Origin: Artemia franciscana
Lineage: Eukaryota > Arthropoda > Branchiopoda > Anostraca > Artemiidae
Reading direction: 5' to 3'
Assembly (NCBI RefSeq): GCF_032884065.1
Contig: NW_027062617.1
Location: forward strand, 1,302,001-1,366,000
Length of the DNA: 64,000 nt
The translations under genes and the position numbers were made by a program. Below the pieces are notes generated by a model, which searched no databases, was not told the DNA's origin, and saw only the letters and a program-made list of their open reading frames with translations. Below, piece by piece: positions 1 through 64,000 of the stretch; position 1 is the first letter of the stretch, and each line of letters opens with the position of its first letter.

Positions 1-89
1 GGTCTTATGTTCAATAGCCTAGCAAGAAAGTTCCTGTTGTCCCAGGAAGCGATTTTGGACACACTTATGAAAGCACGTTTTTAGCACAA

Positions 90-690
90 ACATGGCAAAA
101 TGACGTTTCTAGTGTGCTATGCTCCAACAAACGATTCCGATAATGAAACCAAAACAGAATTTTATGCTCAGATCTCCAGAAAACCCGCAAGCGGATCCCT
201 TCACAATATCAGCATCCTGATTTGGGAGTTCAACGCTATGTAAGAGACAACACAGGCGTGTGGAGAGGCACCATAGGACGCGTAATTCCTGATCCCCTTA
301 ATGACAATGATCAGCACTTACCTTAGTACTGCAGATCTTACGACCTTGTTGTTTCAAAATGTACTTCCAGCGCAAGCAATCCTCTAATATACATGGTACA
401 GCAACGACGGCTGCACGAAAAATATGATCGACTGTGTTATCATCTCGCAGCACAGGAGATCGTCGCTGAGGTATTACAGAACGTACAGATCAACCGAGCT
501 TGGAAATTGCTGACAACAGACTTCTCTGCGCAGAAGTTCAGCTTCGCCTGAAAGCCCAACGGTCAGATACGAGGCCAACAGTTATTGATATCTTGAAAAT
601 CAGGGAATTGAACCCCAAGCGAAAGTACGCCGTTCAGGTATCGAACCGATTTGAGCTACTTCCCACTTTCACGAACAACGAAAATGCCTG
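90..690 (+). pseudogene. Endonuclease-domain remnant of the RTE-like element
   Basis: Frame-shifted translation gives KMTFLVCYAPTNDSDNE near 93-145, then a W-E-F-N-A stretch near 222-238, which corresponds to the GDFNA active-site block of the exonuclease-endonuclease-phosphatase fold. After a stop it continues in another frame as VRDNTGVWRGTIGR (about 240-280). Further on MIDCVIISQHRRSSLR (about 423-470) corresponds to the block that normally reads N-Q-I-D-Y-I plus the SDH region. The usual SDH triad is not preserved. An open stretch at 500-691 is the tail of this domain. Stops and at least three frame changes make it non-functional. Confidence 0.7.
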
Positions 691-993
691 AAAGTACTCC
701 AGGACTCAAACGCATTAAGCCGTGCAACTAGTCCTAAGCATGAAGAGGCACCCCCAGAAAGCTTGGATTTCAGAAGAAAATTTGCGTGTCATAGAACTGA
801 GGTGGAAGGCTAGACTACATGGTGACATGGCGTCCTAGAGGAAGCTAAATGACATCCACAACAAGCTTATCAACTGACACCGAGAGAGGTTCGTCCAAAA
901 CAAGGCTGACAAAATCGAGAAAGCGGCAAGGAAAAAAGACATAGCCAGTATGCTCAAGCATCTTCGAGATCTCACTGAAAGCAAGGCCCTACA

Positions 994-2130
994 GTGGGAT
1001 CCGTCGTTTCAAGAGATGGGACTCTTCTTTCGGATGGTAGCTCGTGCCTCGATCGCTGGAAGGAATGTTTCTCCTTACACCTGAACAGAACTACTCCCCC
1101 TGTAGTAGCCGACGAAATACTACGTCGGTCTCCCAAACCAGCCATCGAACTCGGCGATCTTCCCACTCATTCATTTAGCACCTCAGAAATAAGAAGCACG
1201 ATGAATAGGCTTAAGAACAATAAGGCCTCTGGTGTATGCCGAATAAGTTCAGAGCTGCTAAAATATTCGGACCCACCCATGCTCATTCTTCTGCAGACTC
1301 TCTTTTCTGTTGTGTTGGAAACGGAGGTCATTCCAGAAGACTGACAAAGAGGAATCATCATCCTCCTATAAAAGAGGAAAGGTAGGTGAAGTGACTCTGC
1401 CAATTACCGAGGAATAACTCTTTTCTCAGTACCTGGCAAACTCTTCTCAATGGGGCTTCTAGACCGTTGCCGAAACATTATCCGTCAAGTCCGACGACCA
1501 GAACAAGCCATTTTTATGTCAGACCGATCGACTGTAGAGCAAATATCCACAGTCCGTCAAGTAGTTGAGAAAACCAGAAAGTTTTGATATACAGCATTCA
1601 TCGCCTTTTTCGACTTCTGAGCTGCTTTCGATTCAATCGATTGATATATCCTGTGGAAAATCTTGAAGTTCATTGGCATGCTAGATAAATATTGCAGAAT
1701 CTTCGAAGCACTCCATCACAAAACAAAGAGCTGTGTCCAAGTCAACATCCAACGAAGTCAGGTGTTCGAATTTGTAAGGGGTTCGGCAAGGTTCTGCCGT
1801 TGCGTCCGAGTCGTTCAACGTCATCATAGACCACATCATGGCGAGGACAATCTCAAGGGATGGATTTGGACTTAAATTTGACGATTGCATCCTCTCGGAC
1901 ACTGACTTTACCGACGACCTGGAGCTCGTGGTGGAATCCATGGACTAACTGGTGGAAGCAAAAGAAGAATTAGCTGGTCAACTGTGAAAAAACCAAGATT
2001 ATGGTCGTTGATCTATCCTCTAGTATTGCAAATCCTCCTGTGGCCCTGGACCAAACAACTACTATTGACGTGGCTCAGAAGCTGACGTACTTGGGCTCTG
2101 TCATTGCTGCTGATGACTCGATTCTCCCTG
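994..2130 (+). pseudogene. Reverse-transcriptase remnant of the RTE-like element
   Basis: An open stretch from 994 to 1344 covers the linker and start of the RT: a block with DRWKECFSLHLN, then MNRLKNNKASGVCRISSELL. After a stop the RT continues in other frames: DRSTVEQISTVRQVVEK near 1520-1570, FFDF-AAFDSID near 1608-1640 (the first catalytic Asp block), and FTDDLELVVESMD at about 1907-1945. The catalytic FADD/YADD box is altered to FTDD. LTYLGSVIAADDS at about 2077-2115 is the thumb-side block. Several stops and frameshifts; a dead copy. Confidence 0.78.
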
Positions 2131-2289
2131 ATCTACAACAAGAATAGCTAAGGTATCTGCTGCCATAGGGAGGTTAAATCGTCACCTATGGCGGAAATCA
2201 AGTATTAGTCAAAACACGAACCCTTTTGTTGGGTCTGTAATTCTTTATGAAACAGAAACCTGGCCGTCTAAAATCAGAGCTCTCAAGAC

Positions 2290-2640
2290 CGTAGACGTGT
2301 TCCAGACATAAAGCCTTAGGAGGATAGAAGGCCTGAAATGGTTTGACTTGGTCAGCAGCAAGAAGTTACAACAGACAACGCAGCAGACACTATTTCCCAT
2401 CCAAATTGCCGAGCACACTCTACAATGGTACGGTCGTCTCCTTAGAATAACATCACGCCTAGCTGCGAAAATCGTGCTAGACTTTTACCCCGCAGAAGCC
2501 GGAGGGAAACGACCCCGTAGCAAACGGGAACATCGATGGTCCATTAGTCTTTCAAAATACTTGAAGTTGGCAAACATCGATGTCCACGGTGCATCAGCGT
2601 TACCTGCTGATCGCGCCAGTTAGTGGAGGCTGACATCACT
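2290..2640 (+). pseudogene. C-terminal region of the RTE-like element
   Basis: An open reading stretch of 91 codons (2348-2623) contains HTLQWYGRLLRITSRLAAKI followed by a Gly-Lys-Arg-Pro-Arg stretch. This pattern (Leu-x-Trp-Tyr-Gly-x-Leu-Leu-Arg, then a basic GKRPR block, then a Trp) is characteristic of the C-terminal region of RTE-like and related LINE ORF2 proteins. The reading continues past a TAG near 2621 as a W-R-L-T-S-L-Y block close to the 3' end. Confidence 0.7.
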
Positions 2641-2667
2641 CTCTACGCTGAGCCACGCCCGGAAGGA

Positions 2668-2696
2668 GACCTAAGTAAAGTAAGTAAAGTAAGTCT
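2668..2696 (+). repeat. AAGT-type short tandem tail of the RTE-like element
   Basis: Repeated TAAG/TAAAG units (AAGTAAAGTAAGTAAAGTAAG) directly follow the last recognisable coding block. RTE- and CR1-type elements usually end in short tandem repeats instead of a poly(A), so this marks the 3' terminus. A reverse-complement match (TTACTTTACTTAC) near 41137-41151 suggests the tail of a related copy in the other orientation. Confidence 0.65.
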
Positions 2697-3256
2697 AGTC
2701 GGTGAAATACTTTATGCCCATCTAACTCACTTTTTTCCTGCTATTAGTATCTTCAAGGCCCTCGAGGTGTTCTTGGTTATCAGTTAAGATAATTGTGTCT
2801 CAGCCTTTACTTTTTATTTGCATCGTGTCTCTTTGCTATCTGTTCTATTCTAAACGTTTCAGCCTGGAGGACTTTTGCAAGTTGCCTTAGGAGATAACTC
2901 GCAATCTCCTTAGTTAAGCTAGGGATATTCGAGTATATCACTATTCTCTGTCATCAATTTCCCATGGGCTTGTGACCCGTCTTTATGAAAGATCGTTATT
3001 TGTGTGAAGCATCTCTTGGTCCACTATATTTGAAATTGCACTACCGGCTCCATTACATTTAAAATCTGAAATTGCGCTACCGGTTTAACTAGAGGGACAA
3101 CATTATTCTTTGGCACCCGCAGCTCGGCAGCAGAAATGAGTTGCAGGTATGCAGATGACTTTTGATTTTCCCAGTTCGTCTCTGATTGGTCAACAATCTG
3201 CCTCCTGGCAGCACTTTTAATTCTGTGTTTCTCTGCAATCGCATACAGTGCTTGGT
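2697..3256. other. No gene recognised
   Basis: AT-rich sequence. A 104-codon minus-strand open stretch (3024-3338) has no family features I recognise and its 5' part runs into the decayed F1 copy that starts at about 3257, so I do not call it a gene. It contains a short internal repeat around GAAATTGC(A/G)CTACCGG (near 3033 and 3072). Confidence 0.5.
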
Positions 3257-3920
<664 letters not shown>

Positions 3921-4089
3921 CCCTGGAGAAAGGCGGTAGTTTATGCAATTTGCCCATTCTTCGCATATAGTGTTTGCTTGGGTGTTTAAGAGGATAGCTT
4001 CAGTGGGGAATTTTGCATTAGGGACGGGAAAGGGGATTTTTGGCATGATTCGAAAGGCGGTTAGAAATATAAATAAAAACAAAAAGTAT

Positions 4090-4440
4090 CTTCAAAGAAC
4101 AACATTATAGCTCAAAATTGTTCCTTATAAGAGGGGGAAGGCTTCTTAAACCCTTGCTCTTTATGGTAAAGTTTGAATTTTTGCCACAATTCCTTAAGAA
4201 TGACTCCTGAAACACAATGGTCATTGAAACTAAATGATAAGTACTGCCAGTCCTCCTGATATACGGAGTAGTTTCTGTTCGTTAAGCTTTGATGTTGTTC
4301 TTTACTTTAGGCTGAAACACTTTTTTTTTATTTACGTTTGTAAATGTTTGAATCCTACGCATATTTTTTTGTTTAGGGATCTCTGCCCATAAATTTTAAA
4401 AGTAAGAGGAGCTTCAATTTACTTTTGTTTGTGATTGAAT
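4090..4440 (+). mobile_element. Decayed F1 cassette fragment
   Basis: Blocks such as CTTGCTCTTTATGGTAAAG, CACAATTCCTTAAGAATGAC, CCTGATATACGGAGTAGTTTCTG and GATGTTGTTCTTTACTTTAGG match the second and first foldback cassettes of F1 in degraded form. It ends at GATTGAAT, the left flank of the better-preserved copy that follows, which therefore inserted into or beside an older relative. Confidence 0.6.
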
Positions 4441-4451
4441 AAAAAAAAAAT

Positions 4452-4715
4452 TAAACTGAAAGTAAGGAGCGACATTAAACTTTAAAACGAACAGAAATTA
4501 CTTCACATATGAAAGGGGCTGTTCCCTCTTCAACGCCTCGCTCTTTGCGCTAAAGTTTGACTCTTTCTCTCAACTCTCCTTTTTAAAACAGTAAAAAATT
4601 TAGTGTAAAGAGTGGGGCGCTGATGAAGAAGCAGCCACCTTCATATACGAAGTAATTTCTGCTCGTTTTAAGTTTTAATGTCGCTCCTTACTTTCAGTTG
4701 AAAAAACTTGTTTTT
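4452..4715. repeat. F1 inverted-repeat cassette 1 (copy 1)
   Basis: The left arm begins AACTGAAAGTAAGGAGCGAC and the right arm ends with its complement; the centre is TTTGACTCTTTCTCTCAACT. The arms are more diverged here than in the copies at 24560-24850 and 54400-54690. Confidence 0.75.
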
Positions 4716-6090
4716 TCTTATTTGATTTCTGAACGTTTTTGAATCAATGCGTGTTTTGATTTTGGCTCTCCGCAGATGAATATTTAAAACAAAATTTGCA
4801 TATTAATTTTTTTGGCTAAATGGCTTTCTCATAGTTTTGATCGAATGATTTTCAAAAAAAAGGAGCGGGGGAGGAGGCCTAGTTGCCCTCCGATTATTAG
4901 GTTATTTAAAAAGGCAACTAGAACTTTTAATTTTTTACGAATGTTTTTATTAGTAAAAGATACACGAAACTGAAAAATTAGCTTACGTAACATACCTCTG
5001 TATTCTCATGTTTATATTACGTATATGAGGGATTCACCCCCTCGTCAGTACCTCGCTCTTTACACTAAAGCTTAAATTCTGTCCCAATTCCTTAAGAATG
5101 ACCCCTGAATCCCAAAAGCCGTAGAATTAATCGTTAAAATTACTAAAAATACTTTAGCGTAAAGAGCGAGGTATTAGGAGGAGGTAATATGCGTAATAAT
5201 TTCTGTTCGTTTTACGTCTTAATGCTGCTCCTTACTTTCAGTTGAAAAAGCTTTTCATATTTATTTTTTCATTGTTTTTTTAAATAGTGCTAGAAAATCC
5301 TGCGCTCCCTTCATGGAAATTTTCTTCCCCCATGACAAATTCCTCCATCATATCCCCCTCTTCTCAACCCCTCCCCTAACCAAAAAATCCCCCTTAAAAC
5401 GTCCGTACACTTCCCAATAACCATTACTATATGTAAGCACTGGTCAAAGTTTCTAACTCGTAGCCCCTCCCGCGGGGACTGCGGGGAAGTAAGTCGTCCC
5501 CAAATACGTAGTTATGAGGTTTTTCGACTACGCTGAATAAAACGGCCATCTCAGAATTTTGATCCGGTGACTTTGTGAAAATAATTAGTGTGGGAGGGGG
5601 CCTAGGTGCCCCCCCCCCTATTTTTTATCACTTAAAAAGGGCACTAGAGATTTTCATTTCCATTAGAATGAGCCTTCTCGCAACATTCTAAGACCACTGG
5701 GTCAATGCGACCACCCCTGAAAAAAAAAACAAAAAAACAAAAAACAAAGAAATAAACACACATCCGTGATCTGCCTTGTGGCAAAAAATACGAAATTCCA
5801 CATTTTTGTAGATGGGAGCTTGAAACTTCTACAATAGGGTTTTCTGATACGCTGAATCTGACGGTGTGATTTTAGTTAAGATACTATGACTTTTAGGGGG
5901 TGTCTCTTCCTATTTTCTAAAATAAGGCAAATTTTCTCAGGGTCATAACTTTTGATGGGTAAAACTAAACACGATGAAACTTATATATTTAAAATCAGCA
6001 TTAAAATGCGATTCTTTTGATGTAGCTATTGGTATCAAAATTCCATTTTTTAGAGTTTTGGTTACTATTGAGCCGGGTCGCTCCTTACTA

Positions 6091-6112
6091 CAGTTCGTTA
6101 CCACGAACTGTT
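6091..6112. repeat. Terminal hairpin of F1 copy 1
   Basis: A 9-bp perfect stem (ACAGTTCGT / ACGAACTGT) around a TACC loop, two or three bases from the inferred right end. The same hairpin is present at the end of copy 3 (about 23142-23163, complementary strand) and half-deleted in copy 2. Confidence 0.8.
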
Positions 6113-6119
6113 TGAATAT

Positions 6120-7335
6120 TACTACCTCGCCCTTCTCAAGATCGAATCACAGTTTTGCTTTTGTGACTATACCTAAGCTCCCAATCCAAACAAAGTCTTC
6201 AAAGTTCACCTCTTAAGAAATATAAACAGATCATCAGCATGAACCTGGATGTGCCAGGAATGTCATTCTGAAATTCTAATAGACCCAATAGATTATACGT
6301 GAAAAGGTTCTACATGTACAGAGAATTTACTCCTCGTTGAAGGCAGCTCTGTTGAATAATTTTGACTTTTTGAGCTGTTTAACTCCATAAAATACTTGTC
6401 ATTTCCTCGGCATAGGGGAATTTAATTGTTTCACATTTAGAAGTTAATAATATTAAAAGGAACTCTGTTTATTATCTTTAAGGGGCCTCTCAAAAGCGAA
6501 ACACTATTTAGACAAATAATTAATCTGCCTGTCTTAATCATCTGTCTTAAGACAGATGATTTAAAAAAAATAACTCCATATGCTGCAATAGGCATCTTGA
6601 AAGGGGAAGGGTCACGGCCAAGATCTTTCAATAATCAGTTGAATTAGTCACTTACAAGTTAACCTAAAACTTTTCATGGGGTGCAAAGGTCAATTTTTTC
6701 AGGGGGTGCATTGCCAATCCTTGAAACAGCCTTCGACGGATAATCCCTTTTTATTTCCAGTTTTTACACACCACTAAATTTATAAAAAGGACTAGCACAG
6801 TTTTAAAATAGATTAGGTTATACAATTTGTAAAATAACTATTTCTAAAAGTAGGCTTCTTTTTCTTTATCAAATTTGAAACAAAAGGCTGACCAACTACC
6901 ATTTGCCTTCGAACGATATGCTGAAATATTTTTCTCTATTGATATTTCGGCTTTAGTAAATACAGTGCATTTTTCCGATTTAATCTTTCAGTTTAGCTTA
7001 TAAGCCAGAAATCGGTGCTTAAGAGAGCAAAAAAGTTTTATTATAATCTTTACTGTGCTGGTTAGAAAAAAGAGATTTCCACCAATTAGTACATAACAAC
7101 GAAAATATGCTTACTAAATCATAAACATTTATGGATTATCGGTTCATAGCCAGTAGGTACACAAAAAGGGAAGGTCATTTTTTTCAGTGACTCGAACAAA
7201 TTTTGAGCCAATTAAAGCTTGAGCCGATCGAACATTAGAAACTGATGTCATACACTTAAACCCTTTCGTAAAACTAGATTGTGCTTTCAGGTATGCTTCA
7301 CCAGTAAATTTCAAGTCAATTAGATAAAAAATCAG
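6120..7335. other. No gene recognised
   Basis: AT-rich unique-looking sequence with stops in every frame. The one structural feature is a perfect 26-bp palindrome at 6536-6561. Confidence 0.5.
6536..6561. repeat. Perfect 26-bp palindrome
   Basis: AATCATCTGTCTT is followed directly by its exact reverse complement, with no spacer. A related copy of the half-site (CTGCCTGTCTTAATC) lies just upstream. Confidence 0.9.
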
Positions 7336-7339
7336 ATCA

Positions 7340-8030
7340 GGTCGTGGAGGGCCGGGGTCAGATCCCGTAAGTCTTGGAAGAAAATATCGTTAATAATCTT
7401 TTTGCATGGAGGGGTCGGTTCGAGGAGGGTTCAATCTTTTTGCATGGAGGGGTCGGTTCGAGGAGGGTTCAGGGATCGGATCTTGTCAGTTTTGGAAGAA
7501 AATATCACTATTGATATTTTAGCGGTAGGGGTGTCGGGCCTTGGAGGCCCAAAAGTCAGCTCCCATAAGTTTGGAATAGAATATCGTTAATAATTTTTCT
7601 TTTTTGGGGGTGGTCATTGAGGACTGGGGGTCAGCTCCCATTATTTGCGGAGTAAAATATCAACTTTTTTTGGGGGGGGAGGGGGGTTGTTGGCTCATGG
7701 AGGGTGAGGGTGTCAAATCCCATAAGCTTAGGAATAGTATATTGTTAAAAAAAATTTTTGGGGAGGGGGCTGGGCCATGACGGGCCATGGTTCAACTCCC
7801 AAAAGTCTTGAATAAAATATCTTTAATAAGATTTTTGGGGGGCGGGGGTTGAACCATGTAGGGTCAGGAGTCAGCTTCCATAAGACTCGGAATAAAATAT
7901 CGTTAATGCTTTTTTTGGCTTTCTTGGATTTGTGAGGGGGATGGGGTCTGGCCACGTAGGATCGAGGATCATTTCCCTTCAGTTTTAGAATAAAATATCG
8001 TTAATAAGTTTTTTGAGTGGAGGGGTTGGC
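7340..8030. repeat. G-rich tandem array, ~80-bp degenerate unit
   Basis: About eight degenerate units. Each has a block like GGAATAAAATATCGTTAATA, a T/G-run, a GGG-rich stretch with GGCCATG or GGTTGG, and a GGTCAGCTCCCATAAG-like block. Markers (AATATCGTTAATA or variants) recur near 7384, 7580, 7818, 7900 and 7995. A 47-bp stretch with TTTTTGCATGGAGGGGTCGG is duplicated exactly near 7398-7480. No coding potential. Confidence 0.75.
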
Positions 8031-8559
8031 CTTGTCTAATCTTTGAAGTATTTTGAAAACCCTTACATAAAAATCTTATTTACCCCGGATATTGCTTACA
8101 ACACCTGCCCACGAGCTCTGGAAGGTTTTTTCGACCCCGGAGTTTTGTTATTTGACCTCCCTTCTTTATTTTTAACAAAATAGCTATCTTAAAATTTTAT
8201 TGGAAGAATTTGGGAGTAAAAGGGTGGATTTTCTTTATGTTCGATATAATCATTTATTATAATTTTGGTTAGTTTTTGGTTGTATTTATTCTTTAATAGT
8301 AATTTGTGGTCGTTTTGAGTTTGACTTAACATGGAACTTTATTTTTCCTGGTCTTTAGTTTAATATGACTTTTAACTTTTCTTTGGAAAGCTTCGCTTTA
8401 TGGAAAATGAAGTTTATTTAAATTAATTCCTGTTTCTTTTTATTACCAAAGTTTTGTTATTGGTTAAAATAACAAAATTTCTGCAGGTTTCCAAGTCTTG
8501 GGCTTAACAATTAAAATATTCAATACTAATTTATTATTTTTGAATAGCGTCTTCATTTA

Positions 8560-11110
8560 TTTCAACATTCCCTGAAAGTTCCGTTAGCCGTTTTTAAGTT
8601 ATTGCAAATGATTGTATTAAGCTTAACACCCATAATCAGAATGCATATGGTGTCTTGTGATCGACATTTCTTAAAATTTTCAACTTAATATTCTTGGTGT
8701 TCCTGAGATGTTGCGGCTATGCCCATTAATAACAAGGATGCACATAGCACCTTTAAATTCAACATTCCCCTCAACATTTCCTGAATGTCTGAACTTGATA
8801 AGATTCCCTAACTGTTCTTGAAACATTAGAGATATGTCGTTTTGGCAACTTGGATGCATATAATGTCGTTTAATTTAGCGCAACATCCCCCTAAAAATTC
8901 CCTAAAATTTTCAACTTAATAACCTTTGCAATTTGTAAAATATTGTAGATAAGCCCTTTTGACAACCTATATATACTATACCATTTTGACAAGCATGATG
9001 CAGTTAAACTCTTTTGATTTGTCTCTAATAGTTCTCACCATAATAGCAGAAGCTGCAGTAGCATTTGTAGTCACAGTTGTAGTAGTACTACTAATAGCAG
9101 TAGTAGTCACAATAGTATTAAACTATAGTAGTATACTGATAGTATTACTGTAGCAATAATACTAGTAGTAGTAGTCACAGTCACAAGTAGTAACCGTTGT
9201 AGCCACGAGTTGTCGCATTCGTCGCCGCAAGTTGCTGCAATCGCCGTCACAAGTAGTTGCATCGCTGTTGCCAGCAGTCACAGTTGCAAATGGCTGCGGA
9301 GGCAGTCGAGTCAAATTCATATTCGCCGACGCAAGCAGCTGGAGTTGCTGCCATAAGTTGTTGCCGTCACCAGCAGTCGCATTCGCAAGTATTCGCACTC
9401 TTAAATAGTTGCCGTCTTAATTAGTCATAGTCACAAGTAGTCAAAGTCGAAGTTACAAAGTGGTCAGACTTTCAAGTAGTCGCAGATAGTAAAACTTGAA
9501 GTCGCAAAGTGGTCAGACTTGCAAGTAGTGGCAAATAGTTACAGTCGAAGTCACAAACAGTCGCCATCACAAGTAGTCGCAGCTACAATCACAATAGTAA
9601 TAGCAATAGTGGCCATGAAAGTTTTAAGTTAATGTCCATAGTCATTCCTAATATATCTCACATTCTTCCTATTGTTGTCCTGGATGCATACAGCGTGTTT
9701 TAGTTCAGCTTCTCCCCAACATTACCTCAATATCCTCAACGTCCAAGTTTCACCTCTACATCGTTGGCTTTTCCAGACACACCCAGAATTAATCATTCCC
9801 CCTATCCCGATGATAAATCTTGTACGTAAACAATGCGTAAATTGCAGAACTTTCGACCCATTTCCAGGGCGCTTGGTGTCCCTGGAGGCACAGTTATAAG
9901 ACCTTATGACTACTTTGAACAAAATAGCTTTTATTTCAAATTATTGATCCATGATTTGGAGAGAGCATCTAGGTAGGGCAAGTGTCGAAGGGGCTGGCTG
10001 CCCCCTGTTTGCTTTTAAATATGCTTCTGAGCATGCTTTGACAGTTTCATCTCGATACACTCAATTGTCCCTGAGATATTGCTGATACGCCCTTTTGAGA
10101 ACCATCTTGCACATGGTATGTTTTGATTTTGTTCAACATCCCTCTCAGCGTTTCCTGAAAGTAGTCATAAGTAGAAGTAATCGTAGTCACAATCGGTCAT
10201 TATCACAAGTTCTCGCAGAAACATGTACTCACATTTCGGTTCACAACTAGTTGCAGTTGTGAACTAGTTGCAGTTACAGCCTCAGCAGTAGCAGCAGTAA
10301 AAGTTGTCATAGTAGTGGCACTGGAAGTTTCAAGTTAAAGGCCTTACCGTCCCTAAGACATTGCAGATGCACCCCATTTCAAGCCTCGATACACAGAGTT
10401 TCTTTGATTTATTTCAGGGTCCGCTTAATAAACCCCTGAAGCTTCATCTTGATTCCCTTAGCTTTTTTGGACACACCCAGGATTCCATATTCCCCCTATT
10501 ATAAAGATACATCCTGTGTGTAAACTGTGGACGAAATTCACAATTGGCAACCCTTGGCACGGGGGCTTGTGGGGGCTTGACATCCCCGGAGGCATAGTTA
10601 TTAGACCCTAGGAATATTTTTTTTCAAAATATTGGAGTGGACCCTTCTAAATAGGGCAAGTTGGGGAGGGGTCAGTTGCTCTCTCCTCACTTTTGAGCAG
10701 CCCCCTTAACATGCCTTGAAATTTTCAGCGTTATATCCTCTGGCTTCTCTGAGCTATTGCCAAAGGTTCCTTTTGACAACGAGTATGCAAATAGTGTGTT
10801 TTGATTATACTCAGTGTGCCCCTGAAATTCCAGGAAATGTAGTCGCAAGAAAAAGTAGCTGCAGTTGAAAACAGTTGCAGCCACAGTCGCGTTTGTAGTC
10901 ATAGTGACACTTGCAGTAGTCATGACCCTGAACGTATCAAGTTAATACCCTGACCTGTTCCTAAGGTATGGTTGATATGCCTTTTTGATAACTTGGATGC
11001 ACATATTCTTTCTTGATTTAGCTTGACATACCCTGTAACATTCCCCAAAATATCACCTCAATACTCTTAGCCTTTTTGGACACACCAAGGATAAAAAATT
11101 CCCCGTGTCT
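8560..11110 (-). repeat. Composite ACT-bearing repeat array, reverse orientation
   Basis: Reverse-complement copies of the unit seen at 20279-22150. Recurring blocks are CAACATTCCC-(C)TGAAA, TTAATA-CC-CTTAGC, CTGAGATATTGC, GCCC(T/A)TTTGACAACC and GGATGCA(C/T)ATA. They are separated by AGT/GTC-rich triplet stretches (9030-9630 and 10160-10320), which are decayed forms of the ACT triplet tract. Repeated CCTTTTTGGACACACCCAGGAT-like blocks occur near 9770, 10475 and 11075. No protein is encoded; hydrophobic Val/Ala reading frames over the triplets are artefacts. Confidence 0.75.
9030..9630. repeat. Decayed AGT/GTC triplet tract
   Basis: About 600 bp dominated by AGT, GTC and GCAGTAG-type triplets, with higher-order repeats such as GTCACAAGTAGT(C/T)GCA. 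It is the complement of the (ACT)n tracts in the forward half of the array. A shorter counterpart is at 10160-10320. Confidence 0.8.
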
Positions 11111-11155
11111 CAAAGATAGATACTGCTTGTAAAGGTAGACAAATTTTATGCTATA

Positions 11156-11156
11156 T

Positions 11157-11199
<43 letters not shown>

Positions 11200-11300
11200 G
11201 ATACTACTACTACTATTACACCTACTGCTACTGCTACTATTACCACTCCTACTATTATTACTATTAATCCTACTGCTGCGACTAATACTATTGCTAAGGC
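11156..11300 (+). repeat. (ACT)n microsatellite at the array turning point
   Basis: About 14 uninterrupted ACT triplets from about 11158, then imperfect ACT/GCT triplets to about 11300. It sits where the composite repeat switches from reverse orientation (left) to forward orientation (right). Confidence 0.9.
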
Positions 11301-11764
11301 TAAGGGTACTAAGGTAAAAATTTCAGCGAATATTGAATGGGAAGTTGAAATAGATCAAAATAAACTATGTCTATCCAGGTTATCAAAAAGTGTTTAAACA
11401 TTTCTTATGAACAGCTTAGAGTACTAAATTGATACTTGAAGGGCCTGCAGTGGGTTGTTGAACCAACCAAACGAAAATATTTGCATACTACGTTTACTGC
11501 TTCTACCTCTACTACTACTACTTCTGCTACTAACTATTTCTACTGCTATTACACCTGCTAGTAATACTACTACTAAAGCTAAGCGCACTTAGGTGAAAAT
11601 TTTAGGGAATGTAGAAGTGTTGAAGGGATAAGTGTTGAAGGGACAACTAAATCAAAGCACACTATGTGCATACAGGTTGTCAAAAGGACGTTTCAGCAAC
11701 GTCCCAGGAACTGCCTAAGGTATTAAGCTTAAATTTTCAGGGTATATTGAGGGGGATCTTACTA
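11301..11764 (+). repeat. Composite ACT-bearing repeat array, forward orientation
   Basis: Forward units with GCTAAGGGTACTAAGGT, TTTCAGCGAATATTGA, ACTATGT(G/C)(C/T)AT, CAGGTTATCAAAAAG or CAGGTTGTCAAAAGG and TTAAGCTTAAATTTTCAGGG, plus ACT/CTT triplet stretches near 11500-11580. The array is interrupted by an RTE-like fragment from about 11765. Confidence 0.75.
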
Positions 11765-12800
11765 CTACTAATACCACAGCTTGAAGGTGCCTGAGGCAAA
11801 CACAGCTACGCAGGCTCCTCCTACTTCCCAATCTATTCAAAGTCTACCTCTTTCAACCACCCAGGTAGTTCTCATTTACCATAAATCTTTCTTTTTTACA
11901 TCATCCCAAACCCACTGCAGACGACCTGCTCTTCGTTTAGCCCTAGACAGTTGGCCAGAAAGGACAATCTTCGGCAATCTGTCATACTTCAACCACAGAA
12001 CGTACCCTAACTATCTCGACCTTTCTATCATTATTAGAAGGTGGGATTGAACCAGAGTTTACCTACACCCTACTGATTAAAATACGGTCAGTCAGCCGAG
12101 TACCTAGAACAATCCGTTGGCAGTTTTCCTGTAAAAATCTAGTAGATCTTAATCCACTTTTCAGAGCACCCATGCTTCAGAACCATATCTCACCACTGTT
12201 ACCACTGTAGCCTCTATTATTCTAATCTTGGTTGCAGAGTTATCTTCCTATTCTCAAACTTTGTTTAACAGTGAAAAACACCCTGAGCCTTAGCTTTTCT
12301 ACAACATTTTCAATGCTCCCACCGTCTTTGCTAACAATACTACCAAGGTATGTGAAGCTGTCCACCTGATCAGCTTTTTCGTTACACAGCGTCACCTTTT
12401 CATCTTCACTTATTCCTAGCTTTATTGGCTTAGTCTTCTTAACATTAATCTTTAAATCTGTTTTTACACCCTGAATTCGCAAAACCTCTAAAAGTTCATT
12501 TATTTTGCTCAAACTTTCATCTAATATGCTTAAATCATCAGCATAGTCTAAGTACAGGAAAGTTTTTCATCCTCATTTGATTCCATGTTCTTGCATTATC
12601 TTTTTTATGCTCCTTAAGATAAAGTCCATCAAAATGATCCATATAAAGGGGGATATAACACAACCCTGCTTACTCCTGATTTAATATGAAACTAACTGCT
12701 AGCATCATTTCCTACCACCGTAGCAATGTGAACTGCTGCGGTTAACAGAAGACACTTTGTGAAACCTTTTACTAATATTGCTACCACCACTACCGCGACC
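11765..12800 (-). mobile_element. Decayed RTE-like LINE fragment (minus)
   Basis: Read on the minus strand it starts with an RT block translating as SGVKQGC in one frame (near 12680), continues through LYLDYADDLSILDESLSKIN (YADD box at 12534-12545), then the thumb and a decayed C-terminal region down to about 11770. The element is truncated at its 5' side, since no endonuclease is seen. Related 3' pieces in the same orientation lie at 39010-39200 and 54760-55090. Confidence 0.8.
12240..12560 (-). pseudogene. Reverse-transcriptase fragment with intact YADD box
   Basis: A 90-codon open stretch (12240-12512) contains KINELLEVLRIQGVKTDLKI, then NVKKTK, and FTYLGSIVSKDGGS. Just upstream, after one frame change, is LDYADDLSILDE. 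This is the palm (YADD catalytic pair) and thumb of a LINE reverse transcriptase. It is closer to an intact sequence than the copy at 994-2130 and belongs to a different subfamily. No start and no complete ORF remain. Confidence 0.85.
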
Positions 12801-12960
12801 ACTGGAACTACTGAAGCTACGGGTATTAAGACGAAGCTTTCAGGTAATGTTTAGGGGGATGTTGAACTAAACCAAACACCCTATGCATAAGTAAGTTGTC
12901 AACAACGAATTTTATTAATAGTCCAGGAACGGCTAAGAGCATTAACTTGAAACTTTCAAG
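12801..12960 (+). repeat. Composite ACT-bearing repeat, forward unit
   Basis: A unit with ACGGGTATTAAGACGAAGCTT, TTTCAGGTAATGTTTAGGGG, GATGTTGAACTAAACC, GTAAGTTGTCAA and TTAACTTGAAACTTTCAAG. It is cut by the long F1 element at 12965 and resumes at 14624. Confidence 0.75.
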
Positions 12961-12964
12961 ATAT

Positions 12965-14623
12965 TAAATAAAAAAAACAAGTTTTTTTAAATGAAAGTAA
13001 GGAGCAACATTAAAACTTAAAACGAACAGAAATTACTCCGTATATGAAAGAGGCTTTTCCTCCTCAACGCCCCGCTCTTTACGCTAAAGTTTGACTCTTT
13101 CTCTTAACTCTATTTTTAAAACAGTTGGAAAGTTTAGCGTAAAGAGCGGGGCGCTGAGGAGGAAAACCCCCTTTCATATACGGAGTAATTTCTTTTCATT
13201 TTCAGTTTTAATCTTGCTCCTTACTTTCATTAAAAAAAACTTGTTTTTTTATTTAATTTCTGGACGTTTTTGAATTAATGCATGTTTTGATCTTGGCTCT
13301 CCGCACATAAATAATTAAAACGTAATTTGCATATTAATTAATTGCAATTAATCGGAAGATTTTGAGAAAAGAGGAGCGAGGGAGGAGGCCTTGTTGCCCT
13401 CCAAGTTTTTGATTACTTAAAAAAGTAACTAGAACTTTTAATTTTTTACAAACGTTTTCATTGGTAAAAAATATACGTAACTTACGAATCAACTTACGTA
13501 ACGAACTTCTATATTCGTATGTTTTTATTGCGTATATGAGGGGGTTCAACCTTCGTCGCTCTTTACACTAAAGCTTAGATTTTGTCCCAATTCCTTAAGA
13601 ATGACCTCTGAATCACAAAGGCCGTAGAATAAATAGTTGAAATTACTAAAAATACTTTGGCGTAAAGAGTGAGGTATAGCGAGGAGGTAAACCCGTCATA
13701 TGCGTAATAATTTATTTTTGTTTTAAGTTTTAATGCTGCTCCTTACTTTCAGTACAAAAAACTTTTCATATTTATTTTTTCATTATTTTTTCAAATAATT
13801 CTAGAAAATCCTGCGCCCATTCATTGAAATTCCCTTCCCCCATGGAAATATCCTCCCACTAACCCCTTCCCCTCAACTCCCCCCCCCCCTAAACCAAAAA
13901 AATACCCCTGAAAACGTCTGTACACTTCTTAGTAACCATTAATATATGTAAACACAGGTCAAAGTTTGCAACTTGCAGCCCCTCCCACGGGGACTGCGGG
14001 GGAGTAAGTCGTCCCCAAAGACATAGTTATTAAGTTTTTCGACGATGATGAATAAAATGTCCATCTCAGAATTTTGATCCGCTGACTTTTGGAAAAAATG
14101 AGCGTGGGAGGGGGCCTAGGTGCCCTTCAATTTTTTTGGTCACTTAAAAAGGGCACTAGAACTTTTAATTTCCGTTAGAATGAGCCCTCTCGCGACATTC
14201 TAGGACTACTCAGTCGATAAGATCACCCCTGGGAAAAAGAAACAAACAAGAAAACAAACAAAAAAAAAAAAAAAACAAATGAACACGCATCCGTGATCTG
14301 TCTTTTGGCAAAAATACGAAATTCCACATTTTTGTAGATAGGAGCTTGAAACTTCTATAAAACGGTTATCTGATACGCTGAATCTGATGGTGTGATTTTC
14401 ATTAAGATTCTATGACTTTTAGGGGGTGTTTCCTCCTATTTTCTAAAATAAGGCAAATTTTCTCAGGCTCGTAACTTTTGATGGGTATAACTGATCTTGA
14501 TGAAACTTATATATTTAAAATCAGCATTAAAATTCGATTCTTTTGATGTAACTATTGGTATCAAAATTCCATTTTTTAGAGTTTCGGTTACTATTGAGCC
14601 AGACTATTTACCACGAACTGTTT
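12965..14623 (+). mobile_element. Long foldback element F1, copy 2
   Basis: About 1.66 kb, collinear with 4441-6113: cassette 1 (about 12977-13250), AT-rich spacer, cassette 2 (about 13525-13760), C-rich stretch, poly(A) run and right end. It lies inside a composite-repeat unit, so the empty site can be inferred: GATAT stands at both edges (12960-12964 and 14624-14628), a likely 5-bp target duplication. The right-end hairpin is lost, with CTATTTACC in place of the left arm. Minus-strand translation over 13334-13549 gives a receptor-like peptide by chance. Confidence 0.85.
12977..13250. repeat. F1 inverted-repeat cassette 1 (copy 2)
   Basis: Both arms carry AATGAAAGTAAGGAGCAA where other copies have AACTGAAAGTAAGGAGCGAC. 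Both also carry TACTCCGTATATG and TTTTCCTCCTCA, so the arms share copy-specific variants. Core CTTTACGCTAAAG / TTTAGCGTAAAGAGCGGGGC. Confidence 0.85.
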
Positions 14624-15188
14624 GATATAGAAGGGTATACTGAAGTAACCAAAAGCCCCTATGTGCTAATTACTACTAAAGTTGCTGCTACTACGAATAC
14701 TGCTACTGCTGAGGCTAATGGTACTAAGGTGAAACTGTCAGGGAATGTTCAGGAGGAGTTTGAACTAAATAAAAAAACACTATATACAAACAGATTGTCA
14801 AAAGGGCATGTAAGATACTTTACATGTCCTTTAGAAACGGCTTAGGCTATTAAATTGAAACGTTCAGGATATGTTAAGGGGGATGTTGAACTAATCAAAA
14901 GGCATTATGTGTGTGCAACCCCTATTGCTAATATTACTACTGCTACGACAACTATTACTAATGAGTTTAATGTGTATTAAGGCGAAGCTTTCAAGGAATA
15001 TTTTGGGGGATTCTGAACCCAATGAAAACGCACTATGTGCAATCACGGTTGCCAAACAGGTATATCAGCAATTTTTCAGAAACACCTTAAAGTATTAAGT
15101 TGAAACTTCAAGGCCAGTTAAACTAACCAAAATACATTATGTACATACTGTAACTACTACTACTGCTATTTCTTCTGCTACTACTAGC
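14624..15188 (+). repeat. Composite ACT-bearing repeat array, forward orientation
   Basis: Two to three units: CCTATGTGCTAATTACTACTAA, GCTAATGGTACTAAGGTGAA, GGGAATGTTCAGGAGG, CAGATTGTCAAAAGGGCATG, TTAAATTGAAACGTTCAGG, then further triplets ending in ACTGCTATTTCTTCTGC. The intact LINE interrupts an ACT tract at about 15188. Confidence 0.8.
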
Positions 15189-15473
15189 ATTTCATGGTGT
15201 CAACATCTAAACTAATCGGATTATTTTTCATTTTCACAGACCTGATAGTCTGAGGTATGAATTTTAATCCCACTTGCTAGATCTCGCAGTATTTGGCAAA
15301 ATACCAGTTTTAATTAAAACTTGTGTGACGGTTTATCAAGGTGTCAACATCTATTGATTTTACATATTTGTTATTCTGTGGACTTAAATTGAATGTAAGG
15401 AGAGAGGGAGAGGAAAGAAAAAGAAACGAGAGGAAGGAGGAGTGAGTTAAGTTAGCCAGTTCTGAAGTTTGAA
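15189..15473 (+). promoter_or_regulatory. 5' leader of the LINE
   Basis: The 13-mer GGTGTCAACATCT occurs at 15196-15208 and again at 15340-15352, 144 bp apart, so the leader may contain two degraded copies of one promoter unit. The stretch just before ORF1 (15397-15445) is almost pure purine (GGAGAGAGGGAGAGG and similar). Internal promoter activity is inferred from position only. Confidence 0.5.
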
Positions 15474-16520
15474 ATGAGCAAGTTCAAGAAAGGGGATTTG
15501 GCGTTGGCAAAATTTAGAAATTACCCGCTTTGGCCAGTAAGAATTGTAGACGTTAACACCCAATCAGAAGAAACATCAAAGTTTCTAGTTTTCTGTTATG
15601 GATCCCATGATCTTCAGACAGTCTTAGAAGTAAATTTAGTTCTCTATGCGGAAAAGTCTAAAGAAGCATCACATAAAACTGAACGGAGCGTGAATAAGGC
15701 ATTTCAGGAGCTGGAGATTTTCCCGGATATCTACTTACAGTATTTAAAAAAAGCTCCCTCCGCTCAAACTGGCTCAAATTCTGAAAAATCATCGGTAGCT
15801 GTTCTTGTTGAAAAGTTAGTTTCTACGGAACAAGAGTTAGCACAAACAAAGCAAAATATGCTCAATGATATCGGGAAATTGGTCACAGAAAAGGTAGCAC
15901 AAAAAAATAGTATCAACCCAGTTACTGCTGAACAGATAATATCCCAAGTTTATGATGGATTATCAGTCGAATATAATGGTAAATTTGATAAAATTGGCAA
16001 AGTACTTAAGGGGTTAAGAGCTCAAATAGAGTCGCTGGAAAATCGTATTACAAAAATGGAAGATAGACTTGACGAGTATCAACAAGAAGCTCAGCTTGAT
16101 TCCCTTGTATTCGTAGGGGTCAAACAGGCCCCTGGTGTTGACCTTAAAGTAACAATGCACAATATAATAAAGGACAAAATGGGCTTGAGTGCTCTTATGA
16201 GTGATCAAATTCTTTCTATGCAACGTTTTCGCTTACCCAACCCTACAGCTCAGATTAGTGATGAAAGTCGAGTTGCCCCTGTGATTGTCAAATTTTCTAA
16301 TAAAGATGTTGCGCATACTGTCTTTAAAGCGAAGTCTAAGCTAGCGAAATCTGGTGTTTTTGTGAATGAATATCTCACGAAGCAGCGCAAGATTATCCTG
16401 GACAGTGCTAGAGATAAGTTCGGAGCAAAGAACGTTTGGTCGGACCAAGGCCGTATTTTTGCTCGCCTACCAGGTGAAGCTTCTTCTAGGAGGCTTAGGA
16501 AGGTTGAAGATACCTTCTAG
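15474..16520 (+). CDS. LINE ORF1 protein: PWWP + coiled coil + RNA-binding region
   Basis: 348 residues. Residues 3-60 resemble a PWWP domain: KKGDLALAKF, the signature variant YPLWP (17-21), then FLVFCYG (37-43). Aligned by eye with HDGF/LEDGF, F14, W20 and Y42 fall at the three aromatic-cage positions that hold methylated H3K36. Residues about 108-207 are heptad-rich (LVEKLVSTEQELAQTKQ, LRAQIESLENRITKMEDRLD) and should form a coiled coil. Residues 208-335 resemble the RRM-like and C-terminal domains of L1 ORF1 proteins: LVFVGV, VAPVIVKF, FVNEYLTKQRK, GRIFARLP. Expected role: RNA-binding chaperone that packages element RNA, here perhaps tethered to chromatin. ATG at 15474 is the first in frame after a purine-rich leader. 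ORF2 follows after 301 bp. The domain calls are by eye. Confidence 0.85.
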   Translation: MSKFKKGDLALAKFRNYPLWPVRIVDVNTQSEETSKFLVFCYGSHDLQTVLEVNLVLYAEKSKEASHKTERSVNKAFQELEIFPDIYLQYLKKAPSAQTGSNSEKSSVAVLVEKLVSTEQELAQTKQNMLNDIGKLVTEKVAQKNSINPVTAEQIISQVYDGLSVEYNGKFDKIGKVLKGLRAQIESLENRITKMEDRLDEYQQEAQLDSLVFVGVKQAPGVDLKVTMHNIIKDKMGLSALMSDQILSMQRFRLPNPTAQISDESRVAPVIVKFSNKDVAHTVFKAKSKLAKSGVFVNEYLTKQRKIILDSARDKFGAKNVWSDQGRIFARLPGEASSRRLRKVEDTF

Positions 16521-16688
16521 ATTAGTATCTTATTTTATTTCTCGTTTGTAGTATTTATTTGTTTATTGTTTTGTCTTCGTTTGTTTGATCTTTTCTTTTT
16601 TGTGAGTTATCTTGCTTATCTTCTTTTACCATTGTTTTGCTTATGATTCGTCTTGTTGGCCACTCTCCCCCCCCCCCCTATGGAGAAC

Positions 16689-16720
<32 letters not shown>

Positions 16721-16821
16721 CATTATTATTCCACCTGTCCCCGTATTGTAAAAAAAAAAATTATTCATATAGGTTAACTATGCGTTTATAATGATTCGCA
16801 AACTGATTATTTACGTACTAT
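16521..16821 (+). other. ORF1-ORF2 spacer of the LINE
   Basis: 301 bp between the ORFs with a C-run near 16670, a run of 29 T at 16692-16720 and an A-run near 16750. T-richness is very high. How ORF2 is translated (re-initiation or internal entry) cannot be read from the sequence. Confidence 0.7.
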
Positions 16822-19800
16822 ATGTCTGATCAGTTGAATGGCATGAATCGGTTGCGAAAATTTGAATCTGACCCTTTTCGACTGAATGATATACTTCGCG
16901 ATGGAATAGCAAATGATTATTTTGCAATTGATTTTGATTGCCAAAGATTGAGTAAATATATTCCAGTTACGTCGTCGTCATGGGAAAAAAGTGAGAATTT
17001 TCTTAGTGTATGCCATTGGAATTGTCATCTAACTACAAGTTATAATGATATCTTGCATTTGCTAGATCTGTCTAATAGCTATTTTGATGTTATTGGTTTT
17101 TGCGAGACTTTTTTGACTTCTGAGCATTTTCTGCCTTCATTTCAATTTCCAGGTTACCAATTATTTGTGAAAAACCGTGAGCTGATGTTAAGGGGAGGTC
17201 TAGCATTCCTTGTAAAAAATGGGATATTTTGCCGTCAAAGGGGGGATGTCGATGTTTGGATAGAGGGTAAGGTTGAATCGTTTACTCTTGAACTGGCTAT
17301 TGATTCAAAAAAACTTATTGTAAGTGAGGTTTATAAACCACCAAGTGCTCGTTTGGAGGATTTCACGGAAGGATTTGAGATATTAATGAGAGCTGTGGTA
17401 TCTAGCAAGTTAGATTTTATTTGTATGGGAGATTTTAATTTTGATTTGTATGATTTACATGCTATTAATCTTGATTTTTTAAATTTGATGGTTTCAAATG
17501 ATTTATTTCCCCTTGTTGGGGTCCCGACACGTATAACTAGTCATTCAGCAACTATAATAGATAACATTTTTGTTAGTTCGAAGTACCTGAAATCTAGTGC
17601 TGCTGATGTTCTGGTATTCCCATGTTCGGATCATCTCCCAGTTGTAGCTTCTGTGCCACTAGTAATGGCCAAAGAGAAAAAGGCAGAAAAAAAGCAAATA
17701 CGGCAATTAAGGAAGCAGAATATGGAAAACCTTGCTGAGGAACTTAGTAAGGTTTCATGGAAACCAGTTTTTGATGAGACAGAAGATGCATCCTATGCAT
17801 TTGATATTTTTATGAATATTCTCCAGCCGATATATGATAAAACATGTCCACTAAAAGTGTTGAGAAATACAAGGGAATCACCGAGAAAGCCGTGGGTTAC
17901 ATCAGAACTTCTTCAGATGATTAAGAAGATGAATCTACTGTATCAGTCATTTTTAGATTGCCAAAGTGCTGATATGTTTGAAGAGTTCAAAAAAATAAGA
18001 AATCAAGTGAATACATTACGAAGATCTTGTGTCAAGAGTTATTATGAATTGAAACTTGGGGAAACAAAGGGGGACTCAAGGGGAACATGGAAGGTTTTGA
18101 GAGAAGTGTTGGGTAGTGACAAGAAGAAAAATACACCAACTTCACTAATTGTGGATGGAAAAGTCTATGAAGGCAAGCAGAGCATTGTGAATCACTTTGG
18201 TGCCTACTTCTCGACGATTGGTGAAGTGGTTCAAAAGCAAGACCAGCCACTGAGTCAAGGAACAAGTGAGGAAGCTTTCATTGATGATAGAGGCCTGGGA
18301 CTAATAATGGAGGCTGAAGAAACGAATATGCAGGAGTTGAAAGAAATTGTAAATAGTATTAAGTCCAACTCTTCAGGTAGTGACGGTATAAGCCTTAAGA
18401 CATTCAAGCTTATTATGGTTTATCTCCTACCATGCCTTGTTTACATGATTAATTTATCACTGAAATCGGGAGAATTCCCGCAAAAGCTTAAAGAGGCGCG
18501 AGTGATTCCTCTTCACAAAAGTGGCTCAAAGACTGATCTGACTAACTGGAGGCCGATTTCTCTACTGTCGGTGTTCTCGAAAATGTATGAAAAAGTTATG
18601 CATAAAAAGCTTTATGCACATTTAACAAAACATGGTTTTTTAAGTGATAGTCAGTTCGGATTCAGGAAAGGACATTCTACTGTTCATGCTATGCAGCATT
18701 TTCTTGATTTTCTGAATACATCAATGGAAAATGGTGAAATGACTTTATCGGTTTTTATAGATTTTAAAAAAGCGTTTGACACGGTTGATTTTAAAATTTT
18801 AATTGATAGGCTAAGGTCACTTGGAGTCACAGGTAGTATTTTAAAGTGGTTTGAATCTTATTTGATAGGGAGGTCGATACGTGTATGTTTTGATGATGTT
18901 ATATCTAATAAATTTTTTATAAGTTGTGGTGTTCCGCAAGGTTCTGTTTTGGGTCCCTTACTATATCTTGTATATGTAGATACTATGCGGTTTTATGTTC
19001 CGGGTGTTGTTAATACTTCTTTCGCTGATGACACGGTATTTTCAGCTGCTGCAAGAAATGCTGATGATCTTGTGGAGAAAATTAATCAAGCTTTAAGTCA
19101 TCTTTTAATTTTTACAAAGATTAGCCGTTTATCAGTGAATGTTTTAAAAACTCATTTTATATTATTTAGTAGGAAAGGAAGTCCAGTTGATTTAAATGGA
19201 AAAATATTTCTTTGTAATAGGCCATTGAAACAAGTAGCTGTGGTGAGATACCTTGGTTTCCAGCTTGATCAAAATCTGAATTGGAAAGCACATGGTGATC
19301 AGGTGGCAGCTAGGGTATCTAGAGGGCTTGGATTGATTCGGCGTCTGAGAAATCAGTTACCTCATTCTGCCCTTTTAACTCTTTATCATTCTATTGTCAT
19401 GCCTTATATTTCTTATGGTTGTGTGATATGGGCTGGTGGATTTTATACAAATTTTAAACGTGTTCAGGTTTTACAAAATAAAGTTATTAGACTACTAGGA
19501 AATTATGTCCATGGTGAAAATGATACAGTTAATTGCTATAGGAAACTTATGATCTTTAATTGTAGCCAACTTCATGATTATCAACTTGCTATATTTGTAT
19601 TTCAGAGTATTTATGGTTTGTCCCCTGAAATTTTTCGTCAAATGTTTATAAGGAATTCTTCATACCACAGTTATGAGACTAGAAATATGGATGATTTGGT
19701 ATATGAGTGTCGCAGCTCTCAGAGGGGAAGTTTTGGTCCCAAGTTTGCTGGACCAGTAGTGTGGAATTCTTTACCAATGAGTATAAGGTTATCTGAAAAT

Positions 19801-19851
19801 GTTAGCCAGTTTAAGAGTAGACTGAAGAATCACCTTCTGAGTAGAAAATAA
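16822..19851 (+). CDS. LINE ORF2 protein: endonuclease and reverse transcriptase
   Basis: 1009 residues, uninterrupted. The N-terminal ~60 residues have no clear match. Residues about 60-280 are an EEP-type endonuclease: LSVCHWN (61-67, where related elements have an Asn-Ile-Arg block), catalytic-type Glu in FCET (E95), MGDFNFDL (202-209), TRITSHSATIIDNIF (236-250) and SDHLPV (269-274). A linker contains PRKPWVT and an SGSDGIS block (518-524). The RT follows: ARVIPLHKSG, NWRPISLLSVFSK, QFGFRKGHST (611-620), VFIDFKKAFDTVD (644-656; catalytic D647), GVPQGSVLGPLL (703-714), and SFADDT (733-738; D736, D737). A C-terminal region with a YGCVIWA-type block ends at residue 1009. It would nick target DNA and prime reverse transcription. 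All catalytic residues I can check are present, so it may be active. Confidence 0.93.
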   Translation: MSDQLNGMNRLRKFESDPFRLNDILRDGIANDYFAIDFDCQRLSKYIPVTSSSWEKSENFLSVCHWNCHLTTSYNDILHLLDLSNSYFDVIGFCETFLTSEHFLPSFQFPGYQLFVKNRELMLRGGLAFLVKNGIFCRQRGDVDVWIEGKVESFTLELAIDSKKLIVSEVYKPPSARLEDFTEGFEILMRAVVSSKLDFICMGDFNFDLYDLHAINLDFLNLMVSNDLFPLVGVPTRITSHSATIIDNIFVSSKYLKSSAADVLVFPCSDHLPVVASVPLVMAKEKKAEKKQIRQLRKQNMENLAEELSKVSWKPVFDETEDASYAFDIFMNILQPIYDKTCPLKVLRNTRESPRKPWVTSELLQMIKKMNLLYQSFLDCQSADMFEEFKKIRNQVNTLRRSCVKSYYELKLGETKGDSRGTWKVLREVLGSDKKKNTPTSLIVDGKVYEGKQSIVNHFGAYFSTIGEVVQKQDQPLSQGTSEEAFIDDRGLGLIMEAEETNMQELKEIVNSIKSNSSGSDGISLKTFKLIMVYLLPCLVYMINLSLKSGEFPQKLKEARVIPLHKSGSKTDLTNWRPISLLSVFSKMYEKVMHKKLYAHLTKHGFLSDSQFGFRKGHSTVHAMQHFLDFLNTSMENGEMTLSVFIDFKKAFDTVDFKILIDRLRSLGVTGSILKWFESYLIGRSIRVCFDDVISNKFFISCGVPQGSVLGPLLYLVYVDTMRFYVPGVVNTSFADDTVFSAAARNADDLVEKINQALSHLLIFTKISRLSVNVLKTHFILFSRKGSPVDLNGKIFLCNRPLKQVAVVRYLGFQLDQNLNWKAHGDQVAARVSRGLGLIRRLRNQLPHSALLTLYHSIVMPYISYGCVIWAGGFYTNFKRVQVLQNKVIRLLGNYVHGENDTVNCYRKLMIFNCSQLHDYQLAIFVFQSIYGLSPEIFRQMFIRNSSYHSYETRNMDDLVYECRSSQRGSFGPKFAGPVVWNSLPMSIRLSENVSQFKSRLKNHLLSRK

Positions 19852-19903
19852 ATAAATAATTTAAATTGGATGGCTTATTGATTTGTTTTTTTTAAGTGTT
19901 GTT

Positions 19904-19956
<53 letters not shown>

Positions 19957-20082
19957 CTTATTCTTTGTTTTCATGTTGTTTTCTTGTTCCCAATTTTTTT
20001 GTTTCATTTTTTTTTTTTTTTTTTTTTTTTTTTTCTTATTCTTTGTTTTCATGTTGTTTTCTTGTTCCCAATTTTTTTGTTT

Positions 20083-20139
<57 letters not shown>

Positions 20140-20173
20140 TTAATGTTGTTGGTATTGGTGCTCATTAATGTTT

Positions 20174-20217
20174 ATCAGCCACTACTAACAAGTCTCTGAC
20201 TTTCTAAAGTGGCTGAT
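20174..20217 (+). promoter_or_regulatory. Hairpin near the 3' end of the LINE
   Basis: ATCAGCCACT at 20174-20183 pairs exactly with AGTGGCTGAT at 20208-20217 around a 24-nt loop. In CR1/L2- and RTE-type elements a stem-loop close to the 3' terminus is often the site the reverse transcriptase binds; that role here is inferred. Confidence 0.6.
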
Positions 20218-20257
20218 GTGGTTTTTTTTGTATATTGATGATATGTATAATAAAAGT

Positions 20258-20278
20258 GTCCTCTCTCTCTCTCTAAAG
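20258..20278 (+). repeat. (CT)n tail of the LINE
   Basis: CTCTCTCTCTCTCT closes the element before host repeat sequence resumes. Short tandem tails replace poly(A) in many CR1-like elements. Confidence 0.7.
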
Positions 20279-22150
20279 AAGCCTTGCGACTTCTTCGTAA
20301 GGCTAATGCTTAGGAGGAAATTTTCAGGGAATGTTTAGGAGGATGTTGAACTAAATTGAAACAAACTATGTGCATGTAGGTTATCAAAAGGACATATCAG
20401 CAATATCCAAGAAACAACTTAGGGTTTTAGATTGAATCTTTCAGGGCATGTCAAGGGGGATATTCAACTATTCAAAATGAACTATGAACACAAAACTACT
20501 ACTGCAACAACTGATACTTCTGCAACAACTGCTACTGCTACTGCAATTACTATTTTAACTGCAACTATTACGAAAACCGCTACTACTACTTCTACTACTA
20601 AAATTAAGGGTATTGAGGTGAAACTTTTGGGGGTGAGGAGATACTGAACTATATTGAAACACACTGAGTAGACATTCAGGTTATCAAAAGGGCGTAATGG
20701 CTATATCTGAGGAACCACTTAGAGCATAAAGTTAAAACTTTTAGTGCATGTCGAGGGGATGTTGCATAAGCCAAAAGGTACTATATGTGTATTACTACTA
20801 CTACCTCTACCGCAACTACTACTAACACTAACAATACTGCTACTACACAATTACTACTACAGCAACTGCCACTGCTACTAAGGCAAAGAGGATTACGGGA
20901 AAAGTATCAGGAAATTTTCGAGGGAGATATCGAATTACATCGAAACATACTATGTGTGCAGGCAGTCAAAAGGGCATATAAGAAATATCTCATAAACTGC
21001 TTGAAGTATTAAGTTGAAACCTTCAGGGTCTCTTGAAGGGATGTTGAACTGTTTAAAAAGGGCCTATGGGCATACTACTACTGCTCATACTACTACTAGT
21101 AGCAGTACTACTCTTATTACTGCTAGTAGTGCTATTACTAAGGCTAAAATTATTAAGATAAAACTTTCAAGGATTGTTTAGGGAGATGTTTGACTAAATC
21201 AAAACCTACATGTGTGTCCAAGTTATCAAAAGGGCATATCAGCAATAGATCAGAGATGGCTAAAAACATTAAGGATGTTGGACTTTCAGGAAATGGTTGA
21301 GACGGCATTGAACAAAATTCAAATACACTGTTTGGATGCAGGTTGTCAAAAGGGCGCATCAGCAATATGAAAGGAACAGCTAAGGGTATAAAATTGAAGT
21401 TTTCATGGTATTTTGAGAGGAATATATAAATAAATCAAAACATACTCTATAAATGTGGATAATCGAAGAGGTATATCAGCTATATCCTAGTATCCACTAT
21501 GGGTAAAACTTTCAGTTTTACTAATATTATTACCACTTTTGCTACAGTACTACTACCGTCATTATTGATCTAGATTAAAACGGTTTAAATGAGTCCAGGT
21601 TTTAAAAATGAAATAGGTGGGATATCTTAGGACTAGAATAGGGTCTAAAGTAGAAACTTTAGAGGAATAGACATTTTGCTATAAAAATGAATCAAAAGGC
21701 ACAATGCGTATACTGGTTATCAATAAGACATATCAGTTATATCTCAAGAACGATTGAGGGGATTAAGTTGGAACTTTCACGGCTACTGATGTTACTACTA
21801 CTGCTGTTACATCTTTTAAACTAAATAAAAAGGGTTTAAGTGCATCTAGGTTGTCACAATGGCACAGATCCAGTGTCTTAGGAACATAATGAGGCAATAG
21901 GTTTTACTTTTCAGGGAAAGTTTAGAGGGTGTAAAACTAAATCAGAAGGTACTATCCGCATGTGCAATATTCCAGTAATAGCTAGTGGTGCTACGTTAGA
22001 ACTTAAGAGGATATTATTGGAAATGTTGAGTGAAATCTCAAGACACTATGTCCATCCGAATTTGTCATAAGGAAATATGTCAATATCTTTGGAGCGGACG
22101 AATGTATAAAGCAGAAGATTTTCAGGACAAGTTGAGGGGGATGTTCCATT
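20279..22150 (+). repeat. Composite ACT-bearing repeat array, forward orientation
   Basis: The clearest part of the array. A unit of very roughly 280-300 bp alternates two related halves. One half reads TTTCAGGGAATGTTTAGG, GATGTTGAACTAAATTG, ACTATGTGCAT, AGGTTATCAAAAGGACATAT and CAGCAATATC. The other repeats the TTTCAGGG..GATGTTGAA..ACTATGTG block and then runs into an ACT/GCT triplet tract (near 20495-20600, 20790-20880, 21075-21145). Units become shorter and more decayed after 21200 and fade near 22150. No coding capacity. It is the same unit as in the reverse-oriented half at 8560-11110. Confidence 0.8.
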
Positions 22151-22159
22151 ATGTCTTGG

Positions 22160-23139
22160 ATTTTTGGGCTTCCATGTGGGAAACGAAAATGGTGTCTCAC
22201 TTACCTGGGATTTCTGCTCGATACCCCTTTCTGGAGTTATGAACAAATACGTGTCCGAAACAGCTTTCTCTGGTTCAGCGTGATAAATTTGTTCGAGTTA
22301 AAATTTACCTCAAGGGGACTCCCTTTCTTGTCTCAAAAACCTCGGCCTTGATATTCTTGTGGGGTTTTGAGAAATAAATCTCAATATTCAATGTGAAAAT
22401 TATCTTATACTGCCAAAGAGTTAGAAGATTCAACAGACCAGCGAAACTTCCAAAGAGCCTATAGAGAAAGAACTAAATTCCAATATTTGGCTTTTTTTTA
22501 TTTGACAATTATTTAGGCGAGCTACAACCCACAAATTCTTCTAGTGTAATTTATTTGTAAACAAAAGAAACAGTGCATAGTTTAGGGCTGGGCCCCCAAT
22601 CTCTTAATAGAAATAGTTTTAATAGTTCTAAGTCTTATGAAATCGATGAATCATCCATTCAAAATGTTCATAAATTTTTTTTATTTCAATTAGCCGATGT
22701 AAAAAAAAAAAAAAAAAAATTGAAACAGACTTGAAGGTAATGGAATCAAGATGCTAAAGAATCATAGAAAGCAAGTTTATATAAAAAGGAGAAAATATAT
22801 TTATGTGATATTGAAATGCAGGTCTGACTACTCAACACCGACGAATTTTGAAAAAAGTACGGTTCTCACTGGGGTATTCAAATCCTGCAATAGAGAGCTT
22901 GATCTGCTTACTGTAGAGCTTTTACGGTGGGGGGGAGCTCAAAACCGCATTTTTAGGGTTTTTTAGGTAGCAAATCCATTGCAGATCTTTGGATTGCCTT
23001 TCCCTGGTATTTCTATCCTCGTCAGGCAAAAATCTATGTTACATGGCACAAAATGACAGAAAATACCATTTTGAAATTTTGCCACTTTGAAAAGATCTAT
23101 TTTGTTACTTAAAAAGGACACTAGATACGGTAGTTTTTC
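22160..23139. other. No gene recognised
   Basis: AT-rich. Contains an A-run near 22700-22720 and, at its right end (about 23060-23130), a block resembling an internal F1 piece (ACTTAAAAAGGACACTAGA). Short open stretches show no family features. Confidence 0.5.
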
Positions 23140-24850
23140 AAACAGTTCGTGGTAACGAACTGTAGTAAGGAGCGACCCGGCTCAATAGTAGCAGAAACTC
23201 TAAAAAATGGAATTTTGATACCAATAGCTACATCAAAAGAATCGCATTTTAATGCTGATTTTAAATGTATAAGTTTCATCAAGTTTATTCTTACCCATCA
23301 AAAGTTGCGGGCCTGAGAAAATTTGCCTTATTTTATAAAATAAGGGGAAACACCCCCTAAAAGCCATAGGATCTTAACGAAAATCACACCATCAGATTCA
23401 GCGTATCAGATAATCTTATTGTAGAAGTGTCAAGCCCCTATATACAAAAATGTGGAATTTCGTATTTTTTGCCAGAAGACAGATCACAGATGTGTGTTTT
23501 TTTTTTTTTTTTTTTTTTTCTTGTTTGTTTTTTTTTCCCAGGGGTGATCGTATCGACTGAGTAGTCCTAGAATGTTGCGAGAGAGCTCATTCTAATTGAA
23601 ATTAAAAGTTCTAGTGCCCTTTTTAAGTGACCAAAAAATTAGAGAGCACCTAGGCTCCCTCCCACGCCAATTATTTTCCCAAAGTCAACGGATCAAAATT
23701 CTGGGATAGCCATACTCAGCGTAGTCGAAAAACCTTATAACTATGTCTTTGGGGACCACTTACTCCCCCACAGTCCATGTGGGAGGGGCTACAAATTACA
23801 AACTCTGACCAGTGCTTACATATAGTAATGGTTATTGGGAAGTGAACAGACGTTTTCAAGGGAATTTTTTAGTTGGGGGAGGGGTTGAGAAGAGGGGGAT
23901 ATGTTTGGGGAACTTTCCATCGAGGAATTTGAAATGGGAAAGAAAATTTCCCTGAAGGGAGCGAGGACTTTCTAGCATTATTTAAAATTAAAAACACAAT
24001 GAAAAAATCAATATGAAAAAGTTTTTAAAACTGGAAGTAAGGAGCAGCATTAAAACTTAAAACGAACAGAAATTATTACGCATATGAGGGGCTCACCTCC
24101 TCCTAATACTTTGCTCTTTACGCTAAAGTATTTTTAGTAATCTCAACTATTTATTCTACGGCTTTTGTGATTCAGGGGTCATTCTTAATGAATTGGGACA
24201 AAATTTAAGCTTTAGTGTAAAGAGCGAGGTACTGACGAGGGGGTGAAGCCTCTCATATATGTAATAAAAACATGAAAATACAAAAGTTCGTTACGTAAGC
24301 TAATTTATAAGTTAAGTATATCTTTTACAAATAAAAACATTCGCAAAAAATTAAAAGCTCTAGTTTCCTTTTTAAGTCAAAAAATCGGAGGGCAACTAGA
24401 CTTCCTCTCCCACTCCTTTTTTTCTCAAAATCATTCGATAAAAACTATGAGAAAGCCATTTAGCCAAAAAAAAATATGCAAATTTGGTTTTAATTATTCC
24501 TCTGCGGAGAGCCAAAATCAAAACATGCATTGATTCAAAAACGTTCAGAAATTAAATAAAAAAAAAACAAGTTTTTTTTTAACTGAAAGTAAGGAGCGAC
24601 ATTAGAACTTAAAAACGAACAGAAATTACTTCGTATATGAAAGGGGCTGCTTCCTCATCAACGTCCCGGTCTTTACGCTAAAGTTTTTTACTGTTTTAAA
24701 ATGTAGAGTTGAGAGAAAGAGCCAAACTTTAGTGTAAAGAGCGGGACGTTGATGAGGAAGCAGCCCCTTTCATATACGAAGTAATTTCTGTTCGTTTTAA
24801 AGTTTAATGTCGCTCCTTACTTTCAGTTAAAAAAACTTGTTTTTTTCATT
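23140..24850 (-). mobile_element. Long foldback element F1, copy 3 (minus)
   Basis: About 1.71 kb, collinear with copies 1 and 2 but inverted. On the plus strand it opens with AAACAGTTCGTGGTAACGAACTGT (the terminal hairpin), followed by AGTAAGGAGCGACCCGG, the T-run at 23490-23520 (complement of the A-run in the other copies), cassette 2 at about 24025-24265, and cassette 1 at about 24560-24845. No ORF. Possible short flanking repeat TTC only, so the target duplication is unclear. Confidence 0.85.
24560..24845. repeat. F1 inverted-repeat cassette 1 (copy 3)
   Basis: The arms are nearly identical over ~120 bp. Both carry AACGTCCCG/CGGGACGTT, which differs from AACGCCCCG in most other copies. 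This shared private change points to recent arm homogenisation. Confidence 0.85.
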
Positions 24851-24859
24851 AAATTATTC

Positions 24860-26345
24860 AAATGGGCCACTTCTTAACTTTTTATGACTACTGGTTCAAT
24901 ATGCGGTCTGCCCTGGGGTAAGAACAAGAAAAAACGGAAGCACATCAGTGCTACCCAGGACAAATTTGTTCATGGTGGTGGACTGTATTTCAAATAATCA
25001 GGATTTTCAGCAACGGGGATTTCTAGGGTGTATTTTTTTCTTCGATCTTGTACCATTTCAAAGAGCTTCAAGCACTTTTCAGATATTCTCACAAATTTGT
25101 TTTCTCAATAAACTTTTACTATTAAGATCAACCGAAATAATGGCTACCATCCCTGAATTATCTTCAAATGGCAATTTCTCCAATCCAAGCCGAGTTTTTT
25201 TTTAAGACTTTTAGTCAGAACGGGCCACGTTTAGCGTCCAACCATAATCATTGGAATATTTTCATTGCCTAGCACTGAATTAGAGTTATTTCCTATTGGT
25301 GGAAAAGTTTGTATAAAGTCGCAATAGGTAGAGAGCATTTTCTACCAAATTTTTTTTATCATAGATTAAGCAATTTACTAATCTTTTAAACTATAAGATA
25401 AAACCTCGCAATTACGCATTAAAACAATATTTGATTCATTTGAGACTTAGCTGATTTACGCGTGATTTCTGCATGTGATCTTTTTACTGCGCTTAATATT
25501 TTATTTAAAAATGTTGCAATGGATTAATAGAGCAAAATGACGCTTTAGTAAATTTAAATCCTTATTTATACCAAGCCTCAATAGCCGACTTATTTTATTG
25601 ATTTACTGATTTGTTCATTGATTTTTTGTTTAATTGATTTATTACTTATTCAAAAGTTTGTTTTTACTCATATAGAAGCACATGGATAAAAATATTGTAA
25701 AATGTTGACATTGCTGAGCTCAAAATCAAAAGATGTTCTTTGTATTTCAAGTGGAAATAACTGAAATGGGATTTTAAATGAAAATAAAATTTGTTTTCTG
25801 TGAGAACATTATATGCTATGGGGATTAAATAATTCATAATCTATAAGACCTTAAAATCCAGTAAAATAGTTTTACTTCATTTTAATATGTTATCATGTGT
25901 ACACCTTAGCACTGAATAAACACTTAAACGTTTAGGCTTAAACAAAAACATTTTGTAAGATAATCCTGGGACAATGAGCATTAAATTGGTTAAAATTTGT
26001 CACTGCAAAGTCAAATCCTGACAAGTGTACTCGAAATGACATAAATGACATGATAATTTTTATTTCCAAAACAGAGAGATAAATTGACATCCAACTGACC
26101 TGAATTTAGTGTCCTCCTCTCCCCCCTCCCCACCTGCAAAGAGGATGAATTGTGACCGGAAACATCAACTCTTGCTGAATTTATTTATAATCAGAGTTTA
26201 TTTGGAACCATTATCATTACGTTGCCGATTTTAACGCGAAAAATAAACTTGAAATGATGGGACACAAGCTTTTGGTTGTTAAGCATCTCTGTCAATGATA
26301 ATATGTACCACAGAGCACGAATTCAGTTTGTATTCCGATGGTAGC
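24860..26345. other. No gene recognised
   Basis: AT-rich, unique-looking. Simple ATTGATTTA-type runs near 25590-25650. No open stretch has convincing protein features. Confidence 0.5.
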
Positions 26346-26349
26346 ATAC

Positions 26350-26436
26350 AATCCTCTCATATACGGAATAATCAATGTTCGATTTAAACTTCAGTTTAGC
26401 TCTTTATTTTCATTTGAAAAAAACTGTAGTTTTTAA
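26350..26436 (+). mobile_element. F1 right-arm fragment
   Basis: CTCTCATATACGGAATAATC, TGTTCGATTTAAACTTCAG and TTTATTTTCATTTGAAAAAA match the right arm of the F1 cassette in order with about 20% changes. The left arm is missing. Confidence 0.55.
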
Positions 26437-27930
26437 TTTCTATCGTTTTTAATATCAGGTTCAGTAGAATATATGAAATGACCTGCTACCCCAACTACCC
26501 TGGCCTGTGCACCAAGGTTTAGCTTTTAAATAGTGATGCTTCAAAAATAAAAATCACCCCAGAAAATGATAAACACTTAAAGCCCATTCACAGTTAGATT
26601 TTACTATCACCAAGTTTTAGCTAGCACTAATTTGAGTCAATCAGATTTTCCTCAGACTTTTCTGATTAGCAGAAGAATAGCCCAAATGGCTAATTTTATG
26701 TTGAAATACAAAACATGTAATTATCCGCTATTATATATTGACGTGAAAAAATTGACGAAGAGTTTGTCCGAGCAGGCACAGGCTTCTGTCTCGTACGGCT
26801 GACTGTCAAGGCTTCTGGGGTAAAATGTCACGGTGAGCAAAGCTAGACAGCAGCATTTTGGCAAACCTCTACACGAGAAGTTCTGATTGGTTTAAATTAG
26901 GACTAGCTAAATTCTCAGTATTAGTAAAATTTCATTGTGATTGGGTCTTTAAGACTTTTTAAGTGGAGCTAGCGGAGCCTAGAAGAGCCTATAGGTGCCT
27001 AGAATGCCAAAGACAAATTTTCGTTGGGAAAATTCGTTTGAAATTAGTCTTGCGTTGATTTAGTCTTTCATCTCTGTTCTCTTTTCTGGTCGCAGTCTCG
27101 TTTGATGTTTTTTTTTCTGTTTGTTGATTGTCGTTTGGAATTATTAATAAATAGAAAACTTATAAAGCTACGAATTTATGTTGGGTGCTCATGAAAGTCC
27201 CCGGCTGAGCCTTAAATGAAAAGTTTTATTTCGGCTTAGAATGGTATTGTCTACTTACCTTGTTATAATAATTTTGACCTCCCAATTGTAGTGTGATAGA
27301 AAATTATAATTATATTTACATACCACTAGCTGAAAATGCCTTGTAATTTTCAATGTGTTCCGTCCCTGTAATGGTGGGGGGCTTCCAGTCCTCCACCAAT
27401 ATATTTCAGCAATAATTAGGGACCCAATCTCCCCTTGGTACCCACATTTTAGTCCAAATACATTATTCCAAACGAGAGGATACGGGAGGTTGGCTCCCCT
27501 TATATATTGATTAGAAGGACCTCTAACAAAATTTGGAAAATCTGACCTAAACACTTACTTCGGGGGTTTGTGGCAATCGCTCTCCCAAAAACACCCATTG
27601 ATCTTCCAACCTCTTCCAATAGTGCTAAGATTGTTCAGAACTATGAACTTGTCGACAACCATAAACCCCGGTTTTTCCATGGCTTACCATTCAGAGTAAA
27701 GACAGTGGCTCATTAATTCATTCTGTATTGCTGCAGTAACTTAAGGCAACTGGCAACTGCGCTTAAACTACCCACTAGAAAACCCAAATGTCTTCTATGG
27801 ATGCTGCTAAGTAGCGGCTTATTATTATTTGAAAATGCTTACGATATTGTAAAGAAACTGAAAGCTGCTCCTCACTATCGTAGAAAGATTATCTCGTGGT
27901 AAAGACTTACCATATGATATTGACTAATGG
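26437..27930. other. No gene recognised
   Basis: AT-rich sequence without recognised repeats. A 99-codon minus-strand open stretch at 27255-27554 has no recognisable motif and no supporting context. Confidence 0.45.
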
Positions 27931-27935
27931 AAACT

Positions 27936-28012
27936 AAAATCTATTATTGTTATTATTGCTATTATAATAATATAACAATAATTATTACTATTACTGTTAT
28001 TATTGTTATTGG
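27936..28012. repeat. Degenerate (TTA/ATT)n tract
   Basis: About 75 bp of TTATTATTG, ATTATAATAA and ATTACTATTACTG triplets. Confidence 0.8.
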
Positions 28013-28079
28013 AGGACTCACAAAACTGACACGAGACTCAGGTTATAAATACCCATTGTCTCCGCACTCAAAAAGCTGC

Positions 28080-28725
28080 AGGGCTATTGGTGCCACCTCT
28101 GGCACAGTAAATTGAGATAGGACTTTATGTTTTTTTCTACCGTTTATGGATCAGCAGTCCTTTGCAGTGTCAAAGTGTTCACTATTGTTTTTCGACGTCT
28201 CAAGAGTCCCACATAGCAGCTTTTGACCAACTTGGACAGGCAGCACTAGCGGGGAGAGTCACCCACCACTTGCCAGCCTAAAGCACAAGCGGCGCTTGAT
28301 CCTTAGAATTAGTACTAACAAGTACTCTAACCTCAGGTTGCTTCTCAGGGGATCATTTCTTGTGCCTCGGTCGGCGCATCCAAGTCCGGGAAGATTGACC
28401 CCTCCAGTATAACTTTGGTAGCCATTAGTGGCATTAATCTATTCAATTTGCCACCTTGAGTATAGTAATTTGAGATAGGCCTTAAATATCTTTTTTTTTT
28501 CGTTTACGGATGAGCAGTCCTTGGAAGTGTCCAGGTGTCCACCGTTGTTTTTCGATAACTAAAGAGCCCCACATTTTGACTGATTTGGACAGGCAGTACT
28601 AGCGGAAAGAGTCACCCACCACATGCCAGCCAAAAGTGACAAGCGACACTTGATCTTATAATTGGTACTAATAAGTTAAATTCTACCTCCAACCTCAGAT
28701 TACCTCTAACCTTGCACGTTATATT
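28080..28725. repeat. Two diverged direct copies of a ~300-bp segment
   Basis: Copy 1 (about 28080-28345) and copy 2 (about 28440-28705), offset about 358 bp, share blocks in the same order: TGAGATAGG, GGAT(C/G)AGCAGTCCTT, TTGTTTTTCGA, TTGGACAGGCAG(C/T)ACTAGCGG, GAGTCACCCACCAC, TGCCAGCC and TTGATC. Overall identity is perhaps 75-80%. I do not recognise the family. Confidence 0.75.
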
Positions 28726-28729
28726 TTTT

Positions 28730-29620
28730 TTTATTTATAAATATGCAGAATACAATTTTAAAAACAACTTTGTAACACTTTGATGACTTTTTTTTAACTA
28801 AACGCTGGATCATAAGAGTGGAACATTCAGTCACTTTCAAAGTCATTTGGAAAGAGTGTCTTCCACAGGATTTTCTTTCAAATTTAGCTCTTCTACTTCA
28901 GACTTAAATTTTGATTCAGGTGACCGTGCCTGTCCGGAAACTCACCCCCCAAAAAAAAGTCCTGGATAAGGCCTTGAAGATTATATATTAATTACTACCT
29001 CCACCCTCCCACTGTGTCTCCCTTAGAGCTAATTCTGTATTTATCTGAATATAATTTCTAAACAACTTCTGAATAACAAGGGCCATTAAAGTAGAATAAG
29101 AATTTATTTTAGACAGTGTAGTGAGCAACCACTAACTTGGTAGAAAAATCTTAGAAAAGGCTAAATCTTAGAAAAGAGTGCTGGAACTTCCGAATTCCAA
29201 TTTATTGAGCTCCCTCCTAAGCTTATTCGACCACTCCTTCTACATAAAGTGCTTCTCAGAAAAAATAAATGAACGAATATTAATACATTGAACCCTTATG
29301 GGTCTTCGCCATTGGTAATGCAACACGATTGCCCTTTATTTGAACATGAGAGTAGAAATTTCGACTTACCTTCTAATGAAAATCTAGAATTATCCAAAGG
29401 TAAAATAGGGGGAATTTTTCACGGGGAGGGGAGGGGGGAAATGAAATTTTTCCAATTTCATATGGAAAAACGTAGAATAGGCCAGATTATAATTACTCCT
29501 ACCACCCTTAAGAGATTGTCACTACTACCTTCGAATATTCAATAAGCTAAAGTTGGTAAGAAATGTTAATAGATTCATGATGAAGCTAGAAACGCTTAAA
29601 ACAAAGCAAGCTGAAAATTT
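28730..29620. other. No gene recognised
   Basis: AT-rich. An 85-codon open stretch (29288-29545) has no recognisable motif. Confidence 0.45.
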
Positions 29621-29630
29621 TAGAACATTA

Positions 29631-29888
29631 GCTCACCTGAGTCAACATCAAACACCAAAGTGATAATTACAGTTCTCACCTGAGCCAACAGCTCACCAAC
29701 AAGCTCACCTGAGTCAACATCAAACACCAAAGTGATAATTACAGTTCTCACCTGAGCCAACAGCTCACCAACAAGCTCACCTGAGTCAACATCAAACACC
29801 AAAGTGATAATTACAGTTCTCACCTGAGCCAACAGCTCACCAACAAGCTCACCTGAGTCAACATCAAACACCAAAGTGATAATTACAG
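29631..29888. repeat. 72-bp tandem repeat, about 3.6 units
   Basis: Units start at 29631, 29703, 29775 and 29847, each opening GCTCACCTGAGTCAACATCA. They are virtually identical, so the array is young. 72 is a multiple of three, so one minus-strand frame stays open for 84 codons with a 24-residue repeat (FDVDSGELVGELLAQ within it). No start context, splice signals or neighbouring exons argue for a real protein. Confidence 0.9.
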
Positions 29889-29894
29889 TGTGGC

Positions 29895-31330
29895 AAATAC
29901 GTCTGTGTTATTTTTAATGGCTTCACGACATGTAAAACGTGACCAATGGTTTTTCCTCGGAATGTCAACAAGGGATAAAATCATAGTTTAAAAGATATTA
30001 TTCTTATTCTGTTTATTTTTGCTGTTAAAAAGATCAAAATAATTACGGAAAACCTTTCCGTAAAAGTAAAGGTTCTATTTCCGTTAAAGGAAAGGTCTTG
30101 GCCACCAATTGGGGTAAATCATATCTCTGTTTAAAGTTCAACCCTTGGAAATTTCATATTTATAACGCTTCCTAAAAGATTGTGTTCAACTATTTTCTGT
30201 GGAGACAAATTTGCTTCATAAGAATTAGTCATGGTATCAAAAACGTGTAGGGTCTAGGCAGAACCGATGCGTTATTTTTTAGTTTCGCAATTTTTCATAT
30301 TTACTTTGTGTATATTCGTGGTATGACTTCTCTTTGCGGCTCCAAAAGCCTTGTCCGTATTTATCCCTATATCTTGGAATATATACACTAGAGTGAAATT
30401 TTCCTTTTTTCAACCTGATTGGTCAAAAAGGGGGGAGGGTTGAGACTAAATTCTGCTCTTTTAATTTCTATTCTATTATTTGATGCACAATATCAATGGT
30501 TGATTAGTGCAGCAGCCTGTTTAGGCCGTAGGAGTTGCTGCACTCTAGTATAAATAGAACCAAAGCCCAAAGTAGCCAAATTGAAAAAAATATATATGGT
30601 TTAAAAAACTGTCTAGTTCATCCCAGCTATAAAAATAGCGCATCTATAATATCTCAACAACAAATGGCGTGGTCTTGTTAAAACTTTCAGGGAATCTGGG
30701 GGTAGGTCAGGAGGATTGGAAATATTACGTTTAGTAAAAAGAGTGTAAACACGCGTTTCTCCTAAGTATTCGTTTCTCTGGTAAAGGACCAATAGTGTTG
30801 CTTAAGACTTTAAGACTTATACCTGTGAACCCTTGGGCCATATGCATTGACAAAATAAAATATAAATTCACTTTCGCCCGAAGATGACCTCAAAACTATT
30901 TTTTTGATCAGCTAGGACTCATAATCGTTTTTAAAAGTCGCAATATAGAGAGAAAGGTCGAGAAGGCTAGGACACATTCTACAAAAATTATATTTTATCT
31001 CTGGAAGGCTTGTAACTCACAGGATATGTAAATACGGTCAGATGGACGAACATGAAAGTAAAAATGTGTCAAAGATTTATTATATTTGTTGTTTGTAACA
31101 CCAAAAACAAGAGCGACTGTTTTTTTCTTGGTTTGGCCTATACTTACAGGATACCTAGACAGAGGCAAGGAAACTTAAAAGAAAGCCAAAGCTATGGAAA
31201 ATAATTCTTGTACTGATTTAAGGTGCCCAAAATAGACTTGAATCTACTCTGTCTCCGATCAGTTCATGACTTACTCGGTTAGCCTCGAAAAATGGAAAAA
31301 TAAGTCGTATGTTCTTTCTCCAGCTGACCA
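29895..31330. other. No gene recognised
   Basis: AT-rich, unique-looking. A small inverted pattern (CGGAAAACCTTTCCGTAAAAG and a nearby TTCCGTTAAAGGAAAGG) lies at about 30043-30092. Confidence 0.45.
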
Positions 31331-31334
31331 ATTA

Positions 31335-31700
31335 ATATGGTCCCCTTTCATCTGAACCCTCGTTAAATTCAACCCCGTTCATATAATACTACTTTGACCC
31401 TTGAAACTCGATCCCAATGCAACTAATTTAGTTTCAACTGAACATCCAACCAGCTCAACCATCATTCAACTCAACCCTCGTGCAACTCAGCCCATTAAAT
31501 TCAAACCTCCTTTCAACATAATACCATGCAATACAACCCTCATTCAACTCGACCCCCGTGTAATTCAGCCCATATTCAGCTCAGCCCCATTTAAATCAAC
31601 CTACTTGCAACTGAACCCCCGATTAGCCCAACCACCAGTTATCTCAACTCCTATCTAACTCATCCCCCATTCAACAAAACCCCTGTGCAACTTAACACTA
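31335..31700 (+). repeat. Degenerate minisatellite, CAACCC orientation
   Basis: Roughly 20-bp units of the form TTCAACTCAACCC(C/T)(C/G)-(A/T)T, for example CATTCAACTCAACCCTCGTG and CATTCAACTCGACCCCCGTG. The complementary pattern appears 1.2 kb downstream at 32480-32900. The proline-rich reading frame over it (31401-31658) is not a gene. Confidence 0.75.
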
Positions 31701-31704
31701 ATAT

Positions 31705-32475
31705 GCAATTCTAGCACTGTCCTTGTGTCATATTAGAAATTAATAAAACGTCTGATTCTCAGGGCCCAAACATCCTTGAATTCCACGGTTGCAGCATTAG
31801 ATGCAACCTAGTACAGAAACCTATTCCTGTTGTGTTTTTCTATTCATTCTGGAATTATATATTACCCGGTTGGGTAAGCTTGTCGCGTTTTCCATTTATT
31901 AGTTAGCTGACAACCATTCGTTTTGTCGCGGAATTTTGTCTCTGAATATTGTAATTGCTACCTTTAAGATTGCGTCCCAGCCACGGTCCTCTAATTCCTC
32001 TAATGCAAGGACATGAACCTAGGCTATATACAAAAATCTGAGGATTTTGTTGGCTTGTATTTTATTTCTTGCTTATCTCTTATCCACGGTTGTTTCATAA
32101 TGCCCAACAATACAAGCTAGTAATAAAATAGGAACACCAAATAAATCAGTGACTTTTTACAATTAATCATTAGGGTAGTTGGGACGCAATTACGCAATGG
32201 CAATTAATAAAAATAGAAAGTGTTGGGTGGTAAATGGAATGGTGCATTGATCTTTAAGCTAGCGAGTAAACTAAACGTTCGACAAATTTACCACATAAAT
32301 CTTTGCCAGAAAAATCTTTAAAAGCTTGATTTTACTTAAAGCTTAAACCCTGACAAAATTATTAGAACATCAGATCTCAACTTAAGTTTACAGCATTGCA
32401 GTATAAGTTGGAAACTGTGAGAGAAGCGAGAAGCAAATTTTGAGCCCCTAAACAGGGCTAGTTCAAACTTATTCA
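31705..32475. other. Spacer between the inverted minisatellites
   Basis: AT-rich sequence with no gene seen. It contains GGGTAGTTGGGACGCAATTACG near 32175 and CAATTGCTACC-TTTAAGATTGCGTCCCAG near 31950, which are complementary over GGGACGCAAT. Confidence 0.5.
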
Positions 32476-32479
32476 TGGA

Positions 32480-32900
32480 CCATGGGTTGAGTTGAGATAA
32501 AGAGGGGTTTAGTTTAAATGGGAGTTGAATTAAATGTGGCTGAATTTTATGACGGTTTGGTTAAATGGAAAGTTATTTGAATGGTGGCTGAGTTAAATTA
32601 GGTAGAGTTAAACGAAGGTTGAGTTGCATAAGGGTGAGTTAAATTGAGTTAAGTTAAAAGAGGGTTAAATTGCATGGGGTTGAGTTGATGATGGTTCAGC
32701 TCCATTTGGGTTCTTCTAAATGAGGTCTAGCTCAACGCGGGTTGAATTACGCAGGGTCTGAGCTGAATGGGGTTGAGACAAGTTGAGGTTAAGTTAAACG
32801 GGGTTGATTAGCACGGAAGTCGAGTTGAATAGGGGTTGAGTTAAACGAATGTTCCGTTAATAAGATTAGTTTGAATAGGTTAAGCTAAAGCAGGGTTGAT
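32480..32900 (-). repeat. Degenerate minisatellite, GGGTTGA orientation
   Basis: Units of ~20 bp such as GGGGTTGAGTTAAACGAATG, GGTTGAGTTGCATAAGGGTG and GGGTTGAATTACGCAGG, the complement of the array at 31335-31700. Confidence 0.75.
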
Positions 32901-32904
32901 TTAT

Positions 32905-34495
32905 ACGTCCACCAATCAATAGTAGTGGGCCTGAGGGAAAAAGAGATATTCACTGTGAAATCAATACTGATATCATTTCTGGTAAAGGCATAGGAAAAGT
33001 ATGAAAACAGGATTGTGTGGTAGACCAGTTTACACCAATAGGTGATTGGAGTTCAGTTACATAAAAAGGTTAAAAATAAGGTAATTATTTAGAAAAAAAA
33101 TCCAAAAGAAAGAAATGTTATGCGTGGACAAATAATGACTGATGAAATCATATGACTATCAAAAGATACAAGGCTGCTAGAAAGTCTTTTCAATGCAATT
33201 TAAATTAATATTATTCTTTTCAAAAAAGCTATTCGAATGAAAATCCAAGAACTTCCCAAAAAATAATCAAATATAAAAACTAAGGAAATATAGTTTTCTC
33301 TAAAGTATTCTTAAAAAATCACAAATACCTGACTTTATAGAGACTAATATCATTTTTTTTTCAAACTGAATAGCTCTTCCAAGTAATTTGAAATATTTTT
33401 AAATCGTTCATAATTATATCGAACACATTCCTTTCCTTTTGCGCCATATCTTGTCAGATCTTGTATACAAGTCGCTGACAAGTTACTTGCAGGGAGGGCC
33501 CTACCTAAACAAGAATGTATTTTAATAAAATGTGTCAAAAGAGCAAAATAAAAATAATTCTCAATAAATTCTGGTGAAACAAATTCTTGGCAGTCCTTAG
33601 CCCCTCCCCCTTGATAAAAATGTTCCGGAGGTCCTCTGGCAGCAGCGTGTTAGATTATATGCAGAAAAGTCATTTTTACCATAAGTTAACCATTAAATAA
33701 TGCTCTAAATCATGAAAAATATTTAAATACAGATTAAACAACAATCGATAAAACTAAAACACATGCTTTGTGCATGATTCTTCCACGTGGCCATTAAAAT
33801 TTTTACTGGAAAAGACGCATTTTCCCTTCAAAATTTACAACTGCATTAAAGGAGTAAACTAGGTAATTTACGATATGTAGATCATAATATAATTTTGAAT
33901 TTTCCTATTTCATAGCAAAAACTTGAATTTACGGATTATAAATCAGAAATAAATGTCGATTACAACATGAAATTTTTATGGAAAGTATAATAATAATTAA
34001 ATATGTAACTCTACTAAAACATTCACTTAGTACGGTATTTCTCTATCCTTGGTGATACTACCCCAAAAGGTAAGCGTTGAACTGTTTAAGTGTTGAGAAA
34101 AATAGCAATGGTTGAGTCTCTACCCATGCATACAGACCAAATTTTCCATAGGGATGAAATTTTACAAGGTGATCCAACTGTATTCGTAACTGACCTTTGA
34201 CCAAATTTGTTGGTCTTATAATGCTAATTTATTTTTGATCTCAATCCTGTGGACACGTGTAAATACTGTTCCCTCTGCACGGAAGATGTGGTCGTAGAAA
34301 CTTGAAAATGTCTTACCCGTCCAGAAAGTGAAATTTACAGTTTTATTTGTAAGGGTTAATAGTAGCTGGAGAATGAGCAACCTCCCTTGGACTTCTTCAC
34401 CCTTAGGTACCCGCATGGTCTACATGGCATAAGATTAAAGTTTCGAAACAGCTATTTTGTTCAGAATCGTCAAAAAAAGTTTGTTAATTATGACG
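32905..34495. other. No gene recognised
   Basis: AT-rich; short open stretches (for example the minus strand at 33350-33538) have no recognisable features. Confidence 0.45.
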
Positions 34496-34499
34496 TTTG

Positions 34500-34619
34500 G
34501 TTTTTCTCTCTCCTGCCTGTGCCTCTGATCGTCTGTTTGCCTGTCCATGTGTCTGTCTTTGTGTGTTTGTGCGTCTGACTCTGTGTGTTTGCATGTGTTT
34601 TAGTCTCTCTCTCTCTCTC

Positions 34620-34716
<97 letters not shown>

Positions 34717-34945
34717 ATGTTTGTCTGAGCATCTGTTTGCCTGTATCAGAGCCTGTATTTATGTTTGTATTTTATCTCTTTCTCACCTTTCCTGTGTGTT
34801 TGACTGTGTGTGTGTCTGTCTTTGTGTGTTTTTGTACCTGACTCTGTGTACTAGTATATGTTTTTGTGTCTCGCTCCCTGAGTCTGTGTGCCTGATCCTC
34901 TGTTTCTCTGTGTCTGTGGCAAATAATACCCAAAATTATCTCCTA
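34500..34945 (+). repeat. (CT)n microsatellite in a TCTG/TGTG-rich region
   Basis: A nearly perfect CT run from 34604 to 34711, flanked by about 100-200 bp on each side rich in GTCTGT, TGTGTTTG and CTGTGTG. Reading frames made of Ser-Leu or Arg-Glu over this block are artefacts. Confidence 0.9.
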
Positions 34946-35240
34946 AACTAATGGAGGATAATTTTTTATGGGTTACGTATTATGAAAAATATAATGAAAA
35001 AACGAATTTTTTTATAGTGATCAGTTTGGTATGGGAACTCAACAAAACACACGTTGCAGTTTTTGACGACTTTGGTTAATGATGCTTTGGATCGTGAAAT
35101 GAAGGTCGCTACAGTATTTTTAGATATTTTGAAAACTTTTGACACAGTTGACCATTGAATTTTATCGAAAGAAATTGGAGAATTGCGGAGTGAGAGGTAG
35201 TATCCTGAAATTAATATCTTCACATTCGAGTAACATATAA

Positions 35241-35716
35241 TTGTTTTTAAAAGTAAATAGTAGGCAGTCTCAAGATTTTAAAACTTCTTGTCAGATTCCC
35301 CTAGGATTACCCCTTGGCCCGTTATTTTTTCCTATATACATTCATGATATTTCTAATGAGATTTCTAGCCTGCACCATAGAGTTGAATCTAATGATGAGA
35401 CCCTTAAACCAGTGAAATCTTTAATATTATTTGCTGATGACACTTCATATACAGTGGCAGGAAGGTCTGAACAAGAGCTGGTTTAGATGCTATCAGATGA
35501 TATTGGCCAAGATTGAAAAGTGGCTGTGCCCCAGCAAATTGAAACTTGATTATAGTAAATCAACGTTCATAGTTTTTGGCCATTCAACAAATCATTATTC
35601 TTGGCTTAAGGACCTCAAAATTAGTCATACAATTGTGACTCGAAAGACATCAGTAAAGTATCTTGGTGACATTTTAGACGAAGTGTTAAGCTTTTTAGAT
35701 CATATTCAGTGTCTCA
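35241..35716 (+). pseudogene. Reverse-transcriptase remnant with intact FADD box
   Basis: Two overlapping open stretches in different frames (35241-35486 and 35431-35826) carry the RT core. The first holds the VPQGSVLGPL-type block, changed to PLGLPLGPLF, and the catalytic FADDT; the second holds the thumb KYLG block. A frameshift close to 35480 separates them. It is not functional. Confidence 0.85.
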
Positions 35717-35717
35717 C

Positions 35718-35927
35718 TTTATTTATTTATTTATTTGAAAACCCGTCAATCATACGAAATGAAAAAGACGGAGCAAGAACATATAAATATAAGAAAATAT
35801 ATAAGAACATATCAGAAGAGACATAACTAGAAAGAGACTCAACTAATAAAAGGGCAAACAACATAGCACTAAAATGAATAAAACGAAAACAGATCTATTG
35901 TAAAAGGAGATTATACCAATCGTGATC
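35718..35927 (-). mobile_element. Nested insertion in the LINE, probable antisense short retroposon
   Basis: The LINE reading (HIQCLT) is interrupted by about 210 bp that begin with TTTATTTATTTATTTATTTG, then resumes with CTACTAAATTTCGTGC. A leading TTTA run is what the AAAT-type tail of a retroposon in the opposite orientation would look like. Its body has no recognisable motif. Confidence 0.5.
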
Positions 35928-35933
35928 TACTAA

Positions 35934-35964
35934 ATTTCGTGCAACTTAAAAAGTTGCACGAAAT
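35934..35964. repeat. 14-bp perfect inverted repeat
   Basis: ATTTCGTGCAACTT, AAA, AAGTTGCACGAAAT. It lies inside the LINE coding region directly after the nested insertion. Confidence 0.85.
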
Positions 35965-36484
35965 ATACGAATTATTAGAAAAATGAAGCATTTTTTTCCA
36001 CAACATGTTTTAAGATTATTGTATTTTTCACTAGTCCATCCTTACTTGCTACTGTTGTTCGGTTTGGTCAAGTACATTCGCTGTTCACCTTGAACCATTA
36101 CTTATACTACAAAATTCTATTATTTGTATTTTAAATGGACGTGATACTCGGTTCTCAGTTAAATCAGCTTATTCAAAAATCCACATTTTGCCGCTTGCAG
36201 GCTTATTTATTTTTTATGTGTGTCTGTTTATGTTTGATTTGTCACATTTTCTAGTGCCTAATTGTTTCGGAAATATTTGTATTACTGTATCGCAATCTCA
36301 TAATTATAATGTTAGAAATTTTTTAGAATTTAGGAAACCACCTAAAAAATCCTCGCTGTTTGGGTTTTCAATGTGTCAAAACTTGCCTGTTGTATAGAAT
36401 TTGATTCTTGTGAGTTTTTATGAGGAGACTGAGAGGCTGGGAGCTGCTGAGGAACGATTGTCAGGGTTGTTATGAATTTAGATT

Positions 36485-38690
36485 TATTTGTTTTTATTTA
36501 TTTCACTAATTTTTTGTTATGAAAAGGGTAAGCAACTGTGGTAGTTTTATCGCAAACGTATAAGATATTTAGAATTTTGTTTTGGAACCCGTATTTGTTT
36601 CTTAAGTTCTGTTTATTGTTTATTTTGTTATTAGTTGTTAATAATTCTATTCTGGAGTATATCGCACAAGCCTAAATTTCTGGGATTCTTGGCATTTTTT
36701 GTTTGGTTAAAGTTTTTGTTCATAATGAAGCTTCGTTACATAAAAAAAAGAAAATTTTTGACACTTGTTGTGGAGCTGATCTAAAATTTGGTCGAGGCCA
36801 GAATTTGGCCTGTGTTAATTCATGGTTTAGTCAGTTGGATTGTTTTGTAGTAAAAGTCCATATATCCACATTTTATTACTAACAGCTCTACTAGTTCGCG
36901 CTCAATTAGTGGAAACTAAATATATGTGGCTAATAATTAAGAGCCTCGGACAAAGAGACAGGGGAATTTCCTTAAATCAACACTCTCTCTACCGGAAGAA
37001 TAGCTACTCTAATCACGCTAAATTAGGAAAAACAAATATCGGATCTCTCAAAGGGAGCAAATAGAAAGTAATTTGGGATCTAGGATGGAAATTACTTCAG
37101 TCATGTTGGATATTAAAAATGTGTTACATGTAGTGACGTCGTTTTGAAATGTAAAATGTAATCTCACTATTCTAAGTATGCCATGAAGACGGCTTACAAA
37201 TAAAGAGGAGCACTGTAGAACCAAGGACCGTGGAAAACTGTTTAAATTAATTGAGGCCCATATTCCTTCAAGAAACTAGCAAAATTGCGGTTTTCAGCTT
37301 ATGAAAAAGATCTCGTAATGCAGCTGCACAGTTGTCGGTAGTAGTGGGCGTCATATTTAAAATAAAGAGACATGGGTGAAAAATCAACAAAAAGGGAGCT
37401 AATAATTTACGCACCAAAACAGCTTAAAATAAATTAGCTCCCGAAAATTTTAGTTGTCTTTGGGAATCAACCGATTGATATTGTCTAAATATTTACGAGC
37501 AAAAAGCGTTGTCAAATTTGGCTAATTGGTTTAGCTCATTTGTCTTCTTGATCAGACGTGGAAACACTGACAAAATGTGGTACTACCCTAAACGCTTCAG
37601 AGTTTATCATGACCAAAAGAAACATCTTAGAAAGTCACTGTTTTTAGGTATGAATTATGCCAAGATGGGTACCAGGGGGGGGTAAAAATATTTTCATTTT
37701 CATGTCCTTGATACTCTAAGGCTTAAAACAACACAAAAATACCTCAAATAGTGGAAAAGCTGACTTCCTCCGTTGCCACCCATGCAGTAGGGGGACTCGT
37801 GGCATTGGCGTTGCTAGTATCTCACTGATAATGATATGTTTTCGACAGTTTCCGATATGTTTCGATATGTTTTCGATAGTCAAATATCGTGTATGCTGTA
37901 GCATTGAAAGCAGCATCCTCTCAATAATCAAGGTAATATTTGGTATTCAGGGTATTTTGTATTCTGGGTATTCAGGGCATTCTGGTAATATCAATGTCTT
38001 TTAACTTCACCGTTTACTTTGGTTAGTTAAACAAGAATTTTCAGAAAAAGAAGTTTTTTCAAAGAAAAGTAAAAGCATTATTAAACTTAAGATCAGCAGA
38101 AATAAAAACCTATAATTATTCAAACTAAAAACGGCCAGTAATTACTATTAAAGAATAAATGAAACACAAAATAAACAGAAATTGAATAAACAATCATTAG
38201 AAACAAACATACAACAGGTACTAATATAATTGAATAAATCAATCTTAAAACGAGAAAAACTTCGATTTATCCAAATAACAAAGTCGCGCTAACCCCTGTT
38301 TTAAGTATGTCTGCGCAACATTATTCTTTATTTCGTATCTTCGTTAAAAAATAAAAAAAAATCCTTGTCCCTCCCTTAATTTTCGTGGATGGTGCTACTA
38401 AAATCTCACCAATTCAGAATATTTTTTGGGGTCCTCCTAAAGACATATTTTATACTAATGAAAATTACTGACTGAATGCATCACCTTTTACACAACGCAC
38501 AACGTCAATACAATACTATCATGTATCAGTGTTGCTTTTTAAATGCATTCAAATGTGAAGTCATTCATATGAAAAAGGTTTTTTTTTCGAAATTGAGGCT
38601 CTAAAGTGTAGTCAGTAGAAGGGTTTGCATCCTGTCCATAACCTACCAAAATATTACCATGCCTCATGGGTGGGATTTGTGCCCCACATT
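36485..38690. other. No gene recognised; start is probable LINE 3' UTR
   Basis: The first ~300 bp are T-rich (TTTGTTTTTATTTATTTCAC) and may be the 3' UTR of the LINE fragment before them. The rest is AT-rich with no recognised element; a small cluster of CGATATGTTTTCGATA repeats lies near 37845-37890. Confidence 0.45.
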
Positions 38691-39000
38691 GGGAATTGCG
38701 GCTCTAAACTTTTAAAAGTTGAGCTGGAAATTTCGATTTTTGACCGAATGAGCCTTTTGGCTCTGGGGAAAGTGACAACCCCGGAGGAATGACTAATTGA
38801 CCTTCAGATTATTTTGAATATAATGGCTATATCAAAATTTGTTTTGTCTGTATTTGATGAAAAGCGGGCATAGGGGGATTGTTGCACTCCAATCAGTCTA
38901 GATTCTTAAAAAGGGCACTAAAACATCCTGTTGCCAATCGAATGAGCCTTCTCCGAATTTTATACGACCACCTATTCCATGAATCTTTGGGCTATTTTGG
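38690..39000 (+). mobile_element. Diverged F1-like internal segment (plus)
   Basis: Blocks GACCGAATGAGCC, GGGGAAAGTGACAACCCCGG, ATTTTGAATATAATGGCTATATC, TTAAAAAGGGCACTA and CGAATGAGCCTTCTC correspond to the C-rich internal part of the long F1 elements (compare 5470-5700). No cassette is present. Confidence 0.55.
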
Positions 39001-39009
39001 ATAAAATAC

Positions 39010-39200
39010 TACTACTGCTATTAGTAACTCAACGCAGCACCAAGCCACCTGAGGTTAACACTGCTACGTACGCTCTTCCTCCATCCCAATATATTCAAAG
39101 CCTCCCTCTTTACATCCTCTCTAGAAATTCATAAAAATTGGCCAAAAAGGACAATCTGTCATCCTTCATTTGCAGAACTTGCTCTAGCTGTCTTAACTTT
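39010..39200 (-). mobile_element. RTE-like 3' end fragment (minus)
   Basis: ACTACTGCTATTAGTAACTC, GCAGCACCAAGCCACCTGAGG, TACGCTCTTCCTCCATCCCA and CAATCTGTCATCCTTCATTTG match the 3' ends at 11765-12050 and 54760-55090, all minus strand. On the minus strand this is the C-terminal region of an RTE-like ORF. About 190 bp only. Confidence 0.65.
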
Positions 39201-39214
39201 TTACACCCCGGAGG

Positions 39215-39480
39215 TATATAAGGTTCTTATGAAAGGGGTGGTCGTATAAACTTTGGAAGGGGCTCATTTGATTGGAAATTATAATTTTTAGTTCCCTTTT
39301 TAAGAATTGAAAGTGATTGGAGGACAACTAGTCTTCTCTTCATGCCCTATTTTCCCCAAATGCGTCCGATCAAATTTTTACAAAGCCATTTTGTTCAAAA
39401 TGGACCATAGATCATATAAAAAAACTCCAAGGTTGACAAAAACCCCCCAAAGACCGGGAGCAACTGTTTCAACTTAAGTC
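39215..39480 (-). mobile_element. Diverged F1-like internal segment (minus)
   Basis: TTAGTTCCCTTTTTAAGAATTG, GGAGGACAACTAGTC, TTTCCCCAAATGCGTCCGATC and GCCATTTTGTTCAAAAT are the complement of the F1 internal blocks. With the plus-strand segment at 38690-39000 it forms an inverted pair around the RTE-like fragment. Confidence 0.5.
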
Positions 39481-40045
39481 CCGGTAACATATTAGATTTT
39501 TACGGAAGGGGTAATTGCACGAACTTTGGAAGCGGCTGACTCATTTGGCAAAGATCGGAGTAGGGGCTGTTGGTGGGAAATAATTTGAACATTTCTACAC
39601 TTTAGTAACATTTTATATTACCTAACTCGAATTACCTATTTTTATGGTTCGATAATATAGTAGTTATTATTTCTTTTTACGAAGTAACCTTCTAGTTCGA
39701 TCAATGATGCGACCCATATTTAATATTGTTTATATTTTGTGTCTGATAAAAACAACATTTGAAAATGGAGTATAGTAGCAGGAGGTGGTCAAAAGGGATT
39801 AATATTGATCACTAAATTTTCATTTTAAGCACCTTTTTTTGGCCAACTTTCTTCATGCTTCCAAACCCTTACTTCCCCTTTAAAAAGTTTTTTAAGCACA
39901 GTTAAACCGTCGTTAAATGCGACTAATCGCATGTGAGTCGCGTCAGTGGAAACAGAGGTGTAAAAATACTTAAAAATGACACTATATAAAATTTCTCAGG
40001 CGTTATTTAGTCTAAATCGTAGCTACCCTCTTAGGGTCAAATAAA
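39481..40045. other. No gene recognised
   Basis: AT-rich; the first ~60 bp resemble a further F1-like internal block (TTTTTACGGAAGGGGTAATTGC). Nothing else recognised. Confidence 0.4.
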
Positions 40046-40047
40046 TA

Positions 40048-40215
40048 AAAAAAACTAGTTTTTTTAACTGAAAGTAAGGAGCAACATTAAAACTTAAAAC
40101 GAACAGAAATTACCCCATATATGAAAGGGGCTGTTTCCTCTCCAACGCCATGCTCTTTACGCTCTTTACCTTAGCGCAATGAGCAGGGCGTTGAAGAGGG
40201 AACAGCCCCTTTTTT
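40048..40215 (+). repeat. F1 cassette, right arm truncated
   Basis: The left arm is complete (AACTGAAAGTAAGGAGCAAC through GAAAGGGGCTGTTTCCTCT); the centre is compressed; the right arm runs only to GAACAGCCCCTTTTTT at about 40213. The sequence then changes abruptly to the PWWP-coding fragment on the other strand. Confidence 0.8.
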
Positions 40216-40490
40216 GCCGTAGCAAAAAATGTGTTTTTTTTGCCGTAGCAAAAAACAGCAAATTTGCAGTCTCCGGTATTCGTCGTCATTACCTCTAGGA
40301 TTCGAAGCGGCCAGAGGGGATAGCCCACAAATTTGGCCAGGAATAAATCACCGATTTTAATGTTCGCAGGATTCATGCCTAGTAAATGAAAGATTATAAA
40401 GTGAAAGAAACTTATCTTTCCGAGAGGGCCAAGCCTCACTAATGTATCCAAGTGAACAATCAGTCCAAACTGTGCGTGGTGGCCCAACTG
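40216..40490 (-). pseudogene. PWWP-domain fragment, probably 5' end of a related LINE ORF1
   Basis: Minus-strand frame 40110-40487; the likely start is the Met at 40374-40376 (MNPANIKIGDLFLAKF). It carries KIGDLFLAKF, the signature variant YPLWP, and KFAVFCYG, the same spacing and wording as residues 6-43 of the intact ORF1 at 15474. The three cage-position aromatics (F of AKF, W of LWP, Y before G) are kept. The domain stops after CYG, where an 18-mer (TTTTTGCTACGGCAAAAA on the coding strand) is duplicated around AACACAT and the F1 cassette begins. Sequence between conserved blocks differs, so it is a separate subfamily or a host-like source. Its 5' neighbour (40377-40490) may be leader sequence. 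Truncated, not functional. Confidence 0.7.
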
Positions 40491-40900
40491 CTAATCCTTC
40501 TCTACACTAAAAAGTGTAATTAACGCGCAGGCAAATTATATCTAATTTTCTCTACACACCATACTTGGCTATCATATCTAATTTTCTCAATTCAAAACGC
40601 CAAAAATCTGATTGTGGGATAAAATCAAGTATCAGATTGCACAATTTCTGTAGCCACTGAATTAATTCATGGCTAAGGAATCAAGTTCAAAAAATTCAAA
40701 AGTTCGAACAGGTGTAATCCCTTTGAGAGCTAGTTCAATACTGCAGCATATCATTTGCTGCATTTACTGTGTATACTGCAGGCATCTTCTTTGAATGAAA
40801 TTCATTTTTTCGGTGATCTCGCTTATAACGTTTTTTTCTGATATTATGAGAAATAGAAACATTCAGATCGAAATAAAGATTTTTAATTTTATGAACGACT
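40491..40900. other. No gene recognised
   Basis: AT-rich. May include 5' leader of the PWWP fragment immediately to its left (minus strand). CACCATACTTGGC-TATCATATCTAATTTTCTC repeats TATCTAATTTTCTC twice near 40538-40580. Confidence 0.4.
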
Positions 40901-40904
40901 TAAG

Positions 40905-40980
40905 AATATTAAGTGGAAACTTTCAGGGCTTGATGAGGGGGATGTAAAACTGAAGAAAAGGCAATGCGCGCATACTTCCT
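40905..40980 (+). repeat. Isolated composite-repeat fragment
   Basis: AATATTAAGTGGAAACTTTC, AGGGCTTGATGAGGGGGATG and GCAATGCGCGCATAC match the half-unit of the ACT-bearing array at 8.6-22 kb. Confidence 0.65.
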
Positions 40981-40984
40981 TATA

Positions 40985-41096
40985 TGAAATTACTCCGTAT
41001 ATGAATGGGGCTTTTCCTCTTCAACGCCCCACTCTTTACGCTAAAGTTTGACTCTTTCTCTTAACTCTACCTCTTAAAACGGAAAAAACCTTTTTT
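40985..41096 (+). repeat. F1 cassette left-arm fragment
   Basis: ATTACTCCGTATATGAATGG, TTTTCCTCTTCAACGCCCC and CTTTACGCTAAAGTTTGACTC match the left arm and centre of cassette 1. The right arm is absent. Confidence 0.75.
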
Positions 41097-41097
41097 T

Positions 41098-41152
41098 GTG
41101 TATGCGTGTGTTTGTGTGTGTGTGTGTGTGTATGTACCTTACTTTACTTACC
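41098..41152. repeat. (GT)n tract followed by a TTAC-type short repeat
   Basis: GTGTGTGTGTGTGTGTG near 41110-41131, then ACCTTACTTTACTTACC at about 41136-41152, which is the complement of the RTE-like tail at 2668-2696. Confidence 0.7.
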
Positions 41153-42380
41153 GTACATCAACTTACTGAGCCTGAAGTACAGTTTCAAACGATTGAATTT
41201 GACACTAGGATAAAAATTTCCGTTTTAGAATGACGGCTTCAAAAACTGTCTTACAATTTTGTGAACTGACAGGTCGAAGGGTTTTGAGTAATTTTAAGAA
41301 AGTTCTTTTGAAACAAGCTTATTTATGTAATTTCTGACTGGTGGGGTTTGAGACCCCACCGGCAACAAAAACATTGAACACATCATGAATTTAAAACAAA
41401 GAACCGTCAACGAAGAAAACTTCTTTTCTTTCTTGACATAAAAACAAAATCTTTCTTTTTACGGTAAATGATAGAAATAAATGAGAAAACTGAAAGTATT
41501 AATGAAGATATAAGACTTATCTTATCCAATCAAGACATCCATGGTACAGTTTTAAAAACAAAACGAGATTAACAAATCAAATAGTAGTAATCCTCCAGTA
41601 CATTCCACGTTATAAGTCAGTATAAACACAAGATTAAGAAACAGCCTTGAACTACATTTGATATTATGGACTGTTCAACTGTAAACCATTCTTGCTAATT
41701 TGCGAATTCAAATTTTGCAAATTAGCAAGAAAACTCGTCTTTTATGGATATTTGCTAGGCACAACTTTTTTCCAATTGAGTGTCTTGTTTTTTTTCAAAG
41801 AAACGTTAAAGCTTAAGTTTTACTGCTTAAATAAAATATAACAATTAGGGACATGACAGGGAATGTTTATCGCCGTCTCGTGTTTTTGATTTGTTTAAGC
41901 GTTATGCATTTTGGAGATGACAGACATGACGTGAATTCTTGACCAGGTCACCCTCCAATGTACAAAACTAGCCAAAATGTCGAAAAAGCTCGTTATTTGA
42001 TTCCGCCTGATCATTGATCACGCAATGATCCACCTGATTCACGCAATTGATGAAACTGTATTGACGAAAACGGTTGATAAAGTATGTGTACGGAACACGA
42101 CAATTTTAAATTGCGAAAAGTGTGTGCTAAAAGGGTGCCTAAAATTCTAACATTTGAATGAAACGCAAATCGCAACATTGTTCGTACTGAGACTGCGCGG
42201 TTGAAAATGACCCATATTTTTTTAGATACGATATTAAAATGTGCCGAAACGTGTTTCTTTAACTTGCGACAAGGATACAAAGCACCAATCCGTGCGCTGG
42301 CCGAGCCAAACTTTATCGAGAAACAAAATAGCTCAAATGAGGAAGCCAAAATCTAAAGGAATAATGATTGTCTTTTTTAT
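41153..42380. other. No gene recognised; one strong inverted repeat
   Basis: AT-rich. An inverted repeat lies at 41689-41731. A 112-codon minus-strand frame (42011-42349) has no recognised motif. Confidence 0.5.
41689..41731. repeat. 15-bp perfect inverted repeat
   Basis: TTCTTGCTAATTTGC at 41689-41703 and its exact complement at 41717-41731 around a 13-base loop. Confidence 0.85.
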
Positions 42381-42385
42381 TATGG

Positions 42386-44325
42386 CACTTGGTATTAACC
42401 AAGTGACATATAGCAGTCGCCAATTCTGTCGGTCTGTCGGTCTGTCTGTCGGTCTGTCTGTCGGTCCCGGTTTTGCTACTTTAGGCACTTCCAGGTAAGC
42501 TAGGACGATGAAATTTGGCAAGCGGATCAGGGACCGGACCAGATTAAATTAGAAATAGTCGTTTTCCCGATTTGACCATCTGGGGGGGGGAGTGGGGGCC
42601 CGGTTAATTCGCAAAAAATAGAAAAAATGAAGTATTTTTAACTTATCAGCGGGTATTTGGATCTTAATGAAATTTGATGTTTGGAATGATATTGTGTCTT
42701 AGAGCTCTTATTTTTAATCCCGACCGGATCTGATGACATTGGGGGGAGTTGGAGGGGGAAAACCTAAAGTCCCGGTTTTGCTACTTTAGGCACTTCCAGG
42801 TAAGCTAGGACGATGAAATTTGGCAAGCGTATCAGGGACCGGACCAGATTAAATTAGAAATAGTCGTTTTCCCGATTTGACCATCTGGGGGGGAGAAGGG
42901 GCCGGTTAATTCGGAAAAATAGAAAAAATGAAGTATTTTTAACTTATGAGTGGGTGATTGGATCTTAATGAAATTTGATGTTTGGAATGATATTGTGTCT
43001 CAGAGCTCTTATTTTAAATCCCGACTGGGTCTGATGACATTGGGGGGAGTTGGAGGGGGGAAACCTAAAATCTTGGAAAACACTTAGAGTAGAGGGATCG
43101 GGATGAAACTTGATGGGAAAAATAAGCGCAAGTCCCAGATACATGATTGACATAATCGGAACTTATTTGCTCTCTTTGGGGTAGTTGGGAGGGGGGGAGT
43201 AAGTCTTAAAAATTAGAAAAATGAGGTATTTTCAACTTACGAACGGGTGATCGGATCTCAATGAAATTTGATGTTTAGAAGGATATCGTGTCTTAGAGCT
43301 CTTATTTTAAATCCCGACCGGATCTGGTGATGGGGGCGGGGAGTTGGGAGGGGGAAACCTAAAACTTGGAAAACACTTAGAGTGGAGGGATCGGGATGAA
43401 ACATGGTGGGAAAAATAAACACAAGTCCTAGATAGATGATTGACATAAACGGAACGGATCCGCTCTCTTTTGGGTAGTTGGGGGGGGGGGGGGTTAATTC
43501 TGAAAAATTAGAAAAAATGAGGTATTTTTAACTTACGAATGGGTGATTGGATCTCCATGAAATTTGATTTTTAGAAGGATATCGTGGCTCAAAGCTCTTA
43601 TTTTAAATCCTGACCGGATCTGGTGACATTGGGGGAAGTTTGGGGTGGGGAGACCTAAAATGATGGGAAACCCTTAGATTGGAAGGATTGGGATGAAACT
43701 TGGTTGGAAAAATAAGCAAAAGTCTTGCATACGTAATTTACATAATTGGAACGGATCCGCTCAATTGCGGGGGGGGGGGGTAATTCTGAAAAATAAGAAA
43801 AATAACGTATTTTTAACTTACGAAGGAGTGATCGGATCTTCATGAAACTTCATATTTAGAAGGACCTCGTAACTCTGATATCTTATTTTAAATCTCAACC
43901 GGATCAAACGTAATTGGGGGGGGGCAGTTGGGGGGACCGGAAATCTTAGAAAATACTTAAAGCGGTGAGATCAGGATGAAACTGGATGGGAAGAATAGAA
44001 ACCTGTCTAAGATACGTGACTGACATAACTGGACCGGATCTGCTCTCTTTGGTGGAATTGGGAGGGGGGAGGTAATTTTGAAAATTGAGGTATTTGTAAC
44101 TTACGAAAGGGTGACCAGATCTTAATGAAATTTGATATTTAGAAGGATCTTGTGCTATAAAGTTTAACTTTAGGTTCTGACCTTCTCACAAGTGCCAAAT
44201 GAGCTCTTGGCTCTTCCGACCTCGTCCAAATGAGCTCTTGGCTCTTCCGACCTCGTACCATATGAGCTCTCGGCTCTTCCGACCTCGTCACAAGTGCCAT
44301 ATGAGCTCTTAGCTCTTGTTTTTAT
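42386..44325. mobile_element. G-rich element of ~297-bp tandem units with terminal hairpin
   Basis: It opens with a perfect hairpin CACTTGGT-ATTA-ACCAAGTG (42386-42405), then TGTCGG/TCTG short repeats (42426-42470), then about six diverged units of roughly 297 bp. Each unit has AAAAATGA(A/G)GTATTTTTAAC, GGGTGATTGGATCTTAATG, AAATTTGATGTTT, AGAGCTCTTATTTTAAATCC, a GGGGGAGTTGG run, GGATCGGGATGAAAC and CATAA(C/T)(C/T)GGA blocks. It closes with four copies of a ~31-bp repeat (TGAGCTCTTGGCTCTTCCGA) at about 44180-44320. No coding capacity. Terminal hairpin, internal tandem units and short end repeats give it the look of a non-autonomous rolling-circle-type or similar element, but that is speculative. 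Confidence 0.7.
44180..44320. repeat. ~31-bp tandem repeat, four units
   Basis: GAGCTCTTGGCTCTTCCGAC-type units at 44201, 44232, 44264 and 44303. The first and last are flanked by CACAAGTGCCA. Confidence 0.9.
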
Positions 44326-44329
44326 ACCA

Positions 44330-45635
44330 ACGGGAATGTAAAATAATTCAATATGTTTTTGAAGCTCTAGCAATTAATCAATATTACTATGTCGAAGTAG
44401 GCTACCTACTAAACTACTTGAAAGAGTAAGGGAAAACAATCCAAAATGTGGAAGAACAAATTATGGATTTCCACAGTTCCACCGGATCTGCCAAGAGTTC
44501 CTAGCCAACTACAGCATTCCAGTGTTAGAACATCCACCTTCTTCACCAAATCTAGAAGCACTTGACTTATGTCCTCTAGGGTAAAATCTAAAAATAGAGA
44601 CATGATTTCAGTCTGTGGAAGCAGTAGAAGAGAAAGCAACACATGTATTGAAAGAGCTGGCAGAGAAGTGAGTGTGTACTGAAGGTAATAATAAGTAATC
44701 ATATACAAAAAAAAGTTTTTTCTACAACGTTAGTTTCGTTATTTAAAAGCCACGCCTTCGTTTTGGAAGAACTCTTACATCCTGAAAGAGCTCTGTTACT
44801 TACGTATCATACCGCCAACACTCGAGAAGTGAAGTTAGGTTAATCCTAACAAAGAATCCTAAACCTGATGAAAGTACAAAACTTTAAAAACAAATTTTGG
44901 CAATAAGTTTGCACACTAGGGGGTTGGGGGTGATGTTGAGGGTGACCTAACGCCCCCCTAATGTGTAAATATATAGCCTAAAGTAATATAATTCCAAAGT
45001 AATCTGTCACCCGCCCTACGTTTTCCACTGAGCGTAAGCTAATTGTCTAATAATACAGACAGTTAAAAACCGGTTTGTTCTCGAGTTTTAAACATCGTAA
45101 AATTGAGTGTTGGCATTATAATACATAAGTACCAGAGCTCTTTTAGCAATGTTGTTGCCCCTCCATTTTACAATAATATTTGTAGGTATGAATACATAAT
45201 GGGTCAAAGGTAATAGGCTTGAGGTTGCTCTTACAGGACGTCAACTCTTGTTGATAGGGGAGCATTGCACGTAGTGATCAAAATAGCGACAGGATCTCAC
45301 AAAGCCTCTATTCAACTTGAGGTCCCAGGACATTCTTGAAAGAATTATTATATGTTGGTGAATAATAATTACATAAATCATTATATGAAATTAAAACTGT
45401 GATTAGTATTCTATAATATAAAAATTGTGACAGGCAGCATTATGACGACCAAAGACTGAGTTGAAAGAAAGTTAGGTCTTGTCTTATAAATACCCTTTAT
45501 AGCAAAAAAAAAAACAAAAACTAAGTCTTCTACCAATATTTCATCGGAAATTTGCACGACAAAAAAAAATATTATCTAATCTCCAAAAAGACCCTTTATT
45601 ATATTAACCAAAGCAGGCAAAACAATTCACTTGTT
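44330..45635. other. No gene recognised
   Basis: AT-rich. A minus-strand frame of 99 codons (44409-44708) has no recognisable motif. Nothing else seen. Confidence 0.45.
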
Positions 45636-45752
45636 GTCATAGATATGACAGATTATGACAACAAGATTTATTCACAGTTAAATGACAATACTACATATAA
45701 GACCACAATTCACGATTATACTGACTAGTTTGCTAAAAATGTTATAAATGAC

Positions 45753-46560
45753 TTGAAGCAGCTAAAACAGAATGGTAAAATCATCCCAAAATTATGCAAT
45801 AAATTTTTCCCTCGTGGTGATTTCTGTCAAAATTCTTACGTTTTACCAAAACCTATCGTAGCATGTACTAAAGCCCCCACTTCCAATATTGGAAAATGGC
45901 TTTGCACAGCTTTGAAACCTTTATTGTATTCCCAAAGTTCCTACATTAGTAATTCGGCAGATTTAATTGAAAAAAAAAAATAATAACAACGCAAGTATAT
46001 ACGAAAACACTGTAATTAATAGTTTCGACTGTGTTTCCACGAATACAAATGTAGATGTGGCTATAACTGAGCAATTATTCAAAAAAACATAAAAAAATTA
46101 TCACTTAATCGAAAATTAGTGGCAGGAATTGATTGCAAAGTTTTAATGATCCTAGATACAAATTTGCAATAAGTTTTCAATGTATTTTCAATTCTGTGAT
46201 TCCTTTTATCAGTCAATAAAAGGGCTGCCAATGAGAGGACCTAACCTAACCCGGCTACAGGCAAATATTTGTGTCGAAAACTTCGCAAATTGGGCTTTAA
46301 TATATTTTCAAAACATGTCTATTGGGATTGCTACATGAATGACATAATATCAATTTGGAATTATGGAGAAATTGGACTTAGGAGTTTTTTTCTTACATAA
46401 TTTTAATAATTATGACAAAAATTTGCAGTTTATCCTAGAAATTAAAATTGAAAACAAAATACCGTTTTTAGAAGTGTTAATTATTCGTAGTATTGATAAA
46501 CTGAATTTTACTATCTACAGAAAACCAATGCAAAAGAATAGATAGCTTCTTTTGAAATCA
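45753..46560 (+). pseudogene. Penelope-type reverse transcriptase, first copy
   Basis: Open stretches at 45753-45983 and 46363-46545 hold the fingers/palm (VLPKPIVACTKAPTSNIG) and the region following the catalytic box (KIENKIPFLEVLIIRS, FTIYRKPMQKNR). The stretch between is broken by stops. YMNDI stands where YVDD-I is expected, so even the catalytic pair is altered. Confidence 0.8.
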
Positions 46561-46639
46561 AATCACCCCCCACAAGTTAAAAAAGTAGTTGTAACTTCTC
46601 TCATTGATCGTGTCCTGAACATTTACCTTGACTGTATTC

Positions 46640-47340
46640 CCGGAATTCCTATATTAGTAATTCGGCAAATTTAGTTGAAAAACTTAAGAACACAAGTATA
46701 TCAGAAAAGGCAGAGTAGTCAGTAGTTTTGAGGTTGTTCCCCTGTATTTACATATAGATGTGGTTATTCCAGGGTAACTATTAAAAAAAAAATTAAAAAA
46801 AATTCCCTTAATCGAAGATTCAGAGACAGGAACTGATTGCGAAGTTTTAATGACCCTAATTAAAATTTGTAATAAGTTTTCAATGTATTTTCAGTTCCGT
46901 GATTCCTTGTATCAGTAAATAAAAGGCCTACCAATGGAAGCATATCTATCCAGGCTACTGGAGAATATTTATGTCGAGAATCTTGAAAATTGGGCTTCAA
47001 ATTCATATTTTTTAAAACTTACATGTTGTGGTCGCTGCATGGGGTCGCGATGTAATATCACTTTGGAATTGTGGGGAAACTGAACTTAAGAGTTTTTATA
47101 GATCATCTCAAAACTTATGACAGATTTACAGTCTACCTTAAAAATTGAAATTGAAAATAAAATACCGTTTCTAAATGTGTTAATTATTAGTAGTATTGAT
47201 ATGCCGGATTTTACTATCAATATAAAACTAATGCAAAAGAATAAATATTTTCATTTTAAATCAAATCAACCCCACAAGTAAAAAAAAGCAGGTGTAAATT
47301 CTTTCATTGATCGTGCCCTGAACATTTGCTCGGATTTGCA
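46640..47340 (+). pseudogene. Penelope-type reverse transcriptase, duplicated segment
   Basis: Repeats the content of about 45935-46635 with roughly 80-85% identity: TATTAGTAATTCGGCAAATT at 46652 against CATTAGTAATTCGGCAGATT at 45944, and CCGGATTTTACTATC at 47204 against CTGAATTTTACTATC at 46501. The spacing (about 705 bp) is constant, so it is one tandem duplication inside the element. Confidence 0.8.
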
Positions 47341-47980
47341 CATGACAGCAAAAATAAATTTTATCAGAGATATTCTTTTCAGTAACAGATATCCTATTCT
47401 TTTTCTCAATAATAAAATCAGCCGCAGACTAAAAAGACACTCTCGTAAAATCAAAGATATTTCACAATGTAAGGCTCCTGATAGGCCCTCAAACACAATC
47501 TATCTTCCATACATCCCAAACATCACAACAAAATTAAAAAAGTATTGCACAAAAATAATCAATATGTCGTTTTCCCCAATAATTATAAAATCACAAATTT
47601 CTTAAACACTGGTAAAGATAAAATCCCAGTTACTCGTCAAAAAAGGGTTTATCACATACCATGTGACTATGACAATTACTATGTTGGCAGAAGCCATCAG
47701 AGTTTAGAAAAAAGCCTACACCAGCATAAAAAAGGCATAAACGAAGCATTAATTTCTAATAGTTCTAATAATTCCTTTGATTCTGCCTTAGGATTATGAT
47801 TTTTGATAACCCCAGCCACAAAACACTTTTAAAAAATCATCTCTCATTAGTAATGATTAGGGCATAAAACAGGTGGTTAGGGAACCAATGTAAATTAAAG
47901 TCAAAATAAATTGATATATTTATCTATATAAGGACTTGGGAAAAATCATTAAATACTTTATACATAAATTAAATTAAAAC
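47336..47980 (+). pseudogene. Penelope-element linker and GIY-YIG endonuclease
   Basis: Frame 47336-47605 carries AKINFIRDILFSNRYPILF and the basic RRLKRHSRKIKDIS linker. Frame 47545-47799 carries the GIY-YIG domain: RVYHIPCDYDNYYVGRSHQS (VYHI and YYVG correspond to GIY and YIG), then LHQHKKGINEAL. A frame change near 47600 and another near 47800 separate them; DNPSHKTLLKNHLS near 47803-47850 is the usual C-terminal continuation. In Penelope elements this domain nicks target DNA. Confidence 0.85.
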
Positions 47981-48039
47981 GATCTGACGGAACATTTTAG
48001 TAAACCAATAGACAATAGTAGTGAACCTGTTACAAATTA

Positions 48040-48350
48040 AACAAAAAAGCAAGATTTTCTAACTGAAATTAAGGAGCAACATTAACACTCGAAACTTTGT
48101 AAATTCTGTATATGAACGGTTACTCCCTCCTTAATACCTTGCTTTTTACGCTTAATCTATTAGCATTTTTAAAAAGGCTTCCTCTTCCAAATAAACGGCC
48201 TCTGTGTTTCTGTAGCCGTTCTGAAAAATTTGGACAAACAGTCAAACTATAGCGTAAAGAGCAAGGGATTGAGGAGGGGGAAGCCCTTCTTATAGGGAAT
48301 AATTACTGTCCGTTTGGAATTTTAATGTTGCTCCTTGACTTTTCAAAAAT
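48040..48350. repeat. Diverged F1 cassette
   Basis: Left arm AACTGAAATTAAGGAGCAAC and CTTGCTTTTTACGC; right arm AGCGTAAAGAGCAAGGG, TTTAATGTTGCTCCTTGAC. The arms retain pairing but the centre is longer and carries CCTCTTCCAAATAAACGGCC. It sits between the Penelope remnant and the integrase fragment. Confidence 0.7.
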
Positions 48351-48615
48351 ACCTGAACGTTTTTCATAAAAAATTCTTTACCTTAATCTGTTTGTAACTT
48401 TTTAGGTTTTCTATCTTTAAATAAATTCATAAAAGCATTAATAATTTCCTTACCCATTTTATTTTTTGAAGGGATACACCAAACATATTTACTAAAACAA
48501 TCAATCATCGTAAGAATGTAATTAAAATTATTATTTTCCTTTTTATACTGTTGCATATAAACTAAATCGGCTTGCCACTGTTCATCCATACTATGTATAT
48601 AAAAGCGTCTTCTTC
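48350..48615 (-). pseudogene. Retroviral-type integrase core fragment, Polinton/Maverick-like
   Basis: A 68-codon frame (48383-48589) reads MDEQWQADLVYMQQYKKENN, then FNYILTMIDCFSKYVWCIP, then KNKMGKEIINAF and RKPKKLQTD. This matches the first two blocks of the D,D-35-E integrase core (the Asp in QADLV and the Asp in LQTD). The wording WQADLV..DxFSKYxW..P.KNK is typical of integrases of Polinton/Maverick elements and related DNA transposons. Translation continues as a stop followed by GKEFFMKN, so the frame is broken, and the glutamate block is missing because the F1 cassette adjoins. Upstream codons (RRRFYIHS) continue the domain to about 48615. Confidence 0.75.
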
Positions 48616-48619
48616 AATT

Positions 48620-50400
48620 GTTGGAAATCTTCATTTAAAATCGTGTGAATTCATTTGAAAACGGGATAAATTGATGCGGTGATCTTGTTGGGATGTAGAA
48701 CTCGTGCTCACATTGTAAAAAAGTGTAAAAATGAGACCAAACTTTGACTTCCAAGGACCTGTTTTCATGCTGAATGTCGGGATGGAAATAGTTCAAAATA
48801 TTTAATATTATATATTAAAATGATATAAAATGGATCAAAAATGATATAAATTGATGGGGCGATCTAGGTTGTCCAGAATCAACAATTACTGTACTATTAG
48901 CTCTGCTTCTATTGGTTATCAGATAGAACACTTAACAGATACAAGATTTAGAAGGAGCTTTGACATATAACAAAAGAAGATTTGAAATGAACAGAAGAGA
49001 GACAAAATAGTTCGGATAGAATCCAAAAACCTTTTAAAATATGAAAAATATATTAAATGAAGAGAAGAGAGATATAAAAATTAGGATAACACTAAAAAAA
49101 AAAATACTAACCTGGATACACACGACGAGAAACTGCTTTTGCAGAAAGAAATTGAGGGACATAAGGAGTGATGGAGTTTCATAGTGGAACTGATTGATAA
49201 ACAGGAGACCTCTGAGCTGCTGTTAATGATCGTTTGGGTAAAATAAATCTCTGAGAAAAACTACGTGAAGAAGAAGAGTACCTACCTGAGCCTGTCCGTA
49301 AGAAAAACTTCTGCAGAGACGGTGGGTGTACCTATAAAAGCAGAACGCTGACGACTTTTACCCACGATGACTTTTACCCAAAATGATTCAGCAGAGCTAT
49401 TCCATATAAATACGATCCGCCAATACCCAGATTAACAGAAGAAAAAAAAATTGCGTAGTTTCTAGATTTTTTAGTTTTTCTAGATTTAGTTGTGTTGAAA
49501 TTCAGCTTATATTTTTTTTTGCCTAGTCAAAAGCATAACATTTCAATTAGTAGAACAAAATAAGAACAATCACCTTCCTTAAATAAAACCTACCAGGTGT
49601 GTTAGTGTTGCCAATTCATGAAAATAAGGGGAAGGGGAAGGGTATTTTACATTGTTTAAAACAAAGATACAACGAGGAAGGTATTTTGCAAACTTTATGG
49701 GTTAACTCTCCTCGTCCAATTGGTATCCCTGGCAAGTGCAGAGATCGGAGGATCTGACCCTAATTTTGGGTTGCTTATTATAAATGCCATGTGGTTTTAC
49801 AAACGACAAGAATAGAACCCAACCGAATTGAAAATTTCATGTTCTGAGAATAAACTATATATAAAATAAATTTCAAAACTTTTTCCACAAAGCAAGTTTT
49901 TCACATAAAACTAAAGAGCTCCTTTAAGCCAAAATTAAGCAGAAATACAGTCAAATAATCTCCTAAGCGTAAAACTACCCCAAATCACTATCAATGAGTA
50001 AATGAAACTCAAAATGAACAGAAATTACAATGAATAGCACAGACACTCGAAACGAGCAAAAATTAACATGAGTAGGGATGAAAACCCCCATGTCTTCTCA
50101 AGACCAGAACATAATTTCCGATTTACTGAAAAAACAAACGACCGCGGATTGTCAGTTTAATAGACATATGCTGATATTCATTGCTTTAAGTTGTGATCAT
50201 TTTTATTTATGAAAATAAAAAAGTGAAAACATTTAGAACGTAATTTGTTTTCAGTAAAGCGCAAATAATGTTCTGATTTTGAGAAGGCATAGGGGCTATA
50301 AGTACTACTCATGTTAATTTTTGTTCGTTTTGAGTTTGACTTGCCTATTTATTGTAATTTCTGTTCGTTTTCGGTTTCATTTACTTATTGACAGCGATTT
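48620..50400. other. No gene recognised
   Basis: AT-rich. Repeated ATGATATAAA(A/T)TG..GATC phrases near 48820-48870, and a short direct repeat GACGACTTTTACCC(A)/GATGACTTTTACCC at 49351-49380. No coding features. Confidence 0.45.
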
Positions 50401-50409
50401 TGATAGTGA

Positions 50410-50950
50410 CCACCCTTTATATTAAACCCTTACATGCCCCGAGGACATAACTTACAGCCCTTGCCCTAAGGGCTGTTGGGGTTTTTCATCCTCAAAGACA
50501 TAATTTCCAGACCTTTTAATTACGATGAAAAAAATAGCTATCTCAAAATTTTGATCGGACGTGATTGGGGAAATGGTGGGCGTGGGAGGGGGTTGGTTGT
50601 CCTCCGTTTCAACTATTAAAAAGGCACTAGCCCCTTTTAATTTTCAATCGAATGAGCCCTATTCGAAGTTTCTACGTAAAATTTCTATTAGATGCATATC
50701 GGGAAAATACTAGGTGTCAGGGTAGAGAGTCATCCGCCCTCCAATCATTTTGGATGTTATAAAAAGGCATTAGAACTTCTGATTACCAAGCCAATGAGCC
50801 CCGTCCAAAGTTTCTACGAACAACTTTTCTATAGAAAACCATATCTACCACCCGGGCATAACTTACAACCTTTGTCCTGGGGACTGTGAGGGGTTTTCAT
50901 CATAAAAGACATAATCTCCAGACCTTTCAACTACGCTGGACAAAATTTAT
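50410..50950 (+). mobile_element. Diverged F1-like internal segment with local duplication
   Basis: GGGTTTTTCATCCTCAAAGA-type, CATAATTTCCAGACCTTTTAA, CTCAAAATTTTGATCGGACG and TTAAAAAGGCACTAG blocks match F1 internal sequence (compare 5480-5660). A second partial pass begins near 50690 (CATCCGCCCTCCAATC, TAAAAAGGCATTAG, GGGGTTTTCATCATAAAAGA), so about 300 bp is duplicated. Confidence 0.55.
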
Positions 50951-50999
50951 AAACTAAAAAAGTGAAATAAAATTAGTGTTAAAAGGCTTAGAAAAGAAC

Positions 51000-51478
51000 A
51001 TAAAAAGAGGGAGGAAACAAAAGAATCAAACGAATGTAAAACGTGGGCATTTGTACTGAAAATAAAAAGGATAACTAGCGGGTTTTTTTAGTAAAGAAGG
51101 GACAAGGTTTTCCTTCATGCAGGTAAAGCAACAGATGGGGGACACGATAGGAACGGTTTAAGAAACAATACGTGGAAGGCAGTGTCTGGGTGGGAATTGT
51201 CTTTTGGGGAAAATGTTTTCAGTGCGAAAGTTTATAATGAAAGCAGTTGGGAGATCATCAGTAGGTAACTGACGAGACAACACCGGAAGGCTCTGGACGA
51301 TGGAAGCAAGGAACTTGTTAAGATTATTAGGAATAACGTCTGGAGATTCAGGTAGGTTGAACTCAAACTGGTCTAGCCTCCTACCACACAACCTTTTTAC
51401 CTCAGAGTACCAGCTTTTTGATTTATTGGTAAATAGCTCTTCGACCTTATTCTTGTAGTAGGATTAATACGAAGTGCA
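51000..51478 (-). pseudogene. LINE ORF2 linker fragment (minus)
   Basis: Minus-strand translation from about 51470 gives KVEELFTNKSKSWYSEVKRL, then LCGRRLDQFEF, PDVIPNNLNKFLASIVQSLP and IINFRTENIF. This wording (K-x-W-Y-x-x-V-K-x-L, then a Leu/Asn-rich N-x-F-x-S-I block) resembles the region between endonuclease and reverse transcriptase of Jockey/CR1-type ORF2 proteins. The 77-codon frame at 51158-51391 is the best-kept part; the RT expected next is not seen. Confidence 0.5.
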
Positions 51479-51480
51479 GA

Positions 51481-52722
51481 TCCCAACACATATTATGGAA
51501 TAGCTTATCTTATATCCGATAACAAAATTTTGGCAACAATTGCTAACTCTTTTACCAATAACCTTTACGCTTATTTTAGACAGCGCTACTACGCTGCCTA
51601 TGATCAGCAGTCCCAACACATATTATGGAATAGCTTATATACGAAAACAAAATTTTGGCAACAATCGCTTACTCCTTTACCAATAACCTTTACGCTTATT
51701 TTAGACAGCGCTACTGCGCTGCTTATGATCAGGAGTCCCAACACATATTATGGAATAGCTTATCTTATATACGAAAACAAAATTTTGGCAACAATCGCTT
51801 ACTCCTTTACCAATAACTTTTACGCTTATCTTAGACAGCGCTACTGCGCTGCCTATGATCAGGAGTCCCAACACATATTATGGAATAGCTTATCTTATAT
51901 ACTAAAACAAAATTTTAGCAACAATTACTTACTCCTTTACCAATAACCTTTACGCTTATTTTAGACAGCGCTACTGCGCTGCCTATGATCAGGAGTCCCA
52001 ACACATATTATGGAATAGCTTATCTTATATACGAAAACAAAATTTTGGCAACAATCGCTGTACTCCTTTACCAATAACCTTTACGCTTATTTTAGACAGC
52101 GCTACTGCGCTGCCTATGATCAGGAGTCCCAACACATATTATGGAATAGCTTATCTTATATACGAAAACAAAATTTTGGCAACAATCGCTTACTCCTTTA
52201 CCAATAACTTTTACGCTTATCTTAGACAGCGCTACTGCGCTGCCTATGATCAGGAGTCCCAACACATATTATGGAATAGCTTATCTTATATACTAAAACA
52301 AAATTTTGGCAACAATCGCTTACTCCTTTACCAATAATTTTTACGCTTATCTTAGACAGCGCTACTGCGCTGCCTCTGATCAGGAGTCCCAACACATATT
52401 ATGGAATAGATTATCTTATATACGAAAACAAAATTTTGGCAACAATCGCTTACTCCTTTACCAATAACTTTTATGCTTATCTTAGACAGCGCTATTGCGC
52501 TGCCTCTGATCAGGAGTCCCAACACATATTATGGAATAGCTTATCTTATATACGAAAACAAAATTTTGGCAACAAACGCTTACTCCTTTACCAATAACTT
52601 TTACGCTTATCTTAGACAGCGCTACTGCGCTGCCTATGATCAGGAGTCCCAACACATATTATGGAATAGCTTATCTTCATTACGAAAACATAGTTTCGCC
52701 GATAATCGCCTACTCCTTTAAC
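51481..52722. repeat. 130-bp satellite, about ten units
   Basis: Units start with TCCCAACACATATTATGGAA at 51481, 51611, 51736, 51866, 51996, 52127, 52257, 52387, 52517 and 52647. All are 130 bp except one of 125 (missing five bases of CTTAT) and one of 131. Identity is mostly above 95%. Each unit contains a 6-bp hairpin, CAGCGC-TACT-GCGCTG. The last unit decays at its right edge. Because 130 is not a multiple of three and two of three frames cross the junctions without stops, spurious frames of up to 138 codons arise (51530-51946). Confidence 0.95.
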
Positions 52723-53085
52723 GGGTTTGTCAATAAAAACAAAATTAACTGATTAATCGTTAATCAGACATCGTTTTAAATTTGAATCGTCACAGGGTTT
52801 TATGTCTGGTCGTCTGAAGTTTTAATATGGATCTTTACTTTGAAAAACTTTTTTTCCGAAGGTTATTTTTTTAAATTTATTTTTTCCAAGTGTAACTCTG
52901 TCGTTCAAAGAGAAAAAAAAATGGCCAAGTACATTCGGGAATTGGTTTCCCTTTCAAGGGAACACTTCCTCACAATAGACAAACGTTTGGACTCACACAA
53001 TAGACCAAACTTATCGACTCTATGTTCATATGTCTTATTAACTTCATGCAATGAAATTTCGATGAACAATTCAAGCTGGTAAATG
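52723..53085. other. No gene recognised
   Basis: AT-rich spacer between the satellite and the LINE remnant. Contains GATTAATCGTTAATC (near 52751-52765), a short inverted motif, and an 80-codon frame without recognised motifs. Confidence 0.4.
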
Positions 53086-53089
53086 ACTT

Positions 53090-53725
53090 TTCTTTATACT
53101 TAAATATTTAGTATCCAATCAACTTGTAGAGACGCAGTATGAGACATAACCTCAAAACCTCTGTCTTCGATGATTGCCAAGAATATAGGTTGACTCTCAA
53201 CCACACCAAATCGAACATCATCAGGTTTTGTCCCCTAAAGCGTGACCTCGAGTTACCCCTCCCCCCTAGCCTTTTCCATTTGTTTTGTCGTCAAAGATCT
53301 TTAGAGTTGTGTTTTCACCTGATTGCATGTTTACCAAGCATGTTCAGAAGATAGTAAAGGCCGACAACGCATCAGTACAAACTCTTATCGCAATGCGCTG
53401 CAGCGTCAAAACTACCTATCTTACTTGCGTCAGACCGTGACTCGAACACGTTGCGGCGGTTTAGGGTCTATTCGTTTAGAAAACCAGCAACTTATGCGAT
53501 AAAATTGAAGCTATCCAGAAAGGAGCAGCAGCAATCATTACTGGAATAGCAGCAATCATGTCTTTTCGGAGCACGTTGCTTGCCTTACTTCAGCCTCGTC
53601 GCACGTTGCAGCGAATGCCTGAACAACGTTAAAGCTGAAATCAAATCCCGTGAAGAGAAACTAAAACTTGTTCCTCCCTCGTATGGTGGAAGTGTATCAA
53701 AAATCGTATTGATATAATATATATG
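53090..53725 (+). pseudogene. LINE ORF2 C-terminal remnant
   Basis: Frame-changing translation gives FDDCQEYRLTLNHTKSNIIR (about 53169-53228), the thumb region that follows the catalytic box in LINE reverse transcriptases. Then RQNYLSYLRQTVTRTRCGG near 53400-53455, and DKIEAIQKGAAAIITG near 53500-53545, a common C-terminal block of Jockey/R1-type proteins (EAIQKRAAR-I). It ends with KSREEKLKLVPPSYGGS near 53645-53700. The catalytic box itself is not preserved. Confidence 0.6.
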
Positions 53726-53729
53726 AATA

Positions 53730-54340
53730 TGTGTTTTGTATTTTTTTTTTAAAAGACTACGTAAACTACGTAAGCCTTGTGCTGGTGTATATGTCTAAAT
53801 AAACCTCAGTCAAAATCCAACTCAATGGAACAATCCGCTGCCTACTGTACTTCAACGACTACGTCTGATACGTATACGATGTGTAAGGGTCCAAATCAAC
53901 AAGGTCCAAAAGTTCTCTTGCGACCAAAATCAGACCTAAAAATGAGGACGACCGAAACACGAAAGAAAAATGCTGAGTGTTTATTTCTTTAGTTTTATTG
54001 AATTATGCTGATTTTCAGCTGAAATTCTCGGGTTCTTGGGAATCATGTAAGTATAGGCTATGCCCTCCTTAAATTACTTGTCTGTACTGATATCAATAAA
54101 GGACACATTTCTATCCTTTTTTCTATTTTTTTTTTTGTGAATATAACTAGCAGAACACTTTATTTCTTTTCTCTTTTCTTAAATTTTTTTACTGTTAGTA
54201 TATCAGACCTTAACAGAAACTTTCTAATATTCCCTGTGAGCGATGAAAACTTTCGATCTACAGAAGGAACAACAGAATAAGTTATTTTGACAGGAACACA
54301 GGTTGGGAGTAGTGGACGATATGTTTAACCATTCACTCCA
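53730..54340. other. No gene recognised
   Basis: AT-rich. A 71-codon frame (53777-53992) shows no motif. T/A-runs near 53735 and 54120. Confidence 0.4.
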
Positions 54341-54342
54341 GC

Positions 54343-54740
54343 AACTGCATGCAAAAAAGCTAAATGTTGGTATACTTTCCTGGTTTTTACATAAAATTAA
54401 TAAAAAAAACAAGTTTTTTTAACTGAAAGTAAGGAGCGACATTAAAACTTAAAACGCACAGAAATTACTTCGTATATGAAAGAGGCTGCTTCCTCATCAA
54501 CGCCCCGCTCTTTACGCTAAAGTTTGACTCTTTCTCTCAATTCTTCTTTTTAAAACAGTAAAAAACTTTAGCGTAAAGAGCGGGGCGTTGATGAGGAAGC
54601 AGCCTCTTTCATATACGAAGTAATTTCTGTGCGTTTTAAGTTTTAATGTCGCTCCTTACTTTCAGTTAAAAAAACTTGTTTTTTTTTAACTGCAAAAAAA
54701 CTAAATGTTGGCATACTTTCCTGGTTTTTACATAAAAAGA
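54343..54740. mobile_element. Solo F1 cassette flanked by 46-bp direct repeats
   Basis: The palindrome (about 54402-54685) has arms identical over about 118 bp around a short centre (GACTCTTTCTCTCAATTCTT). Both arms carry the private variants ACGCACAG / CTGTGCGT and GAAAGAGGCTG / CAGCCTCTTTC. Outside it, a 46-bp direct repeat (CTAAATGTTGG, then ACTTTCCTGGTTTTTACATA) stands at 54351-54396 and 54692-54737 with about two mismatches. No ORF. The flanking repeat is far longer than the target duplications of cut-and-paste transposons. Confidence 0.9.
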
Positions 54741-54759
54741 AATCTTTAAATGACGCGGA

Positions 54760-55090
54760 AGGAGTACTACTAATACTACTAACAACTCACCGCAGCACCA
54801 AGCCGCCTGAGGTGCCAATACAGCTATGCACGCTTCTCCTTCGTTTTAATATATTAGAAGCGTCACTCTTTACACCCACCCAGGAAGTTCCCATTTCACT
54901 TGCATATTTCTTTACGACATTCTCCCACCTCAACCACGGACTATCTGCTTTGTGTTTAGCCCTAGACGGTTGACTAAAAGGACAATCTTTGGAAATCTGT
55001 CATCCTTCATCCGCAGAACGTGCCCTAGCCATCTGAACCTTTCTCTCATTATAGCTCTAGAAAGCAGGATTGAACCACATCCCGTGGTTC
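54760..55090 (-). mobile_element. RTE-like 3' end fragment (minus)
   Basis: GCAGCACCAAGCCGCCTGAGG, CACTCTTTACACCCACCCAGG, GTTTAGCCCTAGACGGTTG and CATTATAGCTCTAGAAAGC match 11765-12060. On the minus strand this encodes the decayed C-terminal region of an RTE-like ORF. It begins beside ACTACTAATACTACTAAC, the same ACT triplets that adjoin the copy near 11765. Confidence 0.7.
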
Positions 55091-55094
55091 AATT

Positions 55095-57780
55095 CTAAAA
55101 TAGCAAAGAATACTTCAAATTTCAGGATATGTTAACAATGTTTAATAAATATCGATTAAAAAGATACTACAACACAAATAAAAAGCAACCCTCATTGACA
55201 TACGGTCTTTATTCTGCAATTGATATACAAATATTCTGATAATCTATTTCAGTTTCACTTTTACATTCGTTATCATCCAATCAAAGGGCATATCTGAAAA
55301 ACTAATTGTGACAAAAATTTGAGTTCTTCAAACTACAAGCCTTTTGGCGGTGGTGGCCAAAAGAGGATAGGAATAAATCCTCACTTCGAGAAGAAGGAGA
55401 GGAATAAATCTGACATCAAGAAGGGGTCTTGTGTGCTTTAGACAACAAAAATATTCTCATCAATCTTGGGGTATGTCATGATTTCACCCACCCAAAAGAA
55501 CAAAGGCCACTTTTGAACTTGAATATAGGACAAAGAACTATCTGACTGATTTTAAAGTACTAATTAACAAGTTGCTTCTGTCAAACATCAAGTTTTACAG
55601 ATACGCCATTTGACCAAAAACGCCCATAATAAACACACAAAATAAACTTGTCTTTTTATACTACACAAGTATTTTAAGAAATTATAAATAGTTAAGTCAC
55701 CAATGTATATTTCAGTATGCATGAACACGCTATGTAAAGGAAATGAGACTTATAGAAGAAAATCAAACAGAAACAGAAATAATTATACCAGTTTTACCGT
55801 CAAGATGAGAGCATTAGGAGATTTGTGCAGGTGTGTTCAAAGAATGGGGCTAGGTTAAGGGGTGGTTGATTTATTTAAATTTGTCTCTGTAGCAACAGAA
55901 AATCCATTTTTTAATATATTTAACAGTTACAAAAAAAGGTGAAATAAGCAATTGAAAATCATAGGAGGGGGGGGGCACGTTCTTCTCCCGCTTTTTAAAG
56001 AAATGACAAGGAACGCTTTGAAAATGGTTTCGCTTTGCACGCAAATGGACGATTTCAGATCATAATACTCCCTGCCACCAGCAATGGTTTACGTATCCTA
56101 GCTTCATAGTACTACATCTAAATTCATAATCTTATAAATAAATTTTATGATGTAATCAGTGTTCCTAGATTTTCTTTTGAGTACCTCAATCCAATTACCA
56201 TTCAAATTATTAAACATTTCGGTATTTTTTCATTATAGCAGGTTATTGAAGAAAACTACATTTTTTAAGAAAGGAGTTTGATCCAAAAGGCTCCCATTTG
56301 AAGAATGACACACAGGAGACAAATTCGAGGCTACTAAATTGAAAAGTCAGGTGCCACAACGATTTGATCTGCACACTCTCCCTCTCTCTCACCATTGGAT
56401 CTACAGAACGACAAGAATTTCTCATTTTCAAAACGAGATTATAGCTATTAATGGAGGTGATAGGTTTTGTCAAGCCAGAATGACCAAGCTCCGTTGCGAT
56501 GTGAATTCCTAGTGACATTATCTTCCTAAGAAATGTCTAGAAAAAAAAAGGATTCCTTTGAACACCGAGCCAAAGAAGAATAGTTTACTTGTGGGAAATA
56601 TTATGGCTCAACACTGTTTGTTATTCTTATTGGCTTAAAATACTGCCAGGCTTGAGACTGATGCTATTTGATTATGTATGTGTGGTTTTCAAAAGGCATA
56701 GTTATTTGTTCCCCCAGAAATAAGGAATAATGTGATAGATTTGCGAAAATACTATGCAAATAAGCCAGTGAAACCAAAGTACATTTGTTAGCATGGAAAT
56801 ATAGGACATTTATCTTTCGACTCTTTTTGGAAATTTAGTCATTTTTTTCAATGAAGAGAAAAAAAAGGCATCTTTCTGTTAAAATGCCAAAAAAGTGTTT
56901 TCAAAATCTAAGGGGAAGGGGGCAATGAATCTAGGGGACGATGAAACCCCCTTCCCGAATTGACGCCACTGTGAATATCCTATAAAGCTTTCTAGAAGGG
57001 CGATACCGCTTATTGTAGACTGATTTGTGGTTAATATTAATGAGCCACTAATCTCTCTTTTTCTTTTCAATCTGTCTTAAAAAAATAAGCAATAGCATAA
57101 GTTCTTAGAAATGCATCAAGAGGAAAAGTGATTCAAATTTTGGACATCCTTGTCCCCACCATAAGGAGGAGGATTACCAAGATTTGGACCATTTCCTCCG
57201 GGAATTCTGATTTCAGGGGAAAATATCTACACGAGATTGATTTGCAGCTTCCTTACATTCTTCAAGGTAGAAATCCAACAATGACTCGGGTTGATGTGCA
57301 TATAAAAAAATGCTTGGAAGGAAAAAAAAAAGTGCGACTAGTTTATTTCGGCTCTGGATTAGGCATTTTCGCACTGTATTCTGTTTGGGCGTGCTTTGTA
57401 ATTTGTTTTGTATTTGTCGTTTTATTGCCCCTCGGCTTTTGAAATGCACCCATCTATCTATCTCGTGGCCAAAATTGGGCTACCAAAGCGAACTATTCGA
57501 CTTCTGTCAGCACCCAGCTAAAGAAAAAGCAGCAAAATAGGTAAAACATCAGATTAAATTATAATGACTAAAATCCAGAGTAGAAAAAAGGATTATCGAT
57601 TTCAAACAGGATTTACGGCGGTCAACCTGAAACCTAGTTCAGCAGCTTATGTCACTGCTAAAAGCTAATCATAGCGTTAATCAGTGCTAGCAACTACGAT
57701 GAGATGAGAGCAGTATTAATGTTGGTAAAAGAATTAGAGGCCTGTTAAAAGAACAGGACAGAAAAATAAACTAAAAATCG
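55095..57780. other. No gene recognised
   Basis: AT-rich sequence. Open stretches at 56243-56518 (minus) and 57128-57442 (plus) have no recognisable domain; the latter has a hydrophobic C-terminal stretch but also a poly-Lys run from an A-tract. Confidence 0.45.
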
Positions 57781-57829
57781 TGTAAATTTCCTTTCAATGA
57801 ATTGGCTTGATTCCACTTTGCTAACAGCA

Positions 57830-58160
57830 CGCCCTTCTTCAGGTAACATAAACTTCAAAAAATTACTCTTCCGCATGCTGACCCATGGCCCGCGTTGCTT
57901 AGGTACCCTTCTCCTGATTCAGCGGGAGTGCAATGCGTGGTTAAGGGCAAATCATCCGACGCTTCCCCTGCTTTCCCCCCCCAGATTTCTCCCGGCACAT
58001 ATTTGGAGTTGAATCGAATCTGGCTGAGCTTAAAGAATCACACCGGTGACCCCCGTTCCAAACTAAATAAGCAGCGACATCAAGACTCGAACCCCTGCCC
58101 TCAGGGGCAAAGAGTTTCAACCTTAGCCCTTCTGCAGGTGACAAAGACCGATTTTAACAA
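57830..58160 (-). mobile_element. Candidate tRNA-derived SINE
   Basis: A GC-richer island of about 330 bp in AT-rich sequence. On the minus strand GGTTCGAGTCT (58083-58093) matches a RNA polymerase III B box at 9-10 of 11 positions. Upstream on that strand lies GGGCTAAGGTTGAAACTC, a possible degraded A box. The body (about 57840-58060) has no coding features. No terminal repeat or tail was identified, so the call is tentative; a tRNA pseudogene inside another repeat is the alternative. Confidence 0.35.
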
Positions 58161-58234
58161 GAATATTACGACATCTAACTCAGAAGTTATATGTCGATGC
58201 CCACTTCCGCGAAAATCGGATCAATAACTAATTC

Positions 58235-60205
58235 TTCTACTAAAATTAACAATGGTACAAAAATGATGCTTTGATCCAGAAATAAAAATGGACCCTCAAT
58301 TGATGTCAGATCTTAATTATAGCCTTTTGCCGGGAACATCTGATTCAGTAGCTTTTGCTATTTATGGATAAATACCGCATCGTTAAAGAAAAGAAAATTA
58401 AAATACTGGTTATAGCCCTTTACTTTCATATTAGAAAGTGCGCTTTAATTTCATTGGTTTATTTCTGTGACAGAATTTTGCAGGCCAATCATACAACTCG
58501 CTATTTCTAGAGAGGAAAATAGCTCTGCCTTATCGGAACGAGGTTAATCGATGCTCTCTTCAACCGAAAAAGCAAATCTAACAAGGGAACAAATTTCGGG
58601 GAGACAAGTAATTCCTTCTTTAAAAAAATCTGATTGGCTCTTTCGTGAGAAAGACGAATAAAAAAAAAACTTGAAGTCAAAACATTTTTTATAAGTGAAC
58701 TCTCTGTTTTTATATGGTTAATACCGACACACAGGTAAATTAACACTCCTTTCGCCCCTTTCAAAGCTTCTAGTTAGCCTACCTATCCAGAAGTGCACGA
58801 AAATCAGACTTATTAATCTCATCCAGGCGTAGTCTGGGAAAACTGACCTTTTTCGGCTATATTGATACATCAAAGCCACCTAAGAAGCTTTTTAAAGTAT
58901 ATTGAGTAAATTTCGTTTTATGTTTAGGTTATTTTTTCGGGGAAAGGGTTCGGATTTACTTGTGAAAATAATTTTTTAGATAAGCATACGATACTATGAG
59001 ATAAAAACTACTTTATTTCGGAAGCGCTATGTCAGAAATAATTTTTTTCATGCCAGTAGAAACGAAAACTTTAACGCAGATTGAATTATCTTTTATTTTA
59101 TTGAAGAAGCGGTCAATATCACATCTAAGCGATCTTCCAATTCATCAAAAGTGGAAGAAAGTTTAACAGAGACGAAGCATAAGCTAAATAAACAAGTAAA
59201 AAAAAGCGTCAGGCGATTACTCAGGAAACTGGAATAAAATTTTGCATATTTACTGGAATCGAAGAAGAAAATCATACTGAAAAAAGTCACATCCATGAAT
59301 ATACATTGTATAAGTATTTCACACAAAAATATGTAAAAATATTTAAACACACGACAATAAATTGCAACTCGAAGATCCAAGCTTAATTCTACGAAATGCG
59401 ATGCTTTCGTACATGTTTATGACATATATCAAGTCAACAGCGCTGGAAAAACCCTATTTTAAGATACTTGCGCTAATCTTGGATTCAACGGCGAAGCAAA
59501 ATAAACAAAAACAAAAAAACAACTATAAAACTAATTCATTTGATCATACTGCAATTATTTTCACAAAATGCCAACGTGTAACTTGCCAATATCAAAATGC
59601 GACAAGATAAGAGAAAATATGAAAAAAAGGAGATTGCCGGGACTAGAGCTAAGTGAAAACGATTCAATTTTTTCGAACACATATGTTCCCACCGAGAAAA
59701 ATCAATAAAACGAAAAAACATTAAAATATAAAAAATAAAATTGTGCAAAGCTTATCACTTAAAAAAAGATTAATATTTTTTAGTGTCTACAAGTACAACG
59801 ACCAATATAAAACAGTTTTTAAAGTAGGTTGCGAGTCTCAGGATTCAAAATGGATGTCTCGTCACCCTCTAGACAAAAATGATAAACTATGAGATTTTTT
59901 ATTGCAGCAAATAAATCAAATTATTTGCAAAAATACGTATTTAGTTTGTTCTTTCCGTTGTGAAATTTTTCGTTTAAAAGTCCTAAATTGTCAGTTTAAT
60001 CTAAAAACAAATTTTTAAAGTAGAGTGTGACAGCTGAAATGGAAAACTAGTTACTTAAAAATTGGGTTAAAAAAACCCATAAAAATGGGTTAAAAAACCC
60101 ATTACTTAAAAATTATACTTTCTTAGATAGTTTTAAATCATCGAAGAAAAACCATGTTGCAAATACATGTATATCAAGTTTGTTCTTTTGAATTTAGAAA
60201 CCATT
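58235..60205. other. No gene recognised
   Basis: AT-rich. Small inverted cluster of GGGTTAAAAAAACCCAT and ATGGGTTAAAAAACCCAT near 60063-60102. Short open stretches carry no recognised motifs. Confidence 0.45.
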
Positions 60206-60211
60206 TTTAGC

Positions 60212-61400
60212 TCTGTCTTAGATTGGGAATAAAGGTGCTAAGGATATATATTTGCAGCCAATAACGTGAGTAAGGAAACGCAGTTTTTCTTTTTACCCAT
60301 ATTGACATTGAATCAACATCCGATTATAGGTTCAGAAAGACATTTGATTCGGAAGGAAAGGAAGGCAGGGTCTCTTTTAAACGGCTTATACAGAAACTAC
60401 GCAAAGACAAAATCTTCCCGATGTAATTGTGTATAAGCGAGCTAGACTTCAATTTTCAATGATTGTAGCAAAAGAACAAAAAAGAAAAAAAAGAACTTGT
60501 AAGATGTATTAAGAAGAATATTTGATCATAAGAAATACGATAATTATTGCGTCAATTAGACTTCAATTTTCGCTGATTGTGTATAAAAAAAAATCGCATG
60601 ATGTATTAAGTAGAATATTTGACCATAAAAAACGAAAACATAGGAAATTAAAATTGTAAATTATCGTAAAAAGCATGGTATGACTTGTACATACGATTTA
60701 CCTTCAAGGAGAGCATTAAACTGTCTTGATTGGTGTAGTAGCCTGTCTTAAATTGGGAATAACGCTACATGGATCCTTAACTGTCGGGCCATAACATGAA
60801 TAAGGAAGTATGGGTCTATTTTACTTTTTCTTCTTAGTAATGAACCAATATCCGATTATAGGTTCGGACAGCCATTTGAAAAGAAATGAGAGAAAGACAA
60901 TGTCTCTTTTAATCGGCTTATACATGAATTAAGCAACCACAAAATTTGTCCGTTGCAATTGTGTCTAAGCTTCCTTGACAAAATTGGAGTGCACCTAGGC
61001 CCCCTCCCACGCTCCTTTTTTTCCCAAAGTCAACGGATAGCAATTTTGAGATGGCCATTTTGTTCATCATAGCCAAAAAACCTAATAACAGTGTTCTCCC
61101 ACGCTCATTTTGTTCCCAAAGTCAACGGATAACAATTTTGAGATAGCCATTTTGTTAATCATAGTCAAAAAACCTAATAACAGTGTCTTTAGTGACGACT
61201 TACTCCCTCACTGTCCAGTAGAATTCTTGGAAGATGTAGAATTCTTACGATCGTTATTACACCAGCTAAGACTTCGATTTTCAATTGCAGTAAAAACAGA
61301 AAAAATAAGAAAAAAACTCGTAAGAAATATTAAGTAGAACATTTGATCATAAAAAATACGAGAACACAGGAAAGTAAAATTACTGGCAAATGATTCAACA
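60212..61400. repeat. Locally duplicated segment with an F1-type insertion
   Basis: Copy 1 (about 60212-60545) and copy 2 (about 60745-60972, resuming at 61262-61385) share TTGGGAATAA, CCGATTATAGGTTC, GTCTCTTTTAA(A/T)CGGCTTATAC, GACTTC(A/G)ATTTTCAAT and ATTTGATCATAA blocks in order. A partial third pass lies at 60555-60665. Copy 2 is broken at about 60974-61260 by an inverted F1-like internal piece. Confidence 0.7.
60974..61215 (-). mobile_element. F1-like internal fragment, internally duplicated (minus)
   Basis: CCCAAAGTCAACGGATA, ATTTTGAGATGGCCATTTTG and AACCTAATAACAGTGT match the complement of F1 internal sequence (compare 23680-23760). About 94 bp of it is present twice in tandem (near 61005-61095 and 61100-61190). 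Confidence 0.7.
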
Positions 61401-61949
61401 TGAAAAAAACTTGAGAGCCAAATTTGAAAGATAAGAAAATAAGAGATTCTAAAAAGATTCAAGCTGATAATATTCGTAAAAAGAATAAAAATAACAGATC
61501 AGTAGTATTCAACTAGTAAGCGGTACATAGGTGCCAATAGTTTTTATAATTCGACTACCCTCATGTCCACATTGTTACTAACGTAAAATCAGGACAACAG
61601 TTGTACCCCCCCCCAAAAAAAACTTATTAAAACTTTGGCGAAATCAATAACATAAAGCTGCAAAGTAGTATTTGTTTTTACTGCTCATAAAACAAAAAGG
61701 ATAAGCTGCCAATAAAAAAAAAAAGGTACCGGCTGTACCTTATGTAAAAGCTAAAATCCGCAAGAGAAATATCTTGTAAAATACAAATATTGTATATCCA
61801 CAGTAATTTTGTTTTACCACACGAAAGCAAAAAAAAAAGAGAAAAAGAGGTAGGAAAAAAAAGAACAACTAAAGACGCTTGATAAAACTATATAATATTA
61901 AGAAACAATATATTGTTATATATAGCTCTATCCCTAGTTTAAAAATATT

Positions 61950-61955
61950 TTTATT
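61950..61955 (-). terminator. Candidate poly(A) signal for the Gs-alpha gene
   Basis: AATAAA on the minus strand about 450 bp downstream of the stop codon at 62405. Other AATAAA hexamers exist further on, so this is only the nearest plausible one. Confidence 0.25.
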
Positions 61956-62404
61956 ACTATTTATGATTATTATTAGTGCTGCATTGAAATTCACGTTTTC
62001 TTTAAAATAAATTGAAACAATCATTGTATTCCTATGTAACACTAAAAAAGAAAAAGAAACAAAAGAGAAGAAGAAAAAAAAATGAAGAAGAAAAAAAGCG
62101 AAATTAAATACTGGCATTGTATTGTAAGGACCGTACAGGGAGGATCAATATACACGAACCCATGGCTAGAGATGAAACACTCTTTTATATAATTTTTTTG
62201 GGTTACTAACGCACCACGCTGGGGCACTCGAGAGTACAAGACCATTCAAGCGCTTCAAACAAGTTCACATTTTGGAATGATCGCACAGTTGCATATATAT
62301 ACGCCCGCAAATGCGATTGGAGGGTTGGAAAGGGGGCAGTGATTTACGCGTGAATTGCACTGGACAGAAAGGATGGACATTCGGAATTAAACAATGAAAT
62401 CCAA
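61956..62404 (-). other. Probable 3' UTR of the Gs-alpha gene
   Basis: Sequence downstream of the stop codon on the minus strand, without recognised repeats. The extent depends on which poly(A) signal is used. Confidence 0.4.
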
Positions 62405-62551
<147 letters not shown>

Positions 62552-64000
62552 CTAAAATAAAGAAAAAACATTTTTAAGTCATAGGTCATCCGACTCATCA
62601 AAAAGCAAAACTAATTAAGTCCATTATTTAAATTTTGCAAGTTATATTTTTTTTTTTGCAAAAAAGATCTTTTTTTAAACAAAAAAGACAATAAAGAAAT
62701 CCCAAATAAGAAAAAAAAATGTGGATCATAGTATCTGAGCAATCCAAAATTCAATGTGATTAAATCCATTTTTGAAGGCTTTTGTTTTGATTTCAGAAAA
62801 GATCCTCAACAATCTGCAACACTTTCTGAAATACCCCCGACATTGACAGGGGTAAAAACAGATTTCAGGCGTTTTCCGTAGCCAAAACCTACTACACACT
62901 AGTGCAATTGCCAAAGAAGGCATCTACGTCCAGCAGAAAGTGAAAAAGGACAGAGGGAAAACGGAAATAGAAAAAATTATTGACGAAATCCTCTATCTTC
63001 ATTGATTTCTCCCCTTTCAAAAATGAAAAAAAAACAGTAATTTGCGATTTCCCCGGTCGCTTGAAAAAGGCCGGGCAGCCCCACGAAAGGGTTATAAACT
63101 TGCGATGTTACATTCCTTCTTTTCTTTTTTTTTTACAATTTGAATTAACTCATCAAATGAAACACAAATCCTGACTTATCCATAACACAATTTACTACGT
63201 GTCCTGAATACTAAAAAAACGCAGAATCATCCCATTATCTTTATGTTCATTGTTTGTTCCTATCGTTTTTGTTTAGGTAGCAACAAACGTCAGTAAATAT
63301 TTAGCTTCTTTAATTCCCTTAATTCAATGCCATGTTCCTTATTACTCGATTTGGTTGTCAAGAAAAATGGTGATTGACTAAGATAAAAAACGGAGGAAAG
63401 AACAGATATCGTAAACTTAAATCCTTTTAAGTGTTTTTGGACTCGCTGTTTAGGCAACGAAAGATCCAGTCATAACAAAATTTATCAGGTCGATTAGTTC
63501 TATCAAACTAAGACAGAAAATTTTCACCCTAAGACAGATAAAAATCACAGTAATTCATAGATTCATCGGGTAGGTGCAAAAGCTATTTAAAGTTCGGTTT
63601 TCTTTGGGGTCACCGATTTGAACCCAACTCCCCCCAAAATTTTTGCCCGAGTCGAAAAAACGTAAAAAAAGTATAGAAACAAATTTCGATGCGTTTTTTA
63701 TTGTTTCTTGTAAAACGCCTCGCTCCCTCTCTAAATATACCCGCTCGAACAAGAATCCCGGAAACGTCCTTGGTTCGAACAAAGTTCTAACAAATGTCCG
63801 AACAGTGAAATAATACTAAATGTAAGCGTTAATATTGGAACTACATACGAAAATTTGGAATTACCTTATCCTTGACACTTAATAGTCAACATATAGTTAA
63901 ATATCTTTCAAGTACTTTTTTATACAGCTAAATATTGGTAATAAGGGTATTTGACTCGCTGGGAGTAGCAAAAAAAAAAAATCGAACTAAATTGAACTTT
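62552..64000 (-). other. Intron of the Gs-alpha gene, open to the right
   Basis: AT-rich sequence with no further exon of the family on the minus strand (I looked for the NKQD guanine-specificity block and the residues just before RISTASG). No mobile element recognised. Confidence 0.65.

Follow-up and report, generated by a model that had tools for sequence, protein, structure and literature searches.

What directs a LINE to its insertion sites, apart from the motif that its endonuclease prefers, is still poorly understood, and a retrotransposon in the genome of Artemia franciscana raises it in a particular form: does this LINE carry its own chromatin reader? The element lies in the 64,000-nucleotide stretch of DNA that we analyzed (the window), and an earlier note, made from the sequence alone, had proposed that its ORF1 begins with a PWWP domain, which would serve the element as its own chromatin tether.

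The boundaries of the window copy were mapped by comparison with 19 other copies of its family, F1. This placed the whole LINE as inserted at 15190..20274 on the forward strand, near-full-length and approximately 15 bp short of the usual 5′ start of the family. The upstream sequence from about 15185 was common to 10 of the 19 other copies at 99–100% identity; eight of these ten have the usual family start CAGTACTGAAATAGC-TTTCATGG, L004 and L014 being slightly shorter, and the window copy starts at the TTTCATGG (15190) of this start. In L009 and L015 the upstream match begins later, while L018 and L019 have no upstream match. The remaining copies, L012, L013, L016, L017 and L020, match in the 5′ UTR only from about 15445, that is, they combine another 5′ UTR with the same ORF1. 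At the other end, 15 of the 19 other copies have AATAAAAGTGTC(TC)n in their 601-base 3′ stretches, and L014, L017, L019 and L020 lack it there; L012 and L013 have a common 3′ flank and are therefore probably one duplicated insertion. Duplications of 4–5 bp were seen by eye in three of the ten copies with both junctions (L002, L004 and L010), with none clear in the other seven; the range given for target-site duplications of L2 and CR1 is 3–5 bp (PMC4245944). Because the 5′ end is common to other copies, the PWWP belongs to the element itself, some 300 bp in from where the element begins, and a host exon or chimera artefact was ruled out on the same ground.

Within these boundaries and all on the forward strand, a 5′ UTR (15190..15473, from the comparison of copies) precedes ORF1 (15474..16520), a single uninterrupted frame of 348 aa. 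ORF2 follows at 16822..19851 and, as the earlier note had read it, is intact: its open frame of 1009 aa carries an APE-type endonuclease (PF03372, E 5.3e-8) and a reverse transcriptase (PF00078, E 8.2e-33), as in LINEs of the Jockey superfamily. The 3′ UTR (19852..20274) contains T-rich 78-bp tandem repeats with 94% matches at 19916-20127, and has the (TC)n end. Around the LINE, imperfect TAC-rich tandem repeats of about 280–300 bp occupy 14552-15180 and 20300-21500. A second PWWP-ORF1 relic, F3-like with FCYGKK, was found on the reverse strand at 40242..40376 (61.5% over 39 aa, E 2.6e-11); it holds the first 45 codons of ORF1 and stops after approximately these, with other sequence next to it and no remaining ORF1. 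Elsewhere in the window, 35033-36319 has weak reverse transcriptase similarity to ORF2 of the LINE in several pieces and is a relic of another LINE, and 51481-52720 is a 130-bp (391-bp) tandem repeat with 94–95% matches and long overlapping forward-strand open frames of 169, 143, 105 and 103 aa.

The proposed domain is supported by profile, by sequence and by predicted fold. PF00855 matched ORF1 with an E of 1.2e-8 and 35.8 bits against a gathering cut-off of 25.6, and the N-terminus (residues 1–93, 15474..15752) is predicted to fold into a five-stranded barrel (strands at 9–57) and a helical bundle (58–93), which bears out the PWWP at the start of ORF1. The closest solved structures were those of HDGF, HRP2, HRP3 and LEDGF, and titles of the HRP3 entries indicate that 6iiq holds TA-rich DNA, and 6iit both DNA and an H3K36me2 peptide; also among the matches was 6kco (LD23804p), which we take to be Drosophila JASPer. 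The coiled coil and the L1-ORF1-like RNA-binding blocks of the earlier note were likewise recovered, as model helices 107-143 and 149-206 (residues 107–206, 15792..16091) and as a LINE-1 ORF1p-like RRM and CTD (residues 207–348, 16092..16517). This body of coiled coil, RRM and CTD is that of a type II ORF1, known from CR1 and L2 and also from L1 and R1 (PMC4120745). The position of the type IIC PHD finger is filled by the PWWP in the window ORF1, and none of the 13 Pfam families matching ORF1 with an E of up to 1 is a PHD finger. The PWWP is of the HDGF/LEDGF type and integral to ORF1, and the element is probably a LINE of the Jockey/CR1/L2 kind.

Searching the 1.27-Gb Artemia franciscana assembly, in which the window is C31:1302001-1366000, with ORF1 by tblastn gave at least 122 matches (best 116 of 3455 candidates). 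At least 17 of them covered residues 1–348 at 97–100% identity, 16 being stop-free, and at least 35 distant ones (41–49% identity) ran from residue 5 or before to residue 340 or beyond with no stop. PF00855 gave at least 150 matches in the genome. We read 47 loci (L021-L050 and L070-L086, where L083 and L086 are by place the same as L030 and L029), 40 of which matched a sequence pattern. The seven that it missed comprise five LINE-like loci with stops or no suitable ATG (L022, L023, L024, L032 and L048), an F2 member without ATG (L070) and L021, which resembles a host exon; L025, L040 and L041 resemble host genes. Nine PWWP-ORF1 families were found in the genome, namely F1–F7, F9 and, as fragments only (L028, L031 and L044), F8. 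Four PWWP matches with 394-aa ORF1 frames at G000:C17:33243621-33263656, spaced by 6.6 kb, come either from a single LINE-bearing unit repeated in tandem or from the way the genome was assembled.

Four further families, F10–F13 (P0003, P0004, P0008 and P0014), came from the protein collection, in which P0005 is identical to genomic copy L073 and P0022, a PWWP-bearing ORF1, is named as Artemia franciscana, the only named species among the protein matches listed. For P0004, no match at E ≤1e-120 was found among the best 116 of 3440 candidates in the genome, and this protein may come from another species; P0003, P0008 and P0014 are none of them close to any genomic locus read. The clade may therefore reach beyond the Artemia franciscana genome; the protein collections searched are no survey of animals. 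The viral contigs searched held no PWWP-bearing ORF1. No host donor gene was identified from an HDGF PWWP query and PF00855, taking the best 150 matches of each in the genome; the matches read were mostly LINE copies, and all four loci from the HDGF query (L099-L102) are LINE-like.

Next, conservation was compared among 14 representatives, three of which are F2 variants. Although the PWWP-bearing families diverge to 38–48% ORF1 identity, the mean pairwise identity of the PWWP barrel (0.451) equals that of the RRM (0.450) and approaches that of the CTD (0.463), with lower values for the PWWP helices (0.345) and the coiled coil (0.375). F14, P18, W20, P21, F40, C41, Y42 and G43 of the barrel are invariant in all 14. 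Within families, the pN/pS of the PWWP was 0.39 in F1 (17 copies) and 0.34 in F6 (10 copies), each copy being counted against the medoid so that shared changes enter repeatedly; the binomial p was 0.017 for F6 alone and 0.0023 for both families pooled, F1 alone falling short of significance (p 0.10). The ratio was 0.20 between F6 and F7 and 0.29 within F2, most other family pairs being saturated at synonymous sites. Judged from these substitution patterns, the PWWP is under purifying selection within and between families. Since the domain is real, lies in ORF1, is kept across families and is under selection, the element carries a module of the chromatin-reader type.

Whether this module could read methyl-lysine depends in part on its cage. 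The LEDGF cage residues, which we take to be M15, W21 and F44, had been set opposite F14, W20 and Y42. In single-sequence and profile alignments alike, the FLVFCYG strand aligned with LPIFFFG/YQVFFFG, placing LEDGF F44 opposite C41 (codon 15594..15596) and LEDGF F45 opposite Y42; F14 and W20 thus held, and Y42 proved to be off by one. With F44 opposite C41, the cage is Phe-Trp-Cys compared with Met-Trp-Phe in LEDGF: two aromatic walls (F14 and W20) are kept but rearranged, the third position is Cys and never aromatic, and the trio is the same in 14 of 14 representatives. Host-like PWWPs with Phe at the third position are L021 (QFFG) and L025 (RFFG). Single copies deviating in the cage motif were L026 and L028 (FWYG), L024 (FFYG), L082 (LYYG) and L075 (FCYS), some of which otherwise have open frames. 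An aromatic third residue bears on methyl-lysine reading and is no condition for membership of the PWWP family.

A natural deletion of the domain was found in F9. P0009 and P0010 are 50% relatives without the PWWP. The genome family to which they belong, F9, includes copies with the PWWP (L085, 360 aa) together with at least 25 PWWP-less matches at 98–99% over the whole of P0009, 22 of the 25 stop-free and each with a 271-residue frame, too short for the domain. In all three copies read (L096-L098), 273 bp are missing in frame from between ATGTCGTCC and CGT(G/C)CTAAG, a common deletion that removes exactly the PWWP; they are 98–99% identical to L085 upstream of the deletion and 95–97% in the ORF1 body. 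ORF2 is open over the 460 aa read in L098 and broken in L096 and L097. That P0009 and P0010 represent an ancestral PWWP-less state was ruled out by the PWWP-bearing siblings and the common deletion. An intron was ruled out too, as the stretch begins with TGG and ends with TAT, with no GT-AG, and is missing from the genomic DNA of all three copies. The PWWP-deleted subfamily is young, and because its copies number at least 25 and are near-identical, an own PWWP is dispensable for spread in the F9 lineage, unless PWWP-bearing kin gave ORF1p in trans.

In one family, modules have also been exchanged. In its RNA-binding half, F7 ORF1 has an identity of 0.66 to that of F6, while in all three copies (L093, L094 and L095) the main pieces of F7 ORF2 are 53–65% identical to F4 and about 30–36% to F6. 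By these identities, F7 (L081 with L093-L095) is an F6-like ORF1 joined to an F4-like ORF2, an exchange between LINE lineages. Reticulate ORF1 evolution has been described for the superfamily (PMC4120745), and F7 fits this description. For F5, the L092 stretch examined yielded no ORF2.

What, then, might the module do? The best explanation, though we consider it an even call, is that the ORF1 PWWP anchors the RNP to chromatin in a way that is helpful but not required for spread. A type II ORF1 has gained an HDGF/LEDGF-type PWWP at its N-terminus, and its protein, by analogy with LINE-1 ORF1p, would trimerise on the element RNA via the coiled coil, so that many PWWP domains would be displayed per RNP. 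Each might bind nucleosomal DNA, and perhaps methylated H3K36, weakly, and the avidity of many such contacts would keep the RNP attached to chromatin, most likely where genes are transcribed, making ORF2p nicking likelier at such sites or keeping the RNP nuclear. In Drosophila, JASPer binds H3K36me3 nucleosomes, and two cage mutations abolish the binding (PMC6877644). Against such anchoring count the never-aromatic third cage position, the near-identical F9 copies without the domain, the lack of significance for selection in F1 alone, the pI of the F9 PWWP, which at 6.1 is the sole non-basic one among representatives otherwise at 8.4–9.4 (LEDGF segment, 9.2), and the location of the window copy, embedded in a TAC-rich tandem repeat with no evident gene. 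A bolder version, which we hold only tentatively, is that a LINE clade internalised the LEDGF trick: ORF1p would read H3K36-methylated nucleosomes by its modified F-W-C cage and thereby carry the RNP into the bodies of transcribed genes, while the PWWP-deleted branch, its tether lost, would show a shift in insertion sites. Of the tether proposed earlier, what stands is a selected chromatin-reader-type module of the HDGF/LEDGF type in nine genomic and four collection families; against its strong form speak the invariant Cys wall and a PWWP-deleted lineage of at least 25 near-identical copies.

The Cys wall in 14 of 14 representatives would also fit a module that has lost methyl-lysine reading and binds nucleic acid or protein (RNP assembly, RNA or AT-rich DNA, partner recruitment). 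This reading is possible, if on balance doubtful: all but one of the 14 representatives have a basic PWWP, the domain is fused to an RNA-binding protein, and a PWWP of HRP3 has been solved in complex with TA-rich DNA, whereas F14 and W20 at the other cage positions are invariant in all 14, and the LEDGF cage too has one non-aromatic residue, Met. It is unlikely that the PWWP acts on the host side, competing with or mimicking HDGF/JASPer-like proteins such that copies stay transcribed or evade silencing with no steering of insertion, as an ORF1 protein acts in cis, for the most part on the RNA that encodes it. Drosophila JASPer and JIL-1, however, occupy telomeric LINEs and promote their expression (PMC6877644), and a domain of this kind is thus already linked to the expression of LINEs. 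The spread of the F9 branch after losing its PWWP might further suggest a useless passenger, a chance capture or a host exon fused to ORF1. This we regard as very improbable in view of the RRM-level identity at which the domain is kept between such divergent families, the purifying selection on it and the many distant stop-free matches spanning nearly all of ORF1.

Chromatin anchoring by the ORF1 PWWP can be approached in this species, where nine related families with a well-studied reader type occur in one genome with one PWWP-deleted young subfamily. As the latter stands beside PWWP-bearing siblings, the effect of the reader on insertion sites is measurable in nature. H4K16ac has been profiled by CUT&Tag in Artemia (PMC12527168), which brings an H3K36me3 map within reach.

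The nearest design described so far is the type IIC ORF1, which occurs in L2 and CR1 LINEs and has an N-terminal PHD finger followed by a coiled coil, RRM and CTD (Metcalfe and Casane 2014, PMC4120745). As here, a histone-reader-type domain precedes a Tnp22-like body in the same superfamily; unlike there, it is a PWWP beta-barrel and not a PHD zinc finger. A general targeting role was suggested for these PHD fingers, and that 2014 survey knew no functional study of them; the word PWWP is absent from its main text. Among the matches listed in the open-licence literature, we found no LINE with a PWWP, and a PWWP at the ORF1 N-terminus of a LINE appears undescribed. The novelty suggested earlier therefore extends to the PWWP variant and not to a histone reader at that place, which type IIC already has. 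By sequence and fold, the nearest PWWPs are those of LEDGF/p75, the HDGF family and Drosophila JASPer; all of these are host proteins, and LEDGF and HDGF have Phe at the third cage place, where the domain described here, within a mobile element, has Cys. To our knowledge, human LINE-1 ORF1p (2yko) has no PWWP at its N-terminus. Chromoviruses, Ty3/gypsy elements with a chromodomain on the integrase, are likewise retroelements with their own histone reader, but they are LTR elements, whereas the present element is a LINE that bears a PWWP on ORF1p.
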